Shown here: one piece after another, positions 1 through 31,938 of the stretch | Layout of the letters: each line of letters begins with the position of its first letter | How positions within the stretch are numbered: position 1 is the stretch's first letter | Virus record (IMG/VR): IMGVR_UViG_3300021961_000374 | Coordinates: 1-31,938 of that record | Length of the DNA: 31,938 nt | Reading direction: 5' to 3' (one strand) | From: a virus | The notes under the pieces: model-generated | Told to the model about the DNA's origin: nothing | Databases searched by the model: none | What the model saw: the letters and a program-made list of their open reading frames with translations, nothing else | Position numbers and translations under genes: made by a program

Positions 1-31
1 GGTTAGTTTCGCCCCTACTGGGGGCGCAGTT

Positions 32-53
32 CGGAGCTGCCGGGGCAGCTCCG
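32..53. repeat. Perfect GC-rich hairpin
   Basis: Ten-base arms at 32-41 (CGGAGCTGCC) and 44-53 (GGCAGCTCCG) are exact reverse complements separated by two bases. It lies downstream of the minus-strand gene ending at 128, so it could act as part of a transcription end or RNA-stabilising structure. There is no clear U-tract, so a classical intrinsic terminator is not certain. Confidence 0.6.
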
Positions 54-76
54 ACCGGGGCGACCGGGGCGACCGG
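53..76. repeat. Short 9-bp tandem repeat
   Basis: The unit GACCGGGGC occurs at 53-61 and 62-70, followed by a partial copy at 71-76. It sits between two hairpins in the GC-rich left end. Confidence 0.6.
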
Positions 77-134
77 TAACGGCGAACGGGCCGGTCGGGT
101 CGCCCCGACCGGCCCGACCCGTTCGGGCTACCGG
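73..134. repeat. Nested inverted repeat, possible terminator of the leftmost gene
   Basis: The inner stem is perfect: 88-99 (GGGCCGGTCGGG) pairs with 104-115 (CCCGACCGGCCC) around a four-base loop. An outer, alternative pairing joins 73-78 and 84-90 with 118-124 and 129-134. The right arm overlaps the stop codon of the minus-strand gene at 128-595. A strong GC stem right at a gene end suggests transcription termination or mRNA protection. No T-tract follows on the minus strand, so the role is inferred. Confidence 0.55.
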
Positions 135-595
135 TTCGCAATGAAAGCGAATCGGGTGCCATCGACACGGCACCACGACACGGCACAAGATGCGCCGATT
201 CGGTCGCCCAACCGTGGAGCCTTACCGTTGCGAGTGTGGAGCCGGAACAGGTTCGACAACGTGGTCGGGATGTCGGTCGTGTGTTGGTCGGTCCAGTCGG
301 TCACGTTCACCATGTCCCGAACGTCGATCACGACGTGTGGCGTGCGAGGGTCGGTGGCGAGGATGTCCGCAACGTGTGCGCTGTTGATGGCGAGGGTGTC
401 GCCCCAAACCGCCATGCGGTCCGCAACGTGCGAGGCGACCCCGACACGGACCAGAGCGGCGATGGCGCACCACGCCGCCTCGCTTGCGGTGTCGGGTGCG
501 GGCGCACCCTTGACACGGGCGACGGTCGCACGGTCGGCGGTCGTGATGCGGACCCCCGTGCTGTCGATGGTGGCGTTCATGTCCTTGAGGTTCAT
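128..595 (-). CDS. Hypothetical protein (155 aa), GC-rich gene
   Basis: Function not recognised. The start is supported by the ribosome-binding sequence GGGAGAA seven or so bases upstream of the ATG, and by a canonical promoter further upstream (641-669). The product is soluble-looking, with no membrane segment, an Ala/Val/Asp/Thr-rich composition and two Cys near the C terminus (SCAVSWC). The gene is far more GC-rich than everything right of about 840 and uses G/C-ending codons, as in high-GC actinobacterial or proteobacterial DNA. It may be recently acquired, host-derived, or the edge of a different replicon joined in assembly. Overlapping plus-strand frames are open only because of the GC-rich composition, and the minus-strand frame alone has a proper ribosome site and promoter. 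Confidence 0.7.
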   Translation of the reverse strand: MNLKDMNATIDSTGVRITTADRATVARVKGAPAPDTASEAAWCAIAALVRVGVASHVADRMAVWGDTLAINSAHVADILATDPRTPHVVIDVRDMVNVTDWTDQHTTDIPTTLSNLFRLHTRNGKAPRLGDRIGASCAVSWCRVDGTRFAFIANR

Positions 596-617
596 TCGGT
601 TCTCCCTTGTTCGTGGT

Positions 618-652
618 GGTCGGTGTTGACCACGCCATGAACACTACCGACC
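618..652. promoter_or_regulatory. Inverted repeat overlapping promoter start, operator candidate
   Basis: GGTCGGT at 618-624 pairs with ACCGACC at 646-652, and GTT at 625-627 with AAC at 640-642. The repeat covers the -10 box and expected transcription start of the promoter at 641-669. That position is typical of a repressor operator. A binding protein is not identified. Confidence 0.35.
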
Positions 653-669
653 GACGTTAGCGATGTCAA
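641..669 (-). promoter_or_regulatory. Canonical -35/-10 promoter for the 128-595 gene
   Basis: On the minus strand TTGACA (664-669) is followed by a 17-base spacer and TAGTGT (641-646). The -35 is a perfect consensus and the -10 fits the TAnnnT pattern common in high-GC Gram-positives. The start would be near 634, giving a leader of about 39 bases that contains the GGGAGAA ribosome site. This differs from the extended -10 promoters elsewhere in the window. Confidence 0.6.
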
Positions 670-673
670 GGAT

Positions 674-701
674 TGGGCGGGATTCTTTGATCGACCGCCC
701 A
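674..701. repeat. Inverted repeat TGGGCGG/CCGCCCA
   Basis: Seven-base arms at 674-680 and 695-701 are separated by 14 bases. The site is just upstream of the -35 box of the promoter at 641-669. It could be a second regulator site or chance in GC-rich DNA. Confidence 0.3.
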
Positions 702-836
702 TTGACCCTAGGTGACATAAGGGATTCCGCCAGCTCCCGGCTAGCATTGCCTGCTTTTAATATATGTTAAAATTTTTTGTGGGGTTGGGGGTGGGGTTCC
801 TTAGGACAATTAAATGAGGCGGGGTTAGGAATTAGG

Positions 837-1385
837 TTAAAGGTAAGTTTGTGGTATGTCTGTATGGAAGGTAGAGAGGATATGCCGGGTTTCTTTTTCA
901 TTCAGCAAGTTGATTTGTATGTTGTTGTTCATCAGGTATTGTTGTATTTGTGGTTGCATACTGTAGGTGGGGTCGTTGTATCCTATGATGCGGGTTATTC
1001 CTGATGCTGCGGCGAGTTTGGCGCAACTGTAGCATGGTGAGCCGTTGAGGATGAGGGTGGCTCCTTGTCGTGTTTGTGGGTTTGCCCATAGTAGTGCGTT
1101 TGCTTCTGCGTGGATGGCGATGCAGTTGTCGTATTGTGTTCCGGGCTGGGTGGTTCCGTTTGCTCTTGGGCAATAGCCTTGTGAGCAGTGGCCTTGTCCT
1201 GGTGCTGAGCCGTTGTATCCTTGTGAGATGAGGCGTTTGTTTTGGTCTATGATGTAGGCCATGTATTGTCGGCGTGTGCATGTGGAGAAGATGGGGGCGG
1301 TTTGCCATGCGGTGGCGTACCATTGTGCTTCGTGGCGTTGTAATCCGGCCCATGTGTATGTGTGAGTACCGTATGTGTGAGTCAT
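837..1385 (-). CDS. dCMP/cytidine deaminase family protein
   Basis: Zinc-dependent deaminase, probably converting dCMP to dUMP and so feeding the ThyX enzyme encoded at 6331-7029. The CDA-fold signature is complete: HAE at residues 92-94 (zinc His and catalytic Glu) and PCYSC at 117-121 (two zinc Cys). Features typical of dCMP deaminases precede it, such as STCTRRQ near 34-40, GYNGSAPGQGHC at 56-67 and YDNCIAIHAE. The length of 182 residues is usual for phage dCMP deaminases. A site AAAGG lies eight bases before the ATG, and the methyltransferase gene ends 15 bases upstream, so the two are probably co-transcribed. The coding strand is unusually rich in A and C and poor in G compared with its neighbours, a sign of separate origin. 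Substrate is inferred from the family. Confidence 0.88.
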   Translation of the reverse strand: MTHTYGTHTYTWAGLQRHEAQWYATAWQTAPIFSTCTRRQYMAYIIDQNKRLISQGYNGSAPGQGHCSQGYCPRANGTTQPGTQYDNCIAIHAEANALLWANPQTRQGATLILNGSPCYSCAKLAAASGITRIIGYNDPTYSMQPQIQQYLMNNNIQINLLNEKETRHILSTFHTDIPQTYL

Positions 1386-1400
1386 AAGACAAACCTTTGG

Positions 1401-2423
1401 TTAGTCATTTTTTTCGGGGTCTGCCAATCTGGAGGTAATAATGTCAAAGTATTCTTCGGTTAGTTCGAATCCGGTGACGTTCTGTTTCTCTAATTTAGCG
1501 GCGAGGGCGGTTGTGCCGGAACCGAGGAAAGGATCGAACACACGGCCTTGTGGGGGTGTTACAAGACGAATCAGGTACCGCATCAGTTCCACCGGTTTGA
1601 CGGTCGGGTGGGTGTTTTTGATACCGCCAGCGTTTTTCTCTGACTTGGAGGCTTTTACCCCATATTTAAAACATGGTGTATCTAAAAGTGTATCCCAAAA
1701 TGTTGTGTAAAAGAAATCTTCTGCTCCAGCATATTGCTGCTTTAAGATAGGAACAGGGCATGTGTCTTCACACTGCTCTTGTGTGCAGTTAACGTCATGG
1801 CTGAATAGAATGTTTGCAGGGAACCGGCCTGTGACCACTTTGTCCTCAGGACCGATGCCTTCTACCCGTTCTCTATCTGCAAACCCACCAAAGTTGTTGT
1901 ATACCTGTATCTTAATCTCATCATCACCGACACGGGTATCATCAATGTTAATAGCTCCAACCCCCCACTTTTCTACGTTCTTATACACAGGAACGCTAAT
2001 AGGTTTGCGGGCCATCACAATAGGTTCATGAGCAGGCTTGAGGGTTGTACCCCAACCTTTCCATTTCTCATGCATTTCGGTGCCTTCATCAAAGCGGGTA
2101 CCTAAACTAATTGATTTAGGGAAACCACTGCCGTATATCCAATGAAGGCTGTCTCTAATCTCAAAGCCAGCGTCTTCAATTGCTACAGCAATGCGATGAT
2201 ATGTTCTGGATGCACTAAACGATAGAAGGTGTCCACCAGGCTTAAGAACACGAAGACATTCAGACCAGAAGTCTACGTTGTAAGCAATACCGCTATTGTC
2301 CCACTTTTGATTAATAAAATTAATCTCATACGGTGGATCTGTGACAATAGAATCAAACGTATTGTCATCAACGTCTTTGATAAGTTCTAAAGAGTCACCA
2401 AAGCGAATATCAACTGGTTCCAT
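1401..2423 (-). CDS. Site-specific DNA methyltransferase (adenine N6 / cytosine N4, beta class)
   Basis: Transfers methyl groups from S-adenosylmethionine to adenine N6 or cytosine N4 in DNA. Motif IV, TDPPY, is at residues 28-32. The AdoMet-binding motif I, DPFLGSGTT, is at 297-305. This order (catalytic motif, then target-recognition region, then AdoMet motif) defines the beta class. The middle part (about 100-270) is the presumed recognition region and has a Cys-rich piece (CTQEQCEDTC). The start is supported by GGAG five bases upstream. The first 14 bases overlap the end of the Nmad1-like gene. No restriction endonuclease is adjacent, so this is an orphan phage methylase, probably protecting phage DNA or regulating it. 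The target sequence cannot be read from the protein. Confidence 0.92.
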   Translation of the reverse strand: MEPVDIRFGDSLELIKDVDDNTFDSIVTDPPYEINFINQKWDNSGIAYNVDFWSECLRVLKPGGHLLSFSASRTYHRIAVAIEDAGFEIRDSLHWIYGSGFPKSISLGTRFDEGTEMHEKWKGWGTTLKPAHEPIVMARKPISVPVYKNVEKWGVGAINIDDTRVGDDEIKIQVYNNFGGFADRERVEGIGPEDKVVTGRFPANILFSHDVNCTQEQCEDTCPVPILKQQYAGAEDFFYTTFWDTLLDTPCFKYGVKASKSEKNAGGIKNTHPTVKPVELMRYLIRLVTPPQGRVFDPFLGSGTTALAAKLEKQNVTGFELTEEYFDIITSRLADPEKND

Positions 2424-2997
2424 TACTCTCCGCTAAAGGATACATAAATGCACGATTACCATTCACATCTATCTTCAACCACATCAAAGCAATAGTGGCA
2501 TAACCCACAACATCGTGCAGAGTATCAATAATTGTTTCACCGGCTACCGCATTAACTTGAACAGCAGTATTAAAGTTTCCACTTGAGCGATCCATGATGT
2601 TTTCCAAGCGGGCAATCTTATCATGAATTCTAATAAGCAATCCTGCGGTACCAAACTTTGCTATGTTTTCAGAGCCATAATCTCGCTGCTTTGAGATAAA
2701 CAACTCGACTAATAGTTCTGGGTCCGGTCTATTCCCAGTCTTAGACAAAATAATAAGTGCGTGGCGAGCAAGGAAAGCCCACATTTGCCTAGCCGCATAC
2801 TCTACAACAGGGGAAGTGGTGTCCTTCAAACCGCCAGTCATATTAATCATGTCATCAAGTTTATGGCGCATCATCTTGACCATAACATTAATATCTGTAA
2901 GACCATCGCTGAAAGCGAGGTCATAGATCTCTTTTACTGTTGAATCAGCGGCCCGTTCCCAAGAACCCACCGGATAAAACGTATTATCAACCTTCAC
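2410..2997 (-). CDS. Nmad1/DUF1599-like (MazG-fold) nucleotide-modification-associated protein
   Basis: All-alpha protein of 195 residues. Residues 103-108 (KQRDYG), 124-134 (IHDKIARLENI) and 154-173 (ETIIDTLHDVVGYA and following) match the pattern of the DUF1599 / nucleotide-modification-associated domain 1 family, related to MazG-like NTP pyrophosphatases. Members occur in phages near DNA-modification genes. A role in clearing a nucleotide or making a modified base is inference. Translation starts at GTG with AAAGG upstream; the start overlaps the end of the previous gene by 11 bases and its own end overlaps the methyltransferase start, indicating coupled translation. The first 95 residues are helical and unassigned. 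Confidence 0.72.
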   Translation of the reverse strand: MKVDNTFYPVGSWERAADSTVKEIYDLAFSDGLTDINVMVKMMRHKLDDMINMTGGLKDTTSPVVEYAARQMWAFLARHALIILSKTGNRPDPELLVELFISKQRDYGSENIAKFGTAGLLIRIHDKIARLENIMDRSSGNFNTAVQVNAVAGETIIDTLHDVVGYATIALMWLKIDVNGNRAFMYPLAESNGTS

Positions 2998-3289
2998 GCT
3001 GCAAAAACCTTTCTAGGATATAATTAATGTGCATTTCAATTGCCTCCTTGATTACATGACGATTAACGTCACCTTCAAGAACAGCAAGGGTAACACCTTC
3101 TTCGTCTACAATCTGAGTGTTGCCGAATACATGGGTATTGGTAATCTCCTCTAAAGAGGAGACAAGCTTTTTTAATCTATCAATATCAGCATCTGCTTCA
3201 AGCAGTTGCTCTTGTAGCCGCTCAACCTGAGCAGCAAGATCGTTACTTTCAACCACCGCTTCGTGCCTTTCTTCTCTCATTCTCAGCAT
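2987..3289 (-). CDS. Hypothetical coiled-coil protein
   Basis: About 100 residues. The N-terminal half (residues 14-50) has a heptad pattern of Leu, Val and Ile with many Glu/Asp/Gln, predicting a coiled coil. The C-terminal half (about 52-100) looks like a small alpha/beta domain. The start is uncertain. The ATG at 3289 gives a 41-base overlap with the upstream gene and has only weak ribosome-site support. A GTG at 3254-3256 has AAAGG nine bases upstream and would leave only an 8-base overlap, giving a protein of 89 residues. No family recognised. Confidence 0.65.
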   Translation of the reverse strand: MLRMREERHEAVVESNDLAAQVERLQEQLLEADADIDRLKKLVSSLEEITNTHVFGNTQIVDEEGVTLAVLEGDVNRHVIKEAIEMHINYILERFLQREG

Positions 3290-3689
3290 CTACGATCTCG
3301 TAGACACCACGCTTTACTTTCTTAAAGTAACCAATATTGCTATTAATAAAGTTGTACATTGTCGGCATACTAATCTCGCACGCTTCAGCAATCTCGGCTG
3401 GGGTAAGAGTTTCGCCTATGTTCTGTTTAATAAAGTAAATAACTTCTTCTTTTTTATTGCTACGCTTCTTGACTGGCTTAGCCATAGACTTATCAAAGCC
3501 GAACTCATTCCACCAGTATTGAGCATCTTCTTTAGTAATAGAATAAAAGTTGCAAATCTCTAAGAGAGATTTCTCATTAAAGTAACCCGTGACTACACAC
3601 AGCCCTGCACGACCAAGTTCAGGTCGATGAGGGAAGCGACTTTGGTTTACAATTTTTACAAGTCTTTCCTTTTCCTGTAAACTGATCAT
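3249..3689 (-). CDS. Winged-helix/HTH DNA-binding protein
   Basis: 146 residues from the ATG at 3687-3689; a TTG two codons upstream is also possible. The C-terminal part (about residues 76-135) reads as a winged helix: EEVIYFIKQNIGETLTPAEI, then a recognition helix around SMPTMYNFI, then a wing ending in KRGVYEIVD. The N-terminal part (about 1-70) may be a second domain, and KKRSNKK in between is a basic linker. Role is probably transcriptional control of phage genes. The first bases overlap the end of the upstream gene by 71 bases, an unusually long overlap. GGGGA lies about ten bases before the ATG. Confidence 0.68.
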   Translation of the reverse strand: MISLQEKERLVKIVNQSRFPHRPELGRAGLCVVTGYFNEKSLLEICNFYSITKEDAQYWWNEFGFDKSMAKPVKKRSNKKEEVIYFIKQNIGETLTPAEIAEACEISMPTMYNFINSNIGYFKKVKRGVYEIVDAENERRKARSGG

Positions 3690-3945
3690 AATCAAACTTC
3701 CCCTTTGAAACTACTCTTCTTTTAATGATACAATTCTTGAGAACCGCAGTGCCACCGGAATAGGTGTCGTTTCCAAAGTCGTAATTGCTAGCGATAAAAA
3801 GGTATTCGTCGTCTTCGCTGACAAGGTAGCCGACTGCGGAAAGGATTCTCAGTTCATGCTTTTCGTCCTTATCATACCACTCGTCGCCCATGCTGTAGTG
3901 GTCTTTCCAGAAAACTTCAACGACCGGATAAAATTTTTTCTCCAT
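3619..3945 (-). CDS. Hypothetical phage protein with W-x-D-H-x-S pattern
   Basis: 108 residues of small mixed alpha/beta character. It resembles a widespread but uncharacterised type of small phage protein with an early Trp-Lys-Asp-His-Tyr-Ser segment (residues 13-18), a Trp-Tyr-Asp segment, and a conserved middle like VGYLVSEDDEYLFIASNYD. The C terminus contains a CKNC pair (about 96-99) that could bind metal. The ribosome site GAGGGG is unusually close to the ATG. The gene has its own candidate promoter (4027-4036) and a leader with an inverted repeat (3961-4018). Confidence 0.6.
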   Translation of the reverse strand: MEKKFYPVVEVFWKDHYSMGDEWYDKDEKHELRILSAVGYLVSEDDEYLFIASNYDFGNDTYSGGTAVLKNCIIKRRVVSKGKFDYDQFTGKGKTCKNCKPKSLPSST

Positions 3946-3960
3946 TTCCCCTCACATATG

Positions 3961-4018
3961 GGTAGACCCCCCGCACCGTAAATAATCTTTCGAAATACTT
4001 ACAGCCAGAGGGTCTACC
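3961..4018 (-). promoter_or_regulatory. Leader inverted repeat next to the ribosome site
   Basis: GGTAGACCC at 3961-3969 is the exact reverse complement of GGGTCTACC at 4010-4018. On the minus strand the first arm would lie at the very 5' end of a transcript started from the promoter at 4027-4036, and the second arm just upstream of the GAGGGG ribosome site of the gene at 3619-3945. The long-range stem encloses about 40 bases. It could control translation or stability. Confidence 0.45.
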
Positions 4019-4026
4019 ACGAACTT

Positions 4027-4036
4027 ATTATATCAC
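4027..4036 (-). promoter_or_regulatory. Extended -10 promoter GTGATATAAT
   Basis: The minus strand reads TGA immediately before a perfect TATAAT (4027-4032). It overlaps the end of the small membrane-protein gene and would drive the gene at 3945 and those beyond. The same GTGATAnnnT core recurs upstream of several other genes in this window. Confidence 0.5.
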
Positions 4037-4239
4037 TCTTGGTCTAGGTGCCAAGTAATGTGATCATCCAATTTATTGTCGATATGCTTTACATCTTCTC
4101 TTAGTTCTTGAAGTTTATCTCTCACAATATTGTGATCTTCTCGATTTTCTTTTCTAAGAGTATTTAATATTGCCACCATAATGGTGCCTACCGTTGTTAT
4201 TAACGCAACGACGACACCTCCGAGGACGGCATCCATCAC
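4033..4239 (-). CDS. Small membrane protein, holin candidate
   Basis: 68 residues. Residues 4-26 (AVLGGVVVALITTVGTIMVA and following) form a single transmembrane helix. They are followed by a charged coiled-coil-like tail (KLQELREDVKHIDNKLDDHI). This architecture is common among phage small membrane proteins annotated as class III-like holins or as proteins of unknown role near lysis genes. No lysin gene is seen next to it, so the holin role is only a guess. Translation is coupled to the upstream gene through GTGATG: a GTG at 4237-4239 or an ATG at 4234-4236 overlaps its TGA stop. Confidence 0.65.
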   Translation of the reverse strand: MMDAVLGGVVVALITTVGTIMVAILNTLRKENREDHNIVRDKLQELREDVKHIDNKLDDHITWHLDQE

Positions 4240-4607
4240 TCACCGGCAATAAGCTGAACAATCTCTTCAATTGACTTATCGAAGTCGCCGTACTCAGCGG
4301 CATGGTCCTCAAGAATGGACACCAAATCAGCCTTCTTTACAGGATCAAGAGGCACAGTCGTAGCAGCAGGTGCTGCTGGGTCTGGCCCATCCGTTGAAGA
4401 ACCACGAACACCACCAGCGCTAGGTGCTGGCTTTTGCTCTGGCTCAAGTGGAACTCGAACCATAGCCTTCTCCAACTCTTCAGCACGCTGCTCATGCCAA
4501 ATGGCAGCTTCCTGATGTTGTTTGGCCATCTCCTCGTTCCATGACTTCATTTCCATGTGGTGAGCTTTCATAGTCTCCACATTGTCATAGGGTAGATTAA
4601 TGATCAT
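4236..4607 (-). CDS. Hypothetical Ala/Pro-rich, Glu-rich protein
   Basis: 123 residues starting MIINLPYDNV. This start, rather than an upstream in-frame one at 4700, is chosen because AAGGAG lies seven bases before it and it avoids overlapping the preceding gene. The N-terminal half (about 10-48) is helical and rich in Glu, His and Met, likely a coiled coil. A flexible Pro/Ala/Gly linker follows (about 57-90). The C-terminal 30 residues (KKADLVSILEDHAAEYGDFD) form a small acidic helical domain. No family recognised. Confidence 0.65.
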   Translation of the reverse strand: MIINLPYDNVETMKAHHMEMKSWNEEMAKQHQEAAIWHEQRAEELEKAMVRVPLEPEQKPAPSAGGVRGSSTDGPDPAAPAATTVPLDPVKKADLVSILEDHAAEYGDFDKSIEEIVQLIAGE

Positions 4608-4620
4608 TGTTATCTCCTTA

Positions 4621-5709
4621 TCACTTCTTACTGCTTCGGGGATGTCCCTTTGGCAAAAGATCGTTATCTGTTGTGTAATTTGGGTTTGAAGGTCTGCCAT
4701 TACGCAACAGATAAAGGTAAGCGTTTACCCTTGCCATTGCCCATTGACCTCTCGTCATACCCGGACGATGCGAGGTGGAAAAAGCCCCAGCCCCACGCCT
4801 ATATACAGCTTTCAATGCTGACATTGTAGCACGTTTTGAAGCGGCATCGCCATGCTTCTTGTTATGTGCTTCCATCTTGGTCTTTAAAGACCCTGTGACT
4901 GCCTCTGAGAAAGAGACAGAAGAGCCAGACTCAGCCGAACCCCTACGGTTGCGCCTTGACCCGCTTCTTCTCTCAGAGGGCTTTGCCGGAGTTTTACGGG
5001 GATCATTTTTCCCTGGGCGACCGTAAGTCACTTTACTTACATCGTCGTCCATGTCGTCATCGTCCATGTCATCATCCATGTCGTCCTCATCCCCATCAGG
5101 GTTGACCACACCCTTAGGAATGACAGCTAGACGGCATTTACCCTCCGGCTCAATTTGCTGCTGAAGAATACGGCAGTTCTTTTCATCAATATGAAGTACG
5201 CAGTTTGCGCACTTTACACCAATCTCTGCATCTTCGTTTTCCTCACCAGACTCAAACCCGACCCAAACGCCTTCATCATCAGCGTTAAACTTACCGTACT
5301 TCTCGGTAATTGCAATAAGAGCATTTGCAAACATGCGCTCTTCTGGGTCTAGTTGATCTAAATAATCTTTGCCATGACCTTCCTCTTCTTGATCATCGGG
5401 CGGCATATGCATATCTTTTACAACATCTAATAGATATTCATAGTTATCTGATGTTTCTGGTAAGAAGTCTGCATAAGTAAACACTTCTTCTGCAAGAAGA
5501 ACATCTACTAAAAAGTCATACTCTGTTTCATCAAAGTCAGCAGACTTACCAGTAAAGCCTGAAGCATAAGCTGCTCGCTCTTGAGCTCGAGCTTTGTCTC
5601 TTGCAGCACGCATACTGGCTTCATTTCCTTCCGTGTAGGTATAGCATTTACCGGAACCACCAAAGCGGAAACCCGGCTTACCACCCTCAGAGCATCTTTC
5701 AACTGGCAT
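4621..5709 (-). CDS. Multidomain phage protein: Cys-rich module, acidic linker and C-terminal DUF5824/DUF5872-like domain
   Basis: 362 residues. The first 40 (MPVERCSEGGKPGFRF, then GKCYTYTEGNE) match a conserved N-terminal segment seen in many aquatic phage proteins. Residues 167-192 carry four Cys (C167, C170, C179, C192) in the pattern of a small metal or iron-sulfur module. Residues 205-224 are almost pure Asp/Glu/Met. The stretch 225-262 is basic and Ser-rich. The last 90 residues, including HRPGMTRGQWAMARVNAYLY at 314-333, match a conserved domain that in other phages is often fused to head-maturation proteins. The enzymatic role is unknown. An association with virion assembly or DNA is inferred. 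The start has no ribosome site but sits just after a TGATAAAAT promoter. Confidence 0.75.
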   Translation of the reverse strand: MPVERCSEGGKPGFRFGGSGKCYTYTEGNEASMRAARDKARAQERAAYASGFTGKSADFDETEYDFLVDVLLAEEVFTYADFLPETSDNYEYLLDVVKDMHMPPDDQEEEGHGKDYLDQLDPEERMFANALIAITEKYGKFNADDEGVWVGFESGEENEDAEIGVKCANCVLHIDEKNCRILQQQIEPEGKCRLAVIPKGVVNPDGDEDDMDDDMDDDDMDDDVSKVTYGRPGKNDPRKTPAKPSERRSGSRRNRRGSAESGSSVSFSEAVTGSLKTKMEAHNKKHGDAASKRATMSALKAVYRRGAGAFSTSHRPGMTRGQWAMARVNAYLYLLRNGRPSNPNYTTDNDLLPKGHPRSSKK

Positions 5710-5719
5710 AGTATCTATA

Positions 5720-5728
5720 ATTTTATCA
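5720..5728 (-). promoter_or_regulatory. Extended -10 promoter TGATAAAAT, near-leaderless
   Basis: The minus strand has TG, one base, then TAAAAT (5720-5725). The ATG at 5709 is 11 bases beyond the last base of the box, so the leader would be only a few bases. No ribosome-binding sequence precedes that ATG, in keeping with near-leaderless initiation. Confidence 0.45.
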
Positions 5729-5730
5729 GA

Positions 5731-6018
5731 TTATTGGTAAATAGTATAGAGGTCGTCGCGACTCCATCGTTGAACTGGAATTTTAACATCTCCGTAATAC
5801 CAGTACGCTTCTTCGCTTGAATAGTATATGCGAGCATATGCCTGCATTGCGCCTTCATCATAGACCGGACAACCTGGGTTTGGGTCTAGATATAAGGCTT
5901 TGAAATGATATGGATCATTCTCATAGTGAATTGCATTAACAACTTTTAATATTGCGTTACAGTACGGGCAAGTTTTTTCTGGGTAAGGAAAGTCCTTAAT
6001 CAATTTCCCCATTATCAT
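5731..6018 (-). CDS. Hypothetical zinc-ribbon-like protein
   Basis: About 95 residues. A CPYC pair lies near residues 17-20 and a further Cys in the PNPGCPVYDEG segment near 50, suggesting a small incomplete zinc ribbon. The C-terminal half is rich in Tyr, Trp and Asp. The start is chosen at MIMGKLIKDF because AGGAGG lies about nine bases upstream; the ATG nine bases earlier directly touches that ribosome site. The gene begins inside the end of the upstream gene (overlap of about 23 bases). Function unknown. Confidence 0.62.
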   Translation of the reverse strand: MIMGKLIKDFPYPEKTCPYCNAILKVVNAIHYENDPYHFKALYLDPNPGCPVYDEGAMQAYARIYYSSEEAYWYYGDVKIPVQRWSRDDLYTIYQ

Positions 6019-6331
6019 CTTCGTCATCCTCCTCTTGATCCTGATCGTAAAGTTCTATTTCGACATCATCATCGTCAGTATCAATTCCTAGCCGTTCAGC
6101 TATTTTGCTTTGAAGCATCATTGCTATTAGGTTATCTATCTTATCATTTGCAATCTCAAGACCATCCATTAAGCAATTAGCTTCTTCAATTGTAATAAAA
6201 TGATTATCATCTGGGGCAACTAGAACAAAGACTGGCACATAGCCATCTTCAAAGGGGACGGCCTTGATAAGCAAAGAGAGTGTTTCTAGATCTTCAATTT
6301 CTTCATTGCCATCATATGGAACTATTCTCAT
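5996..6331 (-). CDS. Hypothetical acidic protein
   Basis: 111 residues. The N-terminal 60 look like a compact alpha/beta domain. The last 30 residues are nearly all Asp, Glu and Gln (DTDDDDVEIELYDQDQEEDD), a very acidic tail. The start codon shares one base with the thyX stop (TAATG), which implies translational coupling. Acidic tails of this kind occur in DNA mimics and in basic-protein chaperones, but no function can be assigned. Confidence 0.65.
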   Translation of the reverse strand: MRIVPYDGNEEIEDLETLSLLIKAVPFEDGYVPVFVLVAPDDNHFITIEEANCLMDGLEIANDKIDNLIAMMLQSKIAERLGIDTDDDDVEIELYDQDQEEDDEDDNGEID

Positions 6332-7029
6332 TAAATAGCTTGCCTTTGATTATCAATAAAAGTTTTCATTACAACTGGAACGTATGGAGTTATGATCTGC
6401 TCAACTGCTTCAGCAAATTGTTGAATTTCTCTTTGAGCATTAACTTCATTTCTAAGAGACAGGAAGTTTAGCAGGCTTCTTAAATTGACAGTCCAAATAA
6501 ACTCTGTGTATTGACCAACAGGAATCACACATCTAGCAATTTCTTTAGCAATACCGGCTTCAATCATTTCATAGTAGTTTGATTCCGCTACTCGATACAC
6601 TTCTTCAAACTTTTCAGTTACAAAATCATATACAGCAGGGTCTTCAATTTTTTCAAATGTGTAGTGACCAGGCTTTCCTACTTGCTTTCGAATAGCATCT
6701 TCATTTGGAATAAAAAACTCAAGTGATTCTGGGACATGGTATCTCATACTCATTTCATTGAATGAAGACCAGCGATGTCTAAACCATTCCCTAGCAACAA
6801 AAATTGGGCACTTAATATGAAACTGAAACAGTACATGCTCAAATGGTGTAGCATGTTTATTTGTCAAAAGATAGTTAATAAGACCTTTGCCTTTATCATC
6901 TAGTTCAGTTTGTTGTGCAGCAAAACTAACCTTTGCTGCATTGACTACAGTAAGATCATCTCCTAAAGCATACAATACAGAAACTGATCCTGCGTTTAAA
7001 ACATTCTTTGTGTACTGTGAAGTGCTCAT
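6331..7029 (-). CDS. thyX: Flavin-dependent thymidylate synthase ThyX
   Basis: Makes dTMP from dUMP using FAD, NADPH and methylene-tetrahydrofolate. The ThyX signature RHRxxSxNExSxRY is intact at residues 84-97 (RHRWSSFNEMSMRY), where dUMP and FAD bind. A second conserved block, RSLLNFLSLRN, is at 184-194. Length of 232 residues is normal for ThyX. It is the first gene of the minus-strand block and pairs functionally with the dCMP deaminase at 837-1385 and the ribonucleotide reductase at 8511-10439. The ATG is seven bases after the extended -10 box at 7036-7045 and lacks a ribosome site, so the mRNA is predicted to be leaderless. Confidence 0.97.
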   Translation of the reverse strand: MSTSQYTKNVLNAGSVSVLYALGDDLTVVNAAKVSFAAQQTELDDKGKGLINYLLTNKHATPFEHVLFQFHIKCPIFVAREWFRHRWSSFNEMSMRYHVPESLEFFIPNEDAIRKQVGKPGHYTFEKIEDPAVYDFVTEKFEEVYRVAESNYYEMIEAGIAKEIARCVIPVGQYTEFIWTVNLRSLLNFLSLRNEVNAQREIQQFAEAVEQIITPYVPVVMKTFIDNQRQAI

Positions 7030-7035
7030 GCCGTG

Positions 7036-7045
7036 AGTCTATCAC
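7036..7045 (-). promoter_or_regulatory. Extended -10 promoter GTGATAGACT driving thyX, leaderless
   Basis: On the minus strand TGA precedes TAGACT (7036-7041), followed by six bases (CACGGC) and the thyX ATG. The transcription start expected about seven bases after the box coincides with the A of ATG. Confidence 0.6.
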
Positions 7046-7105
7046 GATTCTGAGGGACGCGGGCCGAAAAAAAAGATTCTTTATCCGCACCAAGTCGGAA
7101 AATCC

Positions 7106-7127
7106 GTGATACACTCCTCGCTATAAT
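7106..7127 (+). promoter_or_regulatory. Two overlapping plus-strand -10 elements
   Basis: GTGATACACT at 7106-7115 matches the extended -10 pattern of this phage. A perfect TATAAT follows at 7122-7127. Both face the plus-strand block beginning at 7197. No good -35 is visible. They may act as an alternative, leadered promoter for the same operon. Confidence 0.4.
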
Positions 7128-7138
7128 AACCAGTTAAA

Positions 7139-7148
7139 CGGTTAACCG
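7139..7148. promoter_or_regulatory. Palindrome CGGTTAACCG, operator candidate
   Basis: A perfect 10-base palindrome lies between the divergent promoters, just downstream of the TATAAT at 7122-7127. A related half copy (AGTTAAAC) sits directly to its left. Position fits a repressor site that controls the divergent transcription. Confidence 0.4.
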
Positions 7149-7180
7149 GATATACGGAGTCTATGATTAAATGTTAATAA

Positions 7181-7190
7181 GTGATAGAAT
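7181..7190 (+). promoter_or_regulatory. Extended -10 promoter GTGATAGAAT, leaderless
   Basis: TGA precedes TAGAAT (7185-7190). Six bases (TGATTT) then separate it from the ATG at 7197. The geometry is the same as for thyX and for the gene at 30631. Confidence 0.6.
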
Positions 7191-7196
7191 TGATTT

Positions 7197-7415
7197 ATGA
7201 GAATCGTCGCTATTGTAGAATCAGACGATTGCGGTCCAGCAGCAATTCTGGACTCTGATATGATTTCTATCATGAAGTGTGACGGTTTCTATCTTGGTGC
7301 CACTCGTTGCTTGTATAGAGGCACACCGATCACTTGTGAACTTACTGAAGAGGACGCTAATAAATTAATCAGCAAAGGCGTTAAGTGCCTTGATCTGGAT
7401 AGTTATACTAAGTAG
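7197..7415 (+). CDS. Hypothetical small protein, leaderless
   Basis: 72 residues, four Cys (in MKCDGF, TRCLYRG, ITCELT and VKCLDL). It appears to be a compact beta-rich domain: an N-terminal strand MRIVAIVES, then strands around MISIMKCDGFYLG. There is no ribosome site, and the ATG lies seven bases after a -10 box. It is the first gene of the rightward block and is followed after eight bases by the glycosyltransferase gene. Function unknown. Confidence 0.7.
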   Translation: MRIVAIVESDDCGPAAILDSDMISIMKCDGFYLGATRCLYRGTPITCELTEEDANKLISKGVKCLDLDSYTK

Positions 7416-7423
7416 TTAGGTCT

Positions 7424-8434
7424 ATGAAAAAAATAAGTTGGTTCACACCAAGTAATGTAGATGAAAGTGGTGACCTCTGGTACAGCCAGGGTTACTCTAA
7501 TGCTGCTCTTGAAACAATCAGAGCTCTTCAAGAGAGAAAAGTCGGTGTGTTCTATAACAGACCTGACATACCGTTCCATGTAAACTTTTGTCAGCCGGTT
7601 TATTATCAATTACAGAGATCCTACACTGTAGGGTACACACCTTGGGAAAGCACTAAGGTCCCATCTACATGGCGTATTCCTATGTCTGAGTGTGACGAAA
7701 TTTGGGCTACTTCAGACTTTGTTAAGTCCGTCTATGAAAAGAATAATGTGCATCACAATATTCATGTTATCCCTCATGGCATATCACCAGATTTTCAAAT
7801 CTATGACAGAGAGCTGACAGGTAAGTTTAACTTCCTTCATATTGGTGGCGAGTCAAAGCGTAAAAATGCTCAAATAGTTGTTGATGCTTTTCTTGAACTT
7901 TACGATGGTCAAGAAGAATATCAACTTGTACTTAAGTACAACAAATTTTGTGATGCTGATGCTTATGTAAACGGAAAGATTGTTCCGGCTCACAATCATC
8001 CTCAGATTATTGCTATACCTAATGCTTTAGATACTTACGAAATGGTTCAGCTGTATCACAAGTGTCACTGCTTAGTCTATCCAACTAGCGGTGAAGGCTT
8101 CGGCATGATTCCATTTGAAGCTATTGCTACAGGTATGCCGTCAATTGTAACCAATCTTACAGGCACAGCAGACTTTGCTAAAATGTCTATTCCACTAGAA
8201 GCAGAGTGGGGTGAAGCTCCATTGCAAAGTCACCTTTATGGTTGTGATGCTGGTGAGTGGGCTATTCCAAGTTATGACGCTCTTGTAGATCTTATGGAGC
8301 ATGTCGTTGATGAATACGATATGTTTAAGAGATATACTCTAAATTCCGCAAGAATTCTCCACTCCGAGCGGTCGTGGTCCGCTACGGCTGATAAGATCAT
8401 CGAGCGGCTGGAAAACTTCGAAGAAAGTTTCTAA
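7424..8434 (+). CDS. Glycosyltransferase, GT-B fold, family 4-like
   Basis: 336 residues. The N-terminal Rossmann half includes DEIWATSDFVKSVYEKN (91-107). The hinge carries VIPHGIS (115-121). The C-terminal nucleotide-sugar-binding half has the E-x7-E motif at E224 and E232 within TSGEGFGMIPFEAIATGMPS, diagnostic for retaining GT4-type enzymes. It would transfer a sugar from an activated donor to an unknown acceptor: modified phage DNA, a virion protein or a host surface glycan. The proximity of a methyltransferase, an Nmad1-like protein and nucleotide genes makes DNA glucosylation conceivable but unproven. A weak AGG precedes the ATG. It lies eight bases after the leaderless small gene. Confidence 0.85.
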   Translation: MKKISWFTPSNVDESGDLWYSQGYSNAALETIRALQERKVGVFYNRPDIPFHVNFCQPVYYQLQRSYTVGYTPWESTKVPSTWRIPMSECDEIWATSDFVKSVYEKNNVHHNIHVIPHGISPDFQIYDRELTGKFNFLHIGGESKRKNAQIVVDAFLELYDGQEEYQLVLKYNKFCDADAYVNGKIVPAHNHPQIIAIPNALDTYEMVQLYHKCHCLVYPTSGEGFGMIPFEAIATGMPSIVTNLTGTADFAKMSIPLEAEWGEAPLQSHLYGCDAGEWAIPSYDALVDLMEHVVDEYDMFKRYTLNSARILHSERSWSATADKIIERLENFEESF

Positions 8435-8473
8435 TACTCCCTAGTACCTTTTCTTGGTTTGGAATACCCCAGT

Positions 8474-8482
8474 TGATACGAT
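8474..8482 (+). promoter_or_regulatory. Possible extended -10 promoter for ribonucleotide reductase
   Basis: TGATACGAT (TG, A, TACGAT at 8477-8482) lies 28 bases before the reductase start in the only sizeable gap of this part. The leader would contain the AGGAGG ribosome site. No -35 is evident. Confidence 0.35.
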
Positions 8483-8510
8483 AGTTGTCTATCATTTTTT
8501 AGGAGGCTTT

Positions 8511-10439
8511 ATGGATAATGTTATTACACCAGAGTTTGTGGCAAAGTACACAGACAAGACCCCACCGTGGGGATTCAATGGTATGGGCGAGATTGTTTAT
8601 CGTCGTACCTATTCTAGAGACATTGAAGCTCTAGGTCGTAAGGAGTATTGGTTTGAGACGATTGCTAGAGCAATCAATGGTGCTCAAGAGATTGGTGCTA
8701 ATTACACCAAAGAAGAAGCAGAACGTCTGTTTGATTACATCTTCAACCTTAAGGGCATTTTTGCTGGCCGTGCTCTATGGCAGCTGGGCACCCCGCTTGT
8801 TCGTCAGATGAGCGGCGTGTCTCTTGTCAACTGCTGGATGACAACTATTTCAAAGGTAGAAGATTTTCAGTTCTTGATGGACCACTTGATGGTTGGAGGC
8901 GGTGTTGGGTTTACTGTAGAGAGAGCAGTTGTACACGATCTTCCTAAGGTTAAGTCAGTAGATTACATTAAGCATGAAAGAACTAATGATGCAGACTTTA
9001 TTGTCCCTGACTCAAGACAGGGTTGGTCTTCTCTTCTTGGTAAGGTATTAGATAGTTATTTCCATACAGGATCTTCTTTTACCTACAGCACGGTACTCAT
9101 TCGTGGTTACGGTGCTCCGCTTAAGACTTTTGGTGGGACCGCTTCCGGTCCAGAGATTTTGATTGAGGGCATTGCTGATATTCAAAAGATTCTTGAAGCC
9201 AGAGTCGGTAAGAAACTTCGCTCTGTAGACGCTCTTGATATCTGTAACATTATCGGAAAGATTGTTGTAGCAGGTTCTGCTCGTCGTTCGGCTCAGATTG
9301 CTATTGGTGATCCCGACGACTTTTTGTATCTTCGTGCAAAGAACTGGGGTAAGGGTGATATTCCTGCATGGCGTGGCAACTCTAACAACTCTATTTTTGC
9401 TGATTCATATGATGAGATTATTGATGAATTCTGGAAGGGGTATGATGGCACAGGTGAGCCTTACGGACTTATTAATCGTGACCTTATTCGCAAGACTGGT
9501 CGTCTGGGCGAAAAGATCAATGACAAGAATGTAATCGGCACCAACCCTTGTGGTGAGATTGGACTTGAGGATGGCGAGCCTTGTAATCTTGCTGAAATCT
9601 TTTTGCCTAACATTGAAAGCAAAGAAGAGCTATTTGATCTTAGCCGCTTGTTGTACAAGACGCAGAAGGCAATTACAACTCTAGACTATCCTTATGCTAA
9701 GTCGCAGGCTGTAATTACCAGAAACCGCCGTCTTGGTCAGGGCGTTACTGGCTGGCTTCAGGCTACTGAAGAGCAACTGTCTTGGATTGGTGAGTGCTAT
9801 GAGCAACTGCGTGCCTTTGACAAGGAATGGTCAGAAGGCCAGGGCATTAATGCTTCAATTAAGTTGACTACGGTTAAGCCATCAGGAACCCTTAGTCTGC
9901 TTGCTGGTGTAACGCCGGGTATTCACCCCGCTTATTCTCAGTATTACATCCGCCGTGTTCGTATGGGCAGCGCTGATCCATTGGTGAACTACTGTCGTGA
10001 CAAGGGCTACGATGTTCAGTATGATGTTGGTCTTGATGGTAAGGAGAACCACACCGTTTGTGTCGTTTCTTTCCCTTGCGAGACACCGGAGCACGCAACT
10101 CTCGCTAAGGATTTGACTGCGGTACAGCAGTTGGAGTGGGTTGTTAAAGCTCAATCTGAATGGGCTGATAACAATGTTTCTGTAACAGTTTACTACCGTA
10201 AGGAAGAGTTGCCTGAAATTCAGGAGTGGATGAAGAAGAACTACAAGAACAAGCTAAAGTCTGTTTCGTTCTTGCTTCATAGTGATCATGGTTTCGCTCT
10301 TGCTCCTTATGAAGAAATTGATATGGATTCTTACGAAAAGATGAAGTCTAAGATTAAGAATGTCACTTTTGTAGATCAGATTAATGAGTATTCACTTGAA
10401 GACCTTGAGTGCGAAGGTGGAGCCTGCCCGATTAGGTGA
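8511..10439 (+). CDS. Adenosylcobalamin-dependent (class II) ribonucleoside-triphosphate reductase
   Basis: Reduces ribonucleoside triphosphates to dNTPs with a B12-generated thiyl radical. It has the Lactobacillus leichmannii monomeric type layout. C108 in SLVNCWM is the first redox Cys. TNPCGEI gives the thiyl Cys C347 and E349. PCNL gives C358, exactly 11 residues later as in that enzyme. The C-terminal CEGGAC (634-639) is the thiol relay pair. The 642-residue length is slightly short of the bacterial enzyme, as is usual in phages. The start MDNVITPEF follows AGGAGG by four bases, in preference to an in-frame start at 8454. The enzyme makes deoxynucleotides without oxygen and needs cobalamin from the host or its surroundings. 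No intein or split is seen. Confidence 0.96.
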   Translation: MDNVITPEFVAKYTDKTPPWGFNGMGEIVYRRTYSRDIEALGRKEYWFETIARAINGAQEIGANYTKEEAERLFDYIFNLKGIFAGRALWQLGTPLVRQMSGVSLVNCWMTTISKVEDFQFLMDHLMVGGGVGFTVERAVVHDLPKVKSVDYIKHERTNDADFIVPDSRQGWSSLLGKVLDSYFHTGSSFTYSTVLIRGYGAPLKTFGGTASGPEILIEGIADIQKILEARVGKKLRSVDALDICNIIGKIVVAGSARRSAQIAIGDPDDFLYLRAKNWGKGDIPAWRGNSNNSIFADSYDEIIDEFWKGYDGTGEPYGLINRDLIRKTGRLGEKINDKNVIGTNPCGEIGLEDGEPCNLAEIFLPNIESKEELFDLSRLLYKTQKAITTLDYPYAKSQAVITRNRRLGQGVTGWLQATEEQLSWIGECYEQLRAFDKEWSEGQGINASIKLTTVKPSGTLSLLAGVTPGIHPAYSQYYIRRVRMGSADPLVNYCRDKGYDVQYDVGLDGKENHTVCVVSFPCETPEHATLAKDLTAVQQLEWVVKAQSEWADNNVSVTVYYRKEELPEIQEWMKKNYKNKLKSVSFLLHSDHGFALAPYEEIDMDSYEKMKSKIKNVTFVDQINEYSLEDLECEGGACPIR

Positions 10440-10445
10440 TCTAAT

Positions 10446-10625
10446 ATGAATATGAATTCTATTATCATATTAAGATGCTGCCGGGACTGGCCGATTCAAG
10501 CGCATTCTGCAATGATTGGAGGCGGAACCTGCGGGTATTGTAAGCAATCTCCGAAAGTTCTGTTTGAGTTATATGATGGTCCTAACTGCGAATTTGATGA
10601 TAATGGAATTCCTATTCGGGGGTAG
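10446..10625 (+). CDS. Small CxxC protein overlapping tRNA-Asn
   Basis: A 59-residue frame beginning MNMNSIIILRCC, with AGGTGA eight bases before the ATG and only six bases after the reductase stop. It contains CC at residues 11-12, a His at 20, GGGTCGYC at 25-32 with a CxxC pair, and a later Cys (PNC at 46-48). These could form a zinc-binding knuckle. The stop codon TAG at 10623-10625 is made by bases 8-10 of the tRNA gene, so the two overlap by ten bases. Function not recognised. Confidence 0.62.
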   Translation: MNMNSIIILRCCRDWPIQAHSAMIGGGTCGYCKQSPKVLFELYDGPNCEFDDNGIPIRG

Positions 10626-10688
10626 CTCAGTAGGCAGAGCGGTTGACTGTTAATCAATTGGTCGCAGGTTCGAACCCTGCCCCCCGAG
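10616..10688 (+). tRNA. tRNA-Asn (anticodon GUU)
   Basis: A full cloverleaf can be drawn. The acceptor TCGGGGG (10616-10622) pairs with CCCCCGA (10681-10687). The D-arm is GCTC...GAGC. The anticodon arm TTGA-CTGTTAA-TCAA carries GTT. The T-arm is GCAGG-TTCGAAC-CCTGC. The discriminator is G. No encoded CCA follows. It probably supplements the host for AAC codons, which are frequent in the low-GC phage genes. Confidence 0.95.
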
Positions 10689-10698
10689 CAAATGGTGG

Positions 10699-10732
10699 AA
10701 AGCGTACCCAAGTGGTACGCTTTTCGCTGTTT
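10699..10732 (+). terminator. Rho-independent terminator after tRNA-Asn
   Basis: Perfect ten-base stem AAAGCGTACC (10699-10708) with GGTACGCTTT (10714-10723), loop CAAGT. A T-rich stretch follows (TTTTCGCTGTTT). It closes the transcription unit running from 7197 and separates it from the structural genes. Confidence 0.75.
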
Positions 10733-10759
10733 ACCTGTGCTTTTTTACCTCAAGTGGTG

Positions 10760-10765
10760 TATGAT
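10760..10765 (+). promoter_or_regulatory. Candidate -10 (TATGAT) for the structural operon, near-leaderless
   Basis: TATGAT lies seven bases before the ATG at 10773, the same geometry as the leaderless promoters of this phage, and directly follows the terminator. No ribosome site precedes that ATG. There is no clear -35. Confidence 0.4.
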
Positions 10766-10772
10766 ATCTGAG

Positions 10773-11120
10773 ATGATTGATGATTATGTGAAGAAGAAGG
10801 ACCTTTATGTCCCTGAAAGAGCGTTCGGTGTTTGTATTTGGATCATGCCGAACGGCAAGCCGCTTTCTGACGGTGACGGCGTTCTTTGTGCAGAAGGCGT
10901 TATGAATGACAAAGAAGTTGAAAGACAGGTCGCTCAGGCTGCTAAGTATTGGACTGGTAGCGATGAGGGTTACACGACTTGGGTAGGTGGGGCTAGAAAG
11001 GTTACTGCTTCTGAGCAAGATGATCAAAAAGAAAGATTTGAGCAGGGTTTGAATCCAGATCCTTATGAAGACGTTATTGAGGCGGCTGTCAGAAAGGAAT
11101 TGAACAGGAGAGGTCGATGA
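10773..11120 (+). CDS. Conserved pre-portal phage protein
   Basis: 115 residues from MIDDYVKKKDLYVPERAFGV; an ATG four codons upstream is also possible. The middle is the segment MPNGKPLSDGDGVLCAEGVM followed by AAKYWTGSDEG, a pattern I recall from conserved proteins encoded next to the portal in aquatic and actinobacterial phages. Role unknown, possibly head-assembly related. The stop overlaps the portal start as ATGA. It is the first gene after the terminator at 10699-10732. Confidence 0.7.
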   Translation: MIDDYVKKKDLYVPERAFGVCIWIMPNGKPLSDGDGVLCAEGVMNDKEVERQVAQAAKYWTGSDEGYTTWVGGARKVTASEQDDQKERFEQGLNPDPYEDVIEAAVRKELNRRGR

Positions 11121-12736
11121 GGTCAAATATGAGTCATATTGAAGAAGAAGAGAATCAGGAAGTTTTTCTTGATGATATTAGTTACTCTCAAGTTGTAACT
11201 AAGAAAGTCACTGATGATCCTTTTAAGAAAGTTAAGTATTCTTCTCTTTCTTCTCGAATGAAGAGGAGGGCTACTCGTCTTGCTAAGAAGTATGAAGGTG
11301 TTGATGATGTAAGCACAAAGTATATTGATCCAGAAGAACTTGATGGCTATTCGCTTTATGACGTTGTTACTCCTCCCTATGATCTAGATACCCTCGCTGA
11401 ACTTTATGATTCTAGTGCAATTCATAATGCTGCTATTAATGCAAGAGTTATGAACACTGTTGGTCTTGGGTATTCGTTCCCAGAGACTTTAAAGTCTAGA
11501 AGAAGGCTTGAGAAAGCTCAAGGCAATGCTGACAGGCTGGCTAGAGTCAGGAAGGCTATTCAAGATGCTCGTCAGGATCTTGAAACAAAGTTTGAAGACT
11601 TTAATGAAGAAGAAACATTTATTGAGACCATGACCCGTGTGTGGCTTGATGTTCTTACTACCGGCAACGGCTATCTTGAGATCGGTAGAAACAACTCTGG
11701 TCAGATTGGATATATTGGTCATATTCCAGCAACTCTTATGAGAGTTCGCCGTCATCGTGACGGCTATGTACAGATCGCTAAAAGCAACAAGATTCAAGCG
11801 GTGTTCTTTAGAAACTTTCAAGACACCGAGATGGAAGATCCGATTAACTCAGATCCAAATCCAAACGAAGTAATTCACTTCAAGACGTACTCACCAAACA
11901 ATACTTATTATGGCATCCCGTCATCTGTTTCTGCGGCTGCTGCAATTGTAGGAGATAAGTTTGCCAAAGAGTACAACATTGATTACTTCGAAAACAAAGC
12001 TATCCCTCGCTACGCAATTATTGTCAAAGGTGCAAAACTAAGCCAGCGCTCAAAGCAAGAACTTGTTAACTATTTCCGTCAGGAAGTTAAAGGAAGAAAC
12101 CACGGTACTCTTATTGTGCCTCTTCCGGCTTCTCTTGGTGGAGATAGTGATATCAAGTTTGAGAAGCTTGAGGCCGGTATTCAGGATGCCTCGTTTGACA
12201 AGTACCGCAAGTCAAACAGGGACGAGATTCTTGTTGCTAACAGGGTTCCCGCCCCGAAGGTAGGTGTCTATGACAATGCTAACCTTGCGGTTTCTAGAGA
12301 TGCTGACAAGACGTTCAAGACTCAGGTTATTGGGCCGGATCAATCTGTTGTTGAGAAAAAGATTAACCGACTTATTTCTGAGTTCACGGATCTAGTAACT
12401 ATTAAGTTCAACAGGATTGATCTTATTGACGAGGACATTCAATCAAGAATTTACGATAGATATCTTCGCACTGAAGTTGTTAGTCCGAATGAAGTTCGTA
12501 ATGAACTTGGTCTACCTGAAAGAACAGATGGTGACGAAGTTCTACCATTCCCAACTAAGTTGAAGAAGGAGCAGGGCAGCAATGGTCCCGGTGCTCCAGA
12601 GGGGAATGATAATAATGCTTCCGCAGTGCCTAGAAGGGCCAGAGCGGACACGCCAGAAGGCTCCACTGATCCTAGAGACAGTGGTGATCAGGCTGAGCGT
12701 GGAGAGAACCAAGATAATGGAGGAAATAATGATTGA
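11117..12736 (+). CDS. Portal protein
   Basis: 539 residues. Forms the dodecameric ring through which DNA enters the capsid and to which the tail attaches. Portal-like features include the early LYDSSAIHNAAINARVMNTV, the TTGNGYLEIGRN strand segment near 190, VIHFKTYSPNNTYYGIPSS with SAAAAIVGDKFAKEYN (stem), and the late ILVANRVPAPKVGV segment with LRTEVVSPNEVRNELGLPE near the end, as in PBSX/HK97-type portals. The last 55 residues are a disordered Gly/Asn/Asp-rich tail. AGGAG lies upstream and the ATG overlaps the previous stop by four bases. The terminase gene expected next to a portal is not in the window. Confidence 0.9.
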   Translation: MRSNMSHIEEEENQEVFLDDISYSQVVTKKVTDDPFKKVKYSSLSSRMKRRATRLAKKYEGVDDVSTKYIDPEELDGYSLYDVVTPPYDLDTLAELYDSSAIHNAAINARVMNTVGLGYSFPETLKSRRRLEKAQGNADRLARVRKAIQDARQDLETKFEDFNEEETFIETMTRVWLDVLTTGNGYLEIGRNNSGQIGYIGHIPATLMRVRRHRDGYVQIAKSNKIQAVFFRNFQDTEMEDPINSDPNPNEVIHFKTYSPNNTYYGIPSSVSAAAAIVGDKFAKEYNIDYFENKAIPRYAIIVKGAKLSQRSKQELVNYFRQEVKGRNHGTLIVPLPASLGGDSDIKFEKLEAGIQDASFDKYRKSNRDEILVANRVPAPKVGVYDNANLAVSRDADKTFKTQVIGPDQSVVEKKINRLISEFTDLVTIKFNRIDLIDEDIQSRIYDRYLRTEVVSPNEVRNELGLPERTDGDEVLPFPTKLKKEQGSNGPGAPEGNDNNASAVPRRARADTPEGSTDPRDSGDQAERGENQDNGGNND

Positions 12737-12992
12737 CGGACATATTGTGTACTCAAATACAGAGTTGACTGATGCTGATGGTGTACAAACCATAAGTCAT
12801 CACACTTATGCTATTTACGTTGTAAACAAGGACACTAACCACTGGATTGAAGTTAAATTAAATGGTAAGCATTCTGTTTTGCTTCCTGATGCTCAATCTC
12901 ATGTTCATAATTACGTTGAGATTGCTGGTGATTACAACACTATTGAGGTTGTAACTGCATCTAGCACTGTCGCTGTTTATGCTATAGGGTGA
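12729..12992 (+). CDS. Hypothetical small structural protein
   Basis: 87 residues, predicted all beta, with strands such as TYAIYVVN, HWIEVKL and STVAVYAIG. It starts MIDGHIVYSN, with GGAGG five bases before the ATG, inside the last eight bases of the portal gene. In-frame codons upstream of that ATG are only portal shadow. Position between portal and other small beta-rich proteins suggests a virion component. No family recognised. Confidence 0.68.
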   Translation: MIDGHIVYSNTELTDADGVQTISHHTYAIYVVNKDTNHWIEVKLNGKHSVLLPDAQSHVHNYVEIAGDYNTIEVVTASSTVAVYAIG

Positions 12993-13022
12993 TTGCTGAT
13001 AAACTTAATTTAGAGGTTTGTA

Positions 13023-13346
13023 ATGGCTGCAAGAAGAGACATTAATATTTACAAGGGTGATACTTATACTCACTCTGTTACGCTTCAAGATTCAAATAGT
13101 TCTGCAATAAATGTTTCTGCAAGATCGTATGTTGCACAACTAAAAGATTCTTCTGCTTCAACCGAGGTTGTTGCTACATTTGATATTGATACTAGTGATG
13201 CTGCAAATGGCATTATTGCTTTAACTTTATCAAGTACTCAAACTAGAGGATTGAAGACAGGTAAATATTATTATGACTTGGAAGAGACAGCGGATAGCGT
13301 TGTCACAACTTTAATGTTTGGTGACGCTGTTGTATCAGGCGGTTAA
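13023..13346 (+). CDS. Beta-rich phage structural protein (BppU N-terminal-like)
   Basis: 107 residues. The layout (RRDINIYKGDTYTHSVTLQD, then SARSYVAQLKDS, then GLKTGKYYYDLEETADSVVT) matches small phage proteins whose strands resemble the N-terminal domain of the BppU-type baseplate upper protein. It is probably a virion or baseplate part. AGAGG lies upstream. A TGATAAACT extended -10-like site sits at 12997-13005 in the 30-base gap before it. Confidence 0.68.
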   Translation: MAARRDINIYKGDTYTHSVTLQDSNSSAINVSARSYVAQLKDSSASTEVVATFDIDTSDAANGIIALTLSSTQTRGLKTGKYYYDLEETADSVVTTLMFGDAVVSGG

Positions 13347-13348
13347 TA

Positions 13349-13627
13349 ATGGCGGCAGAAGTAACAACGGTTACAGTAACAGTTGGGGAATCTACAGTTC
13401 TCACAGTTGGTGCAACAGATGTCACAGTTCTTACGTATTCTAATGAGCAGGCTACGGTCATTCAGTCTGCAAGTGCAACTGCAAACCTTCCGGTTTATGT
13501 CAATCTAAGCGATGCAATTCCGGCTCAGTTATCTAATACTGGATCTGCTGGCACAAGTCTTCTTGCAGCAAGAGCAGATCATTCGCATCCACTAACCGGT
13601 GCGACATTTAATGGAGGTAATTTCTAA
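13349..13627 (+). CDS. Small Thr/Val-rich structural protein with ADHSHP motif
   Basis: 92 residues. The first 40 are repetitive Thr/Val strands (TTVTVTVGESTVLTVGATDV). The C-terminal AARADHSHPLTGATFNGGNF carries the ARADHSHP motif seen at joints of phage fibre and collar proteins. The stop shares a base with the next start (TAATG). Likely a virion protein working with the next gene. Confidence 0.7.
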   Translation: MAAEVTTVTVTVGESTVLTVGATDVTVLTYSNEQATVIQSASATANLPVYVNLSDAIPAQLSNTGSAGTSLLAARADHSHPLTGATFNGGNF

Positions 13628-14700
13628 TGAGTAACGTACTCAGAATTAAAAGAAGGGCAACTGGGGGTACCGGCGCACCCACTACCCTGAAGAATGCAGA
13701 GCTTGCATTTAACGAAGTAGACAATGTTCTCTACTATGGCACCGGTACGGATTTGAATGGTGATGCAAACACTGTAATTTCTATTGGTGGTTCTGGTGCG
13801 TTTACCACTTTGAGCGGGACTCAAACTATTTCGGGCAACAAGACTTTTAGCGGCACCGTTGTTCTAGGCTCAGGTGCTTCCGCTACTACAGCAACTCAAG
13901 GTGATAATTCAACTGCTGTTGCGACAACTGCTTATGTCGATACTGCTGTTGGTGCTGTATCAACCACATTTGATATTGCTGCTGATTCTGGTACTACTCA
14001 AACTGTAACTACTGGAAGCGACACAATTACTTTCACGGGTGGCACTGGTATCTCAACTAATGTTGGAGGAACCGACACCATTACTATTACCAACGATGGC
14101 GTTGTATCTCTTGCCGGAACTTCAAATGAGATTGAAGTAAGTGGTGCAACCGGATCTGTCACGATTGGTCTTCCCAGCGATGTGACTATCGGTAATAATC
14201 TAACTGTAACTGGTAACCTTATCGTAAACGGAAGTACTACTACTGTAAACTCTACAACTCTAAGTGTTGATGATAAGAATATTGAACTTGGTTCTACTGC
14301 TTCCCCAAGCGACGCTACTGCTGATGGTGGCGGTATCACTCTAAAGGGTACGACTGACAAGACCTTTAACTGGGTTGATGCAACTGATTCTTGGACGGCT
14401 TCGGAGCATCTTGATCTTGGTTCGGGCAAACACTTTTCAATTGCTGGAACCAGTGTTCTTAATGCAACCACTCTTGGTTCCGCAGTTGTGAACTCAAGCC
14501 TAACTTCCGTTGGAACTATTGGAACTGGAGTTTGGCAAGGTACGGCTGTCGCTGTTGCATACGGTGGTACTGGTGCAACTGATGCCGCTGGCGCAAGAAT
14601 CAATCTTGGTCTTGGTACAATGGCAGTTCAATCGGCTAGCAGTGTTGCTATTACTGGTGGAACTATTGATAACGTAACGTTTGACGGAGGAACTTTCTGA
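13627..14700 (+). CDS. Repetitive beta-fibre structural protein
   Basis: 357 residues rich in Gly, Thr, Ser, Val and Ala. The N-terminal segment GAPTTLKNAELAFNEVDNVL is a well-known start of marine phage fibre or collar proteins. The middle has NLTVTGNLIVNGSTTTVNST and VDDKNIELGS, which is a recurrent beta-helix-like unit in phage tail fibres. The C terminus contains YGGTGATDAAGARINLGLGT, typical of trimeric fibres. It sits between the portal and the head protease, which is unusual for a tail fibre and suggests a head fibre or capsid decoration. Role is inferred. Confidence 0.75.
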   Translation: MSNVLRIKRRATGGTGAPTTLKNAELAFNEVDNVLYYGTGTDLNGDANTVISIGGSGAFTTLSGTQTISGNKTFSGTVVLGSGASATTATQGDNSTAVATTAYVDTAVGAVSTTFDIAADSGTTQTVTTGSDTITFTGGTGISTNVGGTDTITITNDGVVSLAGTSNEIEVSGATGSVTIGLPSDVTIGNNLTVTGNLIVNGSTTTVNSTTLSVDDKNIELGSTASPSDATADGGGITLKGTTDKTFNWVDATDSWTASEHLDLGSGKHFSIAGTSVLNATTLGSAVVNSSLTSVGTIGTGVWQGTAVAVAYGGTGATDAAGARINLGLGTMAVQSASSVAITGGTIDNVTFDGGTF

Positions 14701-14709
14701 GGTAATTAA

Positions 14710-14934
14710 ATGGCTAACACGATCAAAATAAAAAGATCTGGAACACAGTTCGACACTCCAGATGATCTGGAGTATGGCGAACTTGCCATAAATTACTTTG
14801 ATGGTTTTTTGTTCTACAAAGATACAAATGGTGATATCCAATACTTCATAGCAGATACTGGATATTTTGCAGTGCAAAATGCATCATCTAGTTCAAGCGG
14901 TGATAACGAAATCCTTCAATGGATGGGAATTTAA
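14710..14934 (+). CDS. Short fibre-related protein ending in WMGI
   Basis: 74 residues. The first 45 (IKIKRSGTQFDTPDDLEYGE, then FDGFLFYKDTNGDIQYF) are a shorter relative of the N terminus of the preceding fibre protein. The C terminus is a Ser-rich linker and ILQWMGI. The same hydrophobic end, (W/L)MG(V/I), closes the proteins at 18509-18856 and 19186-19407, suggesting a shared docking or assembly tag. GAGG lies upstream. Confidence 0.68.
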   Translation: MANTIKIKRSGTQFDTPDDLEYGELAINYFDGFLFYKDTNGDIQYFIADTGYFAVQNASSSSSGDNEILQWMGI

Positions 14935-14957
14935 TTTATACAAAATAAACATTTTTG

Positions 14958-14966
14958 TGGTATCCT
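14958..14966 (+). promoter_or_regulatory. Extended -10 promoter TGGTATCCT before the head protease
   Basis: TGG precedes TATCCT (14961-14966). The ATG of the protease-scaffold gene is ten bases beyond, and no ribosome site is present, so the leader would be about three bases. It would give the protease and capsid genes a promoter of their own. Confidence 0.45.
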
Positions 14967-14975
14967 TGGTTTACT

Positions 14976-16535
14976 ATGGAAGATTTTAACCTGTCGTTTC
15001 CCATTGATATGATCAAGAGGGAACAGCGTATTGTCGTAGGCATCGCCACGGCTGATAATGTTGATAAGGCTGGTGATCTGATTGAGTTCGGCGCTTCAAT
15101 GGAGGCGTTTAAGAACTGGACTGGAAATATTCGTGAGATGCACGCACCGATTGCTGTCGGTAAAGCTATCAAGTATGAGCCGGTAAAGATCACTGGTTCT
15201 GATGGTGAAAGTTATAATGCTATTAAAGTAGAAGCATATATTTCTAAAGGTGCTCAAGATACTTGGGAAAAGGTTCTTGATGGCACCCTTCGTTCTTTTT
15301 CTGTAGGCGGCAAGATTCTTGAGAAGTCTATTGACACCGAGAAGATGTTTAGAGGCCGTCCAGTAAGTGTAATCAAAAAGTATGAACTTGGTGAGTTGAG
15401 TCTTGTAGACAACCCCGGCAACGCTGAGGCTGTCATTGATATTGTAAAGCGAGACTCCTCTACAGATGAACTTGATTACATTCTTAAGATTGACTGTGCT
15501 GATATTAATCTGACTATTCCTAAGTCGGTGCAGAGAATGGCCCAAGTCGGGCTTGATCAAAGAAGAGAGCATGGTCGTGGAGGGACGAGTGTGGGTCTAG
15601 GGTCCGCCCGTAGGCTTGCAAGAGGAGGCTCTGTCTCTCCAGAATTCGTTAGAAAGGTTGCTCGTTATTTCCCAAGACATGCTGTTGACCTTAGGGCTAC
15701 AGGTGCAGATCCGGGTGATAAGGGCTATCCTTCTAATGGTAGGATTGCTTGGAACCTTTGGGGTGGAACTCCTGGTTGGGTCTGGGCAAGATCAAAGGTC
15801 CGTCAACTAGACAACTGTACTAGGAAGTTTGACGAGATCGACTTTGAAAAAGAAATTGCATGTTCATGCGGTTGCGGGACTTGTAATGATGATATGATTA
15901 AGGAGTTCACCGATATGGATAAACTATTGGAACAAGTTCTTAATGAAGAGGGTCAAACCTTGGAAGACATAGAGAAGACTTTGCAGATTGATGAAAATTA
16001 TGCTAAGGTATCTCAGATGGATACGTCTGCCGATGTTAAACTTTCTTTGTTAAAGAGATTCGTCAACTGGCTCACAGTTGAGGATGAGGCAGTCGTAGAA
16101 AAGTCTGTCGATATTGAAGCAGCTTCAACTGAATCTGAGGTTGAAGCGGATAAAGATCAAATGGAGGATCAAATGGATATTGAAATTCTAAAGGATGCTC
16201 TTAACTCTGTATTCGATCAGAAGATGACCGAGTTCGCCGCTTCTCTAAAGGAAGAGGTTGAGGCTTCGGTTGATTCGAAGATCGAGGAAGTGACTAAGAG
16301 CGCAGATGCCCAGCGTGAGGAACTAGAGCAGAAGCTTGCTGCTGCCGAGGCTTCGCTCGCTGAGCAGACTGAGAAGGTTGAGGCTTTTGCCGCTGCCGGT
16401 GCAGTCAAGAAGAGCGTCGATCCAGACGACGATGAGGATGGCGAGGACGAACTTGTTAAGTCGGCCCCCAAGTCCTTCTGGAGCAACATTTATCTGCCAC
16501 AAGAGCTAGTCAAGGCTCTGGGCTATGAGTCGTGA
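14976..16535 (+). CDS. Head maturation protease fused to scaffold
   Basis: 519 residues. The start MEDFNLSFPI is preferred over an in-frame TTG at 14955, which would overlap the promoter. Residues 1-158 are a caudoviral prohead serine protease: REMHAPIAVGKA with H56, RSFSVGGK with Ser at 107/109, and ELSLVDNPGN around 140-149. Residues 187-277 are a separate conserved domain (GTSVGLGSARRLARGG, ARYFPRHAVD, WNLWGGTPGW) found in other phage head proteins. A Cys cluster CSCGCGTC is at 296-303. Residues 310-475 are charged coiled coil, typical of a scaffold. The C terminus (SAPKSFWSNIYLPQELVKAL) probably contacts the capsid protein. Cleaving itself and the capsid protein during maturation is the expected role. 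Confidence 0.85.
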   Translation: MEDFNLSFPIDMIKREQRIVVGIATADNVDKAGDLIEFGASMEAFKNWTGNIREMHAPIAVGKAIKYEPVKITGSDGESYNAIKVEAYISKGAQDTWEKVLDGTLRSFSVGGKILEKSIDTEKMFRGRPVSVIKKYELGELSLVDNPGNAEAVIDIVKRDSSTDELDYILKIDCADINLTIPKSVQRMAQVGLDQRREHGRGGTSVGLGSARRLARGGSVSPEFVRKVARYFPRHAVDLRATGADPGDKGYPSNGRIAWNLWGGTPGWVWARSKVRQLDNCTRKFDEIDFEKEIACSCGCGTCNDDMIKEFTDMDKLLEQVLNEEGQTLEDIEKTLQIDENYAKVSQMDTSADVKLSLLKRFVNWLTVEDEAVVEKSVDIEAASTESEVEADKDQMEDQMDIEILKDALNSVFDQKMTEFAASLKEEVEASVDSKIEEVTKSADAQREELEQKLAAAEASLAEQTEKVEAFAAAGAVKKSVDPDDDEDGEDELVKSAPKSFWSNIYLPQELVKALGYES

Positions 16536-16553
16536 TTAGGAGGAATATATAAC

Positions 16554-17585
16554 ATGGCAACTCAAGAAGAAATTCTATCGAAGGCTAATGAAGTCACTAC
16601 CTCGGTTGTAGGTAATGCTTCTGGCGGTCTTCTTAACGCTGAGCAGGCTAATCGTTTCCTAGATTTTGTGGTCGATCAGTCCGTTCTAATGCAAAACAGC
16701 CGAGTTGTCCGTATGCGTGCGTCCAGCATGGATATTGACAAGCTTTCGGTTGGTACTCGCCTCATGCAAAAGGCTACTGAGGCAACCAATGACGGCTCTA
16801 ACGCCGCCGTAACCTTCTCGAAGGTTTCGCTCTCCAGCGTCAAGCTTCGTCTTGACTGGGAGATCTCAACTGAGTCCCTAGAGGACAACATCGAGGGTGC
16901 CTCGCTTGAGGATCACATCGCTCAGGTCATGGCTCGCCAGACCGCTAACGATCTTGATGATCTTCTCATCAACGGCAACACCTCGTCGTCCAACGGACTT
17001 CTCAAGGCTCTTGACGGTTTCGTCAAGCTTGCCCTCGCTTCAGGTACCACTGTTGACGAGGCTGGTGACAATGTTTCACGTTCGGTTTTTGATCGTGTTC
17101 TTCGTAACCTTCCCAACAAGTACCTACAGCGTCGTAACGAACTAAGGTTCTTCACCGGTCCAGGTGTTGTTCAGGATGCCATCTACTCGCTTGGCAACCC
17201 CAACTCCGCCACTGAGGCTTCTGCTGGTGCTCCAAGCCCCGGCTCAACCACTGGCGACCTTGCCTTCCTTCAGGGGGCAATGCGTGCCAACGGTGGCGCT
17301 GGTTCGACTGGTCTCGCTCCGTTCGGTATCCCACTCGTTGAGGTACCGCTCATGCCTGAGACTGTCACTGGCGACTACTCCGGTGCTGCTGGTTCGCACG
17401 GTTACGTGGAACTTACCTTCCCGAACAACCGTGTTGTTGGTCTACATCGTGACATCACGGTGTACCGTCAGTTCCAGCCGAAGACCGACACCATTGAGTA
17501 CACGCAGTACATGCGTCTCGCTTGCAATATCGAGAACGCTGACTCGTATGTCATCGCTAAGAACGTCAAGCTTCGTAGCGCGTGA
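16554..17585 (+). CDS. Major capsid protein, HK97 fold
   Basis: 343 residues. It follows the protease-scaffold gene by 18 bases, with the perfect ribosome site AGGAGG. HK97-type elements: an N-terminal helical arm, an E-loop-like segment around LSVGTRLMQKAT, the long spine helix around residues 115-140 (LEDHIAQVMARQTANDLDDL), the P-domain GPGVVQDAIYSLG, and an A-domain with GIPLVEVPLMP and NNRVVGLHRDITVYRQFQPK. Codons are much richer in C-ending forms than neighbours, as expected for the most highly expressed gene. A strong terminator follows at once. Confidence 0.9.
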   Translation: MATQEEILSKANEVTTSVVGNASGGLLNAEQANRFLDFVVDQSVLMQNSRVVRMRASSMDIDKLSVGTRLMQKATEATNDGSNAAVTFSKVSLSSVKLRLDWEISTESLEDNIEGASLEDHIAQVMARQTANDLDDLLINGNTSSSNGLLKALDGFVKLALASGTTVDEAGDNVSRSVFDRVLRNLPNKYLQRRNELRFFTGPGVVQDAIYSLGNPNSATEASAGAPSPGSTTGDLAFLQGAMRANGGAGSTGLAPFGIPLVEVPLMPETVTGDYSGAAGSHGYVELTFPNNRVVGLHRDITVYRQFQPKTDTIEYTQYMRLACNIENADSYVIAKNVKLRSA

Positions 17586-17612
17586 TCTTAGGGCTGTTGT
17601 AGTTACATTCCT

Positions 17613-17653
17613 AACAGTTGGGCCGGGGAGAAATCCCCGGCTCTTCTGTTCTT
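17613..17653 (+). terminator. Rho-independent terminator after the capsid gene
   Basis: Stem GCCGGGGA (17622-17629), tetraloop GAAA, stem TCCCCGGC (17634-17641), then TCTTCTGTTCTT. Outer pairing AACAG (17613-17617) with CTGTT (17646-17650) extends it. A GNRA-type loop and strong GC stem make this a confident terminator, isolating capsid transcription from the downstream genes. Confidence 0.88.
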
Positions 17654-17666
17654 ATAACTAAACTTA

Positions 17667-17675
17667 TGATAATAT
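17667..17675 (+). promoter_or_regulatory. Extended -10 promoter TGATAATAT
   Basis: TGA precedes TAATAT (17670-17675) directly after the capsid terminator. The next ATG (17684) is nine bases beyond the box with no ribosome site, so the mRNA is leaderless or nearly so. Confidence 0.5.
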
Positions 17676-17683
17676 TTAGTGGT

Positions 17684-18112
17684 ATGAATGAGAATGTTGT
17701 TACATCAGATGATGTCGCCCCTAAGAAGGCTGCGGCAAAGAAGACTCCGGCTAAGAAGGCTGCTGCTAAGAAGGCGGCTCCTAAGAAAGCAGAGTTTAAT
17801 AAGGATGCCGTAGATGGCGATGGTGATGGTTTGGTTCAGGATGGTACCGAGCATGAACGTCCTGTTGAAGAGGCACCTAAGGCTCAGAAGTCTCCTGTAA
17901 AGAAGGCTACTGTTGCTAAGGCTTCTTCTGGTAAGAAGTTCGTATATTTTGATAGCGGTGCTGCTTATGTAACTAAGGAAGGTATCCGCTTTACAAGAGA
18001 AAATAGAATTTATGAGATTGACGAGGAAGAAGCAGACTTCTTACTCACACTTGATAACTTCAGGCTTCCTGATCAATTGGAACTTGAAGAGTATTATAAG
18101 GAGAATAACTAA
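17684..18112 (+). CDS. Ala/Lys-rich, DxDGDG-containing head or connector protein
   Basis: 142 residues from MNENVV. In-frame codons upstream are only the terminator region. Residues 12-38 are a histone-H1-like Ala/Lys/Pro tract (KKAAAKKTPAKKAAAKKAAP), able to bind DNA. Residues 42-58 (DAVDGDGDGLVQDGTEHERP) form a calcium-loop-like motif that recurs in actinobacterial phage proteins. Residues 85-142 form a small globular domain (KKFVYFDSGAAYVTKEGIRF, then EEADFLLTLDNFRLPD). A role in head completion or DNA contact is inferred from position. Its stop shares a base with the next start. Confidence 0.7.
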   Translation: MNENVVTSDDVAPKKAAAKKTPAKKAAAKKAAPKKAEFNKDAVDGDGDGLVQDGTEHERPVEEAPKAQKSPVKKATVAKASSGKKFVYFDSGAAYVTKEGIRFTRENRIYEIDEEEADFLLTLDNFRLPDQLELEEYYKENN

Positions 18113-18498
18113 TGGCTGGTAATTTAAGCGATTATCTTGAGAACAAGCTTCTTGATCACTTTTTAGGAACGACTGCATACACTTCTCCAAGCACTGTATA
18201 TGTCGCTCTTATGACTGTTGCTGAGGACGACACTGGCACTGCTGGTACTGAGGTTACTGGTGGTTCTTATGCTCGTCAGACAGCAACTTTTGATGCTTCG
18301 GCTAGCGGTGCTACTCAGAACAGTGCAAATATTGATTTTGAGGATATGCCTGCTTGTACGGTTGTCGGTATTGCTTTGTATGATGCACTTACTTCTGGCA
18401 ACCTGCTTGTTCATGGTACTTTGACTGCTAGCAAGTCTCTTGACGCTGGTGACACTCTTCGTATTGCCACTGGTGATCTTGATATTAGCATCAACTAA
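18112..18498 (+). CDS. Conserved phage tail/virion protein
   Basis: 128 residues. The segments MAGNLSDYLENKLLDHFLGT, TVYVALMT, GGSYARQTATF and NIDFEDMP match a family common in phage structural operons, often annotated as a tail fibre-associated or virion protein. All-beta C-terminal half. Coupled to the upstream gene by TAATG. Confidence 0.75.
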   Translation: MAGNLSDYLENKLLDHFLGTTAYTSPSTVYVALMTVAEDDTGTAGTEVTGGSYARQTATFDASASGATQNSANIDFEDMPACTVVGIALYDALTSGNLLVHGTLTASKSLDAGDTLRIATGDLDISIN

Positions 18499-18508
18499 CG
18501 GAGGAAAG

Positions 18509-18856
18509 GTGGAGCGTAGGGAGTTTGTCGGTGCGGCTGAAGAAACAACTTTATCCGCTAGCATTTCGAACACTGATACAACCATTACGGTTGTTGATGG
18601 TTCTACATTTCCCAGCGGTTCGTCTGGAAGCCCATTTGTCATTGTAATTGACAGAGGGGAAGCAACTGAGGAAAAGATTTTGTGTACATCTAGAACTACG
18701 AACACTTTTACTGTTTCGTCAAGAGGGTATGATGGCCCTCCTGCGTTCGCACATAGTTCTGGAGCTAAAGTTAATCATGTTTTGGATGCTACTGCTATTC
18801 AGGATATGAATATAACGACTTATGATAATCAAGTATTATCATGGATGGGGGTTTAA
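18509..18856 (+). CDS. Structural protein with RGYDG motif, WMGV C terminus
   Basis: 115 residues, starting at GTG four bases after GGAGG; the in-frame ATG at 18440 lies inside the previous gene. The beta-rich fold carries TFTVSSRGYDGPPAFAHSSG, a motif seen repeatedly in phage head-tail or minor tail proteins (RGYDGT...HS.GA.V.HV). The C terminus is LSWMGV, as in 14710-14934 and 19186-19407. Probably a minor virion protein. Confidence 0.72.
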   Translation: MERREFVGAAEETTLSASISNTDTTITVVDGSTFPSGSSGSPFVIVIDRGEATEEKILCTSRTTNTFTVSSRGYDGPPAFAHSSGAKVNHVLDATAIQDMNITTYDNQVLSWMGV

Positions 18857-18859
18857 TAA

Positions 18860-19189
18860 ATGGCTTTAACACCAAAGAGGCTTTATACAGGGAACGACAC
18901 TGCAAGCAACGTTTATTCTGCCTCATCTCTTGCGAATAGTTACTCTATCATCAAGACGATGAGTGTTTGTAATACTACAACTGCTGATAAGACGGTAACT
19001 ATTCACATTGTTCCAAATAGTGGAACTGCCGGTGCAAATAATATGATCATGAGCAATGTTGTCGTTCCTGCAAATGATACAATTTATTCTAATATGGTTT
19101 ACGTTCTTAACGCTGGGGATGCGGTCTATTATGACCCTGAGGATGCTAATCTTACTCTAGTGTTGACTGGAGTTGAGTACACACCATGA
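18860..19189 (+). CDS. Small beta-sandwich virion protein (family with 19409 and 28925)
   Basis: 109 residues, with alternating strands: SIIKTMSVCNTTTADKTVTI, then VVVPANDTIYSNMVYVLNAG. The layout (SVCN-T... then PANDT-I) matches the products of 19409-19738 and, more loosely, 28925-29302, so the three are probably paralogues. The overlap ATGA with the next gene shows coupling. Likely fibre or baseplate decoration. Confidence 0.65.
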   Translation: MALTPKRLYTGNDTASNVYSASSLANSYSIIKTMSVCNTTTADKTVTIHIVPNSGTAGANNMIMSNVVVPANDTIYSNMVYVLNAGDAVYYDPEDANLTLVLTGVEYTP

Positions 19190-19407
19190 TAGGTCGTCTC
19201 ACTACCAGTAACTTTGCTGATCAGGGCAGAAAGATTACTGCTTCTGATACTGCACCTTCTTCTGCTATTGAGGGTGATCTTTGGTATAAGACTGATGTGG
19301 GTGCAACACTTATTTATTATGATGGTTTCTGGATTGAGCTATCTGGTGGCGGGTCTGGTGGAGGATCAGATTTTGCCCCTCAAATTATGTTATTGATGGG
19401 AGTTTAA
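19186..19407 (+). CDS. Short adhesin-module protein
   Basis: 73 residues: a module ASDTAPSSAIEGDLWYKTD followed by LIYYDGFWIEL, then a Gly/Ser linker and a C terminus LLMGV. The same GD-(I/L)-W-(Y/F)...YYD-x-(F/Y)-W-(I/V)-E module occurs inside 24346-24936 and 28472-28918, so it is a shuffled unit of this phage's fibre genes. Confidence 0.68.
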   Translation: MIGRLTTSNFADQGRKITASDTAPSSAIEGDLWYKTDVGATLIYYDGFWIELSGGGSGGGSDFAPQIMLLMGV

Positions 19408-19408
19408 T

Positions 19409-19738
19409 ATGGCATCGAATTACAAACTTTTAGGACAGGTCGCACCGTCTGCTACTACTACAACAACTTTATATACGGTGCCTTCTGCCACTGAGACGGT
19501 TGTTTCTACAATTTCTGTTTGCAATAGAGCAGGTACCGCTGGAACATACAGGATCTCTGTTAGACCAACAGCTGACACTTTAGCAACAAAGCATTATATT
19601 GCGTATGATTCTGCGATTGATGCTAATGATACAATTTTGATTACTGCTGGTTTTGCTGCTGAAGCTGCTCATATTGTGGAGGTGTACGCTGATAGCGCTG
19701 ATATGAGTTTTAGCGCTTTTGGTATGGAGGTTACCTGA
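19409..19738 (+). CDS. Small beta-sandwich virion protein
   Basis: 109 residues, paralogous to 18860-19189 (ISVCNRAGTAGTYRISVRP then IDANDTILITAGFAAEA). Follows the preceding stop after one base. Likely a fibre or baseplate element. No further function recognised. Confidence 0.65.
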   Translation: MASNYKLLGQVAPSATTTTTLYTVPSATETVVSTISVCNRAGTAGTYRISVRPTADTLATKHYIAYDSAIDANDTILITAGFAAEAAHIVEVYADSADMSFSAFGMEVT

Positions 19739-19739
19739 T

Positions 19740-21014
19740 ATGGCAATTTTTAAGTTGTCTGAAGGTGGTTGGGATAAAGCAAGAAGGCCGTTTAGATCAG
19801 GTTATTCTGGTACTGCCCCCGCTTGGGTAGACAATACTCTTGCTAATCTTGATTATGATACGGTTTATTCTGATAGCGTTACTGCATCCGGAGAGCCTGC
19901 TGTCAACTATGAAATTAGTGCTGGCTCTCTACCTACCGGTATTAGTCTAAATCAAGACACTGGTGCCCTTTCTGGGACGCCTAGTGTGCTTGAATCTTAC
20001 TCATTTACAATAACTGCCTCTAACCCACTAGGATCAGTTTCACAAGCTTTTTCTGGACAGACAGGTGTTGCTCCGTCTTGGGTTGATGAAACCCTTGCAA
20101 ATATTACGTACAACACTGCCTACAGTGATGGTGTTGAAGCGTCTGGTGTACCAACTCCATCATACTCTATTTCCGCTGGCGCTCTACCAACAGGTCTATC
20201 ATTAAACACTTCTACTGGCGCTATCACTGGCACTCCAACTGCCGCTGGAGATTTTACATTCACGGTCACAGCGACAAACTCTGTTTCATCTATCTCTAAA
20301 GAATTTACATTTAGCACACCTGCACTAATAACTGGCGGAACCGAAACAACTTACACAGGATACATGGCCAGAACATTTACAACAACTGGTCAAAACACTT
20401 TAACCATTGAAGGCGGTAGCCCTGTAACAGCTGCTGTTATGGCTATTTCTGGTGGATACCCGGGTGTTGGTGGTTCTGGAGAACCTAATCCTGCAAGAGA
20501 AAGCGGTGGCGCTGCTGGCGCAAGAACTATATCAAATGTAACCTTTGCTCCGGGCACTTATTATGTTAATGTTGGTTCTACTAGTGCATCAAGTAATATT
20601 AAAGATCAACCAGGTTCTACTACTTTAATTAACGCTTCAGGCAGAACTCCTGGAACACTGTCTCCAGTTGCTTACGGCATGGGCGGTGGAAGAGGGCATA
20701 GTGGTGGAACTCGAAATAGTCAAAGTGGTGTAAGTGGCGCTGCCAACAACTATCGCACAGGATCAAACGAAACGAGAGGCGGTGGTGGAGGGGGCGCAGG
20801 CTGGGGCGGCTCTAATCCCGGACCATATCCGGGTGGAGGTGGTGGCTCTGGCGGTGGTGGTCCCGGTAGAGGGCCATCACAAAGCCCAAGCTTAGGATCT
20901 CCCGGCACACCCACAACGGGTTCTGGCGGAGGTGGAACTTGGTCTGGCACTCAAGGAGCGGGTGCCCCTGGAATGGTTGTCATTAGATTTGCTGATACGG
21001 ATGTGATAACATGA
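19740..21014 (+). CDS. Tail adhesin with two putative Ig domains and a glycine-rich tip
   Basis: 424 residues starting MAIFKLSEGG, nine bases after GGAGG. Residues 30-115 and 118-200 are two repeats of the He_PIG-type Ig domain (each with SLPTGISL...TGALSGTP or ALPTGLSL...TGAITGTP, then FTVTATN). The remainder (about 240-415) is highly Gly-rich with runs such as GGGGGGAGWGG, ending in GAPGMVVIRFADTD. The Gly-rich part resembles polyglycine-type phage adhesins that bind receptors. Three related proteins lie downstream, but this one lacks their ISVGLTYS...GTVTW C-terminal module. Confidence 0.78.
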   Translation: MAIFKLSEGGWDKARRPFRSGYSGTAPAWVDNTLANLDYDTVYSDSVTASGEPAVNYEISAGSLPTGISLNQDTGALSGTPSVLESYSFTITASNPLGSVSQAFSGQTGVAPSWVDETLANITYNTAYSDGVEASGVPTPSYSISAGALPTGLSLNTSTGAITGTPTAAGDFTFTVTATNSVSSISKEFTFSTPALITGGTETTYTGYMARTFTTTGQNTLTIEGGSPVTAAVMAISGGYPGVGGSGEPNPARESGGAAGARTISNVTFAPGTYYVNVGSTSASSNIKDQPGSTTLINASGRTPGTLSPVAYGMGGGRGHSGGTRNSQSGVSGAANNYRTGSNETRGGGGGGAGWGGSNPGPYPGGGGGSGGGGPGRGPSQSPSLGSPGTPTTGSGGGGTWSGTQGAGAPGMVVIRFADTDVIT

Positions 21015-21472
21015 GTCATATTTTATGTGTTACAAATTTTACTGACGAGACTATCTCTTTTGACGCTACTCATCTTGGACCATATGGTGCTGCTTTTCAA
21101 ATTGGAATTGAAGATAGACAAGTCTTTACTGATCTAAGATTTGAAGTAGAAATAGATGGTCACATAGAATATAAACCAAATGGTTCATATTCTTATGGAA
21201 AGTCCGACCAAGAATTTGTTGATTACGTTTATTTCGATTTGCTTCCAGACACTGCTTATTCTGCTTCTGTAATGGTTCGTGATGGGTCTGAAGTTGTAAC
21301 TGATGTTGTTAACTTCACAACCCCCATTCCAGACCAGCCATATCCTTCTTGGACTTGGGTAAAACCTGATTGGGTCCCACCTGTCCCATATCCGTCTGAT
21401 ATAATTGAAGGCGTCCTGATGTACGATTGGGATGAGGAAGGTCAGCAGTGGGTAGCGATTCTCGCGGAATAG
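21011..21472 (+). CDS. Hybrid fibre-associated protein (Fn3-like N terminus, cassette-type C terminus)
   Basis: 153 residues. The N-terminal 105 resemble a fibronectin-type beta domain (ILCVTNFTDETISFDATHLG, then DTAYSASVMVRDGSEVVTDV). The C-terminal 45 (PYPSWTWVKPDWVPPVPYPS, then YDWDEEGQQWV) resemble the Trp-rich C terminus of the MAHYAF-type protein at 30198-30602. This looks like domain shuffling. It overlaps the previous gene by ATGA and the next by 25 bases. Like the 30198 protein, it directly precedes an oxygenase pair. Confidence 0.65.
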   Translation: MSHILCVTNFTDETISFDATHLGPYGAAFQIGIEDRQVFTDLRFEVEIDGHIEYKPNGSYSYGKSDQEFVDYVYFDLLPDTAYSASVMVRDGSEVVTDVVNFTTPIPDQPYPSWTWVKPDWVPPVPYPSDIIEGVLMYDWDEEGQQWVAILAE

Positions 21473-22044
21473 TAGTAATTAAAGAACTCTTCTCTAAAGA
21501 CGTTCACAAAGAAATCATCAGCTTCGTTCAGAACGAAGTTAATACTTATCCTTTAGATGAAGATAATAGTTTGTTTTTTAGAAGGTGTAAGCAAAACATA
21601 GACTTTTTTGTTCATATCCACGAACAACTTGTAGATCTTGCTAGTGAATGTTTTCAAGTTAAACTCAAGCCTTCTTACTCATTTCTAAGCATGTATGAAG
21701 ACAAAGGGCGTTGCCCTCTGCACTTGGATCGACCACCATGCTATAGAACTATTGACTACTTAATCAACTCTGATAGTAAAGATGGCTGGCCGATTAATAT
21801 ATCTCACCCGTGGAGTGATGATAAAGTAAAGTCTTTTCTTGGTAAAAAGAGTGGACTGTCAAAAGAAGAATTTGATTTAAGAATAGAGAACGAAACATGG
21901 GAGTCAATAATTTTAGAAGAAAACGATGCTGCTGGGTATTCTGGTACAAATTCTTGGCACTATAGACCAACGTTGTCTAATGGTAAATCAAACCTTGTAT
22001 TTTTTCATTTTGTGAAAGAAGATTATGATGGTGAACTACTCTGA
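21448..22044 (+). CDS. 2-oxoglutarate/Fe(II) oxygenase-like protein, copy A1
   Basis: 198 residues. Iron-binding HxD is H92-L-D94 within RCPLHLDRPPCYRTIDYLIN. The presumed distal His is H171 (NSWHYRP), close to the end FFHFVKEDYDGEL. It would hydroxylate an unknown substrate with O2 and 2-oxoglutarate. It starts with GTG eight bases after AGGAAGG, inside the end of the previous gene, and overlaps the second oxygenase gene by 20 bases. The gene at 30631-31215 is a clear paralogue. The helper substrate ligands are not all identified. Confidence 0.75.
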   Translation: MGSDSRGIVVIKELFSKDVHKEIISFVQNEVNTYPLDEDNSLFFRRCKQNIDFFVHIHEQLVDLASECFQVKLKPSYSFLSMYEDKGRCPLHLDRPPCYRTIDYLINSDSKDGWPINISHPWSDDKVKSFLGKKSGLSKEEFDLRIENETWESIILEENDAAGYSGTNSWHYRPTLSNGKSNLVFFHFVKEDYDGELL

Positions 22045-22669
22045 GCCAGTAAATCTAGATGTAAACACATTAAAACTTACACCTATTGATTCTGTTGGTG
22101 GTGGTCATAATTTATATCATGATGATTGTCACAATTTTGCTTGGTGTGAAAATATTTTTACAAATACTCAACTTGATGCAATTATTAGCATTTGTAATAG
22201 CTTAGAGTTTGATAAAGGAATGACTGCTTCTACAACACAAAATGATAAAGTTCGAAATTCTAGTGTTAAATTTATATACCCAAACAACAGGACTCGATGG
22301 ATTTTTGATGCTCTAACTGAATCTATTCATCACATGAATAAAGAGTATTTTGGTTTTGATTTAGGCTACATGGCCGAGGGTATCCAACTTACTAGATATG
22401 AAGCCCCCACTCAGCATTATGAATGGCATTGTGACCGCGGTATGGCCGTACCGGTGAGGAAGTTGTCTGTAGCCCTTCAGTTATCAGACCCAAGTGATTA
22501 CTCTGGTGGTGATTTAGAATTAATGATTGGTGAGACTCCTCAGAAGGCTAAGAGGGAGCGTGGTGTTGCAACTTTTTTTCCTTCTTGGCTGATGCATAGA
22601 GTCACGCCAGTAACAGAAGGTACTAGATATTCTTTAGTCTGCTGGATTTCCGGCCCTCCGTTTAGATAA
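22025..22669 (+). CDS. 2-oxoglutarate/Fe(II) oxygenase, PKHD-hydroxylase type, copy B1
   Basis: 214 residues. All core residues are present: H135 and D137 (WHCDRG), distal H191 (LMHRVTPV) and R201 (GTRYSLV), which binds 2-oxoglutarate. The core VRKLSVALQLSDPSDYSGGD is characteristic of prolyl-4-hydroxylase-like PKHD enzymes. Likely substrate is a protein side chain; a tail protein of this phage is an attractive guess but unproven. It begins within the last 20 bases of the A1 gene, without a clear ribosome site, so its translation is probably coupled. Confidence 0.88.
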   Translation: MMVNYSEPVNLDVNTLKLTPIDSVGGGHNLYHDDCHNFAWCENIFTNTQLDAIISICNSLEFDKGMTASTTQNDKVRNSSVKFIYPNNRTRWIFDALTESIHHMNKEYFGFDLGYMAEGIQLTRYEAPTQHYEWHCDRGMAVPVRKLSVALQLSDPSDYSGGDLELMIGETPQKAKRERGVATFFPSWLMHRVTPVTEGTRYSLVCWISGPPFR

Positions 22670-22675
22670 GTTAAA

Positions 22676-23176
22676 ATGATAAATCCTTTAACGGTAAATT
22701 ACAATAATTTAAAAAATCTTATATTATCCGGCGATTTCCCTTGGTTTGTTGGTAAAAATGATTTTGATAATTTTCACTTTTTGTCACATCCATTTTTGAC
22801 ACGACCTGAATCTGGACCAAGATACCCAACAGTCACATCCGCTTATGTAGACCTTGCCTATCAGGTATTTATAGAAATATGTGAGCAAAATAATATTAAT
22901 GTTGAGTGTGTGTATAGGATGGGAGCGAATATGGTTTTCCCTTCTGTGAATTCCGATCTTGTCAGCAATCCCCATGTTGATCATCAGTTCCCTCATTCAA
23001 ATATGATAATTTATTTAACGTCATCTGGTGGAAGTACAATTGTTGGGGAACATAAATACGCACCAGTAGAAGATAGTGTTTTTGTTTTTGAAGGCGAAAG
23101 TCATTATCATGAGTTACCAAAAGTAAGTCCAAGAATTGTATTTGTTGCAACATTCTTAAAAGGAGAATATGCGTGA
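22676..23176 (+). CDS. Third 2-oxoglutarate/Fe(II) oxygenase-like protein
   Basis: 166 residues. The HxD is H100-V-D102 in SNPHVDHQFPHSNMIIYLTS. The distal His is H145 in ESHYHELPK and the 2-oxoglutarate Arg is R153 in SPRIVFVATF. This is a compact jelly-roll oxygenase of a different subfamily from its neighbours. It follows the PKHD gene by six bases and overlaps the halogenase GTG start, so it may act on the same pathway as the halogenase. Substrate unknown. Confidence 0.76.
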   Translation: MINPLTVNYNNLKNLILSGDFPWFVGKNDFDNFHFLSHPFLTRPESGPRYPTVTSAYVDLAYQVFIEICEQNNINVECVYRMGANMVFPSVNSDLVSNPHVDHQFPHSNMIIYLTSSGGSTIVGEHKYAPVEDSVFVFEGESHYHELPKVSPRIVFVATFLKGEYA

Positions 23177-24312
23177 AAGTCACTGTTGTTGGAGCTGGCA
23201 ATGCCGGTTCCTTTACGGCACTAAATTGGTCTTGGTATACAAGGAATGACCCCAATGTTCAGATTGAATTAGTTTACGACCCATCTCTACCCCCAGAAAG
23301 GGTCGGTCAAGCAACGCTTTTAGATGCCCCTCATCTCCTTTGGGGTTCTACTGGCTTTGATTGGTATAACAACAATATACATGCCACATTCAAAAGTGGA
23401 ATCTTGTATGAAGGTTGGGGAAAAAGCAAAGATAAGTTTTTTCACAACTTTCCTGCCGACAGGATGGCTATGCATTATTGCCCTTGGGAGATGCAGCAAA
23501 GTATTTTAAATTCAGGTCATTTTAAAGTTATAGAATCTAATTCTCTACAATTAGAAAATATTGATTCTGATTATATTTTTGATTGTAGAGGTAAACCTGA
23601 TAACTTTGATGACTACTATGATCTGCTTAATCCAATTAATTCTGTAATACTAGGAAGACCCAATTGGGATATGTCAGATGTTTTTTGGAGTAGGCATGTT
23701 GCTACGCCAGATGGTTGGACTTTTGTCATACCAACACATCCCGATTCTCCTTCTCACGATTACTGTGTTGGTTATTGCTATAACGACTCAATTACTACAA
23801 AACAGGAAGCAGAGCAAAACTTTTTATCTTTGTTTGATGTAACTGTAACAAAGCATTCAAGTTTTAAAAACTATATTGCAAAGTCACCTGTTATAGATGA
23901 AAGAATTTTTTTAAACGGAAATAGGCTATTTTTCCTTGAACCGCTTGAATCGTCATCAACACAAACATATTTGCACTGGGCAAAGACTTTATTTGGAAGC
24001 ATCCTCTTAGACGAGTGCAGCATTCAGCAGGCGGAGGAAGATATTGTAAGATATATTCGACAGACTCAAAACTTTATCCTCTGGCATTATCACTTTGGTT
24101 CAAAATACGATACACCTTTTTGGGAATACGCTAAAACACTAAGATTTATAGATCAAGAATTTGATGATATTCTTGAATATTCAAGATCTTGTAGCAAATA
24201 TGACATTGTACCCGAGACGCATGGAGGCAGTACAATAAATCACCTATATTCTCAGTGGCCACCGTACAGCTTCAAGGTTTGGGATGATGGAATGGCGATA
24301 CAATCTTGCTAA
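23173..24312 (+). CDS. Flavin-dependent (tryptophan-type) halogenase
   Basis: 379 residues. Uses FADH2, oxygen and halide to halogenate an aromatic or other activated carbon. N-terminal VVGAGNAGSFTAL gives the FAD motif GxGxxG at 7-12. ATFKSGILYEGW holds the catalytic Lys at K74. GWTFVIP at 181-187 is a form of the family's WxWxIP block. FLEPLESSSTQTY at 254-266 corresponds to the FIEPLES motif near the active-site strap. It is shorter than bacterial tryptophan halogenases (usually over 500 residues), resembling the compact viral type known from cyanophages. GTG start with AAAGGAG upstream and a four-base overlap with the oxygenase gene. Confidence 0.88.
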   Translation: MKVTVVGAGNAGSFTALNWSWYTRNDPNVQIELVYDPSLPPERVGQATLLDAPHLLWGSTGFDWYNNNIHATFKSGILYEGWGKSKDKFFHNFPADRMAMHYCPWEMQQSILNSGHFKVIESNSLQLENIDSDYIFDCRGKPDNFDDYYDLLNPINSVILGRPNWDMSDVFWSRHVATPDGWTFVIPTHPDSPSHDYCVGYCYNDSITTKQEAEQNFLSLFDVTVTKHSSFKNYIAKSPVIDERIFLNGNRLFFLEPLESSSTQTYLHWAKTLFGSILLDECSIQQAEEDIVRYIRQTQNFILWHYHFGSKYDTPFWEYAKTLRFIDQEFDDILEYSRSCSKYDIVPETHGGSTINHLYSQWPPYSFKVWDDGMAIQSC

Positions 24313-24317
24313 AATAC

Positions 24318-24326
24318 TGCTATACT
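24318..24326 (+). promoter_or_regulatory. Extended -10 promoter TGCTATACT
   Basis: TG, C, TATACT (24321-24326). The leader of about 13 bases would hold the GAGG ribosome site of the gene at 24346. An alternative pair is TTGCTA (24306-24311), 17 bases, GATAAT (24329-24334). The stretch to the ATG is closely similar to those before 28472 and 31870. Confidence 0.5.
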
Positions 24327-24345
24327 GAGATAATAGAGGTTAGAT

Positions 24346-24936
24346 ATGGCTATTGATTTCCCTAATTCCCCATCAGTAGACCAGCAGTATACCGTTGGTG
24401 ATCGTACTTGGACTTGGAATGGTGATTATTGGGCATTGACCCTGACCAGTTCTACGTTTACTGCTTCTGACGACCCGCCTTCTGGTGCTTCTGCTGGTGA
24501 TATTTGGTTTGAATCAGATACTGGTAAGAGTTTTGTTTATTATGATTCTTTCTGGGTTGAGATTGCTGGTCGTGCAGGTTCGACTACCATTACTGGCGGC
24601 GGAAGCAATGTTTCTGTTTCTGGTACTGATGGAGAAATTCAGTTTGCTTCTAATAGCACTCTTTCAAGTTCAACTTCTCTTGTTTGGGATACTGCTAATA
24701 CCCAGCTAACTATTGGTGGCGATATTCTCGCTAACAATGTTACTGCTAATGCTAATGTAGTTGCTGATGGTATTACGATTCATTCTTCTGGGGTTCCTAT
24801 TTATCTGAACGGTCAGACGGTTTCTATAGATTTTACTATCCCTTCAGGGTATAATGGTATGTCGGCGGGTCCAATTACTATTTCTAATGGTGTAACAGTA
24901 ACTGTGACTTCTGGTAGTGAGTGGAGTATTGTATGA
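24346..24936 (+). CDS. Tail fibre structural protein with shuffled modules
   Basis: 196 residues. It opens with the module MAIDFPNSPSVDQQYTVGDR then WTWNGDYW, followed by the SDDPPSG...GDIWFESD...VYYDSFWVEI module, both shared with 28472-28918. The second module also occurs in 19186-19407. The rest is Ser/Thr/Asn-rich beta repeat, ending with a SAGPITISNGVTVTVTSGSE segment typical of the ends of phage fibre proteins. It overlaps the next gene by ATGA. Confidence 0.74.
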   Translation: MAIDFPNSPSVDQQYTVGDRTWTWNGDYWALTLTSSTFTASDDPPSGASAGDIWFESDTGKSFVYYDSFWVEIAGRAGSTTITGGGSNVSVSGTDGEIQFASNSTLSSSTSLVWDTANTQLTIGGDILANNVTANANVVADGITIHSSGVPIYLNGQTVSIDFTIPSGYNGMSAGPITISNGVTVTVTSGSEWSIV

Positions 24937-25448
24937 GTAGCTTAACGGTCGGGTCTATTGAGGGTTTGGTTGAGAACAGTAATGTTATTTCTGTTCCTAC
25001 CGGTCATACGTTGAACGCTGTTGACGGCTTGCAGATTAACGGTGTTTCTGCTGGTGCGTATACCGATTACAGCGGCAGTATGACGTTCACGAACTTCACG
25101 CTCGGAGACGGCACGATCAACTACGCCCACTACACGCAGATCGGTGATTTCGTTCACTTCGCCGGTCAGGTCACGCTAGGAAGCACCAGTTCGATTACCG
25201 GCAACTTGGGTGGGAGCCTGCCGGTTACCAGCGACATTCGTGAGCGCGGCGCAGGCAATTGTGAGTTCATTGATAGCGGCGTCGGCGCATATGGTGGGGC
25301 GGCACACGCTAACGGTGTCTCTCTTGGTATCTACTGTCTGGAGGAAACAGGCGGTTACGTGAGGAATCAAACTGTTATCTCTACCCGACCGTTCACTTGG
25401 ACTACTGGCGACAGTTTCAGTTGGACAGTTGTCTACAAGGCGGCATGA
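24933..25448 (+). CDS. Tail fibre / receptor-binding protein with a base-composition break
   Basis: 171 residues starting MSSLTVGSIEGLVENSNVIS. Residues 1-45 are the common fibre lead-in (SVPTGHTLNAVDGLQINGVSAGAYTD is typical). The C-terminal 120 residues are a globular beta domain (INYAHYTQIGDFVHFAGQVT, then FSWTVVYKAA) probably forming the receptor tip. Base composition rises clearly from about 25,070 onward, so the tip was probably exchanged as a unit with the following chaperone gene. Confidence 0.75.
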   Translation: MSSLTVGSIEGLVENSNVISVPTGHTLNAVDGLQINGVSAGAYTDYSGSMTFTNFTLGDGTINYAHYTQIGDFVHFAGQVTLGSTSSITGNLGGSLPVTSDIRERGAGNCEFIDSGVGAYGGAAHANGVSLGIYCLEETGGYVRNQTVISTRPFTWTTGDSFSWTVVYKAA

Positions 25449-25672
25449 TGAGCACATTCGACTTCAACCCTGACTTCCCTGACGCAACCGACGACCAAAA
25501 GATGGAACAGGTCCGGCTGTGGCGTGACGGCGAACTGGGCCGTACTGATTGGACTCAGGTTGCTGACGCTCCCGTAGACGCAACGGCGTGGGCCGCATAC
25601 CGTCAGGCTTTACGTGATCTTCCTGCAACGATTGATATTGCTAACCCTGTATTGCCGGAGGCCCCCCAATGA
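25445..25672 (+). CDS. Tail fibre assembly chaperone-like protein
   Basis: 75 residues starting MMSTFDFNPD. The end, RDGELGRTDWTQVADAPVDA then WAAYRQALRDLPATI, matches the conserved DWTQ...W..YRQALRDLP end of phage tail fibre assembly chaperones (APC type). It is translationally coupled to the preceding receptor-tip gene, which it probably helps fold, and shares its higher GC content. An upstream in-frame ATG at 25397 lies inside the previous gene. Confidence 0.78.
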   Translation: MMSTFDFNPDFPDATDDQKMEQVRLWRDGELGRTDWTQVADAPVDATAWAAYRQALRDLPATIDIANPVLPEAPQ

Positions 25673-26145
25673 GTACCTTAAGGTTTAATACTTGGGAGAA
25701 CACCGGGGGCACTGAAGGAGCAACCCTTGATAATTCCGGCTATCTTTCAGCAACTTTAAAGTCCCCTTACGAGTATTGGACTATTTCTGCTACCGCTGCT
25801 ACAGGCACGGTGGATGTTGACATCTCTACTTCGTCTGTCTGGTATTATACTTCTGATGCATCTGCTAACTGGACGTTTAATTTTAGAGGTGATGGCTCTA
25901 CGACATTGAACAGTCTTCTTGCTATTGGTGAATCTGTAACTACAGCTTTCTTTGTGACGAATGGCACAACCGCATATTATCCGACCGCTTTTACGGTGGA
26001 TAGTGCTTCGGTGACTCCTAAGTGGTCGGGTGGTTCTGCTCCTTCGGCGGGTAATGCTAGTAGTATTGATGCTTATTTGTTTACTATTGCTAAGACTGCT
26101 GATGCGACGTTTACTGTTTTGGGTCAGCAGGTTCAGTTTGCGTGA
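25669..26145 (+). CDS. Fibre-associated beta protein, copy 1
   Basis: 158 residues. Its core (KSPYEYWTISATAATGTVDV, then WTFNFRGD, then TTAYYPTAFTVDSASVTPKW, then SAPSAGNASSIDAYLFTIAK) is a family known from marine phages, and 27025-27522 is a paralogue. It couples (ATGA) to the chaperone and lies just before a Gly-rich adhesin, an arrangement repeated at 27025/27531. Likely a stalk for the adhesin. Confidence 0.72.
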   Translation: MSTLRFNTWENTGGTEGATLDNSGYLSATLKSPYEYWTISATAATGTVDVDISTSSVWYYTSDASANWTFNFRGDGSTTLNSLLAIGESVTTAFFVTNGTTAYYPTAFTVDSASVTPKWSGGSAPSAGNASSIDAYLFTIAKTADATFTVLGQQVQFA

Positions 26146-26154
26146 GGTTAATTC

Positions 26155-26997
26155 ATGCCGTTTCTGAGTGGTCTTTCTAATACTGGTAGAGGCGCTAATC
26201 GGTTTAGATTTGCTCCTATTCCGCCTTCCTCGGTAGACTATTTTGTTATCGCAGGAGGGGGCGGATCTGGTTACGATGCTGCCGGTGGTGGCGGCGGTGG
26301 CGGCGCTCTAGATGGTAATTTATCTGAAATATCTAGTTCTGTAAATTATACAGTCACTGTTGGAAGCGGCGGAGCCAGAACAACTACAGTTGGTGGTCAA
26401 GCATCCAATGGCACTTCATCTGTTTTTCACACAGTTTCGACTTCTGGTGGCGGTGGTGGTGGTTCAAAGGTAGCATCTGGTCGCTCTGGTGGCTCTGGTG
26501 GCGGTGGCGGACATGCTGGATCTTATGCTGGCGGATCAGGAACGTCTGGTCAAGGTGGAGCGGGAGCGAGTGGATACGACACAGGTGGCGGTGGTGGCGG
26601 TGGCGCCGGTCCCAGCAATGCCAGTGGTAGAACAGGAGGTTCTGGTCGGCTGACTTCTATTAGAGGTTCAAGTGAAAGATTTGGTGGAGGAGGTAGTGCT
26701 GGAGATTACTCTACTCAAACAGTTGTTGCCGGTGGTGCTGGCGGCGGTGGTGCTGGCGGAAACACTAGTTCTGGTGGCGGACAAAATGGTACTGTAAATA
26801 CCGGTGGTGGCGGTGGATCTAACGGCAACTTGAGCGGTGGCGGGACAGGTAGCGGTTCTGGTGGCTCTGGTCTTGTTATTATAAGTTTTGATGGTCCAAC
26901 ACCAACAATATCTGTTGGGTTAACTTACTCTGAAACAACAGTTGGTTCTAATACCGTTATTTCTTTTACTGGTGGTACTGGTACTGTAACTTGGTAA
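26155..26997 (+). CDS. Glycine-rich tail adhesin, copy 2
   Basis: 280 residues. After a short N terminus it reads VDYFVIAGGGGSGYDAAGGG, then a strand YTVTVGSGGA, then long Gly runs, as in polyglycine-sandwich phage adhesins. It ends with a distinct beta module, GLVIISFDGPTPTISVGLTY...GTGTVTW. Same architecture as 27531-28430 and 29302-30198. The Gly-rich region is expected to determine receptor specificity. Confidence 0.78.
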   Translation: MPFLSGLSNTGRGANRFRFAPIPPSSVDYFVIAGGGGSGYDAAGGGGGGGALDGNLSEISSSVNYTVTVGSGGARTTTVGGQASNGTSSVFHTVSTSGGGGGGSKVASGRSGGSGGGGGHAGSYAGGSGTSGQGGAGASGYDTGGGGGGGAGPSNASGRTGGSGRLTSIRGSSERFGGGGSAGDYSTQTVVAGGAGGGGAGGNTSSGGGQNGTVNTGGGGGSNGNLSGGGTGSGSGGSGLVIISFDGPTPTISVGLTYSETTVGSNTVISFTGGTGTVTW

Positions 26998-26998
26998 G

Positions 26999-27009
26999 TG
27001 TGATAATAT
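26999..27009 (+). promoter_or_regulatory. Extended -10 promoter TGTGATAATAT
   Basis: TGT precedes GATAAT (27002-27007), or TGA precedes TAATAT (27004-27009). It lies between the adhesin and the next gene, whose ribosome site AAAGGTGG (27012-27019) follows. The exact start is unclear. Confidence 0.35.
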
Positions 27010-27024
27010 ATAAAGGTGGTTTAA

Positions 27025-27522
27025 ATGGCTTCTGTAATTAGATTTGATAACTGGCAAACTACAAGTGGTAATTCTGTTATCACGACAAGTGATGCTGGTG
27101 ATATGGCTATAACAAATAAGTTGACTGCAACTTTTAAATCACCGCATGAGTATTGGTCTATTGCTGCGACTGCTGCTACTGGGACGGTTAATGTTGATGT
27201 TTCTACCGCTACTGCTTGGTATTACACAACTGATGCATCTGCTAACTGGGCTTTTAATTTCAGGGGAGATGCAAGCACAACCTTAAACAGTGTTCTTGGT
27301 GTTGACGAGTCTTTGACTGTTGTTTTTCTTGTCACAAATGGCGCTACGGCATACTATGCTAACGCTTTTACTATTGATGGAACTTCTGTGACTCCCGAGT
27401 GGGCAGACGGAACGGCTCCTTCTTCTGGCAACATCAATGCTATTGATTCGTACTTATTTACGATCATTAAAACTGCTGACGCAACTTTTACTGTTCTAGC
27501 ACAAAGGAATAATTTCTCCTGA
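27025..27522 (+). CDS. Fibre-associated beta protein, copy 2
   Basis: 165 residues, paralogue of 25669-26145: FKSPHEYWSIAATAATGTVN, WAFNFRGD, ATAYYANAFTIDGTSVTPEW and IDSYLFTIIKTADATFTVLA line up block for block. It has a longer N terminus (MASVIRFDNWQTTSGNSVIT). It again immediately precedes a Gly-rich adhesin, showing a duplicated two-gene unit. Confidence 0.72.
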   Translation: MASVIRFDNWQTTSGNSVITTSDAGDMAITNKLTATFKSPHEYWSIAATAATGTVNVDVSTATAWYYTTDASANWAFNFRGDASTTLNSVLGVDESLTVVFLVTNGATAYYANAFTIDGTSVTPEWADGTAPSSGNINAIDSYLFTIIKTADATFTVLAQRNNFS

Positions 27523-27530
27523 GGTTTTAG

Positions 27531-28430
27531 ATGCCTATTTTGACTGCCGCAAGCCAGCCAGCAAGAGGACTGAGAAGAGGCAGGGGTGCCCCGCTGTTTT
27601 TAGACTATCTTGTTGTCGCTGGCGGAGGCGGAGGTGGCGAGGCTAGAGGGGGCGGCGGTGGTGCCGGTGGTCTTCTTCAGGGACAAATGACTCCTAGTGC
27701 TGGCACATCATATACTGTCACTGTTGGAAGTGGTGGAGGTAGTAGGGGGGATGGAAATAATTCTGTTTTTGCTACTTACACCTCTATTGCTGGAGGTGCG
27801 GGGGGTAGCCACTCTAGTCCTAGAGATAATGGACACGCTGGAGGTTCTGGCGGTGGAGCTGCAATTAATTACAGCAATGTAAAGTGGCTTGGTGGTAACG
27901 GTACAAGTGGTCAAGGTAACCGTGGAGGTCACTCTAACCAGTCCGTCGTAGATCAGCCTCGAAACACTGGCGGTGGCGGTGGTGCTGGTGCTATCGGTGT
28001 CGGTTCAATTACGACAACTAGTGGTGATCCTAACGGTGGGGTTGGTTTAGCAAGTACGATCATTTCTACTTCAACTGCTACGTCGCAATCAGTTGGTCAT
28101 GTATCTGGAAGCTCTGTTTACTTTGCTGGTGGCGGTGGTGGTTCTCGCGGTGGAACTGATAGAACCACTTGTGGCGCTGGTGTGGGTGGCACTGGTGGCG
28201 GAGGCACTGGTGGCGGTGATCGAACTTCTTCTGCTGGCGGAGCAAACACTGGTGGCGGCGGTGGTGGAACCGAAGGTGCAGGTCAAAATGGAGGCTCTGG
28301 TGTTGTTATACTTAAGTTTCGTGGTAAAACTCCATCAATTTCAGTGGGTTTGACTTATAGTTCTATTAGACAAGGCAGCGACAGGGTTCTTATATTTAAG
28401 TCAGGTACAGGCACTGTAACTTGGTCTTAA
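27531..28430 (+). CDS. Glycine-rich tail adhesin, copy 3
   Basis: 299 residues: LDYLVVAGGGGGGEARGGGG, YTVTVGSGGGSRGDG, several Gly runs and a C-terminal module GVVILKFRGKTPSISVGLTY to GTGTVTWS. Differs from copy 2 mainly in the loops between Gly runs, as expected for variable receptor contacts. The ATG lies shortly after GAGG. Confidence 0.78.
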   Translation: MPILTAASQPARGLRRGRGAPLFLDYLVVAGGGGGGEARGGGGGAGGLLQGQMTPSAGTSYTVTVGSGGGSRGDGNNSVFATYTSIAGGAGGSHSSPRDNGHAGGSGGGAAINYSNVKWLGGNGTSGQGNRGGHSNQSVVDQPRNTGGGGGAGAIGVGSITTTSGDPNGGVGLASTIISTSTATSQSVGHVSGSSVYFAGGGGGSRGGTDRTTCGAGVGGTGGGGTGGGDRTSSAGGANTGGGGGGTEGAGQNGGSGVVILKFRGKTPSISVGLTYSSIRQGSDRVLIFKSGTGTVTWS

Positions 28431-28433
28431 TAT

Positions 28434-28462
28434 TTGCGACAAATCCGGTTTAATGAGATAAT
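28434..28462 (+). promoter_or_regulatory. Promoter TTGCGA-17-GATAAT
   Basis: TTGCGA (28434-28439), spacer of 17, GATAAT (28457-28462), then nine bases to the ATG at 28472 without a ribosome site. The same TTGC(T/G)A-17-GATAAT pair occurs before 24346, and the adjacent coding starts are homologous. Confidence 0.5.
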
Positions 28463-28471
28463 ATAGTAGAT

Positions 28472-28918
28472 ATGGCTATTGACTTTCCTGATTCCCCATC
28501 TGTTGATGATCAACATACGGTAGGTGATCGTATTTGGCGTTGGACCGGTGTTTACTGGGAGCTTTCAAGTACGTCTAGCCTTTTTACTGCATCTGATACC
28601 GCACCTTCTAGCCCGACTGCCGGTGATATTTGGTTTGAGTCAAGTACCGGTAAAACATACATTCGTTATGATTCTTACTGGATTGAGATTGGTGCGGCTT
28701 CTAGTTATACTGATCTTATTTTTGATGCTGATGGTGATACTTCTGTTCAGGTAGAGTATTCTTCTGATGAAGATGTGATAAGATTTATTACGGCGGGAAC
28801 AGAAAGAGCAAATATTTCTGCTTCCGGCATGAATGTGGCTAACAGTCTAAGTGTTGATGGGGCTGGGGTTGCTACTACAGGTAAGGCCATTGCAATGGCT
28901 ATGGTTTTTGGAGGTTGA
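28472..28918 (+). CDS. Tail fibre module protein
   Basis: 148 residues. The first 75 (MAIDFPDSPSVDDQHTVGDR, then SDTAPSSPTAGDIWFESSTG, then RYDSYWIEI) are the paralogue of 24346-24936. The remainder is a short beta segment, DADGDTSVQVEYSSDEDVIR, common in phage fibre repeats. Shorter than its relative, and lacking its fibre repeat. Confidence 0.72.
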   Translation: MAIDFPDSPSVDDQHTVGDRIWRWTGVYWELSSTSSLFTASDTAPSSPTAGDIWFESSTGKTYIRYDSYWIEIGAASSYTDLIFDADGDTSVQVEYSSDEDVIRFITAGTERANISASGMNVANSLSVDGAGVATTGKAIAMAMVFGG

Positions 28919-28924
28919 TGAATA

Positions 28925-29302
28925 ATGGCTGCGCCTAATATTGTAAATGTAAGTACGATTACTGCTAAGACCGCTCAGATTAAACTTAGCGGCACTTCTG
29001 CCACTGAAGTTGTGAGTAATCCGGCTTCTTCCGGCAAAGTTTTTAAATTAAACAATATTATTGTTTCAAATATTGATGGTTCCGCTGCTGCAACCGTAAC
29101 TGTTGCTATTGAGAATAATGCAACAGTTGGTTCTGGCACTTCTACGTATCTTGCTTATACTATCAATGTTCCAGCAGACGCCACTTTGATTCTTATTGAT
29201 AAGTCTACTGCTGTTTATCTTGAAGAGAATCATAATATTAATGCGGCTGCTTCTGCTGGCAATGATCTTGATATTGTTTGCTCGTATGAAGAGATTTCGT
29301 AA
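28925..29302 (+). CDS. Small beta-sandwich virion protein, third family member
   Basis: 125 residues, beta-sandwich, related to 18860 and 19409 (VFKLNNIIVSNIDGSAAATVTV, then PADATLILIDKSTAVYLEEN). In other marine phages this type is often near adhesins. The stop shares a base with the next start. Function unknown. Confidence 0.66.
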   Translation: MAAPNIVNVSTITAKTAQIKLSGTSATEVVSNPASSGKVFKLNNIIVSNIDGSAAATVTVAIENNATVGSGTSTYLAYTINVPADATLILIDKSTAVYLEENHNINAAASAGNDLDIVCSYEEIS

Positions 29303-30198
29303 TGGCAGATAGAAGATTTTTAGGTATTAATAAGTTACCAACTGGTGCTGATGCTACTGGTGTCTGGACTGTTAAAGAAGCTTATTATGCTTCTTTGGAT
29401 TCCCAGTGGCCTGGGCCTGTGCCAGATCCTGTTTATTATTTAGTTGTTGCTGGTGGCGCTGGAGGCAGCTCGGCTTATGGCGGTGGTGGTGGTGCTGGTG
29501 GGTATAGGTCTGCTTGGAATGGTGAAACTTCTGGTGGTGGTGCTGGCGCTGAAACAGGCTTTACTCCTATATCTCAAGTCTCTTATACTGTCACAGTAGG
29601 TGGTGGCGGTGGTTTGAACTCTAATGGTTCGCCTAGCACTTTTGCTACAGTTACTTCTACTGGTGGCGGTAGAGGCGGAAACAACAGCCCTACATCAAAT
29701 AACGGTGCTAGTGGTGGCTCTGGCGGTGGTGGTTCTGCTGGTTCTGGACCAATTGGTGGTTCGTCTGGTGGTTCTGGAACTTCTGGTCAGGGTTATGCTG
29801 GTGGGCCTGCTGCTCCTAATGGCGGGCCTGGTCGTTGTCCTTCTGGCGGTGGCGGGGGTGCTGCTAGTGCAGGAGAGACAGGAACTTGTTACAGTCCAAA
29901 TACGAGTCAAGGTGGTAATGAGAGGGCTTCTACAATAGCTGGAGCAAGCCAGTCCCGTGCCCGTGGCGGTGATGGACAAGGTGTTCCTACTGGTGATGCA
30001 CGGTCTCCGCTTGGTGCAAATTCTGGTAGTGGGGGCAGGTCTTCAACGGCAATAGATTCTGGTGACTCCGGTGTTGTTATTTTAAGATTTGCGGGGCCAG
30101 ACCCTACAATTAGCGTTGGTCTAACGTATGTTAGGACAACTAGTGGGGCAGATACAATTTACACTTTTACAAATGGGTCTGGAACGGTGACTTGGTAA
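29302..30198 (+). CDS. Glycine-rich tail adhesin, copy 4
   Basis: 298 residues. A 45-residue N terminus (MADRRFLGINKLPTGADATG) precedes VYYLVVAGGAGGSSAYGGGG, YTVTVGGGGG, long Gly runs and the C-terminal GVVILRFAGPDPTISVGLTY to GSGTVTW module. The N terminus differs from copies 2 and 3 and may set where it docks. It is coupled to both neighbours by TAATG overlaps. Confidence 0.78.
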   Translation: MADRRFLGINKLPTGADATGVWTVKEAYYASLDSQWPGPVPDPVYYLVVAGGAGGSSAYGGGGGAGGYRSAWNGETSGGGAGAETGFTPISQVSYTVTVGGGGGLNSNGSPSTFATVTSTGGGRGGNNSPTSNNGASGGSGGGGSAGSGPIGGSSGGSGTSGQGYAGGPAAPNGGPGRCPSGGGGGAASAGETGTCYSPNTSQGGNERASTIAGASQSRARGGDGQGVPTGDARSPLGANSGSGGRSSTAIDSGDSGVVILRFAGPDPTISVGLTYVRTTSGADTIYTFTNGSGTVTW

Positions 30199-30602
30199 TG
30201 GCACATTATGCATTTATTGATGAAAACAATATAGTTTTTGAAGTTATCACTGGTCGTGATGAAGATGAAGTCGTTGATGGTATTTCTGATTGGGAAACTT
30301 ATTATGGCGAGTTGAGAGGTGCATTATGCAAGAGAACTTCTTACAACACTAGGGCTGGTGTCCATAAATATGGGGGCACTCCGTTTAGACTTAATTATGG
30401 TTCGATAGGTTGCGTGTATGATCCTGATCGTGATGTTTTCATTGAGAATCCGCCGGAGGGGTATCGGTCTTGGGTTTTGAATGAAGAGTTAGGTATTTAC
30501 GAGGCACCTTTTCCCGCACCAGATGATTCGGGTGATTGGATTTGGGATGAAGACAGTCTTCAATGGTATCACAAGTCCGAGTGGCTGAATTTTGACGAGT
30601 AA
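30198..30602 (+). CDS. MAHYAF-type adhesin-cassette protein
   Basis: 134 residues starting MAHYAFIDENNIVFEVITGR. The family, seen in cyanophage and other marine phages, has CKRTSYNTRAGVHKYGGTPF, a Tyr/Asp-rich centre and a Trp-rich end (SWVLNEELGIYEAPFPAPDD, then WIWDEDSLQWYHKSEW). The ATG, rather than a TTG two codons upstream, overlaps the previous stop. Its N terminus recurs at 31870, and the hybrid at 21011 shares its end. It precedes the oxygenase pair at 30631. Role unknown; perhaps a fibre part and substrate for those enzymes. Confidence 0.72.
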   Translation: MAHYAFIDENNIVFEVITGRDEDEVVDGISDWETYYGELRGALCKRTSYNTRAGVHKYGGTPFRLNYGSIGCVYDPDRDVFIENPPEGYRSWVLNEELGIYEAPFPAPDDSGDWIWDEDSLQWYHKSEWLNFDE

Positions 30603-30614
30603 GTTCATTTTTTT

Positions 30615-30624
30615 GTGATACAAT
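30615..30624 (+). promoter_or_regulatory. Extended -10 promoter GTGATACAAT, leaderless
   Basis: TGA precedes TACAAT (30619-30624). Six bases (GACGGC) separate it from the ATG at 30631. The layout and the ACGGC just before ATG match the thyX start on the other strand. Confidence 0.6.
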
Positions 30625-30630
30625 GACGGC

Positions 30631-31215
30631 ATGTCAGATATTACAATCGTAAAGAATTTATTGGACGACGAAGACTTTTCGCTGCTGCAATCTTTTGTTT
30701 TAGATTCTTTGCGTCATATTGGAGAATATGACGCTCAGTTCAATAGAAGTTCTGTTCATGAGTCGCCAGCTCTTTTTGATTTGCATAAAAGGCTTACTCC
30801 TTTTGCTTCTGACCTTTTTGGTATAAATCTAAAACCTTCATATAACTATGTATCAAGCTATTATGATGGTGGCCGGTGCCCTCTCCACTTTGACAGGGAC
30901 CAATGTTTTAGAACTATAGATCTTTTAATCTATCAGGAAAGCAATGAGCCTTGGTCTCTTATGATATCTGATGCTTGGAAAAAAGAAGACTGGGATAAGT
31001 TTAGAAGTAATATTGATATTGATTCTGTTGACAATAAGTTACTAGATCTTTCTGATGTCGATGCTAATTGGAACGAGGTCTTGCTTTATCCTAACGATGC
31101 CGCTTGCTATTCTGGTACTGATTCATGGCATTATAGACCAGAGCCTTCTGTTGGAAGGGCAGATTTGATTTTCTTTCATTTTGTAGAGGAGGATTTTGAT
31201 GGTCAACTTAGCTGA
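30631..31215 (+). CDS. 2-oxoglutarate/Fe(II) oxygenase-like protein, copy A2
   Basis: 194 residues, paralogue of 21448-22044. HxD is H86-F-D88 (RCPLHFDRDQCFRTIDLLIY), presumed distal His is H167 (DSWHYRPEPS), and the end is FFHFVEEDFDGQL. It has a leaderless promoter rather than a coupled start. It overlaps the next gene by 20 bases, exactly as copy A1 overlaps B1. Confidence 0.76.
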   Translation: MSDITIVKNLLDDEDFSLLQSFVLDSLRHIGEYDAQFNRSSVHESPALFDLHKRLTPFASDLFGINLKPSYNYVSSYYDGGRCPLHFDRDQCFRTIDLLIYQESNEPWSLMISDAWKKEDWDKFRSNIDIDSVDNKLLDLSDVDANWNEVLLYPNDAACYSGTDSWHYRPEPSVGRADLIFFHFVEEDFDGQLS

Positions 31216-31825
31216 TAGTCCACGTTTAAAAGTTAATTTAGATCAAGAATTTGAGCGTGGAGGCGGTGGTTGGGATTTTGTTCGAGACCGTTTAGATAAT
31301 TGGTCTTGGATGGAGGCATTTAGTCCAGAAGAATGTGAAAGCATTGTTCGCATCGGTAAAAGCTATAATCTTAGAGCTGGTGAGACTTATGGAAAACATG
31401 ATAAGCGTAGAAATTCAAATGTTTGTTTTCTTAAACCTACTGATAGGACGGACTGGATATTTTATAGACTGACGGAGGTTGCATTGGAGTTGAATCAAAA
31501 CTACTTTCAGTTTGATATAACAGGATTTTCTGAAGGCTTTCAGTTTACAGAGTACATTGCTCCTGCTGGTAATTATGGATGGCACGCGGATGGATCACCA
31601 GGGAATACTGTTAGAAAACTTACTATGGTTGTGCAGCTATCTAATCCAAATGACTATGAAGGTGGCGATCTGCAATTGAATCCGGCTGGCGATGAGCATA
31701 CTATTCAAAAAAAGCAAGGGTTGGTGACAATGTTCCCAAGTCATACGCTTCACCAAGTCACACCTGTAACTTCTGGGGTTCGACACTCTTTAGTTATATG
31801 GGTTGCCGGACCCAGATTTAAGTAA
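31196..31825 (+). CDS. 2-oxoglutarate/Fe(II) oxygenase, PKHD-hydroxylase type, copy B2
   Basis: 209 residues, paralogue of 22025-22669. Core residues: H130-A-D132 (WHADGS), H186 (LHQVTPV) and R196 (GVRHSLV), with the central VRKLTMVVQLSNPNDYEGGD. All residues needed for iron and 2-oxoglutarate binding are retained, so it is probably active. N-terminal 35 residues differ from the other copy. Confidence 0.88.
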   Translation: MMVNLADSPRLKVNLDQEFERGGGGWDFVRDRLDNWSWMEAFSPEECESIVRIGKSYNLRAGETYGKHDKRRNSNVCFLKPTDRTDWIFYRLTEVALELNQNYFQFDITGFSEGFQFTEYIAPAGNYGWHADGSPGNTVRKLTMVVQLSNPNDYEGGDLQLNPAGDEHTIQKKQGLVTMFPSHTLHQVTPVTSGVRHSLVIWVAGPRFK

Positions 31826-31842
31826 GTAAATTGATTTTAATC

Positions 31843-31851
31843 TGGTATCAT
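31843..31851 (+). promoter_or_regulatory. Extended -10 promoter TGGTATCAT and alternative TTGATT-16-TATAAT
   Basis: TGG precedes TATCAT (31846-31851). An alternative is TTGATT (31831-31836) with TATAAT at 31853-31858. The leader to the ATG at 31870 contains GAGG. The stretch TAATTAGAGGTAGATATGG is close to that before 24346. Confidence 0.5.
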
Positions 31852-31869
31852 GTATAATTAGAGGTAGAT

Positions 31870-31938
31870 ATGGCACACTACGCTTTTTTAGATGAAAACA
31901 ATATTGTGACCGAAGTTATTGTCGGTCGTGATGAAGAT
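31870..31938 (+). CDS. MAHYAF-type adhesin-cassette protein, truncated by window edge
   Basis: The visible 23 codons read MAHYAFLDENNIVTEVIVGR plus DED, nearly identical to the start of the protein at 30198-30602. GAGG lies six bases before the ATG. The gene runs off the right edge, so completeness cannot be judged. It shows that the repeated cassette continues beyond the window. Confidence 0.85.
   Translation, partial: MAHYAFLDENNIVTEVIVGRDED

Follow-up and report, generated by a model that had tools for sequence, protein, structure and literature searches.

The stretch of viral DNA analysed here (the window; 31,938 nucleotides, IMG/VR record IMGVR_UViG_3300021961_000374) raises the question of what three 2-oxoglutarate (2OG)-Fe(II) oxygenases and a compact protein of the flavin-dependent halogenase family are doing directly behind a glycine-rich adhesin gene. 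A preliminary description had proposed that the enzymes modify the adhesin after translation, and with moderate confidence we regard a post-translational adhesin-modification cassette as the best explanation of the locus. Open reading frames, profile matches and motifs confirm the arrangement, in which all genes lie on the positive strand. The candidate substrate, GLY-A (19740 to 21014), consists of two He_PIG Ig-like domains followed by a Gly-rich domain, with matches to PF05345 (8.8e-20) and, weakly, to PF21722 (Gly_rich_2). It is followed by PSW-A (21011 to 21472), a small Trp/Pro-rich partner assigned to phrog_7759 by alignment, the profile match being weak, which overlaps the first oxygenase gene by 25 nt. 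The enzymes are encoded at 21448 to 24312: ox1 (21448 to 22044; 198 aa) overlaps the PKHD-like ox2 (22025 to 22669; 214 aa) by 20 nt, a gap of 6 nt separates ox2 from ox3 (22676 to 23176; 166 aa), and ox3 overlaps the halogenase-family gene (23173 to 24312; 379 aa) by 4 nt.

A second module at 29302 to 31825, overlooked in the preliminary description, repeats the order adhesin, PSW, ox1 and ox2, so that this arrangement is present twice in the window. It comprises the Gly-rich, adhesin-like GLY-B (29302 to 30198; phrog_2295, 2e-23; PF21722, 1.5e-4, below the cut-off), PSW-B (30198 to 30602; phrog_7759, 1.4e-31; the reading frame opens at a TTG at 30192), ox1-B (30631 to 31215) and ox2-B (31196 to 31825), the two oxygenases each sharing 40% identity with their paralogues in the first module.

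All three oxygenases of the first module possess the HxD...H triad and the 2OG-binding Arg/Lys of the 2OG-Fe(II) superfamily, and the His and Asp positions are conserved among relatives, although the distal His of ox3 is present without being aligned as invariant. The ox2 protein matches PF13640 (2.4e-15) and PiuC in the PDB (3e-7), with a triad of H135, D137 and H191 and with R201; H135 and H191 are invariant, and R201 nearly so, in the alignment of relatives. Against the NCBIfam equivalog for PKHD-type hydroxylases (PiuC/YbiX) it scores 71 bits, short of the cut-off of 143, and it appears related to PiuC/YbiX yet is not filed as such. Searches of Pfam returned no match for ox1 or ox3, which are placed in the superfamily because of their HxD and distal His residues, the resemblance of the ox3 profile to that of ox2 (hhalign 91%, E 1e-6), and the AlphaFold2 model of ox1-B (pLDDT 93), whose best PDB folds are the 2OG-Fe(II) enzymes HygX, HalD and proline hydroxylase H11. 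In ox1, H92, D94 and H171 are invariant in 20 relatives, with R173 as the 2OG-binding residue; in ox3, H100 and D102 are invariant and R153 is present. A DSBH fold is thus predicted for ox1 from the model of its paralogue, for ox2 from PF13640 and for ox3 from profile similarity only. The PHROG labels of ox1 (phrog_2954, ferrochelatase) and ox3 (phrog_274, 8e-25, DNA endonuclease V) look like misnomers, given the HxD...H residues and the 2OG-enzyme fold of ox1-B in the first case, and the HxD motif and similarity to ox2 in the second.

The fourth enzyme scores 89.9 bits against PF04820 (cut-off 21), in two separate stretches that leave about 150 profile positions between them without a match, and matches phrog_2928 at 1.6e-63. 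It also weakly matches MibH (PDB 5uao), an enzyme that halogenates a peptide and so sets a precedent for a halogenated peptide substrate. The GxGxxG (G7-x-G9-xx-G12), Lys (K74) and FLEPLES (with E256) motifs noted in the preliminary description are present, and the loss of catalytic residues across relatives that would have spoken against its proposal is not seen: among compact relatives, GxGxxG and the Lys are kept in 84 of 84 and E256 in 78 of 84. The WxWxIP motif is altered, reading GWTFVIP in the window enzyme, and Phe takes the place of its second Trp throughout the 84 compact relatives; the protein is therefore termed halogenase-family and its activity is not assumed, halogenation being predicted from sequence. 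Among the genes scanned, none was identified as a flavin reductase.

The ox1, ox2, ox3 and halogenase-family genes are all under purifying selection, with dN/dS against a close relative of 0.02 to 0.09 across the four (0.06 for ox1, 0.02 for ox2 and 0.06 for the halogenase-family gene), which argues that the set is not due to chance. Major capsid and portal protein similarity rules out a cyanophage and places the window phage, by sequence, as a relative of large Streptomyces siphophages; the halogenase gene was therefore probably acquired horizontally.

By analogy, GLY-A and GLY-B are candidate gp38-type polyglycine tail-tip adhesins; both are Gly-rich in composition and match PF21722 weakly, below the cut-off. 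In the available text of the reports on S16/T2 gp38 and Pam3 gp24 (PMC9608196, PMC12892980), these proteins are Gly-rich receptor-binding tips, and the Pam3 gp24 fibre works with a small chaperone, gp25, as GLY may do with PSW; unlike the window cassette, hydroxylating or halogenating enzymes are not mentioned there. PSW sits directly behind the Gly-rich protein in relatives and is possibly a tail-fibre chaperone or accessory. The AlphaFold2 model of PSW-B (pLDDT 95) had no fold match in the PDB at E <= 0.001 and showed no significant similarity to the chaperone Pam3 gp25 (7ypx_a; TM 0.30, probability 0.10).

Neighbourhood surveys, suggested in the preliminary description as a check, divided the oxygenases from the halogenase. 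A Gly-rich protein lies within 3 kb in 44 of 60 ox2-anchored non-redundant viral loci and in 0 of 42 thyX-anchored controls (Fisher p about 1e-15), with PSW in 30/60 and another oxygenase in 43/60; the oxygenases thus track Gly-rich proteins in unrelated phages. Of the 45 ox2 loci having a Gly-rich or PSW gene within 3 kb, 5 carry the nearest such gene on the other strand, so the link is more than operon read-through. T4-like cyanophages (S-CAM8, S-TIM4 and Syn9) and Pelagibacter phages resemble the window in having genes of the ox1, ox2 and ox3 types close to those for tail fibres or Gly-rich proteins. An ox3-anchored viral scan matched the window's own lineage only. The converse association is looser: PSW-anchored adhesin pairs, collected with the closer PSW set rather than the large diverse alignment, have an oxygenase within 3 kb in 15/80 and in no case a halogenase, and since most lack a nearby oxygenase, modification would be optional at best. 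Compact-halogenase-anchored loci had a Gly-rich adhesin nearby in 0/40, so that the occurrence of these genes in contexts without adhesins, named beforehand as contrary evidence, is found for the compact halogenase in nearly all lineages, whereas the oxygenases favour the adhesin link.

Such clustering could also arise if the tail tip is an insertion hotspot, with accessory genes gathering behind fibre genes and the enzymes acting elsewhere, in 2OG/nitrogen signalling, DNA repair or on free tryptophan. Roles connected with 2OG levels or with DNA repair are suggested by Sullivan et al. 2010 (PMC3037559), the GC content of the cassette (34-38%) is below that of most neighbouring genes, and some halogenases adjoin photosynthesis, replication or head genes. 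However, when 114 genes that follow PSW, in loci mostly free of oxygenases, were compared with PHROG and Pfam, structural and lysis families predominated; among the top 25 families, enzymes that could be recognised include glycosyltransferases, sulfotransferases, APS kinase and oxygenases, with ferritin, phosphoesterase and terminase genes also present. Moreover, in 69 of the 95 unique pairs ox1 and ox2 are adjacent with an overlap or gap of at most 20 nt, as expected of a functional unit, and we consider a mere hotspot quite unlikely.

For the halogenase, the link to adhesins depends on the clade. In the halogenase tree, two clades are separated by branch support of 100/100; adhesin-linked members make up 18 of 27 in the full-length clade, which includes VirX1, and 1 of 37 in the compact clade, the single case being the window itself. 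At least five changes of the adhesin-link label are forced on the tree, and as the window enzyme and the distant VirX1-like clade are both adhesin-linked, halogenases entered adhesin cassettes at least twice. VirX1 of cyanophage Syn10 (PDB 6QGM; Syn9 gp42) is, like the window enzyme, a PF04820 phage halogenase with Gly-rich tail proteins and 2OG oxygenases alongside, and shares its GxGxxG, Lys and EPLES motifs. The window enzyme differs in length (379 versus 530 aa, missing a segment inside the protein as well as a stretch at the C terminus), in the Phe replacing the second Trp of WxWxIP, and in clade. In Syn9 and Syn10, whose Gly-rich proteins include gp36, gp38 and gp39, the VirX1 gene lies just behind Gly-rich tail proteins and ahead of a group of oxygenase genes that includes the ox1 and ox3 types, a gene order similar to that in P-TIM40, S-WAM1, P-RSM6, S-RIM44, S-SZBM1 and S-CREM1. 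Sf-CH11 has the same kind of cassette in a different arrangement, and the halogenase of S-SRM01 has a tail fibre on one side and a 'gp37-gp38 adhesin tip complex' on the other. Since the distant VirX1-like halogenases that are adhesin-linked are mostly accompanied by oxygenases, the combination arose more than once.

In a different reading, the enzymes tailor a small molecule, or else a glycan or lipid of the host surface (a halogenated metabolite or capsule decoration), and their tail-region position is coincidental. Iyer et al. 2021 (PMC7824862) propose such a role in S-SSM6a, where carbamoyltransferases cluster with 2OG oxygenases and a halogenase; the oxygenases of S-CAM8 and S-TIM4 have a carbamoyltransferase next to them, and a diverse range of small aromatic compounds is accepted by VirX1 in vitro (PMC8407142). 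We judge this reading unlikely for the window, where the genes scanned, both those separating the two modules and those behind them, are structural or function-unassigned and none was recognised as a carbamoyltransferase or biosynthetic gene, and where the oxygenases belong to types that follow Gly-rich proteins through unrelated phages.

The composition of the Gly-rich proteins points to proline as a candidate target. Proline makes up 4.6% beside oxygenases versus 2.8% elsewhere (p 4e-7; GC-stratified permutation p 1.5e-4), an excess that fades with coarse clustering (p 0.22 at 60% and 0.77 at 50% PSW identity, with few control clusters); within the window, the values are 6.9% (GLY-A, with nine PG dipeptides) and 6.0% (GLY-B) versus 2.5 and 2.7%. 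Proline is not elevated beside halogenases, where an aromatic enrichment is mostly due to related cyanomyovirus proteins. The modified protein might instead be PSW or another tail protein encoded nearby, as PSW is adjacent, rich in Trp, Tyr and Pro, and shifts in composition beside oxygenases, with less Gly and more Lys and Asn. Its proline is lower there, however, not higher, and in Syn9-type cassettes Gly-rich proteins are present and PSW is not detected by HMM, making this alternative very improbable.

In the adhesin-modification cassette that we favour, the Gly-rich adhesin would be produced together with PSW and two or three oxygenases from one run of overlapping genes. The oxygenases would hydroxylate adhesin side chains, prolines being the best candidates, and in the first module the halogenase would additionally halogenate exposed aromatic residues with host FADH2, yielding adhesin tips of altered chemistry and changed receptor binding or stability. 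The substrate, the residues, halogenation by the compact enzyme and this benefit to the phage are what we infer; of the original proposal, the oxygenase part is strengthened by the survey and by duplication of the oxygenase pair with its adhesin, while a halogenase next to an adhesin is seen in most VirX1-like enzymes and, among compact ones, in the window. A precedent exists in mimivirus, whose 2OG oxygenase L230 acts on a Gly-rich viral protein, collagen; that case differs in combining lysine hydroxylation with glucosylation of collagen, in belonging to a eukaryotic virus and in having no halogenase (PMC9546862).

A literature search that took in few subscription journals and no bioRxiv preprints found no description of tail-fibre hydroxylation. 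In a review (PMC8407142), the table entry for the natural pathway or substrate of VirX1 is a dash, and the published readings found for cyanophage 2OG clusters invoke 2OG signalling, the repair of DNA or the synthesis of metabolites (PMC3037559, PMC7824862); the locus described here points instead to tail-tip adhesins. The combination of oxygenases, halogenase and a Gly-rich host-recognition protein is met again in many unrelated phages and also around VirX1, and the enzymes may decorate the protein with which the phage grips its host. It is conceivable, and offered tentatively, that phages hydroxylate and halogenate receptor-binding adhesins through dedicated cassettes, assembled by recombination more than once, and that VirX1-type halogenases natively serve this function. 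If so, phages would diversify host recognition by chemistry, and not by sequence alone.

In the 31,938-base window, which comes from IMG/VR as a virus record, the four genes at 21448-24312 on the positive strand overlap or are narrowly spaced and encode three 2-oxoglutarate/Fe(II) (2OG) oxygenases, ox1, ox2 and ox3, followed by a compact halogenase-family protein. This gene content had been proposed in the preliminary description, and the open reading frames, the Pfam assignments of ox2 (PF13640) and the halogenase (PF04820), and the HxD residues agree with it. The Pfam search returned no match for ox1 or ox3; in alignments of diverse relatives, the HxD of each is invariant, as is the distal histidine of ox1, and ox3 matches the ox2 profile. 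The profile similarity between ox1 and ox2 is weak (44%, hhalign), and the assignment of ox1 is therefore carried by its residues and by its fold, the predicted structure of its module B counterpart, ox1-B, being a 2OG-Fe(II) DSBH fold. Selection on the enzymes is evident from dN/dS values of 0.02-0.09 across the four genes, calculated between the window and a close relative, contig L006. In the same comparison, dS is highly uneven within module A (0.04 for PSW, the small phrog_7759 partner protein, 0.10 for ox1 and 0.61 for the halogenase), which suggests that mosaic exchange may have occurred within the module. In phage records, PHROG families 2954, 3531, 274 and 2297 are labelled "ferrochelatase" or "DNA endonuclease (V)", labels under which 2OG oxygenases seem to have been misannotated, the error then being propagated.

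A second module, at 29302-31825, repeats the order Gly-rich protein, PSW, ox1 and ox2, with both of its oxygenases sharing 40% identity with their module A counterparts. On an overlapping contig (L005, 18698-19090), a third PSW gene lies just beyond the window end, behind ox2-B and without an intervening Gly-rich gene. Other duplicates are present in the tail region: 25669-26145 and 27025-27522 form a phrog_5906 pair with 61% identity, and 24346-24936 and 28472-28918 share about 62-68% identity across the N-terminal ~75-80 aa.

Gene neighbourhoods were surveyed in viral-contig loci anchored on the halogenase, ox1, ox2, ox3, PSW, a VirX1-like halogenase and, as a control, thyX, with near-duplicates and the window's own lineage left out of the counts. 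Within 3 kb of ox2, as detected with a broad HMM and with part of the surveyed loci used in HMM training, a Gly-rich ORF defined by composition was found at 44 of 60 loci, another oxygenase at 43, PSW at 30 and a halogenase at 5. Around thyX, which is not a tail-region gene, no Gly-rich ORF, PSW, oxygenase or halogenase was found within the same distance. The association is weaker for ox1: of 35 loci, among them many freshwater-like distant relatives, 9 have a Gly-rich ORF at up to 3 kb and 30 have another oxygenase. Gene association, conservation of the catalytic residues and selection are all observed, and the reading they support best is a cassette modifying the adhesin encoded alongside; the adhesin would be the substrate, a role that we infer together with the residues modified and the effect of their modification. 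Published alternatives are that such enzymes serve a metabolite or capsule role (PMC7824862), or that they act at the level of 2OG or in DNA repair (PMC3037559).

The composition of the Gly-rich proteins offers hints only. In a comparison covering twenty residues, the median proline content of Gly-rich proteins was 4.6% beside oxygenases (n=40) versus 2.8% in the comparison set (n=50; p = 4e-7), an excess that holds under GC stratification and is gone at coarse clustering. The Gly-rich proteins of the window follow the same trend, with 6.9% and 6.0% proline in the oxygenase modules versus 2.5% and 2.7% outside them; GLY-A, the adhesin-like protein of module A, has Ig-like domains, and its Gly-rich part alone contains 7.8% proline. 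Beside halogenases, in a set made up mostly of related cyanomyoviruses, tryptophan, tyrosine and histidine are raised and proline is not.

The window halogenase retains GxGxxG, Lys74 and EPLES, bearing out the motifs first described for it, and carries GWTFVIP in place of WxWxIP; at the second aromatic position of this motif, the same change is found in 84/84 compact relatives. The preliminary description proposed a survey of whether halogenase and oxygenases co-occur beside Gly-rich adhesins; such a position is recurrent for the oxygenases, but close relatives of the compact halogenase lie in other phage contexts and near Gly-rich or PSW genes in 0/40 loci. Examples of their contexts include a position next to a head gene and another next to a transaldolase gene, there followed by virion structural and tail fibre genes; on contig L072 (8916-11095), two compact halogenase genes stand in tandem. 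Adhesin linkage is instead frequent in the full-length clade of VirX1, the halogenase of cyanophage Syn10 (18/27 tree rows, versus 1/37 in the compact clade; Fisher p = 2e-8, indicative given that tree rows are related). The split between the two clades is supported at 100/100, and the starred branches force at least five label changes, in which gains and losses may be mixed, on a tree with unresolved forks and long branches. Syn9 gp42 and VirX1 match along their whole length, and the gene lies, in both Syn9 and Syn10, behind Gly-rich tail proteins and ahead of several oxygenases. Comparable layouts occur in P-TIM40, S-WAM1, P-RSM6, S-RIM44, S-SZBM1 and S-CREM1 and, in another arrangement, in Sf-CH11; exceptions that carry a halogenase without a nearby adhesin include S-B64, S-MbCM6 and S-SSM5.

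A cyanophage identity of the window itself was rejected, as the portal (11117-12736) and major capsid (16554-17585) proteins are closest to those of ~130 kb Streptomyces siphophages of the Stanwilliamsviridae, such as NootNoot. In the tree, the window halogenase falls within a group of relatives in which the named isolates are cyanophages, and horizontal acquisition offers the simplest account of this placement.

The Gly-rich and PSW genes form a pair of wider occurrence. A Gly-rich gene lies immediately upstream of PSW in 65 of the 78 loci with sequence at that place, and 15/80 loci have an oxygenase at up to 3 kb from PSW; the pair is thus general, and the oxygenases are optional on it. Sulfotransferase, APS kinase and glycosyltransferase families are also encoded near such pairs, downstream of PSW (loci L342-L434), and are possibly other adhesin decorations.
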